Source: Aromatoleum anaerobium
Lineage (GTDB): Bacteria; Pseudomonadota; Gammaproteobacteria; Burkholderiales; Rhodocyclaceae
Direction: 5' to 3'
Assembly (NCBI RefSeq): GCF_012910705.2
Contig: NZ_WTVG02000040.1
Coordinates: forward strand, 434,001 to 498,000
Length of the DNA stretch: 64,000 nucleotides
Shown here in pieces: positions 1 through 64,000 of this stretch (positions within the stretch are counted from its first letter, which is position 1; every line of letters starts with the position of its first letter). The position numbers and the translations under genes are program-made. Below the pieces are notes generated by a model that saw only the letters and a list, made by a program, of their open reading frames with translations, was not told the DNA's origin and searched no databases.

Positions 1-1176
1 GGCCTTCGCGGGTTGATGAGCGAGTGGTACCTCGACGACCTGGCGAAGAAGACGCACCGCGGCCTCATGGGCCAGGCGCTGGAGGGCTACAGCGCGGGAG
101 GTCTGCCCTATGGGTACCGAAGCGAGTTTGACGGCAATGGCCACCGCCGTCTCATCGAAGAGGAGCAGGCGCGCTGGGTCCACTTCGTCTTCGAGCGCTA
201 TGCCGCGGGCGCGAGTCCACGACAGATCGCCGACGAGCTCAACCGTCGGGGCGTTGCGAGCCCCCGTGGCGGCACCTGGGCGCACTCTGCGCTCTACCCC
301 GACAGCAAGGGCGTGGGCATGCTCGGGAATCCCATCTACAACGGCCACCAAGTGTGGAACCGCACCGCCTGGATCAAGGATCCGGCAACCGGCCGGCGCC
401 GGCGCACGCTGCGCCCGATGTCCGAGTGGGTGATTATCGACTCGCCCGAACTCAAGATCGTCGACGACGAGCTGTGGAGAGCATGCGAGGCGCGCGCCCG
501 GGCGGTGAAGCGTAACACCGCGGCAAAACGGAAAGCCGGCAAGGGCTCTGGCGGACGTGCGCCGAAATACCTTTTCTCCGGGCTCCTGAAGTGCGGGGAG
601 TGTGGTGGAGCGTTCGTGATCCAGGGGCGCACGGACTACGGATGCGCGACGCACAAGAACCGCGGTCCGTCGGTGTGTGGGAACCGGTTGAAGGTGCGGC
701 GCGCGACCATCGAAAAGGTCCTGCTGGCCGGCATCAAAGACTCGCTTCTTTCGGACGAGGCCTACCGGGCCTTCGAAACGGAGGCATGTGCGCTGTTGAA
801 GCAGGCCAAGCCTGACCCGGGCGTCGCAAAGCGGAAGCTTGCGCACGCGCACAAGGAGCTCGACAACCTGATGGCGGCCATCCGCGCTGGCATCATCACC
901 CCCACCACCAAGGCGGCACTGATGGAGGCCGAGCGCCAGGCCGCCGATGCGCAGGCCGAGCTTACCGCGATCGAGCGCTTCGAGCCGACGCAGATCCTAC
1001 CCAGGGCCCGCGAGATCTACCGCGACCTGGTGGCCAGACTGGAAGCGGTCGAGGACATCACCAGCGCACGCGAGGCGATCCGCAAGATCGTGGGCGGTGA
1101 AGTCCGCCTTATTCCGGAAAACGGTGCGCTGACTGCCGAACTGGCGGAGCCGGTTTTTTTTTGCTTGGTGAAATAA
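1..1176 (+). CDS. Large serine recombinase, C-terminal part (5' end outside window)
   Basis: Site-specific serine recombinase of the large (integrase) type, which would excise or integrate a mobile element. The reading frame is already open at base 1 and the first visible residues (GLRGL, then SEWYLDDLAKK) match the region just after the resolvase catalytic domain, so the catalytic serine lies to the left of the window. Visible parts are the Recombinase domain (GGLPYGYR, then RQIADELNRRG), a zinc ribbon with CGEC and a later paired Cys (near 590-680), and a C-terminal coiled coil (about 830-1090). The stop codon is 3 bases before a tRNA 3' fragment, so the gene sits at the edge of its element, as integrase genes do. 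The TTG at 13 and ATG at 16 are internal codons, not starts. The family is clear; whether the full protein is active cannot be judged. Confidence 0.9.
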   Translation, partial: GLRGLMSEWYLDDLAKKTHRGLMGQALEGYSAGGLPYGYRSEFDGNGHRRLIEEEQARWVHFVFERYAAGASPRQIADELNRRGVASPRGGTWAHSALYPDSKGVGMLGNPIYNGHQVWNRTAWIKDPATGRRRRTLRPMSEWVIIDSPELKIVDDELWRACEARARAVKRNTAAKRKAGKGSGGRAPKYLFSGLLKCGECGGAFVIQGRTDYGCATHKNRGPSVCGNRLKVRRATIEKVLLAGIKDSLLSDEAYRAFETEACALLKQAKPDPGVAKRKLAHAHKELDNLMAAIRAGIITPTTKAALMEAERQAADAQAELTAIERFEPTQILPRAREIYRDLVARLEAVEDITSAREAIRKIVGGEVRLIPENGALTAELAEPVFFCLVK

Positions 1177-1179
1177 CGA

Positions 1180-1201
1180 TCAAATCCTGCCCCCGCAACC
1201 A
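1180..1201 (+). other. 3' fragment of initiator tRNA-Met: probable attachment site scar
   Basis: These 22 bases match the 3' end of bacterial initiator tRNA: T-loop TCAAATCC, then CCCCGC-A-A-CCA. The A before the discriminator base is typical of tRNA-fMet, which has a C1-A72 mismatch. The 5' half of the tRNA is absent, because the sequence upstream is the end of the recombinase gene. The simplest reading is an att half-site made when the element to the left integrated into a tRNA-fMet 3' end. The intact tRNA should lie at the other end of the element. This rests on remembered tRNA sequences, without alignment. Confidence 0.72.
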
Positions 1202-1210
1202 AATAAGTAC

Positions 1211-1246
1211 AAAAAACCCAATCACTTCGCGGTGGTTGGGTTTTTT
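1211..1246 (+). terminator. Rho-independent terminator after the tRNA fragment
   Basis: An 11-base perfect inverted repeat (AAAAAACCCAA and TTGGGTTTTTT) encloses a short GC-richer stem and ends in a run of six T. It probably terminated the original tRNA-fMet transcript. It can now also end the recombinase transcript. Being symmetrical, it could work in both directions. Confidence 0.85.
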
Positions 1247-1409
1247 GCTTTTTCGCTTCGCTGTGTAGCTGCGCGCGATAATTGGCACTACCACCGCTTT
1301 GACGATGCGCAAATGAATTGCGCATCAGTTTCACCTCATCAGGATTCAACCGTACGGCGCCGCAAGTGGTACTTTGCAGCGTTGGCGTTTCCCCAGGAGA
1401 GTGGCGCAT

Positions 1410-2246
1410 ATGTCCGAGACTACGCAAGCCGTCCCCGCGCGCATCAATTCCCGGATGCCGACCCTGTTCGTTCCCCATGGTGCCGGCCCCTGCTTCTTCA
1501 TGGACTGGAACCCGCCCACGGCCTGGGACGCGATGGCCGGCTTCCTCAAGAGCGTGGCCGCTACCCTGCCGCAACGCCCGCAGGCCGTGGTCGTCGTTTC
1601 AGCGCACTGGCTGGAGCCCGTGTTCAGCGTTACCGGTGGCGTACGGCCGGAGCTGATCTACGACTACTACGGTTTCCCGGCCCACACGTACGAATTGCGC
1701 TATGACGCCCTTGGCGAGCCGCACCTGGCGGGGCGGATTGCCGCGCTGCTCGGCCAGGCGCAGCTGCCGGCGAAAACGGACGCCCACCGCGGCTTCGATC
1801 ACGGCATGTTCATTCCGCTGAAGCTGATATTCCCGACTGCCGATATCCCGGTGGTGCAACTGTCGCTGCGCCGGGATCTCGATCCGCTGGCGCATCTGCA
1901 GGCAGGCCAGGCGCTGGCGGCGCTGCGTGACGAAGGGGTGTTGATCATCGGCAGCGGCATGAGCTTTCACAACATGCGCGGTTATGGCGATCCCCGTTTC
2001 GGGCCCGTCTCCGACGAGTTCGACCGCTGGCTCACGGCGGCGGTCGAGGCGGCGCCGCAGCACCGCCATCAGGCGTTGGTCGACTGGGCGCAGGCGCCTT
2101 CGGCACGTCTTTCGCACCCGCTGCAGGCCGAAGAGCATCTGCTGCCGCTGATGGTGGTCGCCGGCGCCGCCGGTGAGGATCGCGGTCAGCGCGTCTTCTC
2201 GGATCGCGTGCTCGAAACCACGCTTTCCGCTTTCCGGTTCGGCTGA
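1410..2246 (+). CDS. LigB/DODA-type extradiol ring-cleavage dioxygenase (YgiD-like)
   Basis: A 278-residue member of the class III extradiol dioxygenase family, which uses non-haem iron (or zinc) to cleave catechol-type rings. Likely metal ligands are His23 (VPHGAGP) and His66 (SAHWLEP). A third conserved His follows in FDHGMFIP, and EEHLLPL lies near the C-terminus. The start at 1410 is chosen because AGGAGA lies 9 bases upstream; the frame stays open to 1374 but without a ribosome site. The gene stands alone between the integrated element and a VIT transporter. Homologues in this subgroup act on DOPA or are of unknown substrate. No catabolic partner genes lie nearby, so the substrate cannot be named. 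Confidence 0.85.
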   Translation: MSETTQAVPARINSRMPTLFVPHGAGPCFFMDWNPPTAWDAMAGFLKSVAATLPQRPQAVVVVSAHWLEPVFSVTGGVRPELIYDYYGFPAHTYELRYDALGEPHLAGRIAALLGQAQLPAKTDAHRGFDHGMFIPLKLIFPTADIPVVQLSLRRDLDPLAHLQAGQALAALRDEGVLIIGSGMSFHNMRGYGDPRFGPVSDEFDRWLTAAVEAAPQHRHQALVDWAQAPSARLSHPLQAEEHLLPLMVVAGAAGEDRGQRVFSDRVLETTLSAFRFG

Positions 2247-2395
2247 AGCAACAACGGGCTGCTGCCCGCGGGAATTGCTTGGAGGCGCAGTTCATGAGTG
2301 CGCGATGCAGCCCAGCCTGTCCAGGTGATTCACGATCTTGACGGCGCCTCTGTAGCGGCCATGCTGTATGGATCGACGCCCATGGAGTGCCGATC

Positions 2396-3097
2396 ATGAA
2401 GTCCGCGCGCCGCCACACTGAACGTCACCGCACCGATCGCCTCGGCTGGATGCGTGCCGCCGTGCTCGGCGCCAACGACGGCATCGTTTCGACGGCCAGC
2501 CTGGTGGTCGGCGTCGCAGCTGCCGGATCAGGTCAGGGGGCTGCCCTCGTGGCCGGTGTCGCCGGACTGGTGGCCGGGGCGATGTCGATGGCCGCAGGCG
2601 AATATGTATCGGTGCATTCGCAGGCCGATGCGGAAAATGCCGACCTGTTGCGCGAGCGCACCGAACTGGAGAGGCAGCCGGTCGCGGAACACCGCGAGTT
2701 GGCCGCGATTTATATCGCGCGGGGCCTCGAGCCAGGCCTCGCGCAGCAGGTTGCCGACCAGCTGATGGCACACGACGCGCTCGGCGCCCATGCGCGCGAC
2801 GAACTCGGAATTTCCGCAACGCTCAGCGCACGGCCGGTCCAGGCCGCACTGTCGTCGGCCGCGAGCTTCGCGGTCGGGGCAGCGCTGCCGCTGGCGGTGA
2901 CGGCGCTGGCCCCGGCGCAGGGCCTGATGGCGTGGGTTTCGGGGACGTCGCTCGCGTTCCTCGCCCTGCTCGGCGCCGTTGCCGCCCGCGTCGGCGGCGC
3001 CCCCGTGCCGACAGGGGCATGGCGCGTGACGTTCTGGGGCGCGCTCGCGATGGCGGTCACTGCCGGCGTCGGGGCGCTGTTCGGGGCGGTTGCTTGA
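2396..3097 (+). CDS. VIT1/CCC1-family Fe/Mn transporter
   Basis: A 233-residue integral membrane protein of the vacuolar iron transporter family, which moves Fe2+ or Mn2+ out of the cytosol by proton antiport. The N-terminal signature is clear: AAVLGANDGIVSTASLVVG, then GLVAGAMSMAAGEYVSV. A cytosolic metal-binding helical segment (residues about 75-135, rich in E, H and M) separates the first two membrane helices from three C-terminal ones. ATG at 2396 is preferred, with TGGAGT 7 bases upstream; a GTG at 2387 is the alternative. The next gene is convergent, with only 20 bases between, and no terminator hairpin is visible. The family is well supported; the transported metal is not shown by the sequence. 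Confidence 0.9.
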   Translation: MKSARRHTERHRTDRLGWMRAAVLGANDGIVSTASLVVGVAAAGSGQGAALVAGVAGLVAGAMSMAAGEYVSVHSQADAENADLLRERTELERQPVAEHRELAAIYIARGLEPGLAQQVADQLMAHDALGAHARDELGISATLSARPVQAALSSAASFAVGAALPLAVTALAPAQGLMAWVSGTSLAFLALLGAVAARVGGAPVPTGAWRVTFWGALAMAVTAGVGALFGAVA

Positions 3098-3117
3098 GTC
3101 GGTGACGACGGTCTTTG

Positions 3118-3846
3118 TCAGGTTCCCGGCGTCCTCGGCGGGATCACGAGTGCCGCCAACCAGTCGCGCAGCAGCCCGGTGACCTGTTCGGGCTGCTCGA
3201 GCGGCACGAGATGACCGCATTCCTCGATGACATGGAGCCGCGCACCGGAAATCCCCGCCGCCAGTTCACGGTGCACGTCCGGCGGCGTGATGACGTCATC
3301 CTGCCCGCACAGGACGAGCGTCGGGCATTCGATGTCGGCGAGCGTGGGCCGGCTGTCCGCGCGGCCGATGATCGCGCGCTGCTGGCGTACGAACACTTCG
3401 TACCCGAGGCCGGTCGCCATCGACTGGAACACGCCGCCCACCTCGGGGGTGTTGGCATGCTCGGGGTGCGCCATGCGCGCCAGCAGTTTTTCGATGACCG
3501 CCGGAAAATCGGTGGCGCCAAGTTCGATGAGCTCCTCGCGCGCCGCCGTGGCGTCGGGCGTGTCGGGACGCGCGCTCGTGCTGAGCAGCACCAGTGCCCG
3601 CACACGGTGCGGTGCCCGGCGCAGGATCTCGAAGGCGACATACCCGCCCATCGACATCCCGGCAAGCACGAACGGCCCTTCGGGCGCTTGCGCCAGCGCA
3701 TCCTCCGCAAGGCCGGCCATCGAGTCCGAACCGGTCAGGTCGGCGATCGTGATGCCAACCACGTCCGCCAGCGCCTCCACCTGGTGTTCGAACAGGCTCG
3801 CCCCGTTCAGCAGCCCGGGCAACAAAAGCAGGTTCATCTTTTCCAT
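3118..3846 (-). CDS. Alpha/beta-fold hydrolase
   Basis: A 242-residue alpha/beta hydrolase with a complete catalytic set: nucleophile Ser65 in GMSMGG, an acid in CGQDDVITP and His in CGHLVPLEQP. The N-terminal MNLLLLPGLL forms the first strand and oxyanion region (LLPGLLNG). The start at 3846 (MEKMN) follows GAGAGG at a normal distance; the frame extends six codons upstream without support. The protein resembles the small esterase/lactonase-like hydrolases of proteobacteria. No neighbouring pathway suggests a substrate. There is no signal peptide, so it should be cytoplasmic. Confidence 0.85.
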   Translation of the reverse strand: MEKMNLLLLPGLLNGASLFEHQVEALADVVGITIADLTGSDSMAGLAEDALAQAPEGPFVLAGMSMGGYVAFEILRRAPHRVRALVLLSTSARPDTPDATAAREELIELGATDFPAVIEKLLARMAHPEHANTPEVGGVFQSMATGLGYEVFVRQQRAIIGRADSRPTLADIECPTLVLCGQDDVITPPDVHRELAAGISGARLHVIEECGHLVPLEQPEQVTGLLRDWLAALVIPPRTPGT

Positions 3847-3974
3847 GTCGATCCCTCTCGTCAATCTGCCGCCAGGACGGCAGTGCGCCCCCGAAACCCT
3901 GAATCCAGTCTAGCCTCCCCGGCTGGCTGAGTCGAACCGCCGCGGGGTGCGGGATTTGCGCGCCCCGGCCCTCG

Positions 3975-5267
3975 TCACAGCTGCGACTTCAGCGGCAGCA
4001 CGAATTTCTCGACCAGCTTGTCCTTCATCGGCCGCTGCTGCCACATTTCATAGGTGTAGCGCTGCGCCTGGGCGAGGTCGGCCTCGAAGACCGCGATCAT
4101 TTTCTCGGCGAACGGCCGGTCGTAGAGATTGAGGCTCGCCTCGTCATTGAGGCGAAACGAACGGATGTCGAAATTGGTGGACCCGACCGACACCACCTCG
4201 CGGTCGACCACCAGCAGCTTCGTGTGCAGCATCGTCGGCTGGTATTCGTGGATCTCGATGCCGGCGTGCAGCAGCGGACCCCATCCGGCTTTCGACGCGA
4301 ACCGCACTGCGTCCGAATCGATGTACGGGCCGGGCAGCAGGACGCGGATGCGCACCCCGCGTTGCCGGGCGGCGATCAGCGCCTTGACGATCAGCTCGTC
4401 CGGCACGAAGTACGACGCGGCGAGGTCGATCGAATGTTTCGCGGCGGTCACCGCCATCATGTACATCAGGTGCATGCTCTCGCTGCCGCCCGACGGCGAC
4501 GCGAGGAAGAGGTGCGCGGCCACGTCCCCGACCGGGGACAGCTCCGGGAAATAGGCCGGACCGCTGAGCACTTCGCCGGTCGTCTTGATCCAGTTGTCGT
4601 TGAACGCCGCCTGCATCTGCGCGACGGCCGGACCCTCGATGCGGTAATGGGAGTCGCGCCAATGCTCGGGATCCTGCGCGTGACCGAGCCATTGGTCGGC
4701 GATGCCGACGCCGCCGGTAAAGCCGATGCGCCCGTCGACCACCAGCAACTTGCGGTGCGTGCGGTTGTTGAGCCGGTCCAGCGAGTACCAGTGCAACGGC
4801 CGGTAGCGATGGACCCGCACCCCGGCCTGCTCCATCTTCCGCAGCAGGCGCTCGTCCATCTTGATGCTGCCCGCCCAGTCGATCGTGACATGGACCGGAA
4901 TGCCGGCCTGCGCGCGCTCGGCCAGCGCATCGGAGAATTCCCTGCCGATTTCGCCGGACCAGTAGATGTACGTCTCGAAGGTGATCGAAGCGCGGGCGCC
5001 ACGAATGGCCTGCAACATCGCCGGGAATATCTCGTCTCCATTTTGCAGTGCGGTGACGCGATTGCCGGCGATGATCGGCGGCCCGAGCAGCACCGACATT
5101 TCGCGCCGGAACTGCGGCGTGGCGACTGCGAAGCGGTGCGCGAGCACCTGTTCCAGCTTCTTTTCCGGCGTGGAGAAGTTCATCGCCACGAGCGCCACGG
5201 CGCCGGCCCCCGCCGCCGTGATCGCGGCGGTCCAGAGCATGCGCTTGGACATCCATTTTCCTGGCAT
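3975..5267 (-). CDS. Phospholipase D family protein, cardiolipin synthase type
   Basis: A 430-residue protein with two HKD motifs (HRKLLVVDG followed by GFTGG, and HTKLLVVDR followed by SVGS). This is the arrangement of bacterial cardiolipin synthases, which join two phosphatidylglycerols or phosphatidylglycerol and phosphatidylethanolamine. One N-terminal membrane segment (about residues 7-24) anchors it to the inner membrane. The two membrane helices of ClsA are missing, so it is closer to ClsB/ClsC-type enzymes. The start at 5267 is set by AAAGGA 7 bases upstream; the longer open frame to 5417 has no ribosome site. A second, unrelated single-HKD protein is encoded at 50298-50873. Confidence 0.88.
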   Translation of the reverse strand: MPGKWMSKRMLWTAAITAAGAGAVALVAMNFSTPEKKLEQVLAHRFAVATPQFRREMSVLLGPPIIAGNRVTALQNGDEIFPAMLQAIRGARASITFETYIYWSGEIGREFSDALAERAQAGIPVHVTIDWAGSIKMDERLLRKMEQAGVRVHRYRPLHWYSLDRLNNRTHRKLLVVDGRIGFTGGVGIADQWLGHAQDPEHWRDSHYRIEGPAVAQMQAAFNDNWIKTTGEVLSGPAYFPELSPVGDVAAHLFLASPSGGSESMHLMYMMAVTAAKHSIDLAASYFVPDELIVKALIAARQRGVRIRVLLPGPYIDSDAVRFASKAGWGPLLHAGIEIHEYQPTMLHTKLLVVDREVVSVGSTNFDIRSFRLNDEASLNLYDRPFAEKMIAVFEADLAQAQRYTYEMWQQRPMKDKLVEKFVLPLKSQL

Positions 5268-5538
5268 GGAAAGGTCCTTTCGGCGGGAAGCAGGCAGTCC
5301 GGCGCGGCATGCTGCCGTGCAGCCCGTCGCGTGGGAAATTGAAACACAGAAGCGCGCGCCGATGCGAGGCCCGCTACCCGGAGTGGCCTCCCAGACGCCT
5401 GCATTGCGCCTCGCCACTGACGATCGCGCCGACCCCGCGCCTCGTCATTGCGGCGTGGAGATGATGTACGTACTATCCCGCACTTTTGTTTCCTTTTGTT
5501 TCTCGATACGTTCATCGTAACCATGCAGGGAGCGCGGG

Positions 5539-7536
5539 ATGGGAGCGCAGGTTCTTTGGCAACAGCCCCTGGCGGTTGCGGTCGCGGTCGCTTGTTTTGG
5601 CCAGTCCGGCACGCTCTTCGCGCACAGTTCGCATGATCCGGAGCTGGTGGATCTGTCGCTTGACGACCTGCTGCGCGTCGAGGTGCGCGGCGCCGCGCGT
5701 TACCCCCAGCCGCTGTCGGATAGTCCCGCTTCGGTAACGGTCATTGCGCACGACGAGCTGCGCGAGCAGGGCTACCGGACCCTCGCCGAAGCCTTGTCGA
5801 GCGTGCGCGGCGTATACACCAGCAACGATCGCAACTACACCTACCTCGGCGTGCGCGGCTTCAGCCGCCCGGGCGACTACAATTCGCGCGTGCTGCTGCT
5901 CACCGACGGCGCCCGCCGCAACGACGCGCTCTACGACCAGGCTCAGGTCGGCAACGAAGCGCCGATCGAGATCGACTGGGTCAAGCGCCTGGAATTCATC
6001 CCGGGTCCGGGTTCCGCCGTCTATGGCGGCAATGCATTGTTCGGCACCGTCAATGCCGTGATGCTCGACGGCGGGGATGTCGAGGGTGCGCGGGTCAGCG
6101 TCGATGCCGGCAGCGGGCAGAGCCGGCGGCTCGGCGCGGTCGCCGGCCGGCGCCTTGCGAACGACGGCGACTGGTTCGTCGGTTTTGCCGCGTACGAAGC
6201 CCAGGGCGAAGACCTTTACCATGCCGAATTCGACGACACTGCGACCGACGGCTGGGCACGCGGCCTCGACGGCGAGACCTACCAGAAACTCTACGGCAAG
6301 CTCAGTCAGGGCCGCTGGCGGCTGAGCGGGAGCTTTTCGAGACGCGACAAGGACTTGCCGAACGCCCCTTTCGGCACGGTTTTCGGCGAAGCCGGCACGC
6401 GCACGCTCGACCAGCACGGTCTGCTCGACCTGGCCCACGACAGCCATCTCGAAAACGGCTGGCAGCAGCAGTTCCGGGTTTTCAGCGGCGCCTATCGCTA
6501 TGACGGCGACTACCGCTTTGCCGACGGACTCGACAACCGGGATCAGGCGCGATCCACGGGGCGAGCCCACTGGTTCGGCGGCGACTACCGGCTGAGCGGC
6601 GCGCTCGGCGTCGGCCACCGCTGGATGTTCGGCGCCGAACTGCAAAAGAACGCGCGTTTATTGCAGCGCCTCTTCGACGTGAATCGGCGCACAGTGCTCC
6701 TGCATACCGACAATCCTTCGCACACCTACGGATTTTTCGTGCAGGACGAGTGGCGCCTCCATCCGCAGTGGCTGCTCAACGTCAGCGCGCGCCGCGACCA
6801 GCATAGCGATTATTCGCCGATCGTCTCGCCACGCGTCGCGCTGATCCACCAGCCAACCCGCGACCTGACGCTGAAGGCGATATTCGATCATGCCTACCGG
6901 CCGCCCAACGCCTATGAGCGTTTTTACGCCGACGGGATCTTCCAGAAGGCGAACCCGGAATTGCGTCCGGAGCGTGTTCGCAGCGTCGAACTCGCAGCGG
7001 ATTTTCGCCTCGGCCAGAGCGGGCGGGCCGGCATGAGCCTGTACCGGAACGAAATGCGGAACATGATCGACCAGGTGTCCGATCCGGCCGACGGTTTCCT
7101 GGTCTTTGATAACTTGCCGCCCGTGCGCGTCCATGGCGTCGAGGTGGATGCCGAGAACCGCTGGGCCGCCGGCTACCGGCTGCGCGGCAGCCTCGCATGG
7201 CAGCGCTCGCGGATGGCCGATGGAAGCACGCTGGCCAACTCGCCGCGCCTGCTCGGAAAACTCGTTTTCGGGCTGCCCTTGCCCGGTGGCTGGACGGCTG
7301 CCGGGCAGTGGCAGGGCATGGCCGACCGGCTGTCGCGCAATCGCCGCAGCGCGAGCCACGGCCTGTTCAACCTCGTGCTGTCGGCGCCCCATCGCGCCGG
7401 ACTCGGCGAGTGGAGCCTCGGCCTCTACAACCTCGGCGACCGTCGCTACAGCGATCCGGTGTCATCCTCTTTTGTGCAGGATGCGGTCGAGCAGGATCGG
7501 CGCCAGTTCCGCCTGCGCTGGACACTGGCCCTCTGA
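5539..7536 (+). CDS. TonB-dependent outer membrane receptor
   Basis: A 665-residue TonB-dependent receptor. It has a signal peptide (residues 1-28, cleaved near LFAHS), a probable TonB box/plug start (LDDLLRVEV), a plug domain (SPASVTVI to GSAVYGGNALFGTVN, about residues 60-170) and a barrel to the C-terminus. The last residues are RLRWTLAL, so the final residue is Leu, not the usual Phe or Trp. AGGGAG lies 6 bases before the ATG. The stop is 11 bases upstream of a YfiR gene that is itself 2 bases from a GGDEF/EAL gene, so the three form an operon. Receptors in such sets are thought to sense or import an unknown ligand linked to cyclic-di-GMP control. No siderophore or cobalamin genes lie nearby. 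Confidence 0.93.
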   Translation: MGAQVLWQQPLAVAVAVACFGQSGTLFAHSSHDPELVDLSLDDLLRVEVRGAARYPQPLSDSPASVTVIAHDELREQGYRTLAEALSSVRGVYTSNDRNYTYLGVRGFSRPGDYNSRVLLLTDGARRNDALYDQAQVGNEAPIEIDWVKRLEFIPGPGSAVYGGNALFGTVNAVMLDGGDVEGARVSVDAGSGQSRRLGAVAGRRLANDGDWFVGFAAYEAQGEDLYHAEFDDTATDGWARGLDGETYQKLYGKLSQGRWRLSGSFSRRDKDLPNAPFGTVFGEAGTRTLDQHGLLDLAHDSHLENGWQQQFRVFSGAYRYDGDYRFADGLDNRDQARSTGRAHWFGGDYRLSGALGVGHRWMFGAELQKNARLLQRLFDVNRRTVLLHTDNPSHTYGFFVQDEWRLHPQWLLNVSARRDQHSDYSPIVSPRVALIHQPTRDLTLKAIFDHAYRPPNAYERFYADGIFQKANPELRPERVRSVELAADFRLGQSGRAGMSLYRNEMRNMIDQVSDPADGFLVFDNLPPVRVHGVEVDAENRWAAGYRLRGSLAWQRSRMADGSTLANSPRLLGKLVFGLPLPGGWTAAGQWQGMADRLSRNRRSASHGLFNLVLSAPHRAGLGEWSLGLYNLGDRRYSDPVSSSFVQDAVEQDRRQFRLRWTLAL

Positions 7537-7547
7537 CCCGGCCGGCC

Positions 7548-8072
7548 ATGTCTGTTCCACTCCCTCTGCGCGGCCTCCTGCTCGCGCTGCTGCTCGCGCT
7601 GTCGCCGCCGGCCCTCGCGCAACGCCAGGCGTCCGAACCCGAGATCAAGGCAGCGATCCTGGTCAACATGCTGCTTTTCGTCGAGTGGCCCGAGAGCGGC
7701 GAGGAGGCCGAAGAGGCGCTCGCGGTGTGTTATCTGAGCGACAGCCCGGTCGCCGATGCGCTGGTGCGGCTCGACGGAAAAATCCTCCGCAAGCGGCGGC
7801 TGCGCGTGCTGCGCACCGATGAGACCGGGGCCGTTCGATGCCATGCGCTGTACGTGTCGCAGGGAGACGATGCGGCCCTTCTCGCTTCGCCCCCCGGCCC
7901 GGGCCCGCTGCTGGCCGGCGATACGCCGGGCGATCTGCAGCGCGGCGTCATGGTGAACCTCGAACTGGTTGCAGGGAGGGTGGTTTTCGATGTCGATCTG
8001 CGCGCGGCTCGTCGGGCGGGACTGAACGTGAGTTCGAAAGCACTGCGCCTGGCGCGGACCGTACTGGAGTAG
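7548..8072 (+). CDS. YfiR family (DUF4154) periplasmic regulator
   Basis: A 174-residue secreted protein with a signal peptide (residues 1-24, ending PALAQ) and the YfiR/DUF4154 pattern: EIKAAILVNMLLFVEWP at the start of the mature part, ALYVSQ in the middle and NLELVAGRVVFDVDLRAARRAGL near the end. In Pseudomonas, YfiR binds in the periplasm and inhibits the diguanylate cyclase YfiN/TpbB. Here the next gene, 2 bases downstream, is a membrane GGDEF/EAL protein with a periplasmic loop, which is the natural partner. It begins 11 bases after the TonB receptor stop. The role as a repressor of that enzyme is inferred from family and position. Confidence 0.87.
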   Translation: MSVPLPLRGLLLALLLALSPPALAQRQASEPEIKAAILVNMLLFVEWPESGEEAEEALAVCYLSDSPVADALVRLDGKILRKRRLRVLRTDETGAVRCHALYVSQGDDAALLASPPGPGPLLAGDTPGDLQRGVMVNLELVAGRVVFDVDLRAARRAGLNVSSKALRLARTVLE

Positions 8073-8074
8073 CG

Positions 8075-9976
8075 ATGGAAGAATCTCACCGTCTGCGACG
8101 CTCGCGCCGCCTGAGCCTGCTGTCGATGGGGCTCGCGCTGCTGATCGCGTTTTTCCTGCTTGTCGTGCATCAATATTTCGCCGGGCGTCGGGCGCTGCTC
8201 GAAGAGCTGCACACCGAAGCGGCGATCATTGCCGAAAACAGCAGTGCGGCGCTGGTATTCGAGGATGCCCGGGCCGGCCAGGAAATCATCACCGCCATCC
8301 GGCTCACGCCGCGCATCGTGGCCGGAGCGCTGTATCGCGCCGATGGCCTCCTGCTGGCATCGCATCCGGAGGGACAACGCGCCTTCCCGAACCTGATGCC
8401 CGGACACGACGCTACCGCGTTCGCGGACCACCCCCTGCCCGAGCGGACAGCACTCGGGCTGACCGGCGGGGTGATCCGCGAGGAGGTGCGCTTCAAGGGC
8501 GCGCCGGTCGGCACGCTGTTCCTGCACGTGGATTTCACGTCGCTCTACTGGCGCCTGCTCGAATACGCCGCCGGCGTGCTGGGCATCGCCGCCGTTGCGC
8601 TGGCGCTGGCGTACCGCCTGACGGGCCGCCTGCGTCGGCGTGTTGCCCGCACCGAAGAGCAGCTCGAGCAGTTCGCGCTCTACGACCAGGTGACGGGGCT
8701 GCCGAACAGGCGGCTGTTCGAGCAGGAACTGGCGAAGGCCGTCAGCCGCGTGCGCCGCGAGGGCGGGTCGGCCGCGCTGCTGTTCCTCGACGTCGATGGC
8801 TTCAAGAAAGTGAATGACTCGTTCGGCCACGAAGTCGGCGATCGCGTCCTGACGATGATCGCGGCGCGCCTGCGCGAAGCGCTGCGCTCCGAGGATGTCG
8901 TCGCGCGCATCGGCGGCGACGAATTCGCCGCGGTTCTTCACGCGCTCGGTGGTCCGAATGACGCGGCACGGGTGGCCTGCAAGCTGATCGCGACGATCAA
9001 CGAACCCTTTCCGACCGATCCGACGCCGATCCACATCGGGCTGAGCGTCGGGATCGCGATGCTGCCCGCCGACGGGGAGGATCCCGTCGCGCTGCTGCGC
9101 CATGCGGACATGGCGATGTATGTCGTCAAGGGGCAGGGAAAGAACGGCTACCAGTTCTTCTCCGAAGCGATCGACGGCAAGGTGCGCAACGATCTCCGGC
9201 TCGAAACCAGCCTGCGGCAGGCGCTGGCGGCGACGGACGGCGGGCTGTGGGTCGCGTACCAGCCCAAGCTGTGCGCCCGGACGCGTCGTTTCCTCGGAGT
9301 CGAAGCACTGGCGCGCTGGCAGGCACCGGACGGTTTGCAGGTCTCGCCGGCCGAGTTCATCCCGGTGGCCGAGCGTTCCGGGCTCATCACCGCGCTCGGC
9401 GACTGGCTGCTCGGCCAGGTGTGCCGCGACCTCGCGTGGCTGCGTGCCGCGGATGTCGAGGTGCCGAAAGTGGCGGTCAACGTTTCTCCGCATCAGCTGC
9501 TGCGCGGCGAAGCGGTCATCGACGGCTTTTGCCGGACCCTCGCGCGACATGGCGAGCGGGCCGAGCGATTCGAGTTCGAGCTGACCGAAAGCACGCTGAC
9601 CGAAGCGCGGGGAGCGAGAGTGCTCGAGGCGCTGCACGCCGCCGGCTTCACGCTCGCGATCGATGATTTCGGCACCGGCTATTCGTCGCTCGGCTACCTC
9701 AAGCGTTTTCGCGTCAGCACCCTCAAGATCGACCAGAGCTTCGTGCGCGACCTGCCCGATGACGGCGACACCGCCGTCATCGTGCGGGCGGTGATCCAGA
9801 TGGCGCATGCGCTGAACATCTCGGTGGGCGCCGAAGGGGTCGAAACCGGCGCCCAGGCGGACTTCCTCGCCGCCGCCGACTGCGACATCCTGCAGGGCTA
9901 TCTCTTCGGCCGACCGATGTCCGCCCACCAGCTGCGCCAGTATCTGCACGAGCCGCTCGTCAAAGCGCTCCCGTAG
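8075..9976 (+). CDS. Membrane-bound GGDEF/EAL cyclic-di-GMP enzyme
   Basis: A 633-residue protein with an N-terminal membrane helix (residues 15-33), a periplasmic sensor segment (34-160, CHASE8-like), a second helix (163-180), a GGDEF domain (about 200-365) and an EAL domain (about 385-630). The cyclase motif GGDEF (280-284) is intact. An RxxD inhibitory site (RSED, 271-274) lies five residues before it. The EAL domain keeps EAL (410-412), NVSPHQL, ELTES, DDFGTG (530-535), KIDQSFV and EGVE, so phosphodiesterase activity is also expected. It starts 2 bases after the yfiR stop. Periplasmic YfiR probably controls it, and both respond to whatever the TonB receptor handles. Which activity dominates cannot be told from sequence. 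Confidence 0.93.
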   Translation: MEESHRLRRSRRLSLLSMGLALLIAFFLLVVHQYFAGRRALLEELHTEAAIIAENSSAALVFEDARAGQEIITAIRLTPRIVAGALYRADGLLLASHPEGQRAFPNLMPGHDATAFADHPLPERTALGLTGGVIREEVRFKGAPVGTLFLHVDFTSLYWRLLEYAAGVLGIAAVALALAYRLTGRLRRRVARTEEQLEQFALYDQVTGLPNRRLFEQELAKAVSRVRREGGSAALLFLDVDGFKKVNDSFGHEVGDRVLTMIAARLREALRSEDVVARIGGDEFAAVLHALGGPNDAARVACKLIATINEPFPTDPTPIHIGLSVGIAMLPADGEDPVALLRHADMAMYVVKGQGKNGYQFFSEAIDGKVRNDLRLETSLRQALAATDGGLWVAYQPKLCARTRRFLGVEALARWQAPDGLQVSPAEFIPVAERSGLITALGDWLLGQVCRDLAWLRAADVEVPKVAVNVSPHQLLRGEAVIDGFCRTLARHGERAERFEFELTESTLTEARGARVLEALHAAGFTLAIDDFGTGYSSLGYLKRFRVSTLKIDQSFVRDLPDDGDTAVIVRAVIQMAHALNISVGAEGVETGAQADFLAAADCDILQGYLFGRPMSAHQLRQYLHEPLVKALP

Positions 9977-10188
9977 CGCGGACCGGCGCCCGGCAGGGAT
10001 CGCCCTTGCGGAGGGCGGTGCATGAGGCCGCCGCCGGCGCAGCAGAAAATTCGGCTCCAACCGTGCAAGAATCCCGTCCACCCGTCGCCTGCCCGCCGCG
10101 CTCGATCGCGGACCGCGGCGACGGCCGGATGCGTACACGCGAGCGGCGGCTGCAGCGCCCGATCGCGCCTTCAGGAGTCCTCCTCGCG

Positions 10189-13100
10189 ATGAAGCCCGAA
10201 ATCCCCGATCCCGCCACTGCCGCCCTCCCCGCCGCCGCCCGTTCCGAACTGCGCCGGCGCATCGACGCCGCCTGGCGAACGCCAGAACCCGAGTGCGTGC
10301 CGGCGCTGATCCGCGCCGCGCGGCTCGATGCGGAAATGCAGGCGCGCATTGGCGCACAGGCGCGCGAGCTGGTCGCAGGACTGCGGGCGACGCGCACGCG
10401 CTCCAGCGGCGTCGACGCGCTGATGAAGGAGTTTTCGCTGTCGAGCCAGGAAGGGGTCGCGCTGATGTGCCTCGCCGAAGCGCTGCTCCGGGTGCCCGAC
10501 TCCGCGACTGCCGACCGCCTGATCCGCGACAAGCTCGCCCACCGCGACTGGCATGCGCACCTCGGCCACAGCCCGTCGCTGTTCGTCAATGCCGCGACGT
10601 GGGGCCTGCTGGTGACGGGAAGGCTGGTGGCGACGAGCAGCGCGCAAGGGCTTTCGAGCGCGCTCACGCGGATGCTCGCGCGCGGCGGCGAACCGCTGAT
10701 CCGCCGCGGCATGGACCTGGCGATGCGCCTGCTCGGCGAACAGTTCGTCACCGGCCGCAGCATCGCCGAAGCGCTCGAGCGCAGCGCCACGGCGCGCCGG
10801 CGCGGCTACCGCTACTCGTTCGACATGCTCGGCGAGGCGGCGATGACGGCGACCGACGCGCGGCGCTACCTCGCCGGCTACGAAGAGGCGATCCACGCCA
10901 TCGGCAAAGCGTCGGCCGGCCGTGGCGTGGTCGACGGCGACGGCATTTCGGTCAAGCTGTCGGCGCTGCATCCGCGCTACGTGTGGTCGCAGCGCGAGCG
11001 CGTGCTCGCCGAGCTGCTGCGGCGGCTGAAATCGCTGTGCGTGCTGGCGAGGGACTACGACATCGGCCTGAACATCGACGCCGAGGAAGCCGAGCGCCTG
11101 GAGCTGTCGCTCGACCTGCTCGAAGCGCTCGCGCTCGACGACGAACTGGCCGGCTGGCAAGGCCTGGGCTTCGTCGTGCAGGCGTACCAGAAACGCGCTC
11201 CGCGAGTCGTCGACTGGATCATCGAGCTGGCGCGGCGCAGCGGCCGGCGCCTGATGGTGCGGCTCGTCAAGGGGGCATACTGGGACGCGGAAATCAAGCG
11301 CACCCAGGTCGAAGGCCTCGCCGGCTACCCGGTCTTCACGCGCAAGCTGTACACCGATGTCGCCTACCTCGCGTGCGCCAAACAGCTGCTTGCAGCGCGC
11401 GACGTCCTCTATCCGCAGTTCGCGACGCACAATGCGCACACGCTGTCGGCGGTCTTCCAGCTCGCGGGCGACGACTATGCGGCTGGCGACTACGAATTCC
11501 AGTGCCTGCACGGCATGGGCGAGCCGCTCTACGACCAGGTCGTTGGCGACGGCGGCCGGCGGCGCAGGGTGCGCATCTACGCGCCCGTCGGCAGCCACGA
11601 GACGCTGCTCGCCTACCTCGTCCGGCGCCTGCTCGAAAACGGCGCGAACTCGAGCTTCGTCAATCGCCTCGTGGATGAAAACGTGAGCATCGACGAGCTG
11701 GTCGCCGACCCGGTCGAAGAAGCGTTGCCGCTCGCCGGCGCGCCTCACCCGCGGATTCCGCTGCCGGCCGACCTGTACGGCAGCGAGCGGCGCAATTCGG
11801 CGGGCCACGACCTCGCGAGCGAGCCGGTCCGCCAGCGCTTCGGCGCTGCATTGCAGTGCAGCCGCAGCGTCGTGCGCCGCGCCGGACCGCTGCTCGCGAA
11901 CGGTGCAGCATCGCCCGCCGCACGCGACAACGTGCGCGCGGTGCGCAATCCGGCCGACCACTCCGACGTCGTCGGGATGGTCGTTCAGGCCGACGAGGCC
12001 GATGTCGAACGGGCGCTCGCGGCGGCATCCGGTGCCGCCCCTGGGTGGGCGATGCGGGCTCCGGCGGCACGTGCCGATTGCCTGGACCGCGCCGCCGAAC
12101 TGATCGAGCGCGACACCGACGAGCTCGTCGCGCTGGCGGTCCGCGAAGCCGGCAAGTCATGGGCCAATGCCCTTGCGGAAGTGCGCGAGGCGGTCGATTT
12201 CTGCCGCTACTACGCCGCCCGGGTGCGCGGCTTCGACAACGCCAGCCATGTCGCGCTCGGGCCGCTGCTGTGCATCAGCCCGTGGAATTTCCCGCTGGCG
12301 ATTTTCACCGGCCAGATTGCGGCGGCACTCGCCGCAGGCAACCCGGTGCTCGCCAAACCGGCTGAACAGACCCCGCTGATCGCCAGCGCGGCAGTGGCCC
12401 TGTTCCGCGAAGCCGGCGTGCCCGCGGCGGTCCTGCAGTTGCTGCCCGGCCGGGGCGACACCGTCGGCGCAGCGCTGGTCGCCGACCCGCGCGTACGCGG
12501 CGTGCTGTTCACCGGCTCGGTCGAAGTCGCGACGCAGATCAATCGCGCCCTCGCCAGGCGCGGCGGCGACGTGCCGCTGATCGCCGAAACCGGCGGGCAG
12601 AACGCGATGATCGTCGATTCCACGGCGCTCGCCGAGCAGGTCGTCGCCGACGCGATCGCGTCGGCTTTCGACTCCGCCGGCCAGCGCTGCTCGGCGCTAC
12701 GCGTGCTGTGCCTGCAGGACGACGTCGCCGACGCCGTGCTCGCGATGCTGCGCGGCGCGCTCAACGAAATGCGGCTCGGCGACCCGTCGGATGTGCGCAA
12801 CGACATCGGTCCGGTCATCGACGCGGACGCCCAGGCGGCGCTCGAGCGCCACGTCGCCGCGATGCACGCGAACGGCGCGAAAATCACCCGCCTCGCGTTG
12901 CCGCAGCGCTGCAGCCGGGGCACTTTCGTCGCGCCGACGATCATCGAGGTCGGCGACATCCGCGACGTCGGCGGCGAGCACTTCGGTCCGATCCTGCACG
13001 TGCTGCGCTACCGCGCTGAGGAGCTCGACCGCCTCCTCGACGCGATCAACGCGACCGGCTACGGCCTGACGATGGGCGTGCATTCGCGCATCGACGAGAC

Positions 13101-13866
13101 GATCGATGCCGTCATCGCGCACGCCCGCGTCGGCAACCTCTATGTCAACCGCAACATGATCGGCGCCGTCGTCGGCGTGCAGCCTTTCGGCGGCGAAGGC
13201 CTGTCCGGCACCGGACCAAAAGCGGGCGGCCCGCTGTACGTCCATCGCCTGCTGCGCCGCGGCCCGGGGCCGGCGCTGGAGGGCCGCGACCGGCTCCCGG
13301 ACGGCGAGGCGTTCGGCTGCCTCGTTGCCTGGCTCGACGCTGCAGGGCGGACGCTGATCGACGACGCCGGCCGCGCATTCCTGCACGAGCGGATCGCCGC
13401 CTGCCGCGCGACGCGCCTCGCTGGCCTGCGGCTCGCCCTGCCCGGCCCGACCGGCGAAGACAACAGCCTGCGTTTCGTCCCGCGCGGCCTCGTCGCCGGC
13501 GTCGCCACAACCACCGTCGGACGCCTGCACCAACTCCTCGCCGCGCTCGCGAGCGGCAACCGCATCGTATTCACGGACGATGCCGCGCATCGCGCACTGT
13601 TCGACGCCCTGCCGAGTCCGGTGCGAAAAGCGGTGACGCTGGACACCGACCGGGAAGGCCACCGGTTCGGCGCGCTGCTGCTCGACGGCACCGCGGCAGA
13701 GGCCGACGCGTGGCGCGTGCGCCTCGCCGAACGCGACGGCCCGATCGTGCCGCTGCTGCAGCCCGAGCCCGGATACGATCCGGCGCGGCTCATCCATGAG
13801 CGCACCGTCAGCATCAACACCGCCGCTGCCGGAGGTAATGCGAGCCTGATGACGCTCGGCGCCTGA
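10189..13866 (+). CDS. putA: Bifunctional proline dehydrogenase / glutamate-semialdehyde dehydrogenase PutA
   Basis: A 1225-residue PutA that oxidises proline to glutamate in two steps. The proline dehydrogenase half has VKLSALHPRY, RLVKGAYWDAEIK, FATHNAHT and the FAD-binding GSHETLLAYLVRRLLENG. The aldehyde dehydrogenase half has ISPWNFPLA, Glu800 (AETGGQN) and nucleophile Cys834 (GQRCSAL), and is followed by a C-terminal domain of about 190 residues. The N-terminus lacks the ribbon-helix-helix DNA-binding domain of E. coli PutA, so this form should not repress its own gene. ATG at 10189 is chosen because AGGAG lies 11 bases upstream and the longer open frame from 10006 is arginine-rich and unlike the family. 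It ends 17 bases from a convergent gene. Confidence 0.95.
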   Translation: MKPEIPDPATAALPAAARSELRRRIDAAWRTPEPECVPALIRAARLDAEMQARIGAQARELVAGLRATRTRSSGVDALMKEFSLSSQEGVALMCLAEALLRVPDSATADRLIRDKLAHRDWHAHLGHSPSLFVNAATWGLLVTGRLVATSSAQGLSSALTRMLARGGEPLIRRGMDLAMRLLGEQFVTGRSIAEALERSATARRRGYRYSFDMLGEAAMTATDARRYLAGYEEAIHAIGKASAGRGVVDGDGISVKLSALHPRYVWSQRERVLAELLRRLKSLCVLARDYDIGLNIDAEEAERLELSLDLLEALALDDELAGWQGLGFVVQAYQKRAPRVVDWIIELARRSGRRLMVRLVKGAYWDAEIKRTQVEGLAGYPVFTRKLYTDVAYLACAKQLLAARDVLYPQFATHNAHTLSAVFQLAGDDYAAGDYEFQCLHGMGEPLYDQVVGDGGRRRRVRIYAPVGSHETLLAYLVRRLLENGANSSFVNRLVDENVSIDELVADPVEEALPLAGAPHPRIPLPADLYGSERRNSAGHDLASEPVRQRFGAALQCSRSVVRRAGPLLANGAASPAARDNVRAVRNPADHSDVVGMVVQADEADVERALAAASGAAPGWAMRAPAARADCLDRAAELIERDTDELVALAVREAGKSWANALAEVREAVDFCRYYAARVRGFDNASHVALGPLLCISPWNFPLAIFTGQIAAALAAGNPVLAKPAEQTPLIASAAVALFREAGVPAAVLQLLPGRGDTVGAALVADPRVRGVLFTGSVEVATQINRALARRGGDVPLIAETGGQNAMIVDSTALAEQVVADAIASAFDSAGQRCSALRVLCLQDDVADAVLAMLRGALNEMRLGDPSDVRNDIGPVIDADAQAALERHVAAMHANGAKITRLALPQRCSRGTFVAPTIIEVGDIRDVGGEHFGPILHVLRYRAEELDRLLDAINATGYGLTMGVHSRIDETIDAVIAHARVGNLYVNRNMIGAVVGVQPFGGEGLSGTGPKAGGPLYVHRLLRRGPGPALEGRDRLPDGEAFGCLVAWLDAAGRTLIDDAGRAFLHERIAACRATRLAGLRLALPGPTGEDNSLRFVPRGLVAGVATTTVGRLHQLLAALASGNRIVFTDDAAHRALFDALPSPVRKAVTLDTDREGHRFGALLLDGTAAEADAWRVRLAERDGPIVPLLQPEPGYDPARLIHERTVSINTAAAGGNASLMTLGA

Positions 13867-13883
13867 TAGCAGTCAGCCCGGCT

Positions 13884-14444
13884 TCACTCGCCGGCGAGTT
13901 GCGGATATTCCCCGCGCAGCGTCTCCCCGTCGCGCCGCCATGCGAGGCATTCGCCGACGAACGCGACCGCGCGTGCATCCGGCCAGCGCCGCGGGTCGGG
14001 ATCGATGGCGATCTGGCGCGCGACGCGGTCCGGCCACGAGGCCTGCGTGTAGGTGTTGCCGACCTGGGTGATGAGGTCGGTCAGATGCGCGCATCCTTCC
14101 GTGCCGCCGACGCGCTCGCGCACCTGCCGGCCGAATCCGGGCCCGATGTGGAGCCCGATGAGGCGACGATACGCCGCAGCGGCTTCCGGACACACCGGCC
14201 ACGGCGCCGCCATCATCCGCGCCTCCACGTCCAGGATCGTGAACTCCCGGTCGATCAGGAACGCGATCGTCATGTGATGGATCAGTTCGCCGGGACGGAT
14301 CGGCTCGCGCGAGCGAAAAATCATCTCCTGCGCCTTCTCGTCCGCCACCGTCGCTTCGACTTCATACAGGCCGTCCTTGCGGCGATAGGCGCGGCAGGTG
14401 ATCTGTCGCGTATGCGCGAGTTCGCGCTCGCATTCCCCAAGCAT
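13884..14444 (-). CDS. DUF2889 family protein
   Basis: A 186-residue cytoplasmic protein matching the DUF2889 pattern: RAYRRKDGLYEVEATVAD near the N-terminus, GELIHHMTIAFLID, then DVEARMMAAPWPVC and GGTEGCAHLTDLI. The conserved His, Cys and acidic residues could bind a metal, but no function is known for the family. GGAGG lies 8 bases before the ATG. The gene is convergent with putA, and its promoter side faces the end of the mrp operon, 92 bases away. Nothing around it suggests a pathway. Confidence 0.82.
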   Translation of the reverse strand: MLGECERELAHTRQITCRAYRRKDGLYEVEATVADEKAQEMIFRSREPIRPGELIHHMTIAFLIDREFTILDVEARMMAAPWPVCPEAAAAYRRLIGLHIGPGFGRQVRERVGGTEGCAHLTDLITQVGNTYTQASWPDRVARQIAIDPDPRRWPDARAVAFVGECLAWRRDGETLRGEYPQLAGE

Positions 14445-14536
14445 TCCAGCTTCCTCCGGAGCGGTGGCCCGTTCGCCACCGCGATAGCAAAAGTCAATGG
14501 TAATGGCAGCCGGCTACGATCGACAGCGCCGGCTGA

Positions 14537-14848
14537 TCAACCGCGCCGACGGTAGATCGAAGCACGCATCAGCAGCATCGCGGTCACCGGCGAAGTGAGG
14601 ACGACGAACACCGCGATCAGCACTTCATGCACCACCGGCCGCTGCGCGAGCGCTGACGAAACCAGGATCGAGGCGAGCAGGATGCAGCCCGCGCCCAGCG
14701 TGCTTCCCATCGTCGGCGCGTGGATGCGGGCATGGAAATCGTGCAGCCGCAGCAATCCGAGCGAACCGACCAGCGTCAATAGCCCGCCGATCACCAGCAG
14801 CGCGGCCGCGGGGAGCGCCGCCCACAACGGCACGTTGATCGCGTTCAT
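14537..14848 (-). CDS. mrpG: Na+/H+ antiporter subunit MrpG
   Basis: A 103-residue membrane protein with three hydrophobic helices, and the MrpG/PhaG signature in the central part (GSLGLLRLHDFHARIHAPT). It is the last subunit of the Mrp cation/proton antiporter in the inner membrane. Its ATG overlaps the stop of mrpF in an ATGA junction, so translation is coupled. The order A(B)-C-D-E-F-G is standard for Mrp operons. No terminator hairpin is visible after the stop. Confidence 0.9.
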   Translation of the reverse strand: MNAINVPLWAALPAAALLVIGGLLTLVGSLGLLRLHDFHARIHAPTMGSTLGAGCILLASILVSSALAQRPVVHEVLIAVFVVLTSPVTAMLLMRASIYRRRG

Positions 14849-15126
14849 GGCTCGATGACCTCGCCGCGCAGCAGGAACTTCGCCATCGCGGTGGCGCCGA
14901 CGAAGCCGAACAGCGCGATCAGCAGCGCGATGTCGAAGTAGATGCCCGAGCCGAAACCGATTCCCAGCGTAAGCACGACAAGCATGCCGTTGATGTACAG
15001 CGTGTCGAGGGCGAGCACGCGGTCCTGCGCCTGCGGGCCGCGCAGCAGGCGGATCGTGGCGCACCCCATCGCGACCGAAACGCACATCAGGGCGAAGTAC
15101 ACCGCCCACGGAAGGACGTGATTCAT
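14845..15126 (-). CDS. mrpF: Na+/H+ antiporter subunit MrpF
   Basis: A 93-residue protein with three membrane helices and the MrpF/MnhF features RLLRGPQAQDRVLALDTLYIN and DIALLIALFGFVGA. MrpF subunits can move cholate and sodium in other species. They are needed for assembly of the full antiporter. The start is fixed by ATGA overlap with mrpE (start 15126, mrpE stop at 15123-15125); the longer open frame to 15561 reads across mrpE in a wrong frame. It overlaps mrpG by four bases. Confidence 0.9.
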   Translation of the reverse strand: MNHVLPWAVYFALMCVSVAMGCATIRLLRGPQAQDRVLALDTLYINGMLVVLTLGIGFGSGIYFDIALLIALFGFVGATAMAKFLLRGEVIEP

Positions 15127-15605
15127 CCGAAGATCTCCATCAGAGGTCGTTCGTAGCGCTGCTTGACCGTTCGTATCCACGCCGCTTCGTCCTGCAGGTC
15201 GAGGATATGCAGCGTCAACACATTGCTCTCCCTGTCGTGTCCGGCCCACACCGAGCCCGGGCAGGCGGTGATGATCATCGCCAGCACGGCGAGTCCGTGC
15301 GGATCGCGCAGTTCGAGCGGAATCTTCATGAAACCGACATGCGGCTGCCGCCTCGACGCGCCGAGGATGACGCTGCCGACCGCGATGTTGGAGCGGACGA
15401 CATCGACGAGGACGACGAAGAACAGGCAAACCGCGACGTCGAAGCGTCGCGGCCACGCGGACACCGGGCGCAGGGCCGCGACGGCGAGCGTGACCAGGCC
15501 CGCGAACAACACGCCGAGCGCGATCTGCCCCGGCGCGAGGCTGCCGTTGAGGGACAGCCACATCACCAGGAGAAAGACCGGCAGGACCGGCACCCTGCGT
15601 CTCAT
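15123..15605 (-). CDS. mrpE: Na+/H+ antiporter subunit MrpE
   Basis: A 160-residue membrane protein of the MrpE/PhaE family: two N-terminal helices, then a cytoplasmic part with VVRSNIAVGSVIL, PLELRDPHGLAVLAMIIT and ACPGSVW, all typical. The start at 15605 comes from the ATGA overlap with the mrpD stop. The very long open frame in this register (to 17276) is antisense-like coding noise over mrpD. The subunit helps assemble the complex and may carry part of the cation path. Confidence 0.9.
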   Translation of the reverse strand: MRRRVPVLPVFLLVMWLSLNGSLAPGQIALGVLFAGLVTLAVAALRPVSAWPRRFDVAVCLFFVVLVDVVRSNIAVGSVILGASRRQPHVGFMKIPLELRDPHGLAVLAMIITACPGSVWAGHDRESNVLTLHILDLQDEAAWIRTVKQRYERPLMEIFG

Positions 15606-17224
15606 CGCGCGAAGCCTTCCGTCACCGTCATCGCCGGCAGCACCGCCTCGACGTAGCCTCGGCCCTCGAGGTATCGGGCGGTAGCGTTGAAATACGTCAT
15701 CGCCGGCCCGGCGCCGCCCGCGAGCGCGACGCACAGCAGCAGCAGCGCGGTGACGGGGACGGCTTCGGTCCATTGCAGCTGCGGCACGCTGCGCTCGGTG
15801 CCCCAGAAGATGCGCACCCCGATGCGCGACAACGCGACCACGCCGGCGAAGCCGGAGAGCAGCAGCGCGGCGACGAACAGCCAGGGTTGCGGGGCATTGG
15901 AGCCGGCCCCGGGCTCGAAAGCGATCGCCGCGACGAGCAGCGTGAACTTCCCAACGAACCCCGACAGCGGAGGAAGGCCCGTCAGCAACACCCCGCACAG
16001 GATGAACGCCAGGCCGAGGAAGGCCATCGCGGCCGGGATCGGAAAGCCGACGACGCTCTCGATCTGCCTGGGGTCCTGGGGATCCTGGAGCCCGAAGGCT
16101 TCGAAGCTGACCGCGAGGAGATCGGCCGCGATCGCCCGGCCGCGTTCGGCCATTTCGATGACCATGAAGAACGCGCCGCTCGCGAGCACCGAGCTGACGA
16201 GATAGAACAGGCCGGGGCCCGTCAGCGCGTAGCCGTCGAAGCCGAACGCCGTCAGCAACGTTCCCGACGAGACGATCACCGTGCAGCCGGCGAGGCGGTC
16301 CAGCTGCTGCGCGGCGAGCATTCCGAGCGTCCCCGTGGCGATCGTCGCGAGGCCGCAGTAGAACATCCATTCCCCGCCGAACGGGGCCGGCGCGGCGTCG
16401 CCGAGCAGCGTTTCGAAGCGCATCAGCGCATAGACGCCGACTTTCGTCAGGATCGCGAACACGCCCGCCACCGGCGCGGCTGCCGCGCCGTAGGCTGCGA
16501 CCAGCCAGAAGTTGAGCGGCCACGCGCCCGCCTTGACGAGGAACACGACGCCGAGCAGCGCCGCGGCCGCATCGACCAGCGCCCGTTCGTCCCCGACGAG
16601 GAGCGGGATGCGCAGCGCCAGTTCGGCCATGTTGAGCGTGCCGGTGACACCATAGATGAGGGCCGCCGCGATCAGGAAAAGCAGCGACGCGACGAGATTG
16701 ACGACGATGTAATGCAGCCCCGCCCTCACCCGCGTCGCGCCCGAGCCGTGCAGCACGAGCCCGTACGACGCGGCGAGCAGCACTTCGAAAAAGACGAACA
16801 GGTTGAAGAGGTCGCCGGTCAGGAAGGCGCCGCTGATCCCCATCAGCAGGAACTGCGAAAGCGGCAGAAAATGCGTGCCGGCGCGCTCCCACCGCGCGAG
16901 CGAATACACGAGCGTCGCGAGTCCCAGCGTCACGCCCAGCGTGAGCATGATCGCCGACAGGCGGTCGACGACCAGCACGATGCCGAACGGCGCGGCCCAG
17001 CCGCCGAGCGCATAAGCGCCGACCTCGCCGCTCCACGGCGCACTGATCAGCCCGCCGCTCATTCCCAGCAGCGTGACCGCGACGACCAGCTGCGCGAGCG
17101 TCGCGGTCAGCGCGAGAATGGTGCGCGCTCGCCGCTGTGTTTCGCCGAACAGCAGCATCGCCGCTCCCGCGAACAGCGGCAGCACGACCGGCAGGATCGG
17201 CAGATGCTGCAGCCAGCCGCTCAT
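15602..17224 (-). CDS. mrpD: Na+/H+ antiporter subunit MrpD
   Basis: A 540-residue polytopic membrane protein related to complex I subunits ND2/ND4, with about 14 helices. Two residues known to be essential in this family are present: a Glu in helix 5 (Glu147, FVFFEVLLAA) and a Lys in helix 7 (Lys231, FLVKAGAWPLNFW). Together with MrpA it forms the proton and sodium channels. Translation starts at 17224, where the ATG overlaps the TGA of a 23-codon reading frame that in turn overlaps the stop of mrpC. It ends in an ATGA overlap with mrpE. Confidence 0.93.
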   Translation of the reverse strand: MSGWLQHLPILPVVLPLFAGAAMLLFGETQRRARTILALTATLAQLVVAVTLLGMSGGLISAPWSGEVGAYALGGWAAPFGIVLVVDRLSAIMLTLGVTLGLATLVYSLARWERAGTHFLPLSQFLLMGISGAFLTGDLFNLFVFFEVLLAASYGLVLHGSGATRVRAGLHYIVVNLVASLLFLIAAALIYGVTGTLNMAELALRIPLLVGDERALVDAAAALLGVVFLVKAGAWPLNFWLVAAYGAAAAPVAGVFAILTKVGVYALMRFETLLGDAAPAPFGGEWMFYCGLATIATGTLGMLAAQQLDRLAGCTVIVSSGTLLTAFGFDGYALTGPGLFYLVSSVLASGAFFMVIEMAERGRAIAADLLAVSFEAFGLQDPQDPRQIESVVGFPIPAAMAFLGLAFILCGVLLTGLPPLSGFVGKFTLLVAAIAFEPGAGSNAPQPWLFVAALLLSGFAGVVALSRIGVRIFWGTERSVPQLQWTEAVPVTALLLLCVALAGGAGPAMTYFNATARYLEGRGYVEAVLPAMTVTEGFAR

Positions 17225-17292
17225 GCCGCGGCTCCGGCAAAGGAGCGGTCGAGCCGGCGGGGTAAGGCAGCGACACGCATCGGCTTCGTCAT
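17221..17292 (-). CDS. 23-codon coupling reading frame between mrpC and mrpD
   Basis: A short frame starting at ATG 17292, which overlaps the mrpC stop as ATGA, and stopping with a TGA that overlaps the mrpD ATG in the same way. It encodes an arginine-rich peptide beginning MTKPMRV with no membrane segment and no recognised relatives. It fills the only gap in an otherwise overlapping operon, so it may simply hand ribosomes from mrpC to mrpD. A stable product is doubtful. Confidence 0.3.
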   Translation of the reverse strand: MTKPMRVAALPRRLDRSFAGAAA

Positions 17293-17636
17293 TCCTGCTC
17301 CGGCTCCCGTCCGTCGACGTGGTCGGTGCCCGTCAATCCGCGCGACGCGAGCAGCACGACGAGGAACAGCGCGGTCGTCGCGAAACCGATGACGATCGCC
17401 GTCAGCACCAGCGCCTGCGGCAGCGGATCGGCGTAAAACGCGGGATTGCTGCCGAAGGACGGCACGATCACCGGCGCGCGGCCGAGATTGAGCCGCCCCA
17501 TGCTGAAAATGAACAGGTTCACCGCATATGCCAGCAGCGACAGGCCGATGATGACCTGGAAGGTGCGGGGGCGCAGCAGCAGGTACACGCCGGAGCCGCC
17601 CATGATCCCGATCGCCAGTGCGAGGACGATTTCCAT
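17289..17636 (-). CDS. mrpC: Na+/H+ antiporter subunit MrpC
   Basis: A 115-residue membrane protein with three helices, homologous to NuoK of complex I. Family features are GVYLLLRPRTFQVIIGLSLL, NLFIFSMGRL and DPLPQALVLTAIVIGFA. Its ATG shares a base with the mrpAB stop (TGATG), so it is translationally coupled. Downstream, its TGA overlaps the start of a 23-codon frame leading to mrpD. It sits in the inner membrane within the antiporter complex. Confidence 0.93.
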   Translation of the reverse strand: MEIVLALAIGIMGGSGVYLLLRPRTFQVIIGLSLLAYAVNLFIFSMGRLNLGRAPVIVPSFGSNPAFYADPLPQALVLTAIVIGFATTALFLVVLLASRGLTGTDHVDGREPEQE

Positions 17637-20536
17637 CAGACGAATCCTCCGCGCGCGAGCATCGCCTTGCGATGGTGGCTGCGCAGCGACTGGTGCGCGA
17701 GCGCGACCAGCATCAGCACCGTCGCCCCGACGACGAGCATGTAGACCCCGAGATCGAACAGCAGCACCGTCGACAGATGGATTTCACCCAGCAGCGGCAG
17801 CTCGCCGTGCCAGGACCGGCTCGACAGGAACGGCTCGCCGGCAAGCCACGCGCCGCCCCCGGCGGTTCCCGCGCCGAGCAGCCCGAGCGCGATCCAGTAC
17901 TGGGGATGGATGCGCAGGCGCGACTCCACCCACACGGTGCCGCCGACGATGTATTGCAGGATCACCGCGGTCGCGAGCACGAGCCCGCCGACGAAGCCGC
18001 CGCCCGGCGCATTGTGCCCGCGCAGCAGGAAGAACAGCGACACCAGCGTCGCCAGCGGCAGGAGCAGGCGCACGATCACCGCCGGCAGCATCAGGTAGCC
18101 GTCCGGCAGCAGCGCCGCAGGGTCCGGCAGCCGCTCTTCACTGTCGCCGTCCGCTCCGTCCTGCTCGCTTTGCTGGCGCGGCAGCGCGACGCTCTCGGGC
18201 GCCGGGCGGAAGCGGCGCAGCAGCGCATACACGGTCAGCGCGACGATCCCGAGCACGGTGATTTCGCCGAAGGTGTCGAACCCCCGGAAATCGACGAGGA
18301 TCACGTTCACGACGTTCAGGCCGCCGCCGTCCGGCAGCGCCCGTTCGACGAAGAACGGCGAGATGCCGTCGGTCGGGGGGCGGGTCAGGATGGCATAGGC
18401 GAGACCGGCGAGTCCGAGTCCCGCCGCGGTGGCGATGAGGGTGTCGCGGGCGCGGCGCACGCGCGTGCTCAGCGGCACCCGCTCGCCCAGGCGGAAGCGC
18501 TCGTCGCGCCGCGGCAGCCACCGCAGCCCGAGCAGGATCAGCACCGCCGTGACGACCTCGACGGTGAGTTGCGTGAGCGCGAGATCGGGCGCGGAGAACC
18601 AGACGAAGGTCAGGCTCGTCGCCAGCCCTGCGCCCCCGGACAGGATCAGCGCGGCGAAACGGTGATGCTTGGCCTGCCACGCGGCGGCGACCGCGCACGC
18701 CGCGCCGATGACCCACATCAGCACGAAAGCCGGGTGAGGAGGAAGGACCGGGCGCGTGCCCCACGACCACCCCGCGGTCAGTGCCGGATAAAGCGCGCCG
18801 ACGACCGCGACCCCGACCACCAGCAGCAACTGCGTCTGCAGGCGACGCGAGGACAGCGCCCGCAGCGCACGCTCGGAACCCGACATGATTCCGGTCTGCG
18901 CCAGGTCGAACGCCCGCTTGCCGTCGAAGCGGCCGAACAGCGGCGCGCGGATCCCCGGATGGCGCCGCAGCAGAACGTGCAGCAGGATTCCCCCGGCAAG
19001 CGCGCTGAAGCTCATCAGCACCGGCAGGTTGAACCCGTGCCACATCGCGAGGCTGTAGGCAGGCGCATCGGCGCCGAGGATCGCGGTCGTCGCCGTCTTC
19101 AGGAACGGGCCGACGGTGTGCGCCGGAAAAACCCCGACCAACAGGCACATCAGCACCAGCAGCGCGCTCGGCAGCAGCATCCAGCGCGTCGGTTCGTGCG
19201 GCGCGCGCGGCAGGTCGGTGGCCTGCGGGCCGAGGAAGACCTCGGCGATGAAGCGCAGCGAATAGGCGACGCTGAACATCCCCGCGACCGTCGCCGCAAG
19301 CGGCAGTCCGATCCGCTGCACGTCGGGGCGCTGCAGGAAGACGGTTTCGGAGAAGAACATCTCCTTCGACAGGAAACCGTTGAGCAGCGGCACGCCGGCC
19401 ATCGACGCGGCGGCGACGAACGCCAGTGTCGCGGTGATCGGCATCGCACGGTAAAGACCGGACAGGCGCTTCAGGTTACGCGTACCGGTCTCGTGGTCGA
19501 CGATGCCGGCCGCCATGAACAGCGAAGCCTTGAACGCGGCGTGATTGACGATGTGAAACACCGCGGCGACCAGCGCCAGTTGCGTGTTCATCCCGAGCAG
19601 CAGCGTGATGAGACCGAGATGGCTGATCGTCGAGTACGCCAGCACGCCTTTCATGTCCTCCTGGAACATCGCCAGGTAGGCGCCGATCACCAGCGAGCAC
19701 AAGCCGGCGCCGCCGACGATCCAGAACCAGGCGTCAGTCCCGGAGAGCACGGGCCACAGCCGCGCCAGCAGGAACACCCCGGCCTTGACCATGGTCGCCG
19801 AATGCAGATAGGCCGAAACCGGCGTCGGCGCCGCCATCGCGTGCGGCAGCCAGAAATGGAACGGGAACTGCGCGCTCTTCGTCAGCGCGCCGAACGCGAT
19901 CAGCCCGAGCACGGCCGGATACCAGGGATGCGACCGGATCACCGCCGCCGAATCGAGCACGATGTCCAGGTCGTAGCTTCCCGCCATATGGCCGAGCAGG
20001 AGCACGCCACCCAGCAGCGAAAGTCCGCCTGCTGCCGTGACGGTGAGCGCCATGCGCGCGCCCCGGCGAGCGTCCACGCGATGATGCCAGTACGCGATGA
20101 GCATGAACGAGGCGAGGCTCGTCAGCTCCCAGAACATCGTCATCTGGATCAGGTTGCCCGACAGCACCACGCCGAGCATCGCGCCCATGAACGCGAGAAA
20201 GAAGGAGAAGAACCGCGGCACCGGGTCGGCCGGCGACATGTAATAGCGCGCATACACGACGACGAGGGTGCCCATCGCGGCGACCAGCATCGCGAACAGC
20301 CACGCGAAGCCGTCGAGCCGCAGCGAGAAGCTCAGGCCGAGTTCCGGCGCCCACGGCAGCGACGCACGCACGACGCCTCCGTCGGAAACCTGCGGATACA
20401 GGCTCGCGGTCAGCAGGGTCGACGCGAGCGCCACCAGCCCGGCGAGCCATGCTTCGGCATTGCGGGCGTTCGACGGGAGGAAGGCGGCGCACAGGCTGCC
20501 GGCGAACGGCAGCAGTATGATCAGGAGCAGAGTCAT
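17636..20536 (-). CDS. mrpA: Na+/H+ antiporter fused subunit MrpA-MrpB
   Basis: A 966-residue membrane protein with an ND5-like N-terminal part (essential Glu in [10 protein letters not shown] and Lys in [14 protein letters not shown]), a middle MrpA-specific segment, and a C-terminal MnhB domain ([22 protein letters not shown] to the end). A and B fused in one chain is common in Proteobacteria (PhaAB type). It is the first gene of the operon: GGAG lies just before the ATG. The complex exports Na+ (and sometimes Li+ or K+) in exchange for protons, giving salt and alkali tolerance. A transcript from this start would cover all six subunits. Confidence 0.94.
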
Positions 20537-20620
20537 TTTGCTCCAATGCTAACCGTAATGGCGCGTCCCTGCGAACCCCATGCCGTAATGCTAAAAGGAC
20601 GGTTTCGCAGAAACGCACAA

Positions 20621-20654
20621 GCAAAAAGGCCAGTCTTTCGACTGGCCTTTTTGC
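20621..20654 (-). terminator. Terminator of tRNA-Arg
   Basis: A perfect 14-base inverted repeat (GCAAAAAGGCCAGT and its complement) around CTTTCG, with T-rich ends on both strands. It lies 10 bases after the tRNA-Arg 3' end on the minus strand, so it should terminate that transcript just before mrpA. Confidence 0.9.
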
Positions 20655-20663
20655 CTGAATCCG

Positions 20664-20740
20664 TGGCGCGCCCGGAGAGATTCGAACTCCCTACCCCTTG
20701 GTTCGTAGCCAAGTACTCTATCCAGATGAGCTACGGGCGC
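20664..20740 (-). tRNA. tRNA-Arg (anticodon ACG)
   Basis: A 77-nucleotide tRNA read on the minus strand. The acceptor GCGCCCG pairs with CGGGCGC, followed by G-CCA, which is encoded. The anticodon stem-loop is TTGGCTACGAACCAA with anticodon ACG, reading CGU/CGC/CGA as inosine. The T-loop is GTTCGAATC. A strong promoter lies just upstream and a terminator just downstream, so it is a single-gene unit. Confidence 0.97.
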
Positions 20741-20756
20741 TTTGTGAAGAAGCGAG

Positions 20757-20784
20757 ATTCTAACAGGTCTCGCTGCTGCGTCAA
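20757..20784 (-). promoter_or_regulatory. Sigma-70 promoter of tRNA-Arg
   Basis: On the minus strand, TTGACG (20784-20779) and TAGAAT (20762-20757) are 16 bases apart. The tRNA 5' end is 16 bases after the -10 box. This is a close match to the consensus in GC-rich surroundings. Confidence 0.85.
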
Positions 20785-20951
20785 CCACCTCGCGGTATTT
20801 TTTCGGAATCACCGTAATTTCATCGAAAATCCTGTTGAATCATCGATTTGGTTAAGCTTTCCCGCTCTTGCGAGCTACCGCGAGACGCCGCAGGCCGGCA
20901 TTATGGGCATGCCCGTCGCGCGACGCAAGCATTTTTGCTGGCCGGCGCGGC

Positions 20952-21839
20952 TCAGCGCGTGTAATAGCCCACGCCGACGATCTTGTCGCCGACCTTGCGG
21001 AAAAAGCTGTGTTTCGACTCGAGCTTTTCCGTCAGCGGATTGCGCCAGGCGTAATCGAGCTCCCCTTCGCCCTTGCGCCCGACGATATTCAGCATGTCGG
21101 TGACGATGGCCTTGCCTTTCGGGTCGCGCAGCGCGCTGCCGTCGGTGCCGACCATCGCGGGAGAACCGCCGTGGGCGACGAAGCGCCGGGTCGGGATATC
21201 GATGACGAAGACGTAGAGATCGTCCTGGATGAAACCGCCGTCGACCGCGTTGAACGCGTCCAGCGCGGTGTCGCCCTTGTCGTTCAGCGCGGTGACGGCG
21301 CGCTCGAGCAGGCCTTTCGCCTGCTCGGCGGTGGCGCGCGGCGTGTAGTAGCCGACGGCGATGATGCGGTCGTTCACTTTCTCGAACAGGGTAACCTTCG
21401 GCTCAACGCGGTTATCGACGCGGTTGAGCCAGCGGTACTCGATGCGGCCATGGCCGGTCTTCGCCGCGGTGTCGAGCATGTCGCGGAAAAACGCCTTGCC
21501 CGAGACATCCTTCATCGTCGCGACGTTGCGTCCGACCAGCGCGACGGACGGTCCGCCGCTCGCGAGCATTTCGCCGTCCATGCTCAGCACATAGACATAA
21601 AGCTCCTTGTCGCTGAACGCCGGCGATCGATTGAAATCGGCCAGCGCGGCTTCGCCCTTCTCGCGATAGTGCGCGACGGCCTTCTCGAGCAGGCGGCGGC
21701 TGCGGTTCTCGTCGGCGCGCTGGACGAGATCGGCCTGGGCAGCCGGAGCGGTTGCGGCGGATGCGGGTGCGGCCGCGTGGGCCGCCGGAAACGCGAGGCT
21801 GCACAGGCACAGGGAAGCGATGCGAAGAGTTGTTTTCAT
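20952..21839 (-). CDS. Secreted protein with two tandem Cache domains
   Basis: A 295-residue protein with a signal peptide (residues 1-23, ending AAHA) and two similar Cache (single-Cache type 2) domains. Each holds a calcium-channel/chemotaxis-like core: LYVYVLSMDGEMLASGG...GYYTPRA, then LYVFVIDIPTRRFVAHGG...GYYTR. The two halves are about 120 residues each and clearly repeat one another (DVSGKAFFRDMLD versus DPKGKAIVTDMLN). No membrane helix or signalling domain follows, so it is probably a free periplasmic small-molecule-binding protein. It stands alone between tRNA-Arg and a GH13 gene. The ligand is unknown; Cache domains of this type often bind small organic acids. Confidence 0.82.
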   Translation of the reverse strand: MKTTLRIASLCLCSLAFPAAHAAAPASAATAPAAQADLVQRADENRSRRLLEKAVAHYREKGEAALADFNRSPAFSDKELYVYVLSMDGEMLASGGPSVALVGRNVATMKDVSGKAFFRDMLDTAAKTGHGRIEYRWLNRVDNRVEPKVTLFEKVNDRIIAVGYYTPRATAEQAKGLLERAVTALNDKGDTALDAFNAVDGGFIQDDLYVFVIDIPTRRFVAHGGSPAMVGTDGSALRDPKGKAIVTDMLNIVGRKGEGELDYAWRNPLTEKLESKHSFFRKVGDKIVGVGYYTR

Positions 21840-21958
21840 GGCGCGGAATTAGTTTCAGTAATGATTGGATGCACAAAAATTATCGGATATGACGATGATT
21901 GTCGACACATGCTCGTCGCGCGACTCCCGGCGCCTTCCGCAGCGCCACCCGCGTTAGG

Positions 21959-23647
21959 TCAGCCGAGGCGGTACACGCGCGCCTCGTACGGCCTGAGCAA
22001 AAGACTCTCGGTCGGGGCGTGCGGCTCGACCGGCTGGTTCGCGAGCAGCAATCCGCCGTCGTCCAGCGGCAGGCCCGGCTGGTGATATCGGGCTTCGTCA
22101 CGCGTCATGTTCGTGATGATCACATAGCGCCGAGCGTCGTGCGTGCGCGTGTAGGCGTACACCTGCGCATCGCCCTCCATCAGGAGCTCGTAGTGGCCAT
22201 GGACGAGCCCCGGCTCGCGTTTGCGCAGCGCCATGAGGCGGCGGTAATGGTTCAGCACCGACGCCGGGTCGCGCTCCTGCAGCTCGGCGTTGATCTCGTT
22301 GAAGTTCGGATTGACCCGCAACCACGGCGTGCCGGGGCTGAATCCGGCGTTCGCCGACCCGTCCCACTGCATCGGCGTGCGCGCGTTGTCGCGCGAGACG
22401 ATCGCCAGCAGGTCGATGATGTCACGCTCGGCGAGCCCTTCGCGCTTCATCAGCGCGAAGCGGTTCTTCGTCAGGACGTCGTTGAAATCGTCGATCGCCG
22501 CAAAGCGGCTGTTCGTCATGCCGAGCTCCTGCCCCTGGTAGATGAACGGCGTGCCCTGCATCAGGAAATACATCGTCGCCAGCGCGGTCGCGCTCTCGCG
22601 CCAGTAGCGGCCGGTGTCGCCCCAGCGCGAAACGACCCGTGGCAGGTCGTGGTTTTCGAGGAACAGCGCATTCCAGCCGATGCCTTCGAGGCTCTTCTGC
22701 CATTTCGTCAGCACCGCCTTGAGCGCCGGAAGGTCGAGCCCGTTGCGCGGCGCCTTCTTCCATAGCGCGGAGTGCTCGAACTGGAAGATCATGTTGAGCC
22801 GCCGGTGCTCCTCGCCGACCCAAGCTCTGGCCTGCTCCGGCGACACGCCATTGGCTTCGCCGACGGTCATCACGTCGTAGTGGTCGAAGGTGTGGCGGCA
22901 CAACTCGTCCAGGTAGTCGAGCACGCCATCGACGTTCATATGCTTCTCGAACGAGGGCACGTAATCGAGGCCATGCGGATTCGGCATGTCGGGCAGGCCC
23001 GGCTCCTTTTTCTTGTGGCTGACGGCGTCGAGCCGGAAACCGTCGACGCCCTTGTCGAGCCACCAGCGGACCATTTCGTAGATCGCGGTCCGCACTTCCG
23101 GGTTGTCCCAGTTCAGGTCCGGCTGGCGCTCCGAGAACAGGTGCAGGAAATACTGGCCGGTCTCGTCATCGTGTTTCCACGCCGAGCCCTTGAAGATGCT
23201 CTCCCAGTTGTTCGGCTCGCGCCCGTCCTTGCCGTCGCGCCACAGGTACCAATCGCGCTTCGGATTGTTCCGTGACGAGCGCGACTCGAGGAACCACGGA
23301 TGCGCGTCGCTGGTGTGGTTCGCGACGAGATCGAGGATCAGCCGCATACCGCGGCGGTGGACTTCGGCGAGCAGGCGGTCGAAATCCGCCATCGTGCCGA
23401 ACTCGTCCATGATCGCCCGGTAGTCGCTGATGTCGTACCCGTTGTCATCGTTCGGCGACTTGAACACCGAGCAGATCCAGATCACGTCGACGCCGAGCGA
23501 TTTCACGTAATCGAGCCGCGCGGTGATGCCGTTCAGGTCGCCGATCCCGTCGCCGTTCGAATCCATGAAGCTGCGCGGATAGATCTGATACACGACGGCT
23601 TCCTTCCACCATGCCCTGCCCGCCGCGTTGTCGCCTGCCGTCCTCAT
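21959..23647 (-). CDS. GH13 alpha-glucosidase (oligo-1,6-glucosidase type)
   Basis: A 562-residue glycoside hydrolase family 13 enzyme. The four GH13 regions are visible: DLVANHTS, GFRLDAVSH (nucleophile Asp), TVGEANG (acid Glu) and ENHDLPR. The loop after region II reads HKKKEPGLPD, like the isomaltase/oligo-1,6-glucosidase group with relaxed specificity. It lacks a signal peptide and should act in the cytoplasm on maltose, isomaltose or short oligosaccharides. The start at 23647 has GGAGAAG upstream; the frame stays open to 23833 over the divergent intergenic region. A glucokinase gene begins 163 bases away in the opposite direction, so glucose released here can be phosphorylated. Confidence 0.88.
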   Translation of the reverse strand: MRTAGDNAAGRAWWKEAVVYQIYPRSFMDSNGDGIGDLNGITARLDYVKSLGVDVIWICSVFKSPNDDNGYDISDYRAIMDEFGTMADFDRLLAEVHRRGMRLILDLVANHTSDAHPWFLESRSSRNNPKRDWYLWRDGKDGREPNNWESIFKGSAWKHDDETGQYFLHLFSERQPDLNWDNPEVRTAIYEMVRWWLDKGVDGFRLDAVSHKKKEPGLPDMPNPHGLDYVPSFEKHMNVDGVLDYLDELCRHTFDHYDVMTVGEANGVSPEQARAWVGEEHRRLNMIFQFEHSALWKKAPRNGLDLPALKAVLTKWQKSLEGIGWNALFLENHDLPRVVSRWGDTGRYWRESATALATMYFLMQGTPFIYQGQELGMTNSRFAAIDDFNDVLTKNRFALMKREGLAERDIIDLLAIVSRDNARTPMQWDGSANAGFSPGTPWLRVNPNFNEINAELQERDPASVLNHYRRLMALRKREPGLVHGHYELLMEGDAQVYAYTRTHDARRYVIITNMTRDEARYHQPGLPLDDGGLLLANQPVEPHAPTESLLLRPYEARVYRLG

Positions 23648-23810
23648 CCGTACTTCTCCCCGCTGTTCAGTGTCGAATCGCCAATTGTCGCAGTTCCAGC
23701 CCGCTCCGCGGTTGCCGCGTGTGAGCCGCCTGCGGGCCGGGCGGCAAGGTGGACACTTTTTCGCGCGGCGGGCACTCTCCCGATTCTGTCCATCCGCTTC
23801 GCTCGCCCTG

Positions 23811-24806
23811 ATGTCCACTGGCTGCTCCGACACCTACCCCCGGCTGATCGGCGATATCGGCGGCACGCACGCCCGCTTTGCCGTCATCGACTCGCCCGGC
23901 AGCCCGCCGACGCGCTTTCGCACGCTGTGCTGCGACGATCACGCCGGCCTCCTCGAGGCCGTCCGGGCTTACCTGCTGCCGGAACGGGGGCTTGCCGGTC
24001 CGCGTGTCGCCGCGTTCGGCATCGCCAATCCGGTCGAGGGCGATCGGGTGCAGATGACGAATCACGACTGGTCGTTTTCGATCGAGCAGCTGCGCACGGA
24101 TCTCGGGCTCGCGCGGCTCGTGGTCCTCAACGACTTCACCGCGCTGGCGCTGTCGCTGCCCCGGCTGCAAGCCGGTGAACGGCGTCAGATCGGCGGCGGC
24201 CACGAGCGCGCCGGGCGGCCGGTCGCACTGATCGGGCCGGGGACCGGCCTCGGCGTGTCGGGACTGGTGCGCTGCGGCAACGGCTACGCGCCGCTCGAAG
24301 GCGAAGGCGGGCACGTCACGCTGGCGGCGTCCACGCCACGCGAAGCGGAGCTCATCGCGGTGCTCGCCGCGCGCTTCGGCCACGTGTCGGCCGAGCGGGC
24401 GCTGTCGGGACCGGGGCTGATCGCCCTGCACGACGCGATCCGGCAGCTCGCGGGCGCCCCGCCGCTGGCCCTCGAAGCGGACGAGATCAGCGCCCGGGCG
24501 ATGGCCGCGAGCTGTCCGTGGTGCGCCGAAGCGCTGCAGGTCTTCTGCGCGATGCTCGGCACCGTCGCCGGCGACCTCGCGCTGACGCTCGGCGCATTCG
24601 GCGGCGTGTATATCGGCGGGGGAATCGTGCCGAAGCTCGGCGAATTCTTCGATCGATCGGATTTTCGCCGGCGCTTCGAACAGAAAGGGCGGTTCTCGGA
24701 CTACCTCGCGCGGATTCCCTGCTACGTCATCCTCGCCGAATATCCCGCACTGCTCGGCGCAGCGACGGCGCTCGACCACGCGCTTGCCGGCGAAACGGGC
24801 AACTGA
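23811..24806 (+). CDS. glk: Glucokinase
   Basis: A 331-residue ROK-independent (Glk-type) glucokinase that phosphorylates glucose with ATP. Motifs are LIGDIGGTHARFAV (phosphate-binding), VLNDFTALAL (catalytic Asp), GPGTGLGVSGLV and PLEGEGGHVTLA. A C-terminal adenosine motif is GGVYIGGGIVPKL. Length is normal for the family. The ATG at 23811 lines up with family starts; the frame upstream to 23628 lies in the intergenic region and overlaps the divergent GH13 gene. It ends 36 bases before a convergent phosphoesterase gene. Together with the GH13 enzyme it forms a small glucoside-using pair. Confidence 0.93.
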   Translation: MSTGCSDTYPRLIGDIGGTHARFAVIDSPGSPPTRFRTLCCDDHAGLLEAVRAYLLPERGLAGPRVAAFGIANPVEGDRVQMTNHDWSFSIEQLRTDLGLARLVVLNDFTALALSLPRLQAGERRQIGGGHERAGRPVALIGPGTGLGVSGLVRCGNGYAPLEGEGGHVTLAASTPREAELIAVLAARFGHVSAERALSGPGLIALHDAIRQLAGAPPLALEADEISARAMAASCPWCAEALQVFCAMLGTVAGDLALTLGAFGGVYIGGGIVPKLGEFFDRSDFRRRFEQKGRFSDYLARIPCYVILAEYPALLGAATALDHALAGETGN

Positions 24807-24842
24807 TCGGGCGAAAACGCCTGCGGCAATCGGCCGTGCCGC

Positions 24843-25697
24843 TCAACCCGCCAGCGGAACGGCGCCCTGCGACAGCAGGCTCCAGCCGGCTCCGGTGCAC
24901 ACCGCCTCGCGCCGCATCACAACCGTGAAACGCCCGATGCGGACGTCGTGATCCCGCTCTTCGATTTCGATGCGCCGCACGCCCGTCCGGCTGGCGCCCG
25001 GCTCGGGCGGCGCGAAATGCACCAGATTGTACGAATTGGGCCGGCCGTTGCGACGCCGCGTCGACATCGACGTGCCGGCCTGCAGCACCAGCGCCTCGCG
25101 AGAGCCGTCGCCGGTCGCCACACAGTACGGCAAATGGATGTGTCCACCGAGAAACAGGTCGGCGCCGGCTGCGATCCAGGCCGCGAGCGCCGCGTCGGCA
25201 CCGCGCACGCGGTTGCGCCGGTCGGAAGGTTCGATGATCTCCAGCGGGTGGTGCAGCGCGACGACCTTGAAAGCCTCGCCGAGGGCGGCAAGCTGACGGG
25301 CGACCTCATCGACGAGCGGCGCCGGCAGTTCGCCATGCTTGTGGCGCAGCATGCGTGTCGAATTGACGCCGACGACGGCGACACGACGGCCCCGCCACAG
25401 CGGGGAAAGCGACGCGCAGATGTGGCGACGGTAATAGCGATAAGGCTCGGTGAAGCGGGTAACGAGGTCGAACAGCGGCAGATCGTGATTGCCGGGCAGC
25501 GCCAGCACCGGAAGCGGCGCGAGACTGTCGAGGAAGGTGCGTGCAGCGCGGAATTGCGCCTGCCGGGCGCGCTGCGTGATGTCGCCGGTCAGCACGATGA
25601 GGTCTGGCGCTTCGCGCAGCAGGTCCTCACGCAGCGCGTCGCGGACCGGCGCGTCCTCGGTGCCGAAATGCGGGTCCGAAATATGGGCGAGCCGCAT
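24843..25697 (-). CDS. Metallophosphoesterase
   Basis: A 284-residue calcineurin-like phosphoesterase. It has all five metal-binding blocks: AHISDPHFG, LTGDITQRA, LPGNHDLP, VALHHP and GGHIHLPY. It resembles the CpdA/3',5'-cyclic nucleotide group but is not specific enough to name a substrate. The ATG at 25697 shares a base with the stop of the upstream lipid kinase (TGATG), so the two are co-translated. The link with a lipid kinase suggests a phospholipid-related substrate, but this is weak. Confidence 0.87.
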   Translation of the reverse strand: MRLAHISDPHFGTEDAPVRDALREDLLREAPDLIVLTGDITQRARQAQFRAARTFLDSLAPLPVLALPGNHDLPLFDLVTRFTEPYRYYRRHICASLSPLWRGRRVAVVGVNSTRMLRHKHGELPAPLVDEVARQLAALGEAFKVVALHHPLEIIEPSDRRNRVRGADAALAAWIAAGADLFLGGHIHLPYCVATGDGSREALVLQAGTSMSTRRRNGRPNSYNLVHFAPPEPGASRTGVRRIEIEERDHDVRIGRFTVVMRREAVCTGAGWSLLSQGAVPLAG

Positions 25698-26680
25698 CAC
25701 GCGCGCACCTCGGGCACTGCCGGCACGAGGACCTGCAACGCCTCCGGCACCGATCTCACGACGAGCGGCAGCTCGCAGTCGATGAGTTCACCGTCGAGCG
25801 CGACGCGGATATGCCGCGTGCCCTCGTCGAGCCGCTCGATGTGCACCGTCAGCGCGCAATACTGGCGCAGGTTTTCGGCGGTTTCGAGGCGGGCCAGGGC
25901 GCCGCGCAGCACCAGCGCCAGCAGGTCGTGGCGGCCGACCTCCCGCAGCGCGAGCACCGCCAGTTCGCCGCGCGCAACGCACACCGCCTCGTCGAGGCCG
26001 AGCTGCTCCATCTGCAACGCGTTGCGGCCGAAGAACACCGTCAGCGTCGACAAGGTCAGCGGGTGGCCGTCGATCTGCAGCGCCAGGCGATATGGACGGT
26101 GCTCGCGCATCAGCGTGACGAGGCCGGAGACGAACGCGACGAAGCGGTTGCGCCCGAAGCGGCGCTTGTGCACTTCACGCCATTCGAGCAGGCGCCGGTA
26201 CAGTCCGATGCTCGCGTTGTTGAGGAAGACCCTGCCATTGACCTCGCCGATCGCGACGCGGCGGATCGACCCCTCCACGACCACTTGCGCCGCGGCCGCC
26301 GGATCGAGCGGAATGCCGAGTTCGCGCGCGAAATAGTTGAAGGTGCCGAGCGGGATCACCGCGAACGGCAAATTGCGCGCGTACGCGACCGAAGCGACCG
26401 CGTTGAGCGTGCCATCGCCCCCAGCCGCTGCGAGGATGCCGGGCCGCCGCTCAGCCGCCCGACGAACGAGCGTGGACAGTTCCCGCGGCTGCTTCACGAT
26501 CAGCAGCTCGACGTCGCGGCCGCTCGCGCTCAACACCTTCTCGATCGCCGCGCCGGCTTCGGACTTGTCCTCGCGGCCGGAGCCCGCATTCATCACGACG
26601 GTGATCGGCAACTGCCGCAGATCGGCGGCCGGCGGCGGCGCGGGAGGCAGCGGGTGAAGGGACTGTGGCTGGGTCAACAT
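25697..26680 (-). CDS. Diacylglycerol kinase family lipid kinase
   Basis: A 327-residue soluble lipid kinase with the DAGK catalytic domain: NAGSG near the N-terminus, AAAGGDGTLNAVA as nucleotide-binding motif, IPLGTFNYFARELG, then a C-terminal beta domain (VFLNNASIGLY, DGELIDCELPL). The family (DgkB/YegS/BmrU) phosphorylates diacylglycerol or related lipids. GGGAGG sits only 2 bases before the ATG at 26680; the next codon is TTG, which would be at a better distance and may be the true start. It overlaps the phosphoesterase downstream. It is unrelated to the small integral membrane DgkA at 38223. Confidence 0.87.
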   Translation of the reverse strand: MLTQPQSLHPLPPAPPPAADLRQLPITVVMNAGSGREDKSEAGAAIEKVLSASGRDVELLIVKQPRELSTLVRRAAERRPGILAAAGGDGTLNAVASVAYARNLPFAVIPLGTFNYFARELGIPLDPAAAAQVVVEGSIRRVAIGEVNGRVFLNNASIGLYRRLLEWREVHKRRFGRNRFVAFVSGLVTLMREHRPYRLALQIDGHPLTLSTLTVFFGRNALQMEQLGLDEAVCVARGELAVLALREVGRHDLLALVLRGALARLETAENLRQYCALTVHIERLDEGTRHIRVALDGELIDCELPLVVRSVPEALQVLVPAVPEVRA

Positions 26681-26771
26681 TTCCTCCCATACAGCCCGGC
26701 GATCGGGCAGTTCGGCTCGACGTAATGACGGCGCGCTGCGCCGGCAGTTCCGAAAACACACCGCTGCAAGA

Positions 26772-27275
26772 TCAGAACCCGATCACCGGCCCGCTCCACA
26801 TCCCGTCTCTTGGCCGCGCACGGCCGATTGCTTCGGCGGCTTCGCACCAGCCTTCGCAGGCGTTGCGCCCCGCCCGGCCCCGCCACAGGTTCAGCAGCCC
26901 CTTGCAGCGGGCGTAAAGATGAAAGAAACGCAGCACCGCGCGGCACTCGGTCGAACTCGGGCGATGCGCAGCGCACACCAGCTTGTCGTCGGTCATGCCG
27001 CGGTCCCTCAGGATCACCGCGCCCCAGGCCTTCGTCACCACCCGGCTGCCGAGCGGCAGGCGCGGCCCGAGCACGAGCGCGTCGAGCAGATCGCCTTCGC
27101 ACCCGATGTAGGCCGGCACCGAGCCGTAATTGAACGGGCAGGGCAGCGGCGAGATGAAGTCGACGTGACCGGTCGAACCGCGTTTTACGAAGCTGCCTTT
27201 CGGAATCTCGATCAGGACTTCAAACTCCGGCGGCTCCTGATCGAGGAAAAAAGGACTCGAAGTTGCGTCGTTCAT
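26772..27275 (-). CDS. Inorganic pyrophosphatase family protein, altered active site
   Basis: A 167-residue protein of the soluble family I inorganic pyrophosphatases (FEVLIEIPKGS, PCPFNYGSVPAYIG, LDALVLGPRLPLGSRV). The signature DGDPLD, whose aspartates hold the catalytic metals, reads EGDLLD: the first Asp is Glu and the Pro is Leu. The C-terminal part (FFHLYARCKGLLNLW) is also divergent and cysteine-rich. The protein may be a slow or differently specific phosphatase, or a paralogue of the housekeeping enzyme. It is followed by the lipid kinase after 91 bases. Upstream is the divergent trmA. Confidence 0.78.
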   Translation of the reverse strand: MNDATSSPFFLDQEPPEFEVLIEIPKGSFVKRGSTGHVDFISPLPCPFNYGSVPAYIGCEGDLLDALVLGPRLPLGSRVVTKAWGAVILRDRGMTDDKLVCAAHRPSSTECRAVLRFFHLYARCKGLLNLWRGRAGRNACEGWCEAAEAIGRARPRDGMWSGPVIGF

Positions 27276-27443
27276 TGCGCAAGCCTACGCCGTTCCGGCG
27301 TGCCGCGACGGACAAGGGTATATTTCGTCCTCGGCCGAGGACCCGGACTAACGGGCATCGCGGCTTTTTCGTCGTTTCGCGCGCTTCGCCCGGAAACGGC
27401 CCTCACAGACACCGCAACACCCTTGGCAATACCCACGGATTTC

Positions 27444-28544
27444 ATGCCCCTACCCGCCATCGACCCCGCCGAGTACGCGTCGCAGCTCGCGGACAAAGTG
27501 ACGCAGTTCAAACAGGCTTTCGCACCCTTCGCCGTCCCCGAGCCGGCGGTCTTCCCCTCCGCGCCGCTGCACTACCGGCTGCGCGCCGAGTTCCGCATGT
27601 GGCACGACGGCGAGCGCGTCGATTATGCAATGTTCGACCCCGCCAAGCCGAAGCAGCCGATCGCGATCGAGCAGTTCGACATCGCCGACGAATCGATCTG
27701 TGCGGCGATGCCGCGCCTGCGCGAACGGCTGCAGGCGAGCGAAACCCTGAAGCGCCGCCTGTTCCAGGTCGAGTTTCTCGCCACGCTCAGCGGCGAGCTG
27801 ATGATCAGCCTGATCTACCACCGGCCGCTCGACGAAAGCTGGGAAGCGGCGGCACGGGAACTGGCGGTCGAACTCGGCGTGCAGCTGATCGGGCGCAGCC
27901 GCAAGCAGAAGATCGTGCTGGAGCGCGACTGGGTGCTGGAACAGTTCGCGCTCGATGGCCGCGAGTTGCGATACAAGCAGATCGAAGGCAGCTTCACGCA
28001 GCCCAACGGCGGCGTAAACCGGCAGATGCTCGGCTGGGCCTGCGAACAGGCGCGCGGCTCCGGCGGCGACCTGCTGGAACTGTATTGCGGCAACGGCAAC
28101 TTCACCGTCGCGCTGGCGCCGCTGTTCGAGCGAGTGCTGGCCACCGAAGTCAGCAAGACGTCGGTCGAGGCCGCGCACTACAACCTCGCCGCGAACGACA
28201 TCGACAATGTCGCGATGGTGCGCATGTCGAGCGACGAGATCAGCGCCGCGCTCGTCCGCACGCGGGAATTCCGGCGCATGAAGGACGTGGACCTCGACGG
28301 CTACGGGTTCTCGACGCTGTTCGTCGATCCGCCGCGCAGCGGACTGGACGCGCCGACGGTCGAGCTCGCGCGCGGTTTCGACCGCATCCTGTACATCTCC
28401 TGCAACCCGCAGACCCTGCAGGAAAACGTCGCCGCGCTGCAGGCGACGCACGACATCGCCGGCGCCGCGGTGTTCGACCAGTTTCCGTACACCCGGCACC
28501 TGGAGTGCGGGTTGCTGCTGACGCGGCGTGGAGGCCGCGGATGA
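27444..28544 (+). CDS. trmA: tRNA (uracil-5-)-methyltransferase TrmA
   Basis: A 366-residue enzyme that methylates U54 in the T-loop of tRNAs using S-adenosylmethionine. The N-terminal part is TrmA-specific (YASQLADKV, PLHYRLRAEFRMWHDG). The SAM domain has ELYCGNGNFTVAL, DPPRSGLD, nucleophile Cys in ISCNPQTL and general base Glu in RHLECGLLL. Length equals that of E. coli TrmA. ATG 27444 fits family starts, although no good ribosome site is visible and the frame is open far upstream. A TATATT at 27319 may be its -10 box. It has no RlmD-type TRAM domain. Confidence 0.94.
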   Translation: MPLPAIDPAEYASQLADKVTQFKQAFAPFAVPEPAVFPSAPLHYRLRAEFRMWHDGERVDYAMFDPAKPKQPIAIEQFDIADESICAAMPRLRERLQASETLKRRLFQVEFLATLSGELMISLIYHRPLDESWEAAARELAVELGVQLIGRSRKQKIVLERDWVLEQFALDGRELRYKQIEGSFTQPNGGVNRQMLGWACEQARGSGGDLLELYCGNGNFTVALAPLFERVLATEVSKTSVEAAHYNLAANDIDNVAMVRMSSDEISAALVRTREFRRMKDVDLDGYGFSTLFVDPPRSGLDAPTVELARGFDRILYISCNPQTLQENVAALQATHDIAGAAVFDQFPYTRHLECGLLLTRRGGRG

Positions 28545-28591
28545 AGCGGACCGCGGCCAGCGCGCCCCGGCACTAGGGACCGGTTTCGATC

Positions 28592-29593
28592 TTGACCGAA
28601 CGCTACGCGCTGATCGCCGCCTGGGTGCTGTCGGCGGTATCCCTTTTCCTGGTGCTGCGCCTGGACCTGCTGCCGGCGCTGCTGACCGGGCTGCTGGTTC
28701 ACGAACTGGTCCATCTGCTCGCCCCGCGGCTGCCGAAGCAGCTCTCGGGGCGGCGGAGCAAGCCGGCGGCGCTGGTGCTGGTCGTGGGAGTCGCCACCAT
28801 CGCGGTGGTGGCGATGGTCCTCGGCGTGGTCGCTTTTTTCCGCAGCGACGCGGGCGATCTCGCCAACCTGCTGACCCGCATGGCGGCGATCATCGAAGGG
28901 CTGCGCGAATCGGTGCCGCCATGGGTCGTCGACCACTTTCCGAACGGCGTCGATCCGATCAAGGAAGCGATCTCGCGCTGGCTGCGGGAACATGCAATCG
29001 AAGTCGGAGGCGTGGGCAAGGACGCGGGCGTCGTCATGGCCCACATCGTCGTCGGCCTGATCATCGGCGCCATGGTTTCGCTGCACGAGCTGCAGGCCGG
29101 CCAGGAATATGCGCCGCTCGCCCGCGCGCTGAGCGAGCGGGCCGGGCGGCTCGCCGACGCTTTCCGCCGCATCGTCTTCGCGCAGGTGAAGATTTCGGCC
29201 ATCAATGCCTTCTTCACCGGACTGTACCTGCTGGCCGTGCTGCCGCTGCTCGGCGTGCAACTGCCGTTGGTCAAGACGATGATCGCGGTGACGTTCATCG
29301 CCGGCCTGCTGCCGATCATCGGCAACCTGATCTCGAACACCGTCATCATTGTCGTCAGCTTCGCCCATTCGCCGCAGGTCGCTCTCGGTTCGCTGGCGTT
29401 CCTGGTCAGCGTGCACAAGGCGGAATATTTCCTCAACGCGCGGATCGTCGGCGGCGAGATCCGCGCCAAGGCGTGGGAGCTGCTGCTGGCGATGCTGGTG
29501 ATGGAGGCTGCTTTCGGCCTGCCCGGCGTCGTCGCGGCGCCGATCTTCTACGCCTACCTCAAGGACGAACTGCGCACCCGCGGGCTCGTTTGA
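28592..29593 (+). CDS. AI-2E family (PerM-like) membrane transporter
   Basis: A 333-residue polytopic membrane protein of the AI-2E/PerM family, with eight predicted helices. Helices 1-2 and 3 are N-terminal, a large soluble loop follows (about residues 85-145), and the C-terminal half has the family's GLLPIIGNLISNTVIIV and GLPGVVAAPIFYAYLK. Some relatives export autoinducer-2 or act as Na+/H+ antiporters; most have no known substrate. The start is TTG at 28592 with AGGGA 12 bases upstream; no in-frame ATG fits. It lies 47 bases after trmA and may share its transcript. Confidence 0.85.
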   Translation: MTERYALIAAWVLSAVSLFLVLRLDLLPALLTGLLVHELVHLLAPRLPKQLSGRRSKPAALVLVVGVATIAVVAMVLGVVAFFRSDAGDLANLLTRMAAIIEGLRESVPPWVVDHFPNGVDPIKEAISRWLREHAIEVGGVGKDAGVVMAHIVVGLIIGAMVSLHELQAGQEYAPLARALSERAGRLADAFRRIVFAQVKISAINAFFTGLYLLAVLPLLGVQLPLVKTMIAVTFIAGLLPIIGNLISNTVIIVVSFAHSPQVALGSLAFLVSVHKAEYFLNARIVGGEIRAKAWELLLAMLVMEAAFGLPGVVAAPIFYAYLKDELRTRGLV

Positions 29594-29668
29594 CTTGCGC
29601 GCGGCACCGGTCACGATAATCTCCCATCCCTCCCATCCCACCCACCACTGCAAAGGACCTGCTTTCCC

Positions 29669-30883
29669 ATGTTCGAGCACGTCGACGCCTATCCCGGCGA
29701 CCCCATCCTCTCCCTCGTCGAAACTTTCCACCGCGACCCGCGCCCGCAGAAAGTGAACCTCGGCATCGGGCTCTACTACGACGAAGAGGGCCGCATCCCG
29801 CTGCTCGGCTCGGTCGAGAAGGCCGAGGCGGCGCTGGCGGCGAGTCCGGCCCCGCGCCCCTACCTGCCGATGGAAGGGGCGGCCGACTATCGCGCCGCCG
29901 TGCAGAAACTCCTGTTCGGCGCGGACAGCGCGGCGCTGCGCGCCGGCCGCATCGCGACGATCCAGACGATCGGAGGCTCGGGCGCATTGAAGGTCGGCGC
30001 CGACCTGCTCAAGCGGTATTTTCCGGCGAGCGAAGTGTGGGTCAGCGACCCGACCTGGGACAACCATCGTTCGATCTTCGAGGGCGCCGGCATCGAAGTA
30101 CACGACTACCCGTACTACGACGCGGCGAGCGGCGGCGTGCGCTTCGACGAGATGCTCGCGACGCTGCAGTCGCTGCCCGCGCAGAGCATCGTGCTGCTGC
30201 ATCCGTGCTGCCATAATCCGACCGGCGTCGACCTGTCCAAAGCACAGTGGCAGGAAGTGATCGCGGTGGCAGCGTCGCGCCGGCTGATCCCGTTCCTCGA
30301 CATCGCCTATCAGGGCTTCGGCGACAACCTCGACGACGACGCGTACGCGATCCGCGCGATGGCCGACGCCGGGGTGAGTTTCTTCGTCAGCAACTCGTTC
30401 TCGAAGAACCTGTCGTTCTACGGCGAGCGCTGCGGCGGCCTGTCGGTCGTGTGCCAGGATGCCGACGAAGCCGAACGCGTGCTCGGCCAGCTGAAATTCA
30501 CCGTGCGCCGCAACTACTCGAGCCCGCCGGTGCACGGCGGCCGGGTCGCCGCGGCGGTCATGAACGACGCCGGACTGCACGAGGAGTGGGTCGGCGAGGT
30601 GCGCGGGATGCGCGAGCGCATCAAGGCGATGCGCCAGAAGCTCTACGAGGTGTTGAGCAGCGCCGTGCCGGGGCGCGATTTCAGCTATTTCATCCAGCAG
30701 CGCGGCATGTTCAGCTATACCGGCCTGACGCCTGCGCAGGTCGATCGCCTGCGCGAGGAGTTCGCCGTGTACGTCGTGCAGTCCGGTCGCATGTGCGTCG
30801 CCGGCCTCAATCGCGGCAACGTCGATTACGTCGCGAAAGCGATGGCCGCCGTGCTGCAGGAGCCCGGCACCGCCGCTGCCTGA
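29669..30883 (+). CDS. tyrB: Aromatic/aspartate aminotransferase, TyrB type
   Basis: A 404-residue class I pyridoxal phosphate aminotransferase close to E. coli TyrB/AspC. Motifs include [53 protein letters not shown] and the PLP lysine in [16 protein letters not shown], with Arg in [10 protein letters not shown] binding the substrate carboxylate. It would make tyrosine, phenylalanine or aspartate from the keto acids. AAAGGA precedes the ATG. The symbol rests on the aromatic-type sequence; an aspC assignment is possible. Confidence 0.9.
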
Positions 30884-30984
30884 TCCTTTCCGCGCACCGC
30901 ATGCGGACGCGCCGGCGCTCGTCGTCGCGTCGCGCGCTATGATTCCATTCGGGCCGATCAACCTGTCCTCGGGAGGAATCCGAC

Positions 30985-31971
30985 ATGCGCGCGATGGTTC
31001 TCGACGCTCCAAACACGCCCCTGCGGCTTGCGGAACTCCCGGTGCCGCAGCCGGGCGTCGGGGAAATTCTGCTGCGGGTCGAAGCGTGCGGGGTCTGCCG
31101 CACCGACCTGCACCTCGTCGACGGCGAACTTCCCGAGCCGCGGCTGCCAGTCATCCCGGGCCACGAGATTGTCGGGCGCGTCGTTGCGCTCGGCGCCGGG
31201 GCGAGCGGTTTCGCGCCCGGCCAGCGCGTCGGCGTACCGTGGCTCGGCCGGACCTGCGGCCATTGCGGATACTGCGCCGAAGGCCGCGAAAATCTCTGCG
31301 ACGACGCACGCTTCACCGGTTACCAGCTGCCCGGCGGCTACGCCGAATACACCGTCGCCGACCAGCGCTTCTGCTTTGCGCTGCCGGACTCGCAACCCGC
31401 CGCCGAACTCGCGCCGCTGCTGTGCGCGGGCCTGATCGGCTACCGCGCGCTGAGCATGGCGGGCAGCGCGCAACACGTCGGCCTCTACGGTTTCGGCGCC
31501 GCGGCGCACATCCTGGCGCAGGTGCTCGCCTATCAGCGCCGGCCTTTCTACGCTTTCACGCGGGCCGGTGACGATGCGAGTCAGGCATTCGCGACAGAAC
31601 TCGGCGCCGCGTGGGCCGGCGCCGCAGGCGAGAACGCGCCTGACGAACTCGACGCGGCGCTGATCTTCGCCCCCGCGGGCGAACTCGTGCCGGCGGCGCT
31701 GCGCCAGCTCAGAAAAGGCGGCACGGTCGTCTGCGCCGGCATTCACATGAGCGACATCCCCTCGTTTCCGTACGAAATTCTGTGGGGCGAGCGCGTCATC
31801 CGCTCGGTGGCGAACCTGACGCGTGAAGACGGCAGGCGTTTCCTCGAGATCGCCGCCGCAGCGCCGATCCATACCCATATCGAGCGCTTTCCGCTCGAAC
31901 GCGCGAACGACGCGCTGCTCGCGCTGCGCCGCGGGCAGATACAGGGCGCGGCCGTCCTCGTGCCCGCCTGA
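30985..31971 (+). CDS. Zinc-dependent alcohol dehydrogenase family protein
   Basis: A 328-residue medium-chain dehydrogenase/reductase. Catalytic zinc ligands are Cys in ACGVCRTDLH and His in PGHEIVGRV. The structural zinc site has four Cys in CGHCGYCAEGRENLC. The cofactor site is GLYGFGAAAH. GGAGGAA lies before the ATG. The protein resembles the alcohol dehydrogenases that replace AdhP (NAD-dependent) in many proteobacteria, but substrate and cofactor are not shown. It is an isolated gene with 114 bases to the PepSY gene. Confidence 0.9.
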   Translation: MRAMVLDAPNTPLRLAELPVPQPGVGEILLRVEACGVCRTDLHLVDGELPEPRLPVIPGHEIVGRVVALGAGASGFAPGQRVGVPWLGRTCGHCGYCAEGRENLCDDARFTGYQLPGGYAEYTVADQRFCFALPDSQPAAELAPLLCAGLIGYRALSMAGSAQHVGLYGFGAAAHILAQVLAYQRRPFYAFTRAGDDASQAFATELGAAWAGAAGENAPDELDAALIFAPAGELVPAALRQLRKGGTVVCAGIHMSDIPSFPYEILWGERVIRSVANLTREDGRRFLEIAAAAPIHTHIERFPLERANDALLALRRGQIQGAAVLVPA

Positions 31972-32085
31972 ATCCCGCCAAAGCGATTGCAACGCGGAAC
32001 CGCAGTTCAGGTTTTGTTCATGTTCGCGCGTTTAAATTGCGTCCGTGCCCCGACCGGGGTACGCCAACGGAATCAGGACGCGCAT

Positions 32086-32346
32086 ATGAAAAAACTGCTC
32101 GCATCGACCGTCATTGCCCTTTCCGCCACCGCTGCCGTGGCTGGCCCGACCTGCGACGTGCCGCAGGAACAGTGGATGAAGGAATCCGACTTCAAGGCCC
32201 GCCTCGAAGCCCAGGGCTATCAGATCAAGACCTTCAAGGTGAGCAAGGGCAAGTGCTACGAAATCTACGGTTTCGACAAGGACGGCAAGAAGGTCGAGAT
32301 CTACTTCGACCCCGCCACGGCGGCCGTACTTGAAACCAAGCGCTGA
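32086..32346 (+). CDS. Secreted PepSY domain protein
   Basis: An 86-residue protein with a signal peptide (residues 1-19, ending AAVAG) and one PepSY domain (KESDFKARLEAQGYQIKTFKV, then KCYEIYGFDKDGKKVEIYFDP). PepSY domains are often found next to cytochrome b-like redox proteins, and here the next gene is a cytochrome b561-type protein. AGGACG precedes the ATG at 32086. The pair probably forms a periplasmic partner plus membrane haem module. A single pair of Cys (Cys22, Cys57) could form a disulfide. Confidence 0.85.
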   Translation: MKKLLASTVIALSATAAVAGPTCDVPQEQWMKESDFKARLEAQGYQIKTFKVSKGKCYEIYGFDKDGKKVEIYFDPATAAVLETKR

Positions 32347-32419
32347 ACGACGCGCTTTTCACGGCGTGCGGGACGGGCTCCCTCGCGGAGCCCGGCTCCC
32401 TGTCGACGAGAGGATGACG

Positions 32420-32974
32420 ATGAGCCATTCCGATCCTGCCAGGGCGATTCGCGTCTGGGATCCGTTTGTGCGGGTGTTCCACTGGACACTGGTGTCCTGC
32501 GTATTCCTGAACTTCTTCGTCATCGACGACGGCGAGACGCTCCATGAGTGGACCGGCTATGCCGCAAGCGCGCTCGTCGGCGCCCGCATCGTGTGGGGAT
32601 TCGTCGGCTCGCGACATGCGCGCTTTGCCGACTTCTTTCCGACCGTATCCACCATCCGGCATCACCTGCGCACGCTGGTTTCCGGCGAACCCGACTTCCA
32701 CGCGGGCCACAATCCGCTGGGCGCAGTCATGATGCTCGCGCTGATGGCGCTTGTGCTGGGCCTCGGGGTCACCGGTTTCATGCAGGACCTGGACGCTTTC
32801 TGGGGCGAAGAATGGCTGCAGGATCTCCACGCAACCCTGGCCTCGACGCTGATCGGCCTGGCCGGACTGCACGCCGCGGCCGCCGTCTTCATGAGCCACC
32901 GCGAACGCACGAATCTCATCGGGGCAATGCTCACGGGAGTCAAAGTCCGTTCCGAGCCGAATCGGCGACGATGA
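32420..32974 (+). CDS. Cytochrome b561-type membrane haem protein
   Basis: A 184-residue membrane protein of the cytochrome b/Ni-hydrogenase b-type family with four helices. Likely haem ligands are His in VRVFHWTLV, LHEWTGY, DFHAGHNPLG and LAGLHAAAAVF. It would pass electrons between quinone and a periplasmic partner. GAGAGG lies 6 bases before the ATG at 32420; an ATG at 32414 is too close to that site. Its stop overlaps the start of the next gene as ATGA. A perfect 7-base stem-loop (32375-32393) lies between it and the PepSY gene. Confidence 0.85.
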   Translation: MSHSDPARAIRVWDPFVRVFHWTLVSCVFLNFFVIDDGETLHEWTGYAASALVGARIVWGFVGSRHARFADFFPTVSTIRHHLRTLVSGEPDFHAGHNPLGAVMMLALMALVLGLGVTGFMQDLDAFWGEEWLQDLHATLASTLIGLAGLHAAAAVFMSHRERTNLIGAMLTGVKVRSEPNRRR

Positions 32975-35052
32975 TGACACCCTCCATCTCGGCGCCGTGC
33001 CATCCCCTTCCCGAGCAGCAGCTTAACCGGCCGCCCACGCTCGGCTCCCATCTCGCATTCACGGCGCTGTGCGCAATCGCCTTGCTGCTGATGTTCGCCG
33101 CGCTGCGCATTGCGCTGCTCGTCTACAACCGGGCGCTGATCGGCGACACACCGATCGCAACCTTCGCCGAAGCTTTCCTGACCGGCCTGCGATTCGACCT
33201 GCGGCTCGTCGTGTATCTCTGCGCGCCGCTGATCCTGGCACTGGTGGCCGTGCGGGCGATGGCAGCGCGAAGGGCGCACAGGGTGTGGCTGACAGCGACG
33301 GCGAGCATTGCGCTGTTCCTCGGCCTGATCGAACTCGATTTCTACCGGGAATTCCACCAGCGCCTCAACAGCCTGGTCTTCCAGTACCTGCGTGAAGATC
33401 CGGCCACCGTGCTGAGCATGCTGTGGCACGGCTTCCCGGTGCTGCGCTACCTGGCGGCCTGGCTGCTGGCAAGCTGGGGGCTGTTCCGGCTCTTCGCCGT
33501 CATCGACCGGCTGACTGCGCCCCGGCGCGATGATTCCCGCGGTGCACGCCGCTTCGGCGCCACCCCGCGCTGGCTTGCGCTGGTGCTGTGCCTGGCGGTT
33601 TCGGTCGTAGCCGCACGCGGCACGCTGCGCCAGGGACCGCCGCTGCGCTGGGGCGACGCCTATACGACCGACTCGATGTTCGCGAACCAGCTCGGGCTCA
33701 ACGGCACTCTCACTCTCGTCGCCGCGGCGAAGAGCCGCTTCTTCGAGTCCGAAGACAAGATGTGGAAAGCCTCGATGCCGCAGCACGAGGCAACCCGGAT
33801 CGTGCGCAGCATGCTGCTGACCCCGGGCGACCGCCTCGTCGATGCCGAGAGCGCGAACATCCGCCGCGACGTCACTCCGCCTGCCGCCGGCACGTTGCCG
33901 ATCCGCAATGTCGTCGTGATCCTGCTCGAGAGCTTCGCCGGGCATTACGTCGGCGCGCTCGGCAGCAAGGATGGCATCACGCCGCATTTCGACCGGCTCG
34001 CGCGCGAGGGCGTGCTGTTCACGCGCTTCTTCTCGAACGGCACGCACACCCACCAGGGCATGTTCGCGACGATGGCATGCTTCCCGAACCTGCCCGGCTT
34101 CGAATACCTGATGCAGATGCCCGAAGGGGGGCATCGTTTTTCCGGTCTCCCGCAGCTGCTGCGGGCGCGCGAATTCAACGACGTCTATGTGTATAACGGC
34201 GATTTCGCGTGGGACAACCAGTCCGGCTTTTTCAGCAACCAGGGCATGACGCGCTTCATCGGCCGAAACGACTACGTCAATCCGGTGGTTTCGGATCCGA
34301 CTTGGGGGGTGTCGGACCAGGACATGTTCGACCGCGCGGCCGAGGAACTGCAGAAGAATCCTGCCGGAAAGCCGTTCTACGCGCTGCTGCAAACGCTGTC
34401 GAACCATACGCCGTACGCATTGCCGAAGACGCTGCCCGTGGAACCGGCTACCGGCCACGGTTCGCTCGACGAGCATCTGACCGCGATGCGCTATTCGGAC
34501 TGGGCGCTCGGGCAGTTCTTCGAGAAAGCGCGCCAGTCAAAATATTTTCGCGACACCTTGTTCGTCATTGTCGGCGACCACGGCTTCGGCGCGGAGGAAC
34601 AGATCACCGAGATGGACCTGCACCGCTTCAACGTTCCGCTGTTGCTGATCGGACCCGGCATCCAGCAGGCTTTCGGCACGCGGCGCGATACCGTCGGAAC
34701 GCAGATCGACATCGTTCCGACGATCATGGGACGCTTCGGCGGCGAGGTGCGCCACCAGTGCTGGGGACGCGATCTGCTCAACCTGCCGGCAGGAGACGAA
34801 GGCATCGGCGTCATCAAGCCGTCGGGAAGCGACCAGACGGTCGCAATCCTCAGGGGAAGCCGCATCCTCGTCGAACCAAAGGGAATGGCGCCGCGGCTCT
34901 ATGATTACCGGCTCGGCGACGCCCCCGGCAGCACGCGGGTGAACAACGCCGCGGACGAAGCGCAGCTGCGCAGCATGCTGCACGCGTTCGTGCAGACTGC
35001 TACGGAGAGCCTGCTCGGAAACACCGCGGGCGTGGCTACGCAAAGCCGGTGA
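32971..35052 (+). CDS. Sulfatase-fold LTA synthase-family membrane protein
   Basis: A 693-residue protein with five N-terminal membrane helices (to about residue 215) and a periplasmic sulfatase-type domain. The domain has VVVILLESFAGHY, nucleophile Thr in the NGTHTHQGMFATM region and FVIVGDHGFG near the metal site. The family moves phosphoglycerol or phosphoethanolamine onto lipids and glycans. In Gram-negatives, relatives act on periplasmic glucans or lipid A. The ATG at 32971 overlaps the cytochrome stop (ATGA); ATG 32974 is the alternative. A GT2, LAB_N and GT39 gene follow, so an envelope-glycan role is likely. Confidence 0.85.
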   Translation: MMTPSISAPCHPLPEQQLNRPPTLGSHLAFTALCAIALLLMFAALRIALLVYNRALIGDTPIATFAEAFLTGLRFDLRLVVYLCAPLILALVAVRAMAARRAHRVWLTATASIALFLGLIELDFYREFHQRLNSLVFQYLREDPATVLSMLWHGFPVLRYLAAWLLASWGLFRLFAVIDRLTAPRRDDSRGARRFGATPRWLALVLCLAVSVVAARGTLRQGPPLRWGDAYTTDSMFANQLGLNGTLTLVAAAKSRFFESEDKMWKASMPQHEATRIVRSMLLTPGDRLVDAESANIRRDVTPPAAGTLPIRNVVVILLESFAGHYVGALGSKDGITPHFDRLAREGVLFTRFFSNGTHTHQGMFATMACFPNLPGFEYLMQMPEGGHRFSGLPQLLRAREFNDVYVYNGDFAWDNQSGFFSNQGMTRFIGRNDYVNPVVSDPTWGVSDQDMFDRAAEELQKNPAGKPFYALLQTLSNHTPYALPKTLPVEPATGHGSLDEHLTAMRYSDWALGQFFEKARQSKYFRDTLFVIVGDHGFGAEEQITEMDLHRFNVPLLLIGPGIQQAFGTRRDTVGTQIDIVPTIMGRFGGEVRHQCWGRDLLNLPAGDEGIGVIKPSGSDQTVAILRGSRILVEPKGMAPRLYDYRLGDAPGSTRVNNAADEAQLRSMLHAFVQTATESLLGNTAGVATQSR

Positions 35053-35231
35053 GCCTGCAGCAGCCGGACCGGACCGATGCACAAGCCGGGTAAAATAATA
35101 CCCCCGCATGAAGCCGGAAATTTCCTTGCGAAAAATTGCCCCGTCCCGGCCGGAATGTCGGACGTGCCTTCGTCGGCAGCTTGACACACCGATTGGCGGG
35201 GCAACAACCTGTGGTAACAATCGAGTCACCC

Positions 35232-35975
35232 ATGCACGATAACGTTTATGTTTCCGTCCTGATTCCTGCGAGAAACGAAGCCGGCAACCTTGCGCCACTC
35301 CTGGAGGAAGTGCGCACTGCGCTCGCCGGCGAAGCCTACGAGGTCATCGTCGTGGATGACGGCAGCACCGACGGCAGCGCGTCCGAGCTGCGGGCGCTGA
35401 AAAGCGCCGGCTTCACCCAGCTGCGCATCCTCAGCCATCCCCGCTCGCTCGGGCAAAGCACGTCGCTCTACCACGCAGTGCTCGCTGCGCGCGGTCACTG
35501 GCTCGCAACGCTCGACGGCGACGGCCAGAACGACCCGGCCGACATTCCCGGCATGCTCGCGCTGGTGCGCGGCACCGAAGGCCGCCCCGGCGGCATCAAG
35601 CTGGTGGCGGGCCACCGCGTCAATCGCCGCGACACGGCCAGCAAGCGCTGGGCATCGCGCTTGGCCAACGGGCTGCGCAGCAGGCTGCTGAAGGATGCGA
35701 CGCCCGATACCGGCTGCGGCCTCAAGCTCATCGAACGGGAAGCATTCCTGCGTCTGCCTTACTTCGATCACATGCATCGTTTCCTGCCGGCGCTGATCCA
35801 GCGCCACCACGGGCGGACGGTGGTTCATCCGGTCAATCACCGGCCGCGCAGAACCGGCACCTCCAAATACGGAAACCTCGACCGGGCGCTGGTCGGCATC
35901 CTCGACCTGTTCGGCGTGTGGTGGTTGATCAAGCGCACCCGCCTGGATGCGGTCGCGACCGAAACGGAGGGCTGA
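35232..35975 (+). CDS. Glycosyltransferase family 2, dolichyl-phosphate mannosyltransferase type
   Basis: A 247-residue GT-A fold transferase (VSVLIPARNEAGNL, VVDDGSTDGS, LDGDGQNDPADI with the DxD metal site). The C-terminal part is soluble, without the two helices of ArnC, though it has a short hydrophobic patch (LVGILDLFGVWWLI). It resembles enzymes that make undecaprenyl-phosphate sugars. It starts at 35232, 179 bases after the sulfatase gene. Its stop is 1 base before the next gene, so GT2, LAB_N and GT39 are one unit. The probable job is to build the lipid-linked sugar that the GT39 protein transfers. Confidence 0.88.
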   Translation: MHDNVYVSVLIPARNEAGNLAPLLEEVRTALAGEAYEVIVVDDGSTDGSASELRALKSAGFTQLRILSHPRSLGQSTSLYHAVLAARGHWLATLDGDGQNDPADIPGMLALVRGTEGRPGGIKLVAGHRVNRRDTASKRWASRLANGLRSRLLKDATPDTGCGLKLIEREAFLRLPYFDHMHRFLPALIQRHHGRTVVHPVNHRPRRTGTSKYGNLDRALVGILDLFGVWWLIKRTRLDAVATETEG

Positions 35976-35976
35976 G

Positions 35977-36249
35977 ATGGGCAGGGAAACACTCTGGCTG
36001 GTAATCGGCTTCGCCGGCCAGCTGACGTTCACGGGCCGCTTCGCGCTGCAGTGGCTGTACAGCGAATACAAGAAGCGCAGCCTCATTCCGGTCGGCTTCT
36101 GGTACCTGAGCCTGGTGGGCAGTGCGCTGCTGCTGGCTTACGCGATCCACCGCGAAGATCCGGTGTTCATCGTCGGGCAGTCGTTCGGCTTCATCGTCTA
36201 CCTGCGCAATTTGCAGCTGATCGCGCGGCAAAAAGAACAGGAGAGTTGA
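35977..36249 (+). CDS. Lipid A biosynthesis N-terminal (LAB_N) domain protein
   Basis: A 90-residue membrane protein with three helices. It matches the LAB_N domain (GFAGQLTFTGRFALQWLYSE, SLIPVGFWYLSLVGSALLL, GQSFGFIVYLRNLQLI). Stand-alone copies occur beside glycosyltransferase genes that decorate lipid A or undecaprenyl lipids, where they may act as flippase-like or scaffold proteins, as EmrE-like ArnE/F do. It begins 1 base after the GT2 stop and ends 3 bases before the GT39 start. Confidence 0.88.
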   Translation: MGRETLWLVIGFAGQLTFTGRFALQWLYSEYKKRSLIPVGFWYLSLVGSALLLAYAIHREDPVFIVGQSFGFIVYLRNLQLIARQKEQES

Positions 36250-36252
36250 GCA

Positions 36253-37776
36253 GTGCGCAACACTTTTTCGCCGCGTGTCGAGTTCCTCGGCCTGATGCTG
36301 CTGGCGCTGCTGATGGTCGGCGCCGGACTGGGCTTGCGGCAGCCGCTGAACGTCGATGAAGAGCGCTTCCTCGGCGTCGCGCTGGAAATGCTGCAGGACG
36401 GTTCGTGGTTCATTCCGCATCGCGCCGCCGAAATCTACCCGGACAAACCGCCACTGTTCATGTGGACGGTGGCACTGTTCGTTCAGCTCACCGGCTCGCC
36501 CGTGGTCGCGTTGTTCCTCCCGGCGCTGCTCGCCGGCGTGGTCGCGACAGCATGCCTGTACGATCTCGGGCGGCGCCTGTGGCACCGGCGCATCGGGATC
36601 ATCGCCGCACTGCTGTTTCTCGCGAGCTACCAGACTTACAGCATCCTGAGGGTCGGGCAGATCGACGGTTTCCTGTGCCTGTGGATCGTCCTCGCCGTGT
36701 ACGGCCTCGTGCGCCATCTGATGCTCGGCCCGGCGTGGGGGTGGTTCTACGTGGCGTGTGCCGCGATGGGACTCGGCGTCATCAGCAAGGGCGTCGGCTT
36801 CCTGCCGGCCCTGATGCTGATTCCGTACGCCTGGGCCGTGCACGCCGGCTGGTCGGGCGTCACCCGCATGCCGGGCCAGGGCGTGCGCTGGTCCCTGGGC
36901 CTCGCCGCGACGCTGGCGGCGATAGCGCTGTGGCTGCTGCCGCTGGTCGTCATGGTGATGCTGCAGGCGGACACCGACAGTCTCGCGTACGTCAAGGAGA
37001 TCCTGCTGCGACAGACGGCCGAGCGCTACACGAAAGCGTGGGCGCACCAGGAGCCGTTCTGGTATTTCTTTGCCGAAGTGATCCCCAAGTACTGGCTGCC
37101 GATCGTGCTGGCGCTGCCGTGGCTCGTGCCGGCGTGGCGGCGCCAGCTGGCGAAGCGGGACGGCCGCACGCTGGTGCTGCTGGGCTGGGTGGCGCTGGTC
37201 CTGCTGTTCTTCTGCCTGAGCAGCGGCAAGCGCAAGCTGTATATCTACCCGGCGTTGCCCGGCCTGGTGCTGGCGGTCGCGCCACTGGTGCCGTGGCTGC
37301 TGCGCCGCTGGTTTGCCCGCCGCCCGCGTGCACGAAAGCTCTTTGTCGGCGCCGCCCTGCTCTGGTTCGCCGCCTGGTTCGTGGAAGGTTTCATCGAACC
37401 GGTCCGCGACGGCCTCAATCCCCACCAAGCCATCATGCGCCAGGCGGCCGAACTGACGGGCGGGGCGGAGCTGGCGCTGATCGACTGGCGCGAAGGGCAC
37501 TGGCTGTTCGCACGCCAGCCGATCGTGCATTTCGGCTTCCACTCGGAGGTCACGGTGGATCACGCCGCAGGCTGGCTGCGAAGCCATCCGCAATCGTTCG
37601 CGCTCGTTCCGCTCCGGGATCTGGCGCGATGCTTCCGGCAGGACAAGGCGCACAAGCTCGGCGAGACTTCCCGCGCGGAATGGTTTCTGGTCGGATCCGA
37701 CGCGGATAACGGGCGATGCGGCGGCGAGCCGCCACCCCGGGTGTACCGATTCGCCTGGCACTCGCCGTTGCAGTAA
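36253..37776 (+). CDS. GT39 / ArnT-like glycosyltransferase
   Basis: A 507-residue polytopic membrane protein with an N-terminal periplasmic acidic motif after helix 1 (LNVDEERF) and PDKPPLFMW, both typical of GT39/ArnT-type enzymes. About eleven helices precede a periplasmic C-terminal domain. Such enzymes use lipid-linked sugars in the periplasm to modify lipid A or proteins. The start is GTG at 36253, 3 bases after the LAB_N stop. With the GT2 and LAB_N genes it matches the general layout of lipid A modification sets such as ArnC-ArnE-ArnT. The sugar is not known. Confidence 0.87.
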   Translation: MRNTFSPRVEFLGLMLLALLMVGAGLGLRQPLNVDEERFLGVALEMLQDGSWFIPHRAAEIYPDKPPLFMWTVALFVQLTGSPVVALFLPALLAGVVATACLYDLGRRLWHRRIGIIAALLFLASYQTYSILRVGQIDGFLCLWIVLAVYGLVRHLMLGPAWGWFYVACAAMGLGVISKGVGFLPALMLIPYAWAVHAGWSGVTRMPGQGVRWSLGLAATLAAIALWLLPLVVMVMLQADTDSLAYVKEILLRQTAERYTKAWAHQEPFWYFFAEVIPKYWLPIVLALPWLVPAWRRQLAKRDGRTLVLLGWVALVLLFFCLSSGKRKLYIYPALPGLVLAVAPLVPWLLRRWFARRPRARKLFVGAALLWFAAWFVEGFIEPVRDGLNPHQAIMRQAAELTGGAELALIDWREGHWLFARQPIVHFGFHSEVTVDHAAGWLRSHPQSFALVPLRDLARCFRQDKAHKLGETSRAEWFLVGSDADNGRCGGEPPPRVYRFAWHSPLQ

Positions 37777-37851
37777 GCGCCCGAGGGCGCGCGCGAGGCA
37801 GCGGAGTGCAGGACGCTGACCGCTGTTTTCGGTGGCGTCCCTGGATGGATG

Positions 37852-38055
37852 TTACGTGCTGCCGGGCTCCGTCCCGCCGTTCGAGGGCGGGAGCGACACC
37901 CCGGCGTCATCGGCCGACGGCGCTTCGTCGATGTCGGCCGGAACATCGCCAGCGCCGGCCTTGGCAGCGAGCTTCTGACGGCGTTTTTCTTCCTGCCGAC
38001 TTTTCTTCGCCAGATCCCTCTGGCGCTTTTCGAACTGGTAATTTGGTTTTGCCAA
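37852..38055 (-). CDS. Small conserved basic protein
   Basis: A 67-residue cytoplasmic protein. The first half (KPNYQFEKRQRDLAKKSRQ) is highly charged and helical, and resembles small hypothetical proteins common in betaproteobacteria. The second half is acidic and low in structure. It starts with TTG at 38055; AAAGGGA is well placed upstream. No in-frame ATG exists, so TTG is the credible start. No function is known for the family. The GT39 gene is convergent, and the gap between the two (37777-37851) shows no clear terminator. Confidence 0.72.
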   Translation of the reverse strand: MAKPNYQFEKRQRDLAKKSRQEEKRRQKLAAKAGAGDVPADIDEAPSADDAGVSLPPSNGGTEPGST

Positions 38056-38222
38056 GAGATTCCCTTTGGTTCGGCCGGGCCGATTGAAACAAGGTGGACG
38101 CGGGCTCGCGCGGTCGAGCTTGCCGCACGCCGACTATGCCACAACCGTCCCGCCTGCGCTCGGCTGTCGGCCATCATCGAAGAGCACTGAAGAGCAGCGC
38201 GACCCGATGGCCGCCTTCAGCC

Positions 38223-38585
38223 TCAGGGCCAGCCGCGGAACCACTGCGCGGCGAAAACGATCCCGACGACGACCGCCGTCGCGGTGGCGACAAGCACCGC
38301 ACCTGCCGCGATGTCCTTGCATGCGCCGATCTCCGGATGCCGTTCCGGGTGAAGGTGATCGGCCAGCGTCTCGAGTGCGGTATTGACGAGTTCGGTCACC
38401 ATGACGAAACCCGCCGTCAGCGCAAGCACCGTCCACCATACGAGCGGCGGCCGGGCCAGCAGCAGAATGATCAGCACGCCCCCGCCGGCGAGGACATGCA
38501 CGCGAAAGCTCCTTTCGCGACTGATCGCGAGCTGCAGGCCGTGCAGCGCGAAACCGAGGCGGTCGCGGAAACAACGGCCCTTCAC
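38223..38585 (-). CDS. dgkA: Integral membrane diacylglycerol kinase DgkA
   Basis: A 120-residue member of the small prokaryotic DgkA family, which uses ATP to recycle diacylglycerol to phosphatidic acid in the inner membrane. Signatures are RCFRDRLGFALHGLQ, ERSFRVH near the amphipathic helix and MVTELVNTALETLADH with the catalytic Glu. The start is GTG at 38585, which overlaps the PAP2 stop as GTGA; the longer frame to 39077 is PAP2 antiframe noise. It is the last gene of the minus-strand operon headed by metal-related genes. Why it is joined to that operon is not clear. Confidence 0.9.
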   Translation of the reverse strand: MKGRCFRDRLGFALHGLQLAISRERSFRVHVLAGGGVLIILLLARPPLVWWTVLALTAGFVMVTELVNTALETLADHLHPERHPEIGACKDIAAGAVLVATATAVVVGIVFAAQWFRGWP

Positions 38586-39262
38586 GCGCGCTCCCCGCTC
38601 CGGAGCTTCACGAGTTCCGCCGCGCCCCACCATCCCAGCGCCCCCGGCCCCCGCCGCCCACCCGGCAGAACGTCGGTCGGCCAGTGAACGCCCAGGTAGA
38701 TGCGGCTGAGGCCGACGATCACGGTCAGCGCCAGCGCGATCGACATCACGTAGAGCTTGAGTCGGCGCCGCGGCATCAGCCGCGCCAGCAAGGCTCCGAG
38801 TGTCAGATACACGATCGCCGAGAGCATTGCATGCCCGCTCGGAAAACTCGCCGAGATGACGAAGTCGCCGTGCGGAAAAATATCCGGCCGGGGTCGGGAG
38901 AAAGCGCCTTTCAGCAGCACCGAAACCAGGGTCCCGCTGCTCGTGCCGAGCAGCACGAACATCGCCGTGCGGTGCCGCCGGGCCAGAAGGAGAAAGACCG
39001 TCACGGCCGCGACCACCAGCCCCAGCACGGTGAAGCTGCCCAGCGCCGTGACGTCCCGCGCGACCGCCTCGATCCATGCCGGTCCGAGCGGAGAATCCGG
39101 CTCCCCGGGCGCCCGCAAGGCCACCAGGATCGCGTTGTCGAGCGCACGTGTATCCCCTTCGACGACGTCTTCAGCGACCTCGATGAAGATCCACAGCGTG
39201 GACGCCACGGCAGCGACTATGCCGAGAATCCGCGGCTCCAGCCAGTTCCGAAGAAAACGCAA
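38582..39262 (-). CDS. PAP2 superfamily phosphatase
   Basis: A 226-residue membrane phosphatase with the three PAP2 motifs: KGAFSRPRP, SASFPSGHAM and SRIYLGVHWPTD. Five or six helices are predicted, with active-site residues on the periplasmic face. Substrates in this family are phosphatidic acid, phosphatidylglycerol phosphate or undecaprenyl pyrophosphate. It lies 51 bases after the P-type ATPase and overlaps dgkA by four bases. The pair could cycle phosphatidic acid and diacylglycerol. Confidence 0.88.
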   Translation of the reverse strand: MRFLRNWLEPRILGIVAAVASTLWIFIEVAEDVVEGDTRALDNAILVALRAPGEPDSPLGPAWIEAVARDVTALGSFTVLGLVVAAVTVFLLLARRHRTAMFVLLGTSSGTLVSVLLKGAFSRPRPDIFPHGDFVISASFPSGHAMLSAIVYLTLGALLARLMPRRRLKLYVMSIALALTVIVGLSRIYLGVHWPTDVLPGGRRGPGALGWWGAAELVKLRSGERA

Positions 39263-39313
39263 AATGCTGCCTCCGAACGAACCACCGTCGGGCAGGGTGT
39301 CGTTCCTGCCGGT

Positions 39314-41398
39314 TCAGACGCTACTGCGGCGCAAGGCGTTGAGCAGGATCGCGATCGTGCTGCCGTTGTGCAGCATGGCAGTGGTGATCGGCGACAACAG
39401 TCCGGCCGCAGCGGCGGCGAGAATGCCCGTATTGAGCCCTACCGTCAGTCGATAGTTGGAACCGATGAGCGCCATCGTGCCGTTCGCCAGGGCCTTGGCG
39501 TCGGCCACGCAGGCGATGTCGTCCTCGAGCAGCGCCACGTCGGCCGTGAGGCGCGCAATATCCGCACCCTTCTGCATGGCAATGCCGACATGCGCCCCCG
39601 CGAGCGCCGGTGCGTCGTTGATGCCATCGCCGACGAAGGCGATACGCGCCCCTTGCTGCGAGAGTTCTTCGACGATCCGCGCCTTGTCCTGCGGCAGCAG
39701 CTCGGCATGGCAGCCATCGAGCCCGAGGTGTTCCGCAAGTTCTTCCGCCCGCTCGCGGTGGTCCCCGGTGAGCATCAGGATCCGCTTGGCGCCCAACTCG
39801 CGCAGCCGGAGAATGGTCGCCGCGCTGTTGGCGCGTACTTCGTCCTTCAGCGCCAGCACGCCGAGGAACCTGCCGCCGAAGCCGATGTAGAGCAGCGTCT
39901 TGCCTTCCTCGTAAAGCCGGTCGACGGTCTCGAGATGCGCCGAAATGTCGATCCCTTCGTCATCGGCGACGAAATGCCGCGAACCGATGACGATGCGCTG
40001 ACCCTCGATGACGCTGGCGACTCCGTGGGCGACGATGAACTGCACTTCCTGGTGCTCGAAATGCTGTCCGTGTATCGCGCGCGCCGCGGCGACGACCGCG
40101 TGCGCCAGCGGATGGACGTAGTGCTCCTCGACCGAAGCCGCGAGGCACAGCAGGTCTTCCGCAGTGTAGGTACTGTCGAAGGCGATCGAGTCGGTCACGG
40201 CGAGCGTGCCTGCAGTCAGCGTGCCCGTCTTGTCGAAGATGAAGGTGTCGGCATCGGCGAGACGTTCGAGGGCGCTGCCCCCCTTGACCAGGATTCCGGC
40301 ACGCCCCGCCCCGTACATCGCCGACTTGAAAGCGACCGGCGTCGCAAGCTTGAGCGCGCAGGAATAGTCGGCCTGCAGCACAGACGCGGCGCGCCGCCAG
40401 TCGCCCGAAAGGAAATAGGTGACACCGGCCAGCCCCAGCACGATCGGCACGAGGCGATCGGCGAGGCGCGCCGCGTCGAGCTGGGCCGCGCTTTTCGCCG
40501 TCAGCGACTGTTCGACGTAGTCGGCGATGCGCGCAGCGGCAGTGCGGCTGCCGACCTGTTCGGCGTACACTCTCAGGCGCCCCTCTTCGACCAGCGTTCC
40601 GGAAAGAACCGCGTCGCCCCGCCCTTTGGCTATCGCGGCACTCTCGCCGGTCATCGTCGCTTCATTGACGGTCGCTTCGCCCCCCAACACAGTGCCATCA
40701 ACGGGAACGACAGCGCCGTCGGCAACGATCACCGTATCGCCGACCACGACCTCGCCGGCCGCGACCAGCACTTCCTGCCCGCCGCGCTCGATCCATATCT
40801 GGTCGCTTGCCGGGCGCAAAAGGTGTTTGAGCAGATCGTCGGAACGGCGGGCGATGGAAATCTCGAGGTATTCCCCCAACGCCAGCATGAAAGTGGTCGT
40901 ATTGGCAGCGGTATAGTCACCGCGCGCCAGCGAGATCGACACCGCCATCGCCTCCAGCACATGCGACGAAATGCCGTTGGCGACGAGATCCTCCAGCGCG
41001 TGTCTGAGCAGCGGCGCGGCCGCCCCGAGCGCCACCGGAAACTGCAGCGGCTGCGGCAGATAACGCGTGAGGGCCAGTGTCGCCAGACTCGCCACCATGG
41101 GCGCCGGGCCGCCCTGCTCGACAACAGTCGAACCCCTCGCCGCCGGGACCGGGGGAGACAGGGCCGCAAGCGCGGTGCGCAAGCTCTCGAGCTCGACCTC
41201 TTTGTCGTCGAAGTGCAGCACCAGCGAACGGGCCGCGCGATTGACTCGTGCTTCGAGCACTCCGGTGATGTTCTCGGCCGCCCGCTCGATCGTCCTGGCA
41301 TCGGTCGGCGTGCCCGACCGGCAGCGGTAGCGAAAGCGCGCGCGCCCGCGCGTGCGGTGAGCCAGTTCCAGCGTGCCGAACCACGAACCCGAAGTCAT
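39314..41398 (-). CDS. P1B-type heavy-metal ATPase with atypical membrane motif
   Basis: A 694-residue metal-transporting P-type ATPase. It has a degenerate N-terminal HMA-like domain without CxxC (residues 10-80), a membrane part, the actuator motif TMTGESAAI, phosphorylated Asp389 in FDKTGTL, the P1B His-Pro pair (YVHPLAHAV) and GDGINDAPALAG. The helix motif normally written CPC or SPC reads YSC here (Tyr345-Ser346-Cys347, then ALKLATP), so the invariant Pro and first Cys are missing. Relatives of this kind transport Mn, Zn or Fe, but the metal cannot be named from the motif. The ATG overlaps the stop of a His-rich small membrane protein. It sits in a seven-gene coupled operon with ferritin-like and HMA-like proteins. 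Confidence 0.9.
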   Translation of the reverse strand: MTSGSWFGTLELAHRTRGRARFRYRCRSGTPTDARTIERAAENITGVLEARVNRAARSLVLHFDDKEVELESLRTALAALSPPVPAARGSTVVEQGGPAPMVASLATLALTRYLPQPLQFPVALGAAAPLLRHALEDLVANGISSHVLEAMAVSISLARGDYTAANTTTFMLALGEYLEISIARRSDDLLKHLLRPASDQIWIERGGQEVLVAAGEVVVGDTVIVADGAVVPVDGTVLGGEATVNEATMTGESAAIAKGRGDAVLSGTLVEEGRLRVYAEQVGSRTAAARIADYVEQSLTAKSAAQLDAARLADRLVPIVLGLAGVTYFLSGDWRRAASVLQADYSCALKLATPVAFKSAMYGAGRAGILVKGGSALERLADADTFIFDKTGTLTAGTLAVTDSIAFDSTYTAEDLLCLAASVEEHYVHPLAHAVVAAARAIHGQHFEHQEVQFIVAHGVASVIEGQRIVIGSRHFVADDEGIDISAHLETVDRLYEEGKTLLYIGFGGRFLGVLALKDEVRANSAATILRLRELGAKRILMLTGDHRERAEELAEHLGLDGCHAELLPQDKARIVEELSQQGARIAFVGDGINDAPALAGAHVGIAMQKGADIARLTADVALLEDDIACVADAKALANGTMALIGSNYRLTVGLNTGILAAAAAGLLSPITTAMLHNGSTIAILLNALRRSSV

Positions 41399-41778
41399 GC
41401 GTCGCCGCGACGCTCCGCTTCGGCTTCGGCCTTGAGGTCGGCCATCTGCTCCTTCATCTCCTCGAAGCCCCCGACCACATTCGAATAGAGCTTGATGCCG
41501 GTCTTCACCAGTTTGGCGCGCAGTTCCTCGTCACTCAGCACATACGCGGCCGCGGCCCCGATCACCGCGCCCAGCAGGAACTGTTCGTACTGGCCCGACT
41601 TGAGCCGCCCGGGAAGCCCGCGCAGGAAATCCTCGTCGACCAGTCCGGCGCCGAAACCGCCCGCGTGATGGCCCTGCGCGCCAAAACCGCTGGAATGAGG
41701 GTGTTCCCCCCAGGATCCACCGGCGTAAGCCGCCGCCTTGTCGCGGTGCTTCGCCTTCTTATGCTTTTTCTTGCCCAA
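41395..41778 (-). CDS. His-rich small membrane protein, metal-ATPase partner candidate
   Basis: A 127-residue protein. It has a basic His-rich N-terminus (GKKKHKKAKHRDK, GEHPHSSGF, GHHAGG), one hydrophobic stretch (LLGAVIGAAAAYVLS) and an amphipathic helix rich in Glu and Lys (KEQMADLKAEAEAE). This one-helix, YtxH-like build recalls the small PacL-type chaperones tied to metal ATPases in mycobacteria; no homology is claimed. The start is TTG at 41778 with AAGGAG upstream, overlapping the previous gene by 20 bases. It overlaps the P-type ATPase start by four bases. Binding metal near the ATPase entrance is a reasonable guess. Confidence 0.68.
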   Translation of the reverse strand: MGKKKHKKAKHRDKAAAYAGGSWGEHPHSSGFGAQGHHAGGFGAGLVDEDFLRGLPGRLKSGQYEQFLLGAVIGAAAAYVLSDEELRAKLVKTGIKLYSNVVGGFEEMKEQMADLKAEAEAERRGDA

Positions 41779-42100
41779 GAGCCTTCTCCTTGTTGTCTTT
41801 GCGCGCGGGTTTGCGCAACAGGTAATCGACGGCAACTACCGCGGCCGCGCCGCTGGTGACAGCCATCAGGGCCGTCCTGTAATCGCGACGCTGCAAGGCG
41901 CCCGCTGCCGTCCCGCCTGCCGCAAGGGCGATTCCGCCTTGCAGTGCCTGACGCAGGATCGCCTTGCCGGCATTCGGCGCGGTGGTGCTTGCCGCCCCGC
42001 TCGGCAGCGCTGCGAGGAGGCCGGTGGCGACGAATCCGCGCACAAAATTCGCCGACGCGGGATCGGCCGCGGGCGCCGGATAGGGGCGGCGCCGCTTCAC
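41759..42100 (-). CDS. Small membrane protein of the metal operon (unknown family)
   Basis: A 113-residue protein with about three hydrophobic segments (FVRGFVATGLLAAL, GGIALAAGGTAAGAL, MAVTSGAAAVVAVDYLL) and a charged basic C-terminus. It starts with GTG at 42100 in a GTGA overlap with the upstream gene. No domain is recognised. It lies in the middle of the coupled metal operon, so it probably belongs to the same membrane complex. Confidence 0.65.
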   Translation of the reverse strand: MKRRRPYPAPAADPASANFVRGFVATGLLAALPSGAASTTAPNAGKAILRQALQGGIALAAGGTAAGALQRRDYRTALMAVTSGAAAVVAVDYLLRKPARKDNKEKALGQEKA

Positions 42101-42477
42101 GGCTGGTCCTCGTCGGGTTTCTCGACTTGCGTGCGCGCCTCAGCGGGTTCGGTCGGACGGGACGCGGGCTTGCGCCTGCGGCGCGGAGCAGCTTTCGATT
42201 CCGGCGTCACTTTCGACTCCGGCTGCACCTTCGACTCCGCCTCCGTTGGCGCGGCTTGCGCTTGCGCTGCCGGTTCGAGCGGCAGTTCGGAGTCTGCCGC
42301 GAGCTTGGCGCGCAAGTGAGCCGACGAATGTTCGATCGCGCTAAGACTCGATACGGTCGCCTCCCGCAGGCGCTCCTGGGCTTTGTCGAGCGTGGCGCGG
42401 GTCTTGCCCGCCTTGAGCAGCCGGATGCCCAAGGCACCGGTCACCAGACCGACGGCGAATGGAAGCAAGGGGTACAT
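42097..42477 (-). CDS. Membrane-anchored protein with ESK(V/A) repeats
   Basis: A 126-residue protein with one N-terminal helix (PLLPFAVGLVTGALGIRLL), a helical segment (LDKAQERLREATVSSL) and a disordered acidic/basic tail. The tail holds three ESK repeats (ESKVQP, ESKVTP, ESKAAP), then RRRRKPA. The start at 42477 has GGAGGG at a good distance; the frame runs further up to 42552 without support. It begins 1 base after the ferritin-like stop. No family is recognised. The build is like a tethered scaffold. Confidence 0.65.
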   Translation of the reverse strand: MYPLLPFAVGLVTGALGIRLLKAGKTRATLDKAQERLREATVSSLSAIEHSSAHLRAKLAADSELPLEPAAQAQAAPTEAESKVQPESKVTPESKAAPRRRRKPASRPTEPAEARTQVEKPDEDQP

Positions 42478-42478
42478 G

Positions 42479-43180
42479 TCATCCCTCCTTTTCTTGTTGG
42501 TTGAGTTTGCGCTTGCCCTTGACGAACAGCACGCCTGCCCCGCCGGCCACAAGCCCGGCGATCATCGCCGGGCGAGCGTTGCGCAGGAGCGGGCCGACGA
42601 CGCCGATGGCGCGGTGCTGGCTCCCGAGCACGGCGAAGGTTTTCTCGAGAAAATCGGCGAACAGACCATGCTGGATGTACGCCTGTTCGGGCGCCACGCC
42701 CTGCTGCGCATGAAGCGCTTCCTGCCGGAGCGCGTCGGCCACGGCGCGTTGCAGCATCGGCAGATGACGTTCGAGCGCGCTCGCCTGCAAACGCTGGAAC
42801 GTCCGGCGGACTTCCGGCTCGGCGATTCCCTTCAGGAGGGATTCGTAAAGGCGCGCCCGCTCGATCTCGCCGACGACCGCCCGCTCGCAGTTGGCGCGCC
42901 AGTCGGGCGCCAAGGCGGTTTCGAGAGGAAATGGATCAAGCGGGAGCGGCACGCCAAAGCGCCGTGCGAGCGCGGAGAGGGTCGCCGCGTGCTTTTCTTC
43001 CGATTTGGCGAGATCGGCGAACGGAGCACGCGGCCCGAACGCCTCGACCATCTTGGTGTAAAAGGCCCGCGCCGCATATCCGTCGTAGAGCGCAATGCGC
43101 AGCCCCTGATGCAGTGGCGCAAACGGCGCGGCGCGGTCGATTCGCCGGCTGCGCAGGATCGCTTCGTCGTAGTTACGCAC
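42479..43180 (-). CDS. Ferritin-like domain protein with C-terminal membrane anchor
   Basis: A 233-residue four-helix ferritin-like protein plus a C-terminal membrane helix (PAMIAGLVAGGAGVLFV) and a basic end (KGKRKLNQQEKEG). Metal-ligand positions are E-x-x-H in SEEKHAATL, Glu in VGEIERARLYESL and E-x-H in ALERHLPML. The helix A carboxylate normally seen in this family (as in DEYKA) is missing: the sequence reads LYDGYAARAFY. It overlaps the HMA-like gene by 8 bases. It may bind or oxidise iron or manganese at the membrane, feeding or sensing the metal moved by the ATPase. Confidence 0.75.
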   Translation of the reverse strand: MRNYDEAILRSRRIDRAAPFAPLHQGLRIALYDGYAARAFYTKMVEAFGPRAPFADLAKSEEKHAATLSALARRFGVPLPLDPFPLETALAPDWRANCERAVVGEIERARLYESLLKGIAEPEVRRTFQRLQASALERHLPMLQRAVADALRQEALHAQQGVAPEQAYIQHGLFADFLEKTFAVLGSQHRAIGVVGPLLRNARPAMIAGLVAGGAGVLFVKGKRKLNQQEKEG

Positions 43181-43508
43181 CAGGCAGCTCCCGATGCTTG
43201 GTCACCAGGATGTCCAGCAGCGTTTCCGCTGCGGTCGAGCGCACACCACTCAACAGGTCCGGCCAGGCGGCGGCGGGGATGGTGGTCGTGTCGTATTCGA
43301 TGGTGCAGGAGCGGGCCAGAATATTCAGCTTGATCGAATGCACGCCGGGAATGCCGTCGAGCGCACGGCCGAAGCGTCTGGCGTCACCGATTGCCCCGAG
43401 CCGGTCCGAGTCCAGATCGCCCTCGAGCTTGAGGCGTATGCGCCCCGGGATGTGGTGGGCGATACGCAGGTAGCCGGTGAAGCGTTGCAGTTGATCGAAT
43501 GCGTCCAT
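43173..43508 (-). CDS. HMA2-type domain protein
   Basis: A 111-residue soluble protein with an HMA-like fold but no CxxC: HIPGRIRLKLEGDLDSD, then LDGIPGVHSIKLNILARSCTIEYD. Proteins of this sort accompany metal ATPases whose own N-terminal HMA lacks cysteines. The start is set at ATG 43508 with GGAA upstream; GTG 43523 is possible. It overlaps the ferritin-like gene by 8 bases. It probably docks to or regulates the ATPase by protein contacts rather than by thiol metal transfer. Confidence 0.72.
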   Translation of the reverse strand: MDAFDQLQRFTGYLRIAHHIPGRIRLKLEGDLDSDRLGAIGDARRFGRALDGIPGVHSIKLNILARSCTIEYDTTTIPAAAWPDLLSGVRSTAAETLLDILVTKHRELPGA

Positions 43509-43534
43509 GGTGGATTCCGACACGGTATCTCAAG

Positions 43535-44017
43535 CTATTTCAGTAAGTGACGCCGGTGCACGGCCATATGAATCGCGAGCAAGGCCGTGAACAAACCTCC
43601 GGTGGCCGCGTGCAGGTGCTTCTTCCCGACCGCCGCCAGTGCGAGCGACGCCCCGAGACTGCCGAGCATGCCGATCTTGGAGTAGGTATTGAGGCGCCGC
43701 GCCATCGCGCGTCTCGAACCAAGCGTCCAGCGCTCGCGGGCAGCCGGCTGCACTGCCTTCGGCGCGCCCCGCCCAGCCTCCGCGGCGCCCAGCACCTTCT
43801 CGGCCGCAGCCACCACCCGCGCTTCCATCGTCGCCCTGTCGATCCGGGCGGCATCGTAGCGCATCAACAGGCTGCCGGCATTGATGCTGCCTTCGACGGC
43901 CAGCGTCCCGTCGAGATCCTCCAGCAGGGCTTGCAGGCGAGCATGCCGATCAGGCTCGCGCAATGCCCGGTTGCGTAGCCGCAGCCGGCCCGGTATCGAG
44001 GAAACGATCCAATTCAT
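43535..44017 (-). CDS. HMA-like protein with C-terminal membrane helices (first gene of metal operon)
   Basis: A 160-residue protein. Residues 1-75 form another HMA-like domain without cysteines (VSSIPGRLRLRNRAL, GSINAGSLLMRYD). A basic linker follows (KAVQPAARERW), then two hydrophobic helices (IGMLGSLGASLALAAVG and GGLFTALLAIHMAVH). The start at 44017 (MNWIVSS) is preferred; an ATG at 44047 is in frame. It is the first gene of the metal operon, with 276 bases of leader up to tRNA-Ser. The layout suggests a membrane-bound counterpart of the soluble HMA2 protein downstream. Confidence 0.7.
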   Translation of the reverse strand: MNWIVSSIPGRLRLRNRALREPDRHARLQALLEDLDGTLAVEGSINAGSLLMRYDAARIDRATMEARVVAAAEKVLGAAEAGRGAPKAVQPAARERWTLGSRRAMARRLNTYSKIGMLGSLGASLALAAVGKKHLHAATGGLFTALLAIHMAVHRRHLLK

Positions 44018-44233
44018 GCAATCCAACCGTATCGATATTTTGAACATTGTGATCGACTTTACCGCTTGAATACTCGGCGCGAAAGCGATTCCGGCGTGAA
44101 GGGCAAAGCCGGCCTGCCCGGGAGACCCGCCGGCAATCATCCGGCGGTTGCCGCTTCAGCCGCCGCCCGCCACCGACGGGAGTCCCTCGCGGAGGCCTGC
44201 CCCTGGAGAGGTGGCAAGAAGGGATGTTATAAG
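44018..44233. promoter_or_regulatory. Leader/promoter region of the metal operon (no confident site)
   Basis: This gap separates the tRNA-Ser terminator from the first metal-operon gene and must hold its promoter. The part nearest the gene is AT-rich (near 44030-44090). A perfect 7-base inverted repeat, CCGCCGG and CCGGCGG with a 7-base loop, lies at 44127-44147. No known riboswitch or repressor box was recognised. Confidence 0.35.
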
Positions 44234-44234
44234 G

Positions 44235-44280
44235 AAAAAGCCGCATTCACCACGTCATTGTTTTGACTAGCGAATGCGGC
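44235..44280 (-). terminator. Terminator of tRNA-Ser
   Basis: On the minus strand a 9-base stem (GCCGCATTC with its complement) is followed by five T. The loop is long (23 bases). It starts 13 bases after the tRNA-Ser 3' end. Confidence 0.75.
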
Positions 44281-44293
44281 TCAAATATACCAC

Positions 44294-44387
44294 TGGCGGA
44301 GAGTGAGGGATTCGAACCCTCGATGCGAGTTTTAGCCCGCATGCTCCCTTAGCAGGGGAGTGCCTTCGACCTCTCGGCCAACTCTCC
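44294..44387 (-). tRNA. tRNA-Ser (anticodon GCT)
   Basis: A 94-nucleotide tRNA on the minus strand with the long variable arm of serine tRNAs (GCATGCGGGCTAAAACTCGC region). The acceptor GGAGAG pairs with CTCTCC, followed by G-CCA, which is encoded. The anticodon loop CTGCTAA sits in stem CTCCC/GGGAG, giving anticodon GCT for AGC/AGU. A strong promoter lies upstream. Confidence 0.97.
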
Positions 44388-44404
44388 AACCTTCAGAGGC
44401 CGCG

Positions 44405-44433
44405 ATCATAACGATTCTGCGGCCGCCGGTCAA
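44405..44433 (-). promoter_or_regulatory. Sigma-70 promoter of tRNA-Ser
   Basis: On the minus strand, TTGACC (44433-44428) and TATGAT (44410-44405) are 17 bases apart, and the tRNA begins 17 bases after the -10 box. It lies just beyond the end of lysC. Confidence 0.87.
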
Positions 44434-44458
44434 ACTTCCGCAGCAATTCCCCAGCAAT

Positions 44459-45682
44459 TCAGGCGGATTCGAGACCGAAAGCCTTGTGCAGCACGCGCAC
44501 GGCGAGTTCGAGATACTTCTCCTCGATCACCACCGAGATCTTGATCTCGGATGTCGAGATCATCTGGATGTTGATGCCCTCTTCGGCGAGCGTACGGAAC
44601 ATTTTCGACGCGACGCCAGGATGCGAGCGCATGCCGACGCCGACGACCGACACCTTGGCCATCGTCCGGTCGCTTTCGATGGCGCGTGCGCCGATATGTG
44701 CGCGCACGCCTTCGAGCACCTTCACGCTCTTGTCGAGGTCGGCGCGCGGCACGGTGAACGAAAAATCGGTCGTGCCGTCGTGGCCGACGTTCTGGATGAT
44801 CATGTCGACATCGATGTTGGCGTCGGCGACCGGACCGAGGATCTGGTAGGCGATGCCGGGCTTGTCGGGCACGCCGAGCACCGTGAGCTTGGCCTCGTCG
44901 CGCGTGAAGGCGATGCCGGAGATGACGGGTTGTTCCATGTTCTGATCTTCCTCAACTGTGATGAGCGTGCCCTCGCCTTCCTCCTGGAAGCTCGACAGGA
45001 CGCGCAACTTGACCTTGTACTTGCCGGCGAATTCGACTGAACGGATCTGCAGCACTTTCGAGCCGAGGCTCGCCAGTTCGAGCATTTCCTCGAAGGTGAT
45101 CGTGTCGAGCTTGCGGGCTTCCGGGACGACGCGCGGGTCGGTCGTATAGACGCCGTCGACGTCGGTGTAGATCTGGCACTCGTCGGCCTTCAACGCGGCA
45201 GCGAGCGCCACGCCGGTGGTATCCGAACCGCCGCGGCCGAGCGTGGTGATGTTGCCGTGCTCGTCCACGCCCTGGAAGCCCGCGACGACGACGATATTGC
45301 CTTCGTCCAGGTCCTTCTTGATCGGGGCTTCGTCGATATTGAGGATCCGCGCCTTGGTATGGGCGCTGTCGGTGAGGATGCGGACCTGCCCGCCGGTATA
45401 GCTCTTCGCCTTGACGCCGATGTCGTGCAGAGCCATGCACAGCAGGCCGATCGTGACCTGCTCGCCGGTCGATACGACAACGTCGAGTTCGCGGGCATCG
45501 GGGTGAGTCGCGACCTCCCTGGTCAGCGCGATCAGACGGTTCGTCTCGCCGCTCATCGCCGACACCACCACCACCACCTTGTGCCCCTGCGCCTGGAACT
45601 TCGCCACTTTGCGGGCGACGTTCTTGATGCGCTCCGGGTTACCCACGGAAGTGCCGCCGTATTTCTGAACTATCAGTGCCAT
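44459..45682 (-). CDS. lysC: Aspartate kinase
   Basis: A 407-residue aspartokinase, first enzyme of the lysine, threonine and methionine pathway. The kinase domain has [35 protein letters not shown] and [12 protein letters not shown]. Two ACT domains follow ([13 protein letters not shown] and [16 protein letters not shown]), which bind feedback effectors. Length fits the monofunctional type of beta/gammaproteobacteria. ATG 45682 is preferred to TTG 45694. On the minus strand TAGAAT near 45717-45722 may be its -10 box. An internal start giving the small regulatory subunit cannot be excluded. Confidence 0.95.
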
Positions 45683-45818
45683 CGTCGTATCCAAGTGCCT
45701 GTGGATAAAGGGAGGAATTCTATCGAATGCGGCGAAAATTTGCAGGCCGGCGTCGTGCCACCTCCCGATCGCACGATTTATTTGTTTTGACTAGGTTCGG
45801 ATGCGCCGGTTTTTTTCA

Positions 45819-45848
45819 TTGTATGTGGAAAGAATAGTGATCTATACT
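45819..45848 (+). promoter_or_regulatory. Promoter of the HTH gene
   Basis: TTGTAT (45819-45824) and TATACT (45843-45848) are 18 bases apart in an AT-rich stretch. Transcription would begin near 45855, at the edge of a palindrome. Confidence 0.7.
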
Positions 45849-45856
45849 TCGGCTAC

Positions 45857-45876
45857 CCTACAACTTAAGTCGTAGG
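45857..45876 (+). promoter_or_regulatory. 20-base palindrome, candidate autoregulatory operator
   Basis: CCTAC and GTAGG flank a core of ACTTAAGT, with one mismatched pair in 20 bases. It lies directly after the -10 box of the HTH gene, where a bound repressor would block transcription. A related sequence, GGCTACCCTACA at 45851-45862, recurs as GGATACCCTACA at 45914-45925 beside the ribosome site. Confidence 0.5.
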
Positions 45877-45937
45877 AACTCGGCTACGTACCGCCTTGTC
45901 TTATAAGCGGGCTGGATACCCTACAGAGGATGTGAGT

Positions 45938-46240
45938 ATGAAAAACACCGACACCATCGACGTTCGCGAGATTCGGCGCAAGCTGGGTCTGAACCAATCG
46001 CAGTTCTGGTCGAAGATCGGGGTCACGCAGAGCGGCGGCTCGCGCTACGAGAGCGGACGCAACATTCCGCGCCCCGTACAGGCCCTGCTGCGCCTCGTGC
46101 ATATCGAGCAAATCGACATCAACAAGGTCAAGAAGGAAGACGTGGAAGTCGCGGAATTCCTCAAGACTTCGAACCCGGAGCTGTACAAGTCGCTAAAGAA
46201 GGAAGCGCGTGCCAAGCGCAAGGAACGCACCACGCGCTGA
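45938..46240 (+). CDS. Small helix-turn-helix transcriptional regulator
   Basis: A 100-residue protein with an XRE-like helix-turn-helix (REIRRKLGLNQSQFWSKIGV and QSGGSRYESGRNIP). The C-terminal half is a charged helix (KKEDVEVAEFLKTSN) ending in a lysine/arginine-rich tail. AGAGGA lies upstream of the ATG. A good promoter and a palindrome lie immediately upstream, so it likely regulates itself. It has no ligand domain. Homologues are short stand-alone regulators of unknown regulon. The gene stands between lysC (divergent) and a convergent radical SAM gene. Confidence 0.82.
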   Translation: MKNTDTIDVREIRRKLGLNQSQFWSKIGVTQSGGSRYESGRNIPRPVQALLRLVHIEQIDINKVKKEDVEVAEFLKTSNPELYKSLKKEARAKRKERTTR

Positions 46241-46262
46241 CCCGGCTGTCACTTCCACCGGC

Positions 46263-47117
46263 TCAGGGGCTGACGCGAACCGTCAGCCCTTTTTTTCGCA
46301 CCTTCGCCGCGATCGCCTCGAGCTCGGCCTCATCGAGCGGCGCCAGATGCACGGCCTCGGGCTGCATTGACGGCCGCGCGATTCCATATAACAGCACGCC
46401 CGCAAGCCGTTCTGGCCCGGCGCGCATAAGCAAGTCGATATAAGCATCGATATCGTCACCCGACGGTGAAGCGCCATCCCAGCGGAACATGCAGGTCTGG
46501 ACCCACGTCGTGCACAGGCCGGCGCTGACCGCCAGGTTGCGCGCCACGAGATCGGGATCGAGCGACACGCCGTTGACGCGCTCGATCGACGCCTGCGTTC
46601 CCGCATCGACCTTGAACCAGACTTCTCCGCCCGCCTCGCCGAGAAGCCTTAGCCCTTCTCTCACCCTCGCCTGCCCGATCAGGCTGCCGTTCGTGATCAG
46701 GCGCAGCGGCACCTCGCGACCGAGTCCGACGGCGTCGCGCAGGCGCACGACGAGCGACACCGCTTCCGGGAACGCGGTCGCGCTGGTCGGCTCGCCGTTG
46801 CCGGAGAACGCGATGTCGCGCACGACGCGCAAGCCTTCCGGCACATGGCGCTCGAGATAATCCCCTTCGACCAGCGCATGGAGGAAGCCCGACAGTTCCG
46901 CTTCCAGCAGCGACAGGTCGATCTCGGGCGCCCGCCCCCGCACGAGACCGGGCACCTGACAATACGCGCAGTGCCAGTTGCAGGCGTTGTTCGGATTGAG
47001 ATTGATGCCGACCGAGATCCCCCCGGCGCGCCGCGACAGCACCGGGTAAACATAGGTCAGCCCGGCCAGGTCGCGGTCGTGGTTGCGTATGGAAAGGGTC
47101 TGGTCGCGTGCCGTCAT
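46263..47117 (-). CDS. Radical SAM protein of unknown function
   Basis: A 284-residue radical SAM enzyme with the CxxxCxxC cluster motif in NACNWHCAYCQVPG. Other conserved parts are FSGNGEPTSATAFPEAV (glycine-rich SAM-binding strand), LRLITNGSL and EVWFKVDAGTQ. It lacks a SPASM or other C-terminal iron-sulfur domain. It is divergent from queD with 96 bases between. QueE, the radical SAM partner of QueD, is shorter and differs in motif context, so that name is not applied. The substrate is unknown. Confidence 0.82.
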   Translation of the reverse strand: MTARDQTLSIRNHDRDLAGLTYVYPVLSRRAGGISVGINLNPNNACNWHCAYCQVPGLVRGRAPEIDLSLLEAELSGFLHALVEGDYLERHVPEGLRVVRDIAFSGNGEPTSATAFPEAVSLVVRLRDAVGLGREVPLRLITNGSLIGQARVREGLRLLGEAGGEVWFKVDAGTQASIERVNGVSLDPDLVARNLAVSAGLCTTWVQTCMFRWDGASPSGDDIDAYIDLLMRAGPERLAGVLLYGIARPSMQPEAVHLAPLDEAELEAIAAKVRKKGLTVRVSP

Positions 47118-47180
47118 GGGTCGAAGCCGGTGAATGAAAAGGTGCCAAAGGGCGCGCCGGAAAGAGCGTCGGGAAGCAGC

Positions 47181-47186
47181 TATAAT
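47181..47186 (+). promoter_or_regulatory. Candidate -10 box of queD
   Basis: TATAAT, an exact consensus match, lies 27 bases before the queD ATG. No clear -35 box is visible 16-18 bases upstream. Confidence 0.45.
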
Positions 47187-47213
47187 TCGGGCCTGTTTCC
47201 CCCCGGATCAATC

Positions 47214-47663
47214 ATGCGCATCACTCGCCGACTGGAATTCGACGCCGGGCACCGGATTCCCGATCACGCCAGCCAGTGCCGCCACCTGCACGGCCATCGC
47301 TACGCGATCGAGATCACGCTGTCGGGCGATATCATTAACGCCGCAGGCGAGGCCGTCAACGGCATGGTGATGGATTTCGGCGACGTCAAGCTGATCGCCA
47401 AGACGCACGTCGTCGACCGCTGGGATCACGCGTTCCTCGTGTACCGCGGCGACAGCGCTGTCGTCGATTTCCTCGCGACGATGCCGGCCCACAAGACAGT
47501 CGTGCTCGACACCGTGCCAACCGCCGAAAACCTCGCCAGCGAAGCGTTCCGCATCCTCGACGCGTGCTATCGCGACCTCTACGGCAATCACCTGCGCCTC
47601 GAACGCGTCCGCCTTTATGAAACCCCCAATTGCTGGGCCGACGCGCTACGCCCTGGCGAGTGA
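47214..47663 (+). CDS. queD: 6-carboxy-5,6,7,8-tetrahydropterin synthase QueD
   Basis: A 149-residue PTPS/QueD family enzyme of queuosine precursor synthesis. Zinc ligands are His in FDAGHRIP and the pair in CRHLHGHRY; the catalytic Cys is in the same segment (SQCRHLHGH). DRWDHAFLV carries the Asp-His of the active site, and VRLYETPNCW holds the pterin-anchoring Glu. The ATG at 47214 is the family start; the frame extends upstream into intergenic DNA without support. No queC, queE or queF lies in the window. A radical SAM gene is divergent upstream. Confidence 0.93.
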   Translation: MRITRRLEFDAGHRIPDHASQCRHLHGHRYAIEITLSGDIINAAGEAVNGMVMDFGDVKLIAKTHVVDRWDHAFLVYRGDSAVVDFLATMPAHKTVVLDTVPTAENLASEAFRILDACYRDLYGNHLRLERVRLYETPNCWADALRPGE

Positions 47664-47698
47664 GCCCTTTCTGGTTCCCGGGTGCCGGGCGCCGTAAA

Positions 47699-48868
47699 TC
47701 AGGCGGTGTACTGGCGCAAGCGCAACGAAAATTCCTGCAGTTGCGCGATACCGCTCTGCTCGGCGCGCGCGATCCAGTCGTGCAACTGCTTGAGCAGCTG
47801 CTCGCGCGAAGCCGTCGAGCGCGCCCAGATCGCGACGAGGTCCCGCCGCATCGACGCAATCGTCGATAACGCGGCGCTGTCGACGAGCACGAGCTCGAGG
47901 GCGCGCCGCGCGTCCGGCGCGAGATTCCTGTCTTCCCCCGACAGCACCCAGCGGCGCAGCACACGGGGGTTGAAGCTCCTGCCGTGGGTCGCGGCGAGCC
48001 GCTCGATCTCGTCGCCGCAGAGGCGCTTGAGCGACGCGACATAGCGCGTCATCACGTCGTAGCGGTGGGTGATGATGGCCTGCAGCGTATCGAGGTCGGG
48101 AACATTCTTGGCCTCGCCGAACTTCGGCGACGGAATGACTTTCCGCACCTTGGCGAGGCCCAGCAGCGCGAGCACGCGGATATACATCCAGCCGATATCG
48201 AACTCGTACCACTTCGCCGAAAGCTTGGCCGAGGTCGCGAAGCTGTGGTGGTTGTTATGCAGTTCCTCGCCGCCGATCAGGATGCCCCACGGCACGAGGT
48301 TCGTTGCCGCATCGCTGCAATCGAAGTTGCGATAGCCGACGTAATGCCCCAGTCCATTGACGACGCCGGCTGCCCAGATCGGGATCCACATCATCTGCAC
48401 CGCCCAGATCGTCAGTCCGAGCGGGCCGAACAGCACGAGGTCCGCGATCAGCATGATCGAGACGCCGACGATCGAATGCCGGTAGACATGGCGTTCGAGC
48501 CAGTCGTCTGGCGTGCCGTGGCCGTAGCGCGCGAGGGTTTCCTTGTTGGCCGCTTCGGCGCGGTAGAGTTCCGCCCCCTGGAACAGGACCTTGCGAATCC
48601 CCAGCACTTGCGGGCTGTGCGGGTCGTCGGCGGTTTCGCACTTGGCGTGGTGCTTGCGGTGCACCGCGACCCATTCCTTCGTCACCATGCCCGTCGTGAG
48701 CCACAGCCAGGCGCGAAAAAAATGACTCGCAACCGGGTGCAGTTCGAGCGCGCGGTGCGCCTGATGCCGGTGCAGGAAGATCGTCACCGAGGCAATGGTC
48801 ACGTGAGTGAGTCCCAGCGCGACGAGAATGTAACCCCACCACGGAAGATCGATAAGTCCTGCAAGCAT
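47699..48868 (-). CDS. Acyl-CoA/fatty acid desaturase
   Basis: A 389-residue membrane desaturase that introduces a double bond, most likely at position 9. The three His boxes are HRHQAH, HRKHH and LHNNHH. Hydrophobic segments flank the boxes at the N-terminus and middle. The C-terminal third (after about residue 250) is a soluble helical extension not found in the smallest relatives. It starts 14 bases after the MscS gene, so it is the last gene of the purN-led operon. Its products would adjust membrane fluidity. Confidence 0.9.
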   Translation of the reverse strand: MLAGLIDLPWWGYILVALGLTHVTIASVTIFLHRHQAHRALELHPVASHFFRAWLWLTTGMVTKEWVAVHRKHHAKCETADDPHSPQVLGIRKVLFQGAELYRAEAANKETLARYGHGTPDDWLERHVYRHSIVGVSIMLIADLVLFGPLGLTIWAVQMMWIPIWAAGVVNGLGHYVGYRNFDCSDAATNLVPWGILIGGEELHNNHHSFATSAKLSAKWYEFDIGWMYIRVLALLGLAKVRKVIPSPKFGEAKNVPDLDTLQAIITHRYDVMTRYVASLKRLCGDEIERLAATHGRSFNPRVLRRWVLSGEDRNLAPDARRALELVLVDSAALSTIASMRRDLVAIWARSTASREQLLKQLHDWIARAEQSGIAQLQEFSLRLRQYTA

Positions 48869-48882
48869 GTGAAACCCGTTCC

Positions 48883-50301
48883 TTAAATGTCGATGTCCTC
48901 CGAATCATCGCGGAGGAGTGCTGCACGCGATCTTGCCGCCCCGCCCGCGCGGGTCGGGTCGCCGATCGCAGGGTTTGCCTCCGACACCTTTCCCATTTCC
49001 GGAAAAACGACCGAAGGCAGCGGCGACAGCAGTCGCACTTCCCTTTGCGGGAACGGAAACTCGATTCCTTCCGCGCGGAAGCGATGCCATACCGCGAGAT
49101 TGATGTCCGAACTCACGCCGAGCGTGCCTTCCTGGGGGTCCGCAATCCATAGTCCCAGGCGCAGATTGATTCCGCTATCGGCAAATCCCGCCAGGAAGGC
49201 GTTCGGAGCCGGTTCGTCGAGCACTCGGGGCTGAGCCCGGGCAACCTCCACGAGGATTGCCATTGCACGCTCGACATCAGAGCCGTAACTCACCTGAAAG
49301 TTCAGCGGCACCGCCATCCGGGTGTCGGTGTACGTTTCGTTCTGCACCACCGAACCGACCAGCACCTCGTTCGGCACCAGCGATTCGACGCCGCTGGGCG
49401 CGCGGATGACGGTGTAGCGGGTGTTGATCTGCGTGACGATGCCGCGCTCGGCGCCGACGCTGATCATGTTGCCGATGCGCAGCGAGCGGTCGAGCAGGAT
49501 GATGAAGCCGGAAACATAGTTCGCGGCGATCTTCTGCAGGCCGAAGCCGAGACCGACGCCGAGCGCGCCGCCGAACACCGACAGCGTCGTCAGGTCGATG
49601 CCGACCATCGGCAGCGCGACGAGCACCGCCACCAGCACCAGCGCCGCCTTCGCGACGCGCAGCATCACGATGCGCACGTTCTCGTCGAGGCCCGCCGTGG
49701 TCGCCAAGCGACGCTCGAGCAGCCCGGCTGCCCAGAGCGCGACGAGCAGCGTCAACAGCACCATCGCGATGCCCTGCAGCAGGGTCCACAGCGAAAGCCG
49801 CTGGCTGCCGAGCGTGAACGAAACGGAGTCCAGCCCGCGAATGACCTGCGGCAGCCAGCCGACGATGTGCAGCGCGACGACCGACCACGCGACGGCAGCG
49901 AAGATCCGCTCGAAACTCGCGATCCAGCTCGATCGGCCGACCGCCTGCCGAAGCGCGAACATGACGAGGCGGATCAGCGCGAGCGAGATCAGCAACGGCA
50001 CCGCGACATTGAGCAGGCTCACGTTGTGAAACTCGCCCAGCACGGCACGCGCGCCGATCACCAGCACCAGTGCCGCAAGCGGAAACAGCACGCGCCGCAA
50101 CCCGCTGCGCCCGAGTCGGTAAGCCGGGGTGTCGACGTGGTTGCCGGCTGCGAACCGGAGCAACGTGGAGCGCGCGAACAGCCACGCCAGCAGCAGGCAG
50201 CCGGCGAGCGCCGCGAGTTGCCACAGCACGGCAGGGCTTTGGAGATCACGCCAGGTTTCGGTCAGCAGCAGTGCAAATCGCGAGTCATCGCGCACGTTCA
50301 T
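48883..50301 (-). CDS. MscS-type mechanosensitive channel
   Basis: A 472-residue member of the mechanosensitive channel family. Several N-terminal helices precede the MscS core, a glycine/alanine-rich pore helix (VFGGALGVGLGFGLQKIAANY) and the beta domain (ISVGAERGIVTQINTRYTVIRAP, LVPNEVLVGSVV). A short acidic tail ends in DDSEDIDI. Larger size than E. coli MscS (286 residues) places it in the YnaI/YbdG-like group. The ATG at 50301 overlaps the phospholipase D stop (ATGA). The frame further upstream to 50469 lies over that gene. Confidence 0.9.
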   Translation of the reverse strand: MNVRDDSRFALLLTETWRDLQSPAVLWQLAALAGCLLLAWLFARSTLLRFAAGNHVDTPAYRLGRSGLRRVLFPLAALVLVIGARAVLGEFHNVSLLNVAVPLLISLALIRLVMFALRQAVGRSSWIASFERIFAAVAWSVVALHIVGWLPQVIRGLDSVSFTLGSQRLSLWTLLQGIAMVLLTLLVALWAAGLLERRLATTAGLDENVRIVMLRVAKAALVLVAVLVALPMVGIDLTTLSVFGGALGVGLGFGLQKIAANYVSGFIILLDRSLRIGNMISVGAERGIVTQINTRYTVIRAPSGVESLVPNEVLVGSVVQNETYTDTRMAVPLNFQVSYGSDVERAMAILVEVARAQPRVLDEPAPNAFLAGFADSGINLRLGLWIADPQEGTLGVSSDINLAVWHRFRAEGIEFPFPQREVRLLSPLPSVVFPEMGKVSEANPAIGDPTRAGGAARSRAALLRDDSEDIDI

Positions 50302-50873
50302 GACTTCCAGGGCAGACGGGTGACGGGCGTCGCGTCCTCGCGGTGGCGACGCCAGTTGTCGAGATAGGCCGCGGCGAGCGGACAGTTGTCCCGCAGCACG
50401 ATCAGGTTTTCGGCATTGCGCTTGTTCGCCGACCAGGTGAAATTGTACGAACCGGTCGCGACCACGCATGCCGGTCCGCGGCCGTCGGCGATCAACACCT
50501 TGTTGTGGGCCGCGGCGTAGCGCGTCTCCAGCGCCACCGGCACGCCGGCGGCAAGGAGCCTCGGCAGCGCATTGTCCTTGCCGCGCCGGTTCATCCGGGC
50601 ATCCGCGAGCACTTGAACCTGCACGCCACGCCGATGAGCCTTGACGAGCGCATCGGCGATCGGACGGCTGGTGAATACGTAAGCCTGCACGTGCAGCGTT
50701 TCGCGCGCCGCGCCGATGACACGCAGCAGCGCCTCTTCGCCACTGCCCTCGGGCGAGAACACGACTTCGATTGAACCGCGCGCCGGCAGCGTGCGCGCGC
50801 CGGAAGCGAGTGCGAGCGCCGGTGCCGCAAGCGCCACGAGCACCAGCAACGCGCGTCGCAGATGCTCACGCAT
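50298..50873 (-). CDS. Single-HKD phospholipase D family protein, secreted
   Basis: A 191-residue protein with a signal peptide (residues 1-23, ending LALAS) and one HKD motif (AHNKVLIADG, followed by GSYNFTWSAN). Single-HKD proteins of this size form dimers and act as nucleases (Nuc type) or phosphodiesterases. It overlaps rsmB by 8 bases and mscS by four, inside a compact operon. Its location should be periplasmic. The substrate may be DNA, RNA or lipid. Confidence 0.85.
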   Translation of the reverse strand: MREHLRRALLVLVALAAPALALASGARTLPARGSIEVVFSPEGSGEEALLRVIGAARETLHVQAYVFTSRPIADALVKAHRRGVQVQVLADARMNRRGKDNALPRLLAAGVPVALETRYAAAHNKVLIADGRGPACVVATGSYNFTWSANKRNAENLIVLRDNCPLAAAYLDNWRRHREDATPVTRLPWKS

Positions 50874-52149
50874 CGGCCGGCGCCCGCTCCAGCACCGCGG
50901 CGAAGAAGCCGTCGGTATCGTGCTTGCGCGGCGACAGGCGCAGGCGTGTGCCGGTATCGAGCGCGATGCCCTGTTTCTTCAGCACCTCGGTCGCATCGAC
51001 CTCGCGGAACTCCGGATGCGCCGCCAGGAATGCATCGACGATGGCGTCGTTTTCCTCGACGAGCAGGCTGCAGGTCGCATAGACGAGCCGCCCCGCCGGC
51101 TTCACGAGGCGCGCCGCCGATTCGAGGATCGCGCCCTGCTTCGCGACCATTTCGGCGACCGATTCCGGCGTCTGGCGCCATTTCAGGTCCGGGTTGCGGC
51201 GCAAGGTGCCGAGGCCGCTGCACGGCGCATCGACGAACACCCGGTCGGCCTTGCCGGCGAGGCGCTTGACCTTCGCGTCGCGCTCGTGCGCGATCAGCAC
51301 TGGATGCACGTTCGACAGCCCGGCGCGCGCGACGCGCGGCTTGAGCTTCGCGAGCCGCTTCTCCGACACGTCGAATGCGTACAGCCGGCCGGTCGAGCGC
51401 ATCATCGCGCCCAGCTGCAGCGTCTTGCCGCCGGCGCCGGCGCAGAAATCGACGACCAGTTCGCCGCGCTTGGGCTGCACGAGGAAGCCGAGCAACTGGC
51501 TGCCCTCGTCCTGCACCTCGAACGCGCCTTCGAGAAACAACGGATGCTTCTGCAGCGCGGGCTTGCCCCCGAGGCGGATGCCGTGCGGCGAGAACGGGCA
51601 CGGCTTCGCCTCGATACCGGCGAATTTCAGCTTTTCGAGCACTTCGCCGCGATCGGCCTTCAGCACGTTGACGCGCAGGTCGAGCGGCGCCGGCCGGTTC
51701 AGGCTGTGCGCGAGCTCAAGCAGTTCCGCCTCGCCGTGCGTTGCGAGCAGCCGCTCCGCGAGCCAGTCGGGGAGGTCGGCGCGCTCGGCGAACGAACCTT
51801 CTTCGAGTTCGCGTGCCTTGATCCCGGAGATCCAGTCGCGCTCGGTCGCCGACGCGAGCCCTTCGAAATGGCGCATCGGCCAGCCTTCGCCGCGCGCCAG
51901 CCACGCGAGCAGAAGCGTGCGCGGCCGCACATCCTCGCCAACCAGGCGGCGCAGCCAGCGCAAGCGGCGCACGATGCCATAGACCGCCTCGGCGATGAAG
52001 CCGCGGTCGCGGTGCCCGATTTCGCGGTTCTCGCGGAAGTAGCGCGACAGCACCCCGTCAGCCGGGTGTTCGAAAGTCAGCACCGCCCCGAGGACGCGGG
52101 CGGCATGGATCAGCAGGCTGCGCGAAGCAGCCTCGTCGTGTTTGGACAT
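50866..52149 (-). CDS. rsmB: RsmB-family rRNA (cytosine-5-)-methyltransferase
   Basis: A 427-residue RsmB/NOP-family enzyme. An N-terminal helical region (residues 1-140) resembles NusB-like extensions. The SAM domain has DFCAGAGGKTLQL, DAPCSGLGTLRRNP (PCS Cys) and VYATCSLL (catalytic TCS Cys). In E. coli RsmB methylates C967 of 16S rRNA. The sequence also fits other RsmB/F-like methyltransferases, so the name is moderately certain. Its ATG at 52149 lies 13 bases after the DUF3108 stop. The open frame further upstream is an artefact over that gene. Confidence 0.83.
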   Translation of the reverse strand: MSKHDEAASRSLLIHAARVLGAVLTFEHPADGVLSRYFRENREIGHRDRGFIAEAVYGIVRRLRWLRRLVGEDVRPRTLLLAWLARGEGWPMRHFEGLASATERDWISGIKARELEEGSFAERADLPDWLAERLLATHGEAELLELAHSLNRPAPLDLRVNVLKADRGEVLEKLKFAGIEAKPCPFSPHGIRLGGKPALQKHPLFLEGAFEVQDEGSQLLGFLVQPKRGELVVDFCAGAGGKTLQLGAMMRSTGRLYAFDVSEKRLAKLKPRVARAGLSNVHPVLIAHERDAKVKRLAGKADRVFVDAPCSGLGTLRRNPDLKWRQTPESVAEMVAKQGAILESAARLVKPAGRLVYATCSLLVEENDAIVDAFLAAHPEFREVDATEVLKKQGIALDTGTRLRLSPRKHDTDGFFAAVLERAPADA

Positions 52150-52162
52150 CGTCAATCGGTTC

Positions 52163-53137
52163 TCACTCGTGGTTGGATGCGGCGGCGCGATCGTCCGCCC
52201 GCAATTCGATCTTTTCTTGCGCCGCGGCGCGCGCGCCGACCGGCCCGGGCAAGGCGCCTTTGCCATCCCCGGTGTCAACAAGCTTCGCGGCGGCCTTGCC
52301 CGCCGGCGCCAGGCGTACCTCCACCGCCTGTTGATCGAGCACGTCGCCCTTGTCGTCGGTGATGCGGATGCGCACCGGCAACGTGCCGTATTCCCGCGCC
52401 AGCCATACGTCGATCGAGAGTTTCCCACTCAGCGCGCGGGCGCGCAGGCGTTGCGTGTCGAGACCGCCGATCGGCAGCACCAGCCGTTCGGCGCCGACCC
52501 GCTCAAGCACCGAGGGCGTCGCCGACTTGCCGCTGACAACCTTGAGTTCATCCGGCAAGGCGGCGGCGTCGGTCATGCCAATCTGGTGCCACAGGCTCAA
52601 CAGGTCCTGGTCACCGCGCTCGACGGGCGCGATACGAGTGCGGCTGCCGCGTCGCATCGTGACCTGCCCGGTGTTCCAGTCGAACTCCGCCGTCTCGGGC
52701 TTCTTGCTCGACTGCTCGACGCGGAAATGCTCAGGAACGAGCCCCTTCGGGCCGATCCGGCCCTCGCTGCGCTGCTCGTACTGCAGCGAGCGCAGCAGAT
52801 CCATGACACCGGTGGTCTTGAGCCTGACGCTCATCCGGTAGCGCTTGTCGTCGTGCGTCCAGTCGTGCAGCGCCTCGCCGACCTCGAAGCCGCCTTCGCC
52901 GTACATCACCCGATAGCGAATGCTGCCCTGCGCGGGCCACGCGGCAACACCGGGTTTGCGTGGATCGGCCTGCGGTGCGGCGGCAAGCTGCCGGGGCGCC
53001 GGCGCGGAAGGCGCGGCCACCAGATGCAGCCGGACGGCGGGCTGCGCCGGCGCGACGAGGCTGTCCGCCGCTCCGGCCAGCGCGGCATGGACCAACAAGG
53101 ATGCGCCGACCGCGGCGATCAGGAGCCGGTGCCGCAT
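52163..53137 (-). CDS. DUF3108 family secreted protein
   Basis: A 324-residue protein with a signal peptide (residues 1-23) and an Ala/Pro-rich linker up to about residue 65. The DUF3108 domain follows: IRYRVMYGEGGFEVGEALHDW, TGVMDLLRSLQYEQRSEGRI and DVWLAREYGTLPVRIRITDDKG. The function of this family is unknown, but it is widely linked with purN in betaproteobacteria. It overlaps the end of purN by 19 bases. It is probably periplasmic. Confidence 0.85.
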   Translation of the reverse strand: MRHRLLIAAVGASLLVHAALAGAADSLVAPAQPAVRLHLVAAPSAPAPRQLAAAPQADPRKPGVAAWPAQGSIRYRVMYGEGGFEVGEALHDWTHDDKRYRMSVRLKTTGVMDLLRSLQYEQRSEGRIGPKGLVPEHFRVEQSSKKPETAEFDWNTGQVTMRRGSRTRIAPVERGDQDLLSLWHQIGMTDAAALPDELKVVSGKSATPSVLERVGAERLVLPIGGLDTQRLRARALSGKLSIDVWLAREYGTLPVRIRITDDKGDVLDQQAVEVRLAPAGKAAAKLVDTGDGKGALPGPVGARAAAQEKIELRADDRAAASNHE

Positions 53138-53802
53138 GCTCCGCTCGCGCTTATCGACGCCGATTCGAGCGCGGGGACGGTCCAGCCGGCGTCAGGCCGC
53201 GCTTCGCCCTGCACCGACACCCTGCCCTCGGAGGAAAGCGACAGGCGGCCCTCGACGAACCAGCGCACCGCCTGCGGATAGATGCGGTGTTCCTGCGCCA
53301 GCACCCGCGCGGCGAGGGATTCCTCGTCGTCGCCGGACGACACCGGCACGGCCGCCTGGATGACCACCGGCCCGCAATCGAGCGCCGCGGTGACGAAATG
53401 CACCGTCGCGCCATGGATCCGGATGCCCGCCTCGAGCGCGCGGCGATGCGTGTGCAGGCCCGGGAACGCCGGCAGCAGCGACGGATGGATGTTGAGCAGG
53501 CGGCCTTCGTAATGCCGCACGAAATCGTCGCTCAGCACGCGCATGAACCCCGCGAGGACGACCAGGTCCGGCCGATGCATATCGATCGCTTCGGCCAGCG
53601 CCATATCGAACCCTTCGCGGGTCGCGAACGCCTTGTGATCGACGACGGCCGTCGCGATGCCGCGGGAGGCAGCGAACTCCAGCCCCTTCGCATCCGGCCG
53701 GTTGCTGATCACCGCGCTGATGATCGCACCGGGGATGGCGGCGCGCACGATGGCTTCCATGTTGCTGCCGCGGCCGGAAACGAGAATGACGATCGACTTC
53801 AT
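53119..53802 (-). CDS. purN: Phosphoribosylglycinamide formyltransferase PurN
   Basis: A 227-residue enzyme for the third step of purine synthesis, moving a formyl group from 10-formyl-tetrahydrofolate to GAR. Motifs are VLVSGRGSNM, VISNRPDAKGL, LLNIHPSLLPAFPG (catalytic Asn and His), GATVHFVTAALDCGPVV (catalytic Asp). A short variable C-terminus follows. It heads a compact minus-strand operon. The stop overlaps the DUF3108 start by 19 bases. Confidence 0.94.
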   Translation of the reverse strand: MKSIVILVSGRGSNMEAIVRAAIPGAIISAVISNRPDAKGLEFAASRGIATAVVDHKAFATREGFDMALAEAIDMHRPDLVVLAGFMRVLSDDFVRHYEGRLLNIHPSLLPAFPGLHTHRRALEAGIRIHGATVHFVTAALDCGPVVIQAAVPVSSGDDEESLAARVLAQEHRIYPQAVRWFVEGRLSLSSEGRVSVQGEARPDAGWTVPALESASISASGACGTGS

Positions 53803-53962
53803 AGGTGGATTCTTGAGGTTTGAATCGGGCGCGCCTTAACGCGCCGGCGGGAAAAACGGCGGCCCATGCCCTGCAGCGCCGCGGAGCCGGCCAGGATGAT
53901 GCGGCCGAAGCTCCGCCCGCATGATACCGGAAGGCCGTCGAAGCTTCAGGCCGGCGGGGCAA

Positions 53963-55948
53963 ATGGGCGTCCCCGGCGCCAGCGGTCGATGCAGGCGCGC
54001 GGGCTCGTATAATCGTCGCTCTCCGAGCTTCCCGCCGCCCGCATGCCCCCATCGCCCCGCCGCCATCCGACCGCTCGCCGATGTCCTCGTCAACCAGATC
54101 GCTGCCGGCGAGGTCGTCGAGCGGCCGGCGTCCGTCCTGAAGGAAGTGCTCGAGAACGCGCTCGACGCCGGCGCACGCGCGATCGACGTGCAGCTCGAAC
54201 AGGGCGGCGTGCGCCGCATCCGGGTGGCCGACGACGGCTGCGGCATCGCACGCGACGATCTCGCGCTGGCGCTCGAACGCCACGCGACGAGCAAGATCGC
54301 GACGCTCGAAGATCTCGAACAGGTCGGCACGATGGGCTTCCGCGGCGAGGCGCTGGCGGCGATCGCGGCGGTCGCACGTTTGACGCTGACGAGCCGCGCC
54401 GAAGACGGCGCGCACGCGTGGCGCATCGACGGCACCGACCGCAATGTCGCGCCGGCCGCGCTGAACCAGGGTACCGTCGTCGACGTCGCCGAGCTCTTCT
54501 ACAGCACGCCGGCGCGACGCAAGTTCCTGAAGTCCGAGGCAACCGAGTATGCGCACTGCGACGAGGTGTTCCGCCGCATTGCGCTGGCGCGCCCCGACAT
54601 CGGCCTGCAGCTCGCGCACAACGGCCGCGTCGTCCATCGCCTGCCCGCAGGGGACCCGCTGCGGCGCGTCGCGGCGCTGATGGGCGACGACTTCCTGCAG
54701 CACGCGCGCACCCTCGATGCCGACGCCGGGCCGCTGCGCCTCGCCGGCTTCGCCGCGCTGCCGGCGTATTCGCGCACGAGCCGCGACGCGCAGTATCTGT
54801 TCGTCAACGGCCGCTTCGTGCGCGACAAGCTGCTGACGCACGCGGTGCGCCAGGCCTACGCCGACATCCTGCACGGCAGCCGCCATCCGGCTTACGTGCT
54901 GTTCCTCGAGCTCGACCCCGCCGGCGTCGACGTCAACGTGCATCCGGCGAAAATCGAGGTGCGCTTCCGCGAGGCGCGGGCGGTCCACCAGTTCGTGTTC
55001 CATGCGCTGACGCGCAGCCTCGCCGAGTCCGGCGCCGGCATCGGGATCGCGGGCGGTGATGCCAATGCGGCCAAGGCTGCGACGGAAGCGGGCCGGACCG
55101 ATTCCCCCGCGCCGGCGCGCGCCGCGAATCCGCTTCGCTACGTGGCCGCCGGCGGCCACGCTCCGCCACCGGTGCAGGGCCGTCTCGCGATGGAATCGGC
55201 GAGCCGCAGCTATTACGACTTCGCCGCGAGCGCCCGGCCGACGGCCGAAAGCGCCTCGTCCCCGCCCGACGCCAGCGGATTCCGCCCGACCGCCTTCGCC
55301 CCGTCCGCAGGCCGCCTGCCGGGCGCGGCCGGCCTGGCCGAAGCCCACATCCCGGCGGATGCCACAGGCGCACCGCTCGGCTACGCGATCGCGCAGCTCC
55401 ACGGCATCTACATCCTCGCGCAGAACGTCGCCGGCCTGGTCCTCGTCGACATGCACGCCGCGCACGAGCGCATCCTCTACGAGAAGCTCAAGACCGTGCT
55501 CGACGGCCGCCCCGCGGTGCAGCGCCTCTTGATTCCGGCTGTGCTGTCGGTCAGCGCGAAGGACATGGCGGCCGCCGAAGAGTGCGCCGAAGTCCTCGCC
55601 CGCATGGGCTTCGAAGTCGCACCCGTCGGCCCGGCCGAACTCGCGGTACGCAGCGTGCCGGCGCTGCTCGCGTCCGCGCCGATCGCAGAGCTGCTGAGGA
55701 AGCTCCTCGAGGAGCTGCGCGAATTCCCGGCCTCCGAAGTCGTCACCGCACGACGCAACGAGCTGCTCGCGACGATGGCGTGCCACGGCGCGGTGCGGGC
55801 GCACCGCAGCCTGACGATTCCGGAGATGAATGCACTCTTGCGCGACATGGAAGCCACCGAGCGCGCCGACCAGTGCAACCACGGCCGGCCGACGTGGACG
55901 CAGCTGACGATGGGCGATCTCGACCGCTTCTTCATGCGCGGGCAATGA
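53963..55948 (+). CDS. mutL: DNA mismatch repair protein MutL (N-terminus probably shifted by one base)
   Basis: MutL couples mismatch recognition to strand incision. The ATPase domain has VNQIAAGEVVERPASVLKE, ENALDAGARA, DDGCGIARDDL and GFRGEALAAIAAVARL. The C-terminal part has the endonuclease motifs DMHAAHERILYE, ACHGAVRA and CNHGRP, so this MutL should nick DNA itself. The frame is open from 53921, but the family normally begins a few codons before IRPLADVLVNQ. At that point an ATG (54043) reads in another frame. Removing one C from the C-runs at 54046-54050 or 54055-54058 would give MPPSPAAIRPLADVL or similar. A -10-like TATAAT at 54008 also supports the start at 54043. Coordinates given use the first supported in-frame ATG (53963). 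Confidence 0.88.
   Translation: MGVPGASGRCRRAGSYNRRSPSFPPPACPHRPAAIRPLADVLVNQIAAGEVVERPASVLKEVLENALDAGARAIDVQLEQGGVRRIRVADDGCGIARDDLALALERHATSKIATLEDLEQVGTMGFRGEALAAIAAVARLTLTSRAEDGAHAWRIDGTDRNVAPAALNQGTVVDVAELFYSTPARRKFLKSEATEYAHCDEVFRRIALARPDIGLQLAHNGRVVHRLPAGDPLRRVAALMGDDFLQHARTLDADAGPLRLAGFAALPAYSRTSRDAQYLFVNGRFVRDKLLTHAVRQAYADILHGSRHPAYVLFLELDPAGVDVNVHPAKIEVRFREARAVHQFVFHALTRSLAESGAGIGIAGGDANAAKAATEAGRTDSPAPARAANPLRYVAAGGHAPPPVQGRLAMESASRSYYDFAASARPTAESASSPPDASGFRPTAFAPSAGRLPGAAGLAEAHIPADATGAPLGYAIAQLHGIYILAQNVAGLVLVDMHAAHERILYEKLKTVLDGRPAVQRLLIPAVLSVSAKDMAAAEECAEVLARMGFEVAPVGPAELAVRSVPALLASAPIAELLRKLLEELREFPASEVVTARRNELLATMACHGAVRAHRSLTIPEMNALLRDMEATERADQCNHGRPTWTQLTMGDLDRFFMRGQ
54008..54013 (+). 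promoter_or_regulatory. Candidate -10 box of mutL
   Basis: TATAAT, an exact consensus, lies 35 bases before the ATG at 54043. If used, transcription would start about 54020, which is after the in-frame ATGs at 53921 and 53963. The -35 region is weak. Confidence 0.45.
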
Positions 55949-56048
55949 GCCGCGCGGCTCGCTGCCGCATGCCCGATCCCCGTTCAACGAGTATCCTTGC
56001 ACCCCCCGGCCTTTCGCCGTGCGGCCACGAAGCGCAGATCACACACTC

Positions 56049-58025
56049 ATGACAGGCAAGCAGCACTACGACGAATCCTCCTTTCGCGTCCTCAAGGGGC
56101 TCGAACCGGTGCGCGAGCGCCCCGGGATGTACACCCGCACCGACTCGCCCGCCCACATCATCCAGGAAGTCATCGACAACGCCGCCGACGAGGCACTCGG
56201 CGGCTTCGCGAAGAAGATCCACGTGACGCTGCACCCCGACGGCTCGATCAGCGTCGCCGACGACGGCCGCGGCATCCCGGTCGGCCTGCATCCCGAGGAA
56301 GGCGTGCCGGTCGTCGTGCTCGCCTTCACGCGGCTGCACGCCGGCGGCAAGTTCGACAAGCGCGACGGCAACGGTGCGTACGCGTTTTCCGGCGGCCTGC
56401 ACGGCGTGGGCGTCGCCGTGACGAACGCGCTGTCGACGCGCGTCGAAGTCGAGGTCAGGCGCGAGGGCAAGATCCATCGCATCGAGTTCAGTGAGGGCGG
56501 CGAGAAGGTCGGCGCAATCGCTGTTGCGGGCGATTGCGGTCGGCAGAGCGGCACGCGCGTTCGCGTGTGGCCGGACGCGAAGTATTTCGAGGCCCCGCGC
56601 GTGCCGCAGGGCGAGCTCGAGCGCCTGCTGCGCTCGAAAGCGGTGCTGCTGCCGGGCGTGTCGGTACGGCTCGACATCGAGCAGGCGGGCGGCGCAGCGC
56701 TGACAAAGACCTGGTCCTACCCCGAAGGCCTGGCCGGCTATCTGCGCGAGCAGGCCGGCGACATCGAGGCGGTCGCGCCGCTCTATACCGGCGAAAAGTA
56801 CGCCGGCAAGGACGACCCCGCCTACGCGCCCGGCGAAGGCGCAGCCTGGGCGCTGGCGTGGTTCGAGCACACGGTGCCGAGCGAATCCTTCGTCAACCTG
56901 ATCCCGACCGTCGCCGGCGGCACGCACGAGAGCGGCCTGCGCGCCGGCGTGTTCGACGCGGTGAAGAGCTTCATCGAGCACCACGCGCTCTTGCCGCGCG
57001 GCGTCAAGCTGCAGCAGGAGGACGTCTGCGGCCGGATGAGCTTCGTGCTGTCGGCGCGGCTGCTGGACCCGCAGTTCCAGGGCCAGGTGAAGGAAAAATT
57101 GAACTCGCGCGAAGCGGTGAAGCTCGTGTCGTCGATGATCCGCGACCCGTTCGAGATCTGGCTCAACAACCACGTCGAAGCCGGCCGTGCGATCGCGGAA
57201 CTGTCGATCCGGCAGGCGCTCGCGCGGCAGAAGAGCGCGCAGAAAGTCGAGAAGAGAAAGACCTCCGGCGTCGCGGTGCTGCCGGGCAAGCTCTCCGACT
57301 GCGAATCCGAGGACCTTGCCGACAACGAGCTTTTCCTCGTCGAGGGCGACTCCGCCGGCGGCTCGGCGAAGATGGCGCGCAACAAGGAAACGCAGGCGAT
57401 CCTGCCGCTGCGCGGCAAGGTGCAGAACTCGTGGGAAATCGACCCCGACCGCCTGCTCGCGAACGCCGAGATCCATGACATCGCGGTCGCGCTCGGCGTC
57501 GATGCGCATGCCGCCGGCAGCGCGCCGGATCTATCCGGCCTGCGCTACGGCAAGGTCGTCATCATGTCCGACGCCGACGTCGACGGCGCGCACATCCAGA
57601 CGCTGCTCTTGACGCTGTTCTTCCGCCATTTCCCCGAACTGATCACGCGCGGGCACATCTACGTCGCCCAGCCGCCGCTGTACCGCGTCGACGTGCCCGC
57701 GCAGGGCAAGAAGCGCCCGGCGCGCAGGCTCTACGCGCTCGACGACGGCGAACTTGCGGCGATCCGCGACCGCCTCGAAAAGGAAGGCTTCAAGCCGGAC
57801 GCGATCGAAGTCGGCCGCTTCAAGGGCCTCGGCGAGATGAACCCCGACCAGCTGCGCGAGACGACGATGGACCCGGCGACGCGCCGCGTGCTGCCGGTGC
57901 AGGTGCGCGCCGACGCGCTCGAGGACACGAAGCGCATGTTCACGCTGCTGATGGGCAAGGGCGAAGCCTCCGGTCGGCGCGCGTGGATGGAGGAGAAGGG
58001 CGACAGCGTCGAAGCGGACATCTGA
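56049..58025 (+). CDS. parE: DNA topoisomerase IV subunit B ParE
   Basis: A 658-residue type IIA topoisomerase ATPase subunit that, with ParC, separates daughter chromosomes. Motifs are [60 protein letters not shown] and [10 protein letters not shown] (metal-binding). The C-terminal [18 protein letters not shown] is conserved. The lengths and lack of a large insert near residue 560 distinguish it from GyrB. ATG 56049 has family-like [12 protein letters not shown]. It lies 100 bases after mutL. A HAD gene separates it from parC. Confidence 0.94.
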
Positions 58026-58160
58026 CGCGGTCCGCGCGACGCGGGCGACCTTTCCGCAACGCAGCAAACCTCCTATAAAGAAGGCACCGAAAGGGCGCCG
58101 CCGGGTTGCCGGCGGGGCGTTCCTGCACGGTCCCGGCAACGAGTCCGACACCCGAATGCC

Positions 58161-58976
58161 ATGTCGTCACAACCCTCGTCACCACCCGTATCCGCCACCA
58201 CCGCCCGCCTCGCACGTCGCCCCACGGCGCTGCTGATCGACCTGGCCGGCGTGCTGCACGTCGGCGACCAGGCCATCGAGGGATCGGTCGCCGCACTCGC
58301 GCGAGTGCGGCAGGCGGCGCTGCCGCTGCGCTTTCTCACCAACACCACGCGTTCGCCCCGCCGCACGATCGTCGCGAAGCTGCGCCGGATGGGCTTCGAC
58401 GTCGCCGAGGACGAAATCCAGACCGCCGCCCATGCCGCGCAGCAGCTCGTCAGGCAGCGCGGCCTGAAGCCGCTCTACGTGGTCCACCCGGACCTCACGG
58501 AGGAGATGGGCCCGAGCGCCGCGGCGCCCGATGCCGTCGTGATGGGCGACATGGGACCGTACCTGGACTACGCGCAGTTGAACGCCGCGTTCCGCCTGCT
58601 GATGGCCGGAGGCGCCTTCATCGCGATGGCAAAGAACCGCTACTTCATGGAGGAAGACGGTCTTTCGCTCGACATGGGCGCCTTCGTCACCGGCCTCGAG
58701 TTCAGCAGCGGCATGCCGGCCGAGATCGTCGGCAAGCCGGCCGCAAGCTTCTTCCACACCGCGCTCGCGGAACTCGGCGTCACGCCCGCCGAAGCGGTCG
58801 TGATCGGCGACGACCTGCACGACGACGTCGGCGCGGCCCTTGCCGCAGGCATTCCGGCGATCCTCGTGCGCACCGGCAAGTTCCGCCCCGGCGACGACGC
58901 CGACCCGGCAATCCGCCCCGACTGCATCGCGGACGACTTCGCCGGCGCGGTAGATCGGCTGCTCGCGCTAGACTGA
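58161..58976 (+). CDS. HAD superfamily phosphatase, LHPP/TIGR01458 type
   Basis: A 271-residue HAD-IIA hydrolase resembling human LHPP. The nucleophile Asp is in [13 protein letters not shown], where the usual second Asp is Ala, a pattern of this subfamily (D-x-(S/A)-G-V-L). Other motifs are [20 protein letters not shown] (Lys) and [19 protein letters not shown] cap domain lies between. It may hydrolyse phosphohistidine/lysine or pyrophosphate. It sits between parE and parC with its own ATG at 58161, 135 bases after parE. Confidence 0.87.
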
Positions 58977-59031
58977 CCACACGCCGGCACCCGCGCTGCC
59001 GACGTAGCCGGTTCCGCTTCGGGGCCTGTCG

Positions 59032-59037
59032 TACAAT
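59032..59037 (+). promoter_or_regulatory. Candidate -10 box of parC
   Basis: TACAAT lies 70 bases before the parC ATG, in a GC-rich gap. No strong -35 box is visible. It would allow parC to be expressed apart from parE and the HAD gene. Confidence 0.4.
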
Positions 59038-59107
59038 GCGCCGCTGACCGATCTTCCGGGCCTGCGCCGCGCTGCGCCCCGACCGAACCTGCATTGCCAA
59101 GCCATCC

Positions 59108-61471
59108 ATGAGCAACGAAAACTTCGATCTGTTCACCGCCCCGCCGCCTGCCCCTCCCTCGCCGCCGACGTCGATCGGCGGCAACGAGCCCGCAGCACCG
59201 GACGACGGCACGCTCGCCCTCGACCGCTACGCCGAACGCGCCTATCTCGCGTACGCGATGAGCGTCGTCAAGTCGCGCGCGCTGCCGCAGGTCGAGGACG
59301 GCATGAAGCCGGTGCAGCGGCGCATCCTGTACGCGATGAACGAGATGCGCCTGTCGGCGGCGTCGAAGCACGTCAAGTCGGCGCGCGTCGTCGGCGACGT
59401 CATCGGCAAGTACCACCCGCACGGCGACACCAGCGTCTATGACGCGATGGTGCGGGTTGCGCAGGACTTCTCGCTGCGCTACCCGCTCGTCGACGGCCAG
59501 GGCAACTTCGGCTCGCGCGACGGCGACTCGGCCGCGGCGATGCGCTACACCGAATGCCGCCTGACGCCGATCGCCGAGCTGCTGCTCGCCGAGATCGACC
59601 GCGGCACCGTCGATTTCGTGCCGAACTACGACGGCGCGTTTCATGAGCCGCAGCTCCTGCCCGCGCGGCTGCCCTTCGTGCTGCTCAACGGCGCCTCGGG
59701 GATTGCCGTCGGCATGGCGACCGAGATCCCGCCACACAACCTGCGCGAAGTCGCGGAAGCCGTCTGCCACCTGATCCGCAATCCGGACGCCGGGCTCGAC
59801 GACGTCCTGCCGCTGTTGCGCGGGCCGGATTTCCCCGGCGGCGGCCAGCTCATCTCGTCGCCCGACGCGATCCGCGATGCCTATGCGAGCGGGCGCGGCA
59901 GCCTGCGCGTGCGCGCGCGCTGGCACATCGAGGAGCTCGCCCGCAGCCAGTGGCGCGTCATCGTCGAGCAGCTGCCGCATGGCGTGTCGGCCGCCGGCGT
60001 GCTCGCCGAGATCGAAGCGCTGACGAACCCTCAACCGCGCGGCGGCAAGAAGGATGTCAGCCAGGAGCAGAAGAACCTCAAGCAGCTCGTGCTCGGCGTG
60101 CTCGAGACGGTGCGCGATGAATCGAGCGACAAGTCGCCGGTGCGCATCGTGCTGGAGCCGCGCTCGTCGCGCCAGAGCCGCGACGAGTTCATGGCGGTGC
60201 TGCTCGCGCACACCAGCCTCGAAAGCTCGGTGTCGGTGAACATGACGATGATCGGGCATGGTCCCGTGCATGGCGGCCGGCCGCAGCAGAAGAACCTCGT
60301 GCAGATCCTGCGCGAGTGGATCGACTTCCGCTATGTGACTGTCGAGCGGCGCACGCGCCACCGCCTCGACGAGGTCGACCGGCGCCTGCACATCCTCGAA
60401 GGCCGCATGATCGCGTTCCTGCACATCGAGGACGTGATCCGCGTGATCCGCGAATCCGACGAGCCGAAGCCGGCGCTGATCGCGGCGTTCGGCCTGTCCG
60501 AGATCCAGGCCGAAGACATCCTCGAGATCCGCCTGCGCCAGCTCGCGCGCCTCGAAGGTTTCCGCATCGAGAAGGAGCTCGCCGAGCTCAAGGAAGAGCG
60601 CGGGAAGCTGCAGCACCTGCTCGACAGCCGCGCGGCGATGACGAAGCTGATCCTCAAGGAGATCACCGACGACGCGAAGAAATACGGCGACGAGCGCCGT
60701 ACCCTGATCGAGAGCGTCGCCGCCGTTGCGCCTGCCGAAATCAGCGTGCCCGACGAGCCGGTGACGGTGCTCGTGTCGAAGAACGGCTGGGTCCGTTCGC
60801 GCCAGGGCCACGGCATCGACGCCGCGGCCGTCACGTACAAGGCGGGCGACTTCGCGTTCGCGGTCATCGAGACGCGCAGCACCTGGCCGCTCGTCGTCCT
60901 CGACACGCACGGCCGCGCCTACACGGTGCGCGTCGCCGAGCTGCCGGGCGGGCGCGGTGACGGCGTGCCGATCGCAACGCTCGTCGACTTCCAGAACGGC
61001 GCCAAGCTCGCGCAGGTCGTCTCCGCGGAACCCGAGTCGGCGTGGATGTTCGCCAACTCCGGCGGCTACGGTTTCATCTGCACACTCCTGGAGGCGACGA
61101 GCCGCCAGCGCGCCGGCAAGGCGTTCATGACTGTCGAGAAAGGCGAAAAAGTGCTGGCGCCGGCGCGCGTGCTCGGCGAGCGCATCGCCGCGGTCTCGGA
61201 GAACGGCCGCCTCTTGGTGTTCCCGCGCAGCGAGATGAAAGTGCAGGCGGGCGGGCGCGGCGTGATCGTCATGGCGCTCGATGAGGCCGAGGGGCTGGTC
61301 GCGGTCGCGGCGCCGGCCGATGCTGCGGTGCTGAAAGTCGAAGGCATCGGCCGCGGCAACAAGGCGACGAGCGTCGACCTGAAGCCGGCGCAGCTCGCGA
61401 CGCTGGTCCACCGCCGCGCGCGCAAGGGCTCGCCGCTGGCGATCAGGATCAAGCCGACCGCGCTGCGCTGA
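59108..61471 (+). CDS. parC: DNA topoisomerase IV subunit A ParC
   Basis: A 787-residue catalytic subunit of topoisomerase IV. The active Tyr147 lies in [11 protein letters not shown]. The quinolone-resistance region reads [19 protein letters not shown], with Thr108 and Asp112 at the positions of Ser80 and Glu84 in E. coli. [13 protein letters not shown] and [12 protein letters not shown] are typical. The C-terminal domain has ParC-like blades ([23 protein letters not shown]) and lacks the GyrA box. Length fits ParC, not GyrA. It forms the second half of the parE-HAD-parC block. Confidence 0.94.
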
Positions 61472-61495
61472 TCACCCCATGCACGCACTCGTCAG

Positions 61496-61601
61496 TTGAC
61501 GTGTCGTCAAAAGCAGAAAAGGAAGACACGTTTCGTTGACATGTCGCTGCCGACGACACATCCGAAGAACGTGTCGCTGAAACAAGAAAAAAGCGACACG
61601 T
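61496..61601. repeat. Array of short inverted repeats upstream of fic
   Basis: Two equal blocks of ACGTGTC, 19 bases, GACACGT lie at 61499-61531 and 61569-61601, 70 bases apart. The second extends to a perfect 12-base inverted repeat (GAACGTGTCGCT and AGCGACACGTTC, to 61603). Between them are GACATGTC (61538-61545) and GACACAT (61554-61560). TTGACG-TGT-CGTCAA (61496-61510) is also a perfect palindrome. These look like an operator cluster or hairpins upstream of fic. Confidence 0.75.
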
Positions 61602-61610
61602 TCTGACCAC

Positions 61611-61635
61611 CTGTTTACACTGACGACATAAACAG
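61611..61635. promoter_or_regulatory. Inverted repeat CTGTTTA / TAAACAG before fic
   Basis: A perfect 7-base inverted repeat with 11 bases between, 39 bases upstream of the fic start. It differs in sequence from the ACGTGTC array, so it may bind another protein or overlap the fic promoter. Confidence 0.45.
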
Positions 61636-61673
61636 AAGCGTCCCACCGCGCACCTGTTCATGTGCACATACCA

Positions 61674-62813
61674 ATGAATCAGAACGCTCACATGACCAAT
61701 GCTGCCTTCGCGTGGCGGGCAGACACCCCGCACAACCAGCTTCCCCCGCTACCGCCGGCGATCGAACTGGAAACGCGAGCGGTGCTCAAGCGTTGCATTG
61801 ATGCACGCACTGCCTTGGCCGAACTGAAGCAGGCGGCCGAGCTGATTCCCAACCAGACTGTGCTCATCAACACGATCCCGCTGCTTGAAGCCAAGGACAG
61901 CTCGGAGATCGAAAGCATCGTAACCACCACCGATCTGCTGTTCCGGCACGCCCAGGGGGCCGACAGTCAAGCGGACCCGGCTACGAAGGAAGCACTACGT
62001 TATCGCACCGCGCTCTACCAGGGTTTCCAGTCCCTGGAGCAGCGACCGCTTTGCACCGGCACTGCGGTAGAAATCTGCCGCACGCTCAAGGGCGTGGAGA
62101 TGGACATTCGCCGCACTCCGGGCACTCAACTCGCCAATGACTGCACCGGTGAGGTGATTTATACGCCGCCGGAGGGAGAAGCGACGCTGCGCGATTTGCT
62201 CGCCAACTGGGAGCGTTTTCTGCACAACGAAACGGGACTGGACCCTCTTGTCCGCATGGCAGTTGGACATTACCAGTTCGAGGCCATCCACCCGTTCTCG
62301 GACGGCAATGGTCGCACCGGACGTGTGCTCAACATCCTCTACCTGATCCAGGAAGACCTGCTGACACTGCCCATCCTCTACCTCAGCCGCTACATCATTG
62401 CCCACAAGGCCGACTACTACCGCCTGCTGCTCGATGTGACCCGCGATCAGGCATGGGAGCCGTGGCTGCTCTACATGCTTACCGCGGTCGAAGAGACGGC
62501 CCGCTGGACGGGCGCGAAGATCGCTGCCATCCGCGCGCTCGCCGAACACACCACGGGCTTCGTGCGCGAGCGACTGCCCAAGACCTACTCCCGCGAACTG
62601 GTGGACGTGATCTTCGAGCAACCCTATTGCCGCATCGGCAACGTCGTCGACAAGCAGATCGCGCAGCGCCAGGCCGCATCACGCTACCTGAAGGAACTCG
62701 TCGCACTCGGCGTGCTGCGCGAAGCCCAGGTTGGCAAGGAAAAACTTTTCATCCATCCCAAGCTGATGCAGTTGCTCATCCGCGACAGCAACGACTTCAA
62801 GCCCTACGCCTGA
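61674..62813 (+). CDS. Fic family AMP-transferase-type protein
   Basis: A 379-residue Fic protein. The catalytic motif HPFSDGNGRTGR (residues 206-217) is complete, so it should transfer AMP or another nucleotide part to a target protein. Before it lies the class II inhibitory helix motif in the N-terminal part, SSEIES (residues 76-81), close to the consensus S/T-xxx-E-G/N but with Ser in the last position. A winged-helix-like C-terminal domain (residues 285-379) may bind DNA or peptides. ATG 61674 is chosen; GTG 61662 and ATG 61692 are alternatives, and no clear ribosome site is visible. The next gene is a DNA methyltransferase, so it is likely part of a restriction/defence locus. Confidence 0.9.
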   Translation: MNQNAHMTNAAFAWRADTPHNQLPPLPPAIELETRAVLKRCIDARTALAELKQAAELIPNQTVLINTIPLLEAKDSSEIESIVTTTDLLFRHAQGADSQADPATKEALRYRTALYQGFQSLEQRPLCTGTAVEICRTLKGVEMDIRRTPGTQLANDCTGEVIYTPPEGEATLRDLLANWERFLHNETGLDPLVRMAVGHYQFEAIHPFSDGNGRTGRVLNILYLIQEDLLTLPILYLSRYIIAHKADYYRLLLDVTRDQAWEPWLLYMLTAVEETARWTGAKIAAIRALAEHTTGFVRERLPKTYSRELVDVIFEQPYCRIGNVVDKQIAQRQAASRYLKELVALGVLREAQVGKEKLFIHPKLMQLLIRDSNDFKPYA

Positions 62814-62834
62814 AGCAACCCGGAACGCATGACC

Positions 62835-64000
62835 ATGAGCAAGCACAAAGAACGATTCATCGAACTGCTGAACGAGCTCTTCCAGCTCAACCAGCCCGAG
62901 CTCGACTTCGGCCTCTACCGCATCCTTCACGCCCGCAGCGCGCAGATCAAGGCCTTCATCGACACCGAACTCGGTGCCGAAATCGACGCCCAGTTCGCCG
63001 GCGAATCGCAGGCCGGCGCGCACGACGCGCTGGAAGCCGCGCGCGTGCGCGTGGCCGAGACCCTCGGCGAAGACGTCTTCCTGCCCACCGGCCAGCTCAA
63101 GCCTGAATACCGCGTCACCAAGGTCGGCAAGGAATTCGAACTCGCGCAGCAACGCGCGCGCGAAGGCGGCGGCGTGCTGGCCGACGACGCGCAGGTGTAC
63201 GAGCACCTCTACCGCTTCTTCAGCCGCTACTATGACAAGGGCGACTTCATGTCGAAGCGCTACTTCGTCGCCGAAAACGACAGCCGCGCCGCCCCCTACG
63301 CCATCCCCTACGACGGCCGCGAGGTGATGCTGCACTGGGCCAACAAGGACCAGTACTACATCAAGTCCAGCGAAACCCTCACGAATTTCAGCTTCGACCT
63401 CGCCGCGGCGCAGGCGCGGGTGCAGGGCGCGCAGGCCGGTTTCGACTTCGACACGCGCAGCGAAGCGCCCCTGAAGGTGCATTTCCGCCTCGCCGCTGCC
63501 ACCGAAGGCGAACACAACAACGTCAAGGAAGGGCAGGAGCGCTTCTTCATCCTGCATGCCGCGGAACCGCTGCGCCTCGAAACCGGCGCCACCGGCCAGC
63601 CCGAACTGGTGATTCAGTTCGACTACCGCCCGGACCCGGAAAAGACCGGGCAGGCCGGCACCTGGCAGCAAAAGCGCCTCGCCGAAGCCGAACAGGCGGT
63701 GCGCGAACGGCTACCGGCCTTCGCGACCGAGCACCCGCAGGCGCGCGCCTTCGCGCAGCCCCTGTTCGCCCTGGCCCCCACGGAGAAGCAGCCCAACCGC
63801 ACGCTGCTGGCCAAATACCTCGGCCAATTCACCGCGCGCAACACCATGGACTACTTCATCCACAAGAACCTGGGCGGCTTCCTGCGGCGCGAGCTGGATT
63901 TCTACATCAAGAACGAGATCATGCGCCTCGACGACATCGAGGCCGCCGACGCGCCGCGCGTCGAGGACTACCTGACGAAGCTGCGCGTGCTGCGCCGCAT
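62835..64000 (+). CDS. Site-specific DNA methyltransferase, N-terminal part (runs off window)
   Basis: An open frame of 388 complete codons without stop to the window end. The N-terminal sequence (LLNELFQLNQPELDFGLYRIL) and the following blocks FFSRYYDKGDFMSKRYF, IPYDGREVMLHWANKDQYYIK and YLGQFTARNTMDYFIHKNLGGF are characteristic of large adenine-specific DNA methyltransferases of type III-like restriction-modification systems. The catalytic motif and SAM site lie beyond the window. ATG 62835 (MSKHKERF) is used; ATG 62829 is two codons upstream. It starts 21 bases after fic, so the two are probably cotranscribed. The rest of the system is not visible. Confidence 0.78.
   Translation, partial: MSKHKERFIELLNELFQLNQPELDFGLYRILHARSAQIKAFIDTELGAEIDAQFAGESQAGAHDALEAARVRVAETLGEDVFLPTGQLKPEYRVTKVGKEFELAQQRAREGGGVLADDAQVYEHLYRFFSRYYDKGDFMSKRYFVAENDSRAAPYAIPYDGREVMLHWANKDQYYIKSSETLTNFSFDLAAAQARVQGAQAGFDFDTRSEAPLKVHFRLAAATEGEHNNVKEGQERFFILHAAEPLRLETGATGQPELVIQFDYRPDPEKTGQAGTWQQKRLAEAEQAVRERLPAFATEHPQARAFAQPLFALAPTEKQPNRTLLAKYLGQFTARNTMDYFIHKNLGGFLRRELDFYIKNEIMRLDDIEAADAPRVEDYLTKLRVLRR

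Follow-up and report, generated by a model that had tools for sequence, protein, structure and literature searches.

A candidate ferrosome-type iron-sequestration operon with an optional ferritin-like gene in Aromatoleum anaerobium

A compact run of genes in Aromatoleum anaerobium, in which small HMA-like proteins and a ferritin-like protein are encoded together with a single P-type ATPase, raises the question of which metal such a set would handle, and to what end. The window analyzed here is a stretch of 64,000 nucleotides of this genome, and the features discussed are listed in Table 1. Judged from its sequence, the cluster is probably a ferrosome-type (FezB-like) iron-sequestration operon. 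As described in an earlier sequence-only reading of the window, seven minus-strand genes (g1 to g7, from 44047 or 44017 to 39314) overlap or are at most 11 nt apart. The 11-nt gap lies between g1 and g2, g2 and g3 overlap by 8 nt, g3 and g4 are separated by 1 nt, and overlaps of 4, 20 and 4 nt join g4 to g5, g5 to g6 and g6 to g7, respectively. The gene for a PAP2-family phosphatase follows g7 after 51 nt and overlaps a dgkA-like open reading frame by 4 nt. The tRNA-Ser(gct) gene upstream of g1 marks a boundary, and a comparison of flanks revealed that some genomes of the same genus have the adjoining operon-bearing region and others lack it.

Table 1. Features of the operon and its immediate surroundings (positions in the window).
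Feature	Position	Strand	Description	Basis
g1	43535..44047, alternative start 44017	-	HMA_2-like domain (SIPGRLRLR, without CxxC) and weakly hydrophobic C-terminal stretch	PF19991 33.6 bits
g2	43173..43523	-	HMA_2-like, HHxxGRxR replacing CxxC, without hydrophobic stretch, GTG start	PF19991 31.1 bits
g3	42479..43180	-	Ferritin-like four-helix domain (predicted) and C-terminal hydrophobic stretch, GTG start	AlphaFold, Foldseek, ligand table
g4	42097..42477	-	N-terminal hydrophobic stretch and charged tail, distantly YtxH-like	Hydropathy, hhalign
g5	41759..42100	-	Small protein, single hydrophobic stretch, GTG start	Hydropathy, profile match
g6	41395..41778	-	YtxH/DUF5132-like, His-containing N-terminus, Glu/Ala-rich tail, TTG start	Sub-cut-off Pfam matches
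g7	39314..41398	-	Predicted P1B6-type P-type ATPase, N-terminal HMA_2-like domain	Pfam/NCBIfam matches, TM4/TM6 alignment
PAP2	38582..39262	-	PAP2-family phosphatase	PF01569 above cut-off
dgkA-like	38223..38585	-	Small membrane protein, labelled by eye	Three hydrophobic stretches
tRNA-Ser(gct)	44294..44387	-		ARAGORN

In the NCBIfam scan of the operon only the ATPase was named above cut-off, by the general heavy-metal, cadmium-family and general P-type models. The g7 product exceeded the cut-offs of PF00122 and PF00702 in Pfam and of TIGR01525 and TIGR01512 in NCBIfam, and the motifs DKTGT, TGES and GDGINDAP are all present. In the alignment over relatives its TM4 reads DYSCALKLATP and its TM6 LHNGSTI; [S/A]C[A/G/P] in TM4 and HN in TM6 were found in the relatives whose sequence reaches these sites. 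The HN motif of TM6 is given as a P1B6 feature common to CtpC (PMC9374683). The [S/A]C pair in TM4, also apparent in this alignment, is typical of P1B6 ATPases. By these motifs g7 is classified as a P1B6-type ATPase, and a CPC-type Cu or Zn pump was ruled out, because TM4 has SCA instead of CPC. With an ATPase of this type, to which FezB of ferrosomes reportedly belongs, the system is less undescribed than had been suggested.

A genome-wide search (E up to 0.001) detected only three HMA-like domains, those of g1 and g2 and the N-terminus of the ATPase. Both PF19991 matches are over the cut-off, and the HMA_2 proteins of the operon have a GRxR signature and no CxxC. The earlier description of two cysteine-less HMA domains was thus correct as to the missing CxxC, but the domains number three and are not literally cysteine-free. 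The hydropathy of g1 reaches 1.53 at residues 145-163, and in most relatives a g1 homologue adjoins or is near the operon, on either strand. Among 22 g2 sequences, including that of the window, H23, G27, R28, R30 and Y77 are invariant, and the structure model of g2 gave weak matches to HMA domains.

The three remaining small proteins were compared by profile. The g4 and g6 profiles match with an hhalign probability of 89%, and g6 itself gave sub-cut-off matches to PF12732 (E=1.3e-5) and PF17195 (E=4.5e-4); its similarity to YtxH suggests that g6 is a membrane protein. The label of a His-rich protein was corrected for g6, which has 6 His in 127 residues. No convincing family name was obtained for g5 (best Pfam E 0.088, no NCBIfam match), which matches its gammaproteobacterial counterpart with a profile probability of 92% over 86 columns, while the correspondence of g4 to gene x is positional only (48% over 27 columns). 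A g4 gene is present in each of the 16 operons with the same gene order, and the two Azospirillum operons also have it. A crude, threshold-based hydropathy scan of the operon proteins gave a single near-threshold stretch each in g1, g3, g4 and g5 and none in g6, which lends slight support to their earlier description as membrane proteins.

Relatives whose ATPase identity is as low as 61% show the order g2-g3-g4-g5-g6-g7 again, which is therefore not due to chance; the prospect, raised earlier, that gene order would not be conserved in relatives did not materialize. Of 80 named loci, 59 have the full related set. These loci are the top 80 of a ranking of 425 relatives against an ATPase fragment from a gammaproteobacterium, so that they are biased towards gammaproteobacteria and contain an ATPase by construction. 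A long ATPase open reading frame is present in 79 of them (including L126, whose ATPase gene is in pieces), a g6 homologue in 78 and at least one HMA_2 protein in 77; g5 was counted with a lenient cut-off, and neither R. palustris nor S. putrefaciens appears in the record titles. The gene set is carried by Thauera, Dechloromonas, Azospirillum, many Vibrio, Photobacterium, Ferrimonas, Shewanella and enteric species, and the Azospirillum operons consist of exactly the six-gene core without g3. Synteny across several phyla gives good support to the proposal of a dedicated metal-handling membrane system.

As regards the metal, Mn, Fe, Zn and Co had been left as an open choice, and the neighbouring genes in relatives now point to iron. 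The flanks of 30 loci (117 open reading frames, chosen by length and composition, so that some may not be genes) contain at least five FeoA, six FeoB_N, three FTR1, four TonB plug and one FecCD matches; these were 117 of the 125 reading frames picked, the other 8 belonging to two annotated Azospirillum plasmids. In a search with five single sequences (E up to 1e-6), in which locus lengths differ and weak FeoB matches could be other GTPases, an iron-uptake gene was found near the operon in 11 of 33 window-type loci (two of them on one contig), in 2 of 5 plasmid loci and in 10 of 82 other loci, compared with none of 8 loci of stand-alone g3 relatives, a small control. No iron-uptake match was obtained in the other 22 window-type loci, including L031-L033 from the genus of the window. 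Within the window, neither a Fur-box-like site (consensus with up to 3 mismatches) nor an FNR-box-like site (box scan) was found, and the scan for promoters and terminators returned no more than chance.

FezB is described as a putative ferrous iron transporter (PMC10979944), and ferrosomes of C. difficile require FezA and FezB, both repressed by Fur (PMC12574912). By analogy with such a ferrosome-type operon, the predicted P1B6 ATPase would move Fe(II) from the cytosol across the membrane into a store, which could be the lumen of a vesicle becoming a ferrosome, or a periplasmic precursor of it. The HMA_2 proteins without CxxC would serve as partners or adaptors of the pump, not as chaperones of soft metals (Cu, Zn), and the YtxH-like g4 and g6, together with the small g5, may form the scaffold that holds the pump in a dense membrane patch or an organelle coat. 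The ferritin-like g3 would be an accessory, presumably anchored in that membrane through a C-terminal helix; copies with an intact site may oxidise or hand over iron, and the g3 of the window, in which the helix-1 Glu is replaced by Gly, would more likely be a structural or docking subunit.

The strongest competing explanation, which we consider unlikely, is an efflux platform in the plasma membrane: the ATPase would export Fe(II), Zn/Cd or another divalent metal, and the small proteins would cluster it, as PacL does with CtpC, without any organelle. PacL1 and CtpC are described as forming efflux platforms in mycobacteria, CtpC also has the HN of TM6 (PMC9374683), and PacL is a small protein with one transmembrane segment and a Glu/Ala-rich tail, comparable to the hydrophobic stretch and charged tail of g4 and to the Glu/Ala-rich tail of g6. 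Furthermore, g7 scores 366.6 bits against a cut-off of 313.5 with the cadmium-family model TIGR01512, whose name points to a metal other than iron. Against efflux, CtpC has CPC at the position where g7 has SCA, and none of g1 to g7 matched DUF1490 or DUF6110 (Pfam, E up to 1), so that the PacL families were ruled out as the identity of g4, g5 and g6. The recurrence of Feo, FTR1, TonB and FecCD genes beside the operon also fits storage better than efflux.

Within the presumed ferrosome-type operon the new part is the ferritin-like gene g3. Its AlphaFold model has a mean pLDDT of at least 91 in every ten-residue block over residues 11-150, and Foldseek searches with this model gave bacterioferritins and other ferritin-like proteins among the top matches (target-normalised TM up to 0.79, best E-value 0.0034); Pfam matches to the DUF2202/rubrerythrin-like ferritin superfamily were weak and below cut-off. 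According to the model, g3 folds like a ferritin. The tether that had been proposed for it is suggested by hydropathy only, because residues 172-233 have a pLDDT below 50 nearly throughout. The positions of the diiron ligands were derived from conservation in relatives outside the operon, where the predicted ligands (ExxH on helix 2 and single ligands on the other helices) are kept in 11 of 11 sequences. By this measure one ligand is lost in the window, which has Gly34 at the helix-1 Glu position, and at least one is missing in 13 of 21 operon-embedded copies, the window included. The dN/dS values of g3 (0.15-0.36) indicate that the gene of the window is retained under purifying selection, and the fold may thus have a structural or docking role instead of ferroxidase activity.

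It is very unlikely that the system centres on g3 as a plain membrane-bound ferroxidase or iron store, as the ferritin-like fold and the complete ligands of 8 of the 21 operon-embedded copies could suggest. In a family search that matched 25 of 199 genomes (ATPase at E up to 1e-120), from which one operon with 41% identity and one cut by a contig end were set aside, g3 was present in 12 and absent from 11 of the 23 readable operons, and both Azospirillum operons read are without it. It is an optional seventh gene and was ruled out as a defining part; on the ATPase tree, which was built quickly and has long branches, these counts do not separate gain from loss. Six further ferritin-family matches, two of them partial, were found elsewhere in the genome, so that iron storage is otherwise provided for, a point against the ferrosome-type reading. 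As a speculation, possible although we would not expect it, a membrane-tethered ferritin fold could have been recruited to a ferrosome-type organelle in these bacteria and have become a subunit for its coat or for docking. Freed from ferroxidase chemistry, the fold would then repeatedly have lost its diiron site, while the gene was kept in place under purifying selection; through such a subunit, cages of soluble ferritin or bacterioferritin may be docked to the iron pump, which would join two iron stores thought of as separate. If true, the repeated diiron loss in a retained ferritin fold would be a clear case in which a storage protein has become a structural component.

The PAP2 and dgkA-like genes noted behind the operon do occur in the window, but among the window-type relatives examined only the two closest (L031 and L032) share them; the second is named by eye and had no match in the NCBIfam scan. 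An unrelated role, for instance in envelope or lipid homeostasis, prompted by these two adjoining genes, by a PAP2-like reading frame closely after the related L073 operon and by others in L094, L097 and L098 of the 80 named loci (distant from the operon in two), is highly improbable, since the other window-type relatives that were searched, the same-genus L033 included, gave no match to either gene next to the operon. Both were ruled out as members of the system on these grounds; PAP2 is possibly co-transcribed with the operon in this genus.

In the sources cited here, ferrosome-type iron storage is so far reported from only a few species; if the ferrosome-type reading is correct, Thauera, Dechloromonas, Azospirillum, Vibrio and others become specific candidates in which to search for it. 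FezB is reportedly a P1B6 ATPase, FezB-like pumps are said to be widespread, and the fez operon of S. putrefaciens is said to have six genes. Literature searches combining the features of the operon gave nothing matching except the PacL paper. The PacL/Ctp effluxosomes of mycobacteria have in common with this operon a Glu/Ala-tailed small protein encoded with a P1B ATPase and the HN of TM6; DUF1490 and DUF6110 are absent here, SCA takes the place of CPC, and there are further HMA_2 and ferritin-like partners. The DUF2202/rubrerythrin-like superfamily shares the four-helix ferritin-like fold with g3, whereas the copies in window-type operons add a C-terminal hydrophobic stretch and are often without the ligands. 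The fez operons of D. magneticus, R. palustris and C. difficile, and reportedly of S. putrefaciens, likewise combine an ATPase, reportedly of the P1B6 type, with small proteins, and iron genes lie beside the operon in part of the relatives of the present one. In gene number, the core without g3 agrees with the six genes of R. palustris RPA2333-2338. Desulfovibrio-type fez clusters carry the DUF4405 cytochrome FezC, which is not known to be universal, whereas the present operon has no DUF4405, and the best match in the genome is below threshold and on another contig. Compared with the fez operons, the operon described here contains in addition the ferritin-like g3.

The seven genes of the operon (g1 to g7) are read from one strand, and neighbouring genes overlap or are separated by gaps of at most 11 nt. 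The operon core belongs to a known kind of system, and what is new is an optional, ferritin-like seventh gene (g3), the predicted diiron site of which is eroding; a literature search, mostly outside subscription journals, did not find this variant described. Iron sequestration of the ferrosome kind is the best reading of the operon and, in our judgement, a probable one.

Features of the operon and its surroundings in the window, and of a small gene upstream of related operons
Feature	Position	Strand	Description
g1, g2	within 44047 (or 44017)-39314	-	HMA_2 domains
g3	same run of genes, 44047-39314	-	ferritin-like
g4, g5	within 44047-39314	-	small proteins, one hydrophobic stretch apiece
g6	within 44047-39314	-	YtxH-like
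g7	within 44047-39314	-	P-type ATPase
PAP2	51 nt after g7	-	overlapped by a dgkA-like ORF
tRNA-Ser(gct)	44294-44387		immediately upstream of operon
Aspartate-kinase-like gene	beyond tRNA-Ser(gct), upstream		label by eye
Conserved upstream small gene	L096:2831-3304; L114:3229-3705; L082:3350-3799; L090:3435-3800; L135:3214-3660		loci of relatives

The ATPase g7 contains the DKTGT, TGES and GDGINDAP motifs; its TM4 reads DYSCALKLATP, not CPC, and its TM6 carries LHNGSTI. Across the aligned relatives of g7 the TM4 position is [S/A]C[A/G/P], and the HN of TM6 is kept in every relative whose sequence extends that far (those of L043 and L074 end short of it); both motifs are missing from two clearly unrelated P-type ATPases in the alignment, L051 and L053. 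PMC9374683 names HN as a feature of the P1B6 type. As g7 also scores above the cut-off not only for TIGR01525 (general heavy-metal P-type ATPase) but for the cadmium-family model TIGR01512, some help is lent to the main rival explanation, in which the operon would form an efflux platform like that of PacL, described in PMC9374683 and PMC13043812. This explanation is weakened by the absence of DUF1490/DUF6110 and of the CPC motif, and by the iron-uptake genes in the operon neighbourhood, and we regard it as unlikely. HMA_2-like domains occur in g1, in g2 and at the N-terminus of g7, and a search of the genome gave no further HMA_2 match at E up to 0.001. The HHxxGRxR motif of g2 is (nearly) invariant in 22 sequences including that of the window, and the g2 structure model shows a weak likeness to HMA domains (best Foldseek E 0.053).

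FeoA, FeoB, FTR1, FecCD and TonB receptors are recurrent neighbours of the operon in relatives. Pfam analysis of 117 flanking ORFs of 30 loci detected FeoA (at least 5), FeoB_N (at least 6), FTR1 (at least 3), TonB plug (at least 4), FecCD (at least 1) and Fer4_5 (at least 4) domains. When five single sequences were used as queries, 11 of the 33 window-type loci (a set in which L155 and L188 are one contig) had an iron-uptake gene near the operon, as did 2 of the 5 plasmid loci and 10 of the 82 remaining loci; the same search found none in 22 of the 33 window-type loci, including the window's closest relatives L031-L033, nor in any of the 8 loci around stand-alone g3 relatives. The operon of a Cereibacter plasmid is flanked by FeoA and TonB receptors, and an iron ABC transporter adjoins that of one of two Azospirillum plasmids. 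In all three of L185, L189 and L193 an FTR1-type permease lies upstream of the operon, together with what by eye is a polyferredoxin-like membrane protein; L193 additionally has FeoB and FeoA upstream; a possible uptake-to-storage supercluster is suggested by this arrangement.

The sequence-only reading had proposed a dedicated metal-handling membrane complex and a search for conserved synteny, and the order g2-g3-g4-g5-g6-g7 does recur in the full-operon loci of relatives. The g3 query matched in 13/199 family, 9/300 order and 5/185 class genomes, counts that each include the window's genome and in which some of the matches are stand-alone genes. The ATPase query was positive in 25 of the 199 family genomes; with one distant ATPase (41%) and one locus at a contig end set aside, g3 is present in 12 of 23 operons (window included) and absent from 11, where g4 directly follows g2. 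The two Azospirillum plasmids likewise have g1-g2-g4-g5-g6-g7, with g3 missing, and the operon version of an Arcobacter plasmid includes it. Phylum-wide, the ATPase was found at E up to 1e-105 in 8 of 398 sampled genomes, the window's among them.

A scan of named genomes with a TM4 fragment alignment yielded 425 relatives; the retained set, the best 80 of them, includes Ferrimonas, Vibrio, Photobacterium, Shewanella, several enterics, Competibacter, Thauera, Dechloromonas, Magnetococcales, Sulfurimonas and others. Among these 80 loci, an ATPase ORF of >900 nt is present in 79, a g6 homologue in 78, at least one HMA_2 protein in 77 (at least two in 72), a g5 homologue in 69, g4 or the His/Pro-rich protein x in 67, and the complete set in 59. 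By profile comparison, the window g5 matches gammaproteobacterial g5 (92% probability), x is related to g6 (98%), and g4 and g6 are probably related (89%). Upstream of their related operons, Shewanella, Vibrio, Ferrimonas and Pragia share a conserved small gene, its copies being 40-56% identical to that of L096, for which a Pfam scan returned no family. In Symbiopectobacterium L137 and L126 the ATPase matches are spread over several separate open frames, as if the system were being lost in these symbiont genomes.

The structure model of g3 is confident over residues 11-150 and not over the C-terminal part, so that the membrane anchor rests on a single hydrophobic stretch. Its best PDB matches, with a target-normalised TM reaching 0.79 and a best E-value of 0.0034, include bacterioferritins, a thioferritin and further ferritin-like proteins. 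Six ferritin-family matches, two of them partial, occur elsewhere in the genome. Relatives of g3 outside the operon conserve a Glu in helix 1, ExxH in helix 2, a Glu in helix 3 and a His in helix 4, which we take, by analogy, as the predicted diiron ligands. All five positions are kept in 11 of 11 such copies (eight operon-less loci, plus L142, L143 and L144, where the gene lies near the operon); of 21 operon-embedded copies, 8 are complete and 13 incomplete. At the helix-1 Glu position the window has Gly34, L031 Gly and L032 Ala, and L031 has lost the helix-2 His as well. L041, one of the 13, has its ferritin-like gene (L041:10250-11047) split in two reading frames, by frameshift or sequencing error, with the remaining operon genes open. 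Two MAGs from caves, under the titles Thiomargarita and Dichelobacter, depart from this layout (L143:4586-6044 and L144:954-6017): their ferritin-like gene sits outside the g2-g4 interval, and a long additional stretch separates the YtxH-like gene from the ATPase.

The distribution of intact and eroded sites over the ATPase tree requires at least five changes, a count in which gain and loss are indistinguishable, and shuffling gave equal clustering of the intact state in 41 of 500 cases; for these reasons repeated loss of the ligands is likely, and not proven event by event. g3 is under purifying selection: its dN/dS against L031, L032 and L033 (0.15-0.36) is in the range of the small neighbour genes, the ATPase (0.06-0.17) being under stronger constraint.

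The operon is patchy even inside the genus: of the six same-genus genomes that the family sample contains, two lack the ATPase. It directly adjoins tRNA-Ser in the window and in L213, whereas in L212 the two are some 9 kb apart, with two transposase-type elements (by eye) in between. By eye, the genes of this interval (L212:2900-12170) include istA/istB-like ones, a further transposase-like gene and two that resemble cytochrome genes. When about 5 to 15 kb beside tRNA-Ser in the three other same-genus genomes examined were compared with window 24001-44285, no match exceeded 120 nt. The flank of tRNA-Ser resembles a gain-and-loss hotspot.

In iron sequestration of the ferrosome kind, the P1B6 pump g7 would be the iron-moving component with the HMA_2 proteins as its partners, the small proteins would provide a membrane scaffold, and the ferritin fold of g3 may serve as an accessory on the membrane. 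Among known systems, FezB is a P1B6 ATPase, and the fez operon of S. putrefaciens has six genes. Six fez genes give rise to ferrosomes in R. palustris (PMC12016538), where rpa2333-2338 were downregulated at low light alongside iron genes (PMC6879726); PMC10979944 describes FezB as putatively transporting Fe(II), and FezC as a cytochrome; and in C. difficile FezA and FezB are required and Fur-repressed (PMC12574912). Likened by description to these fez operons, the operon in the window likely works as a ferrosome operon does.
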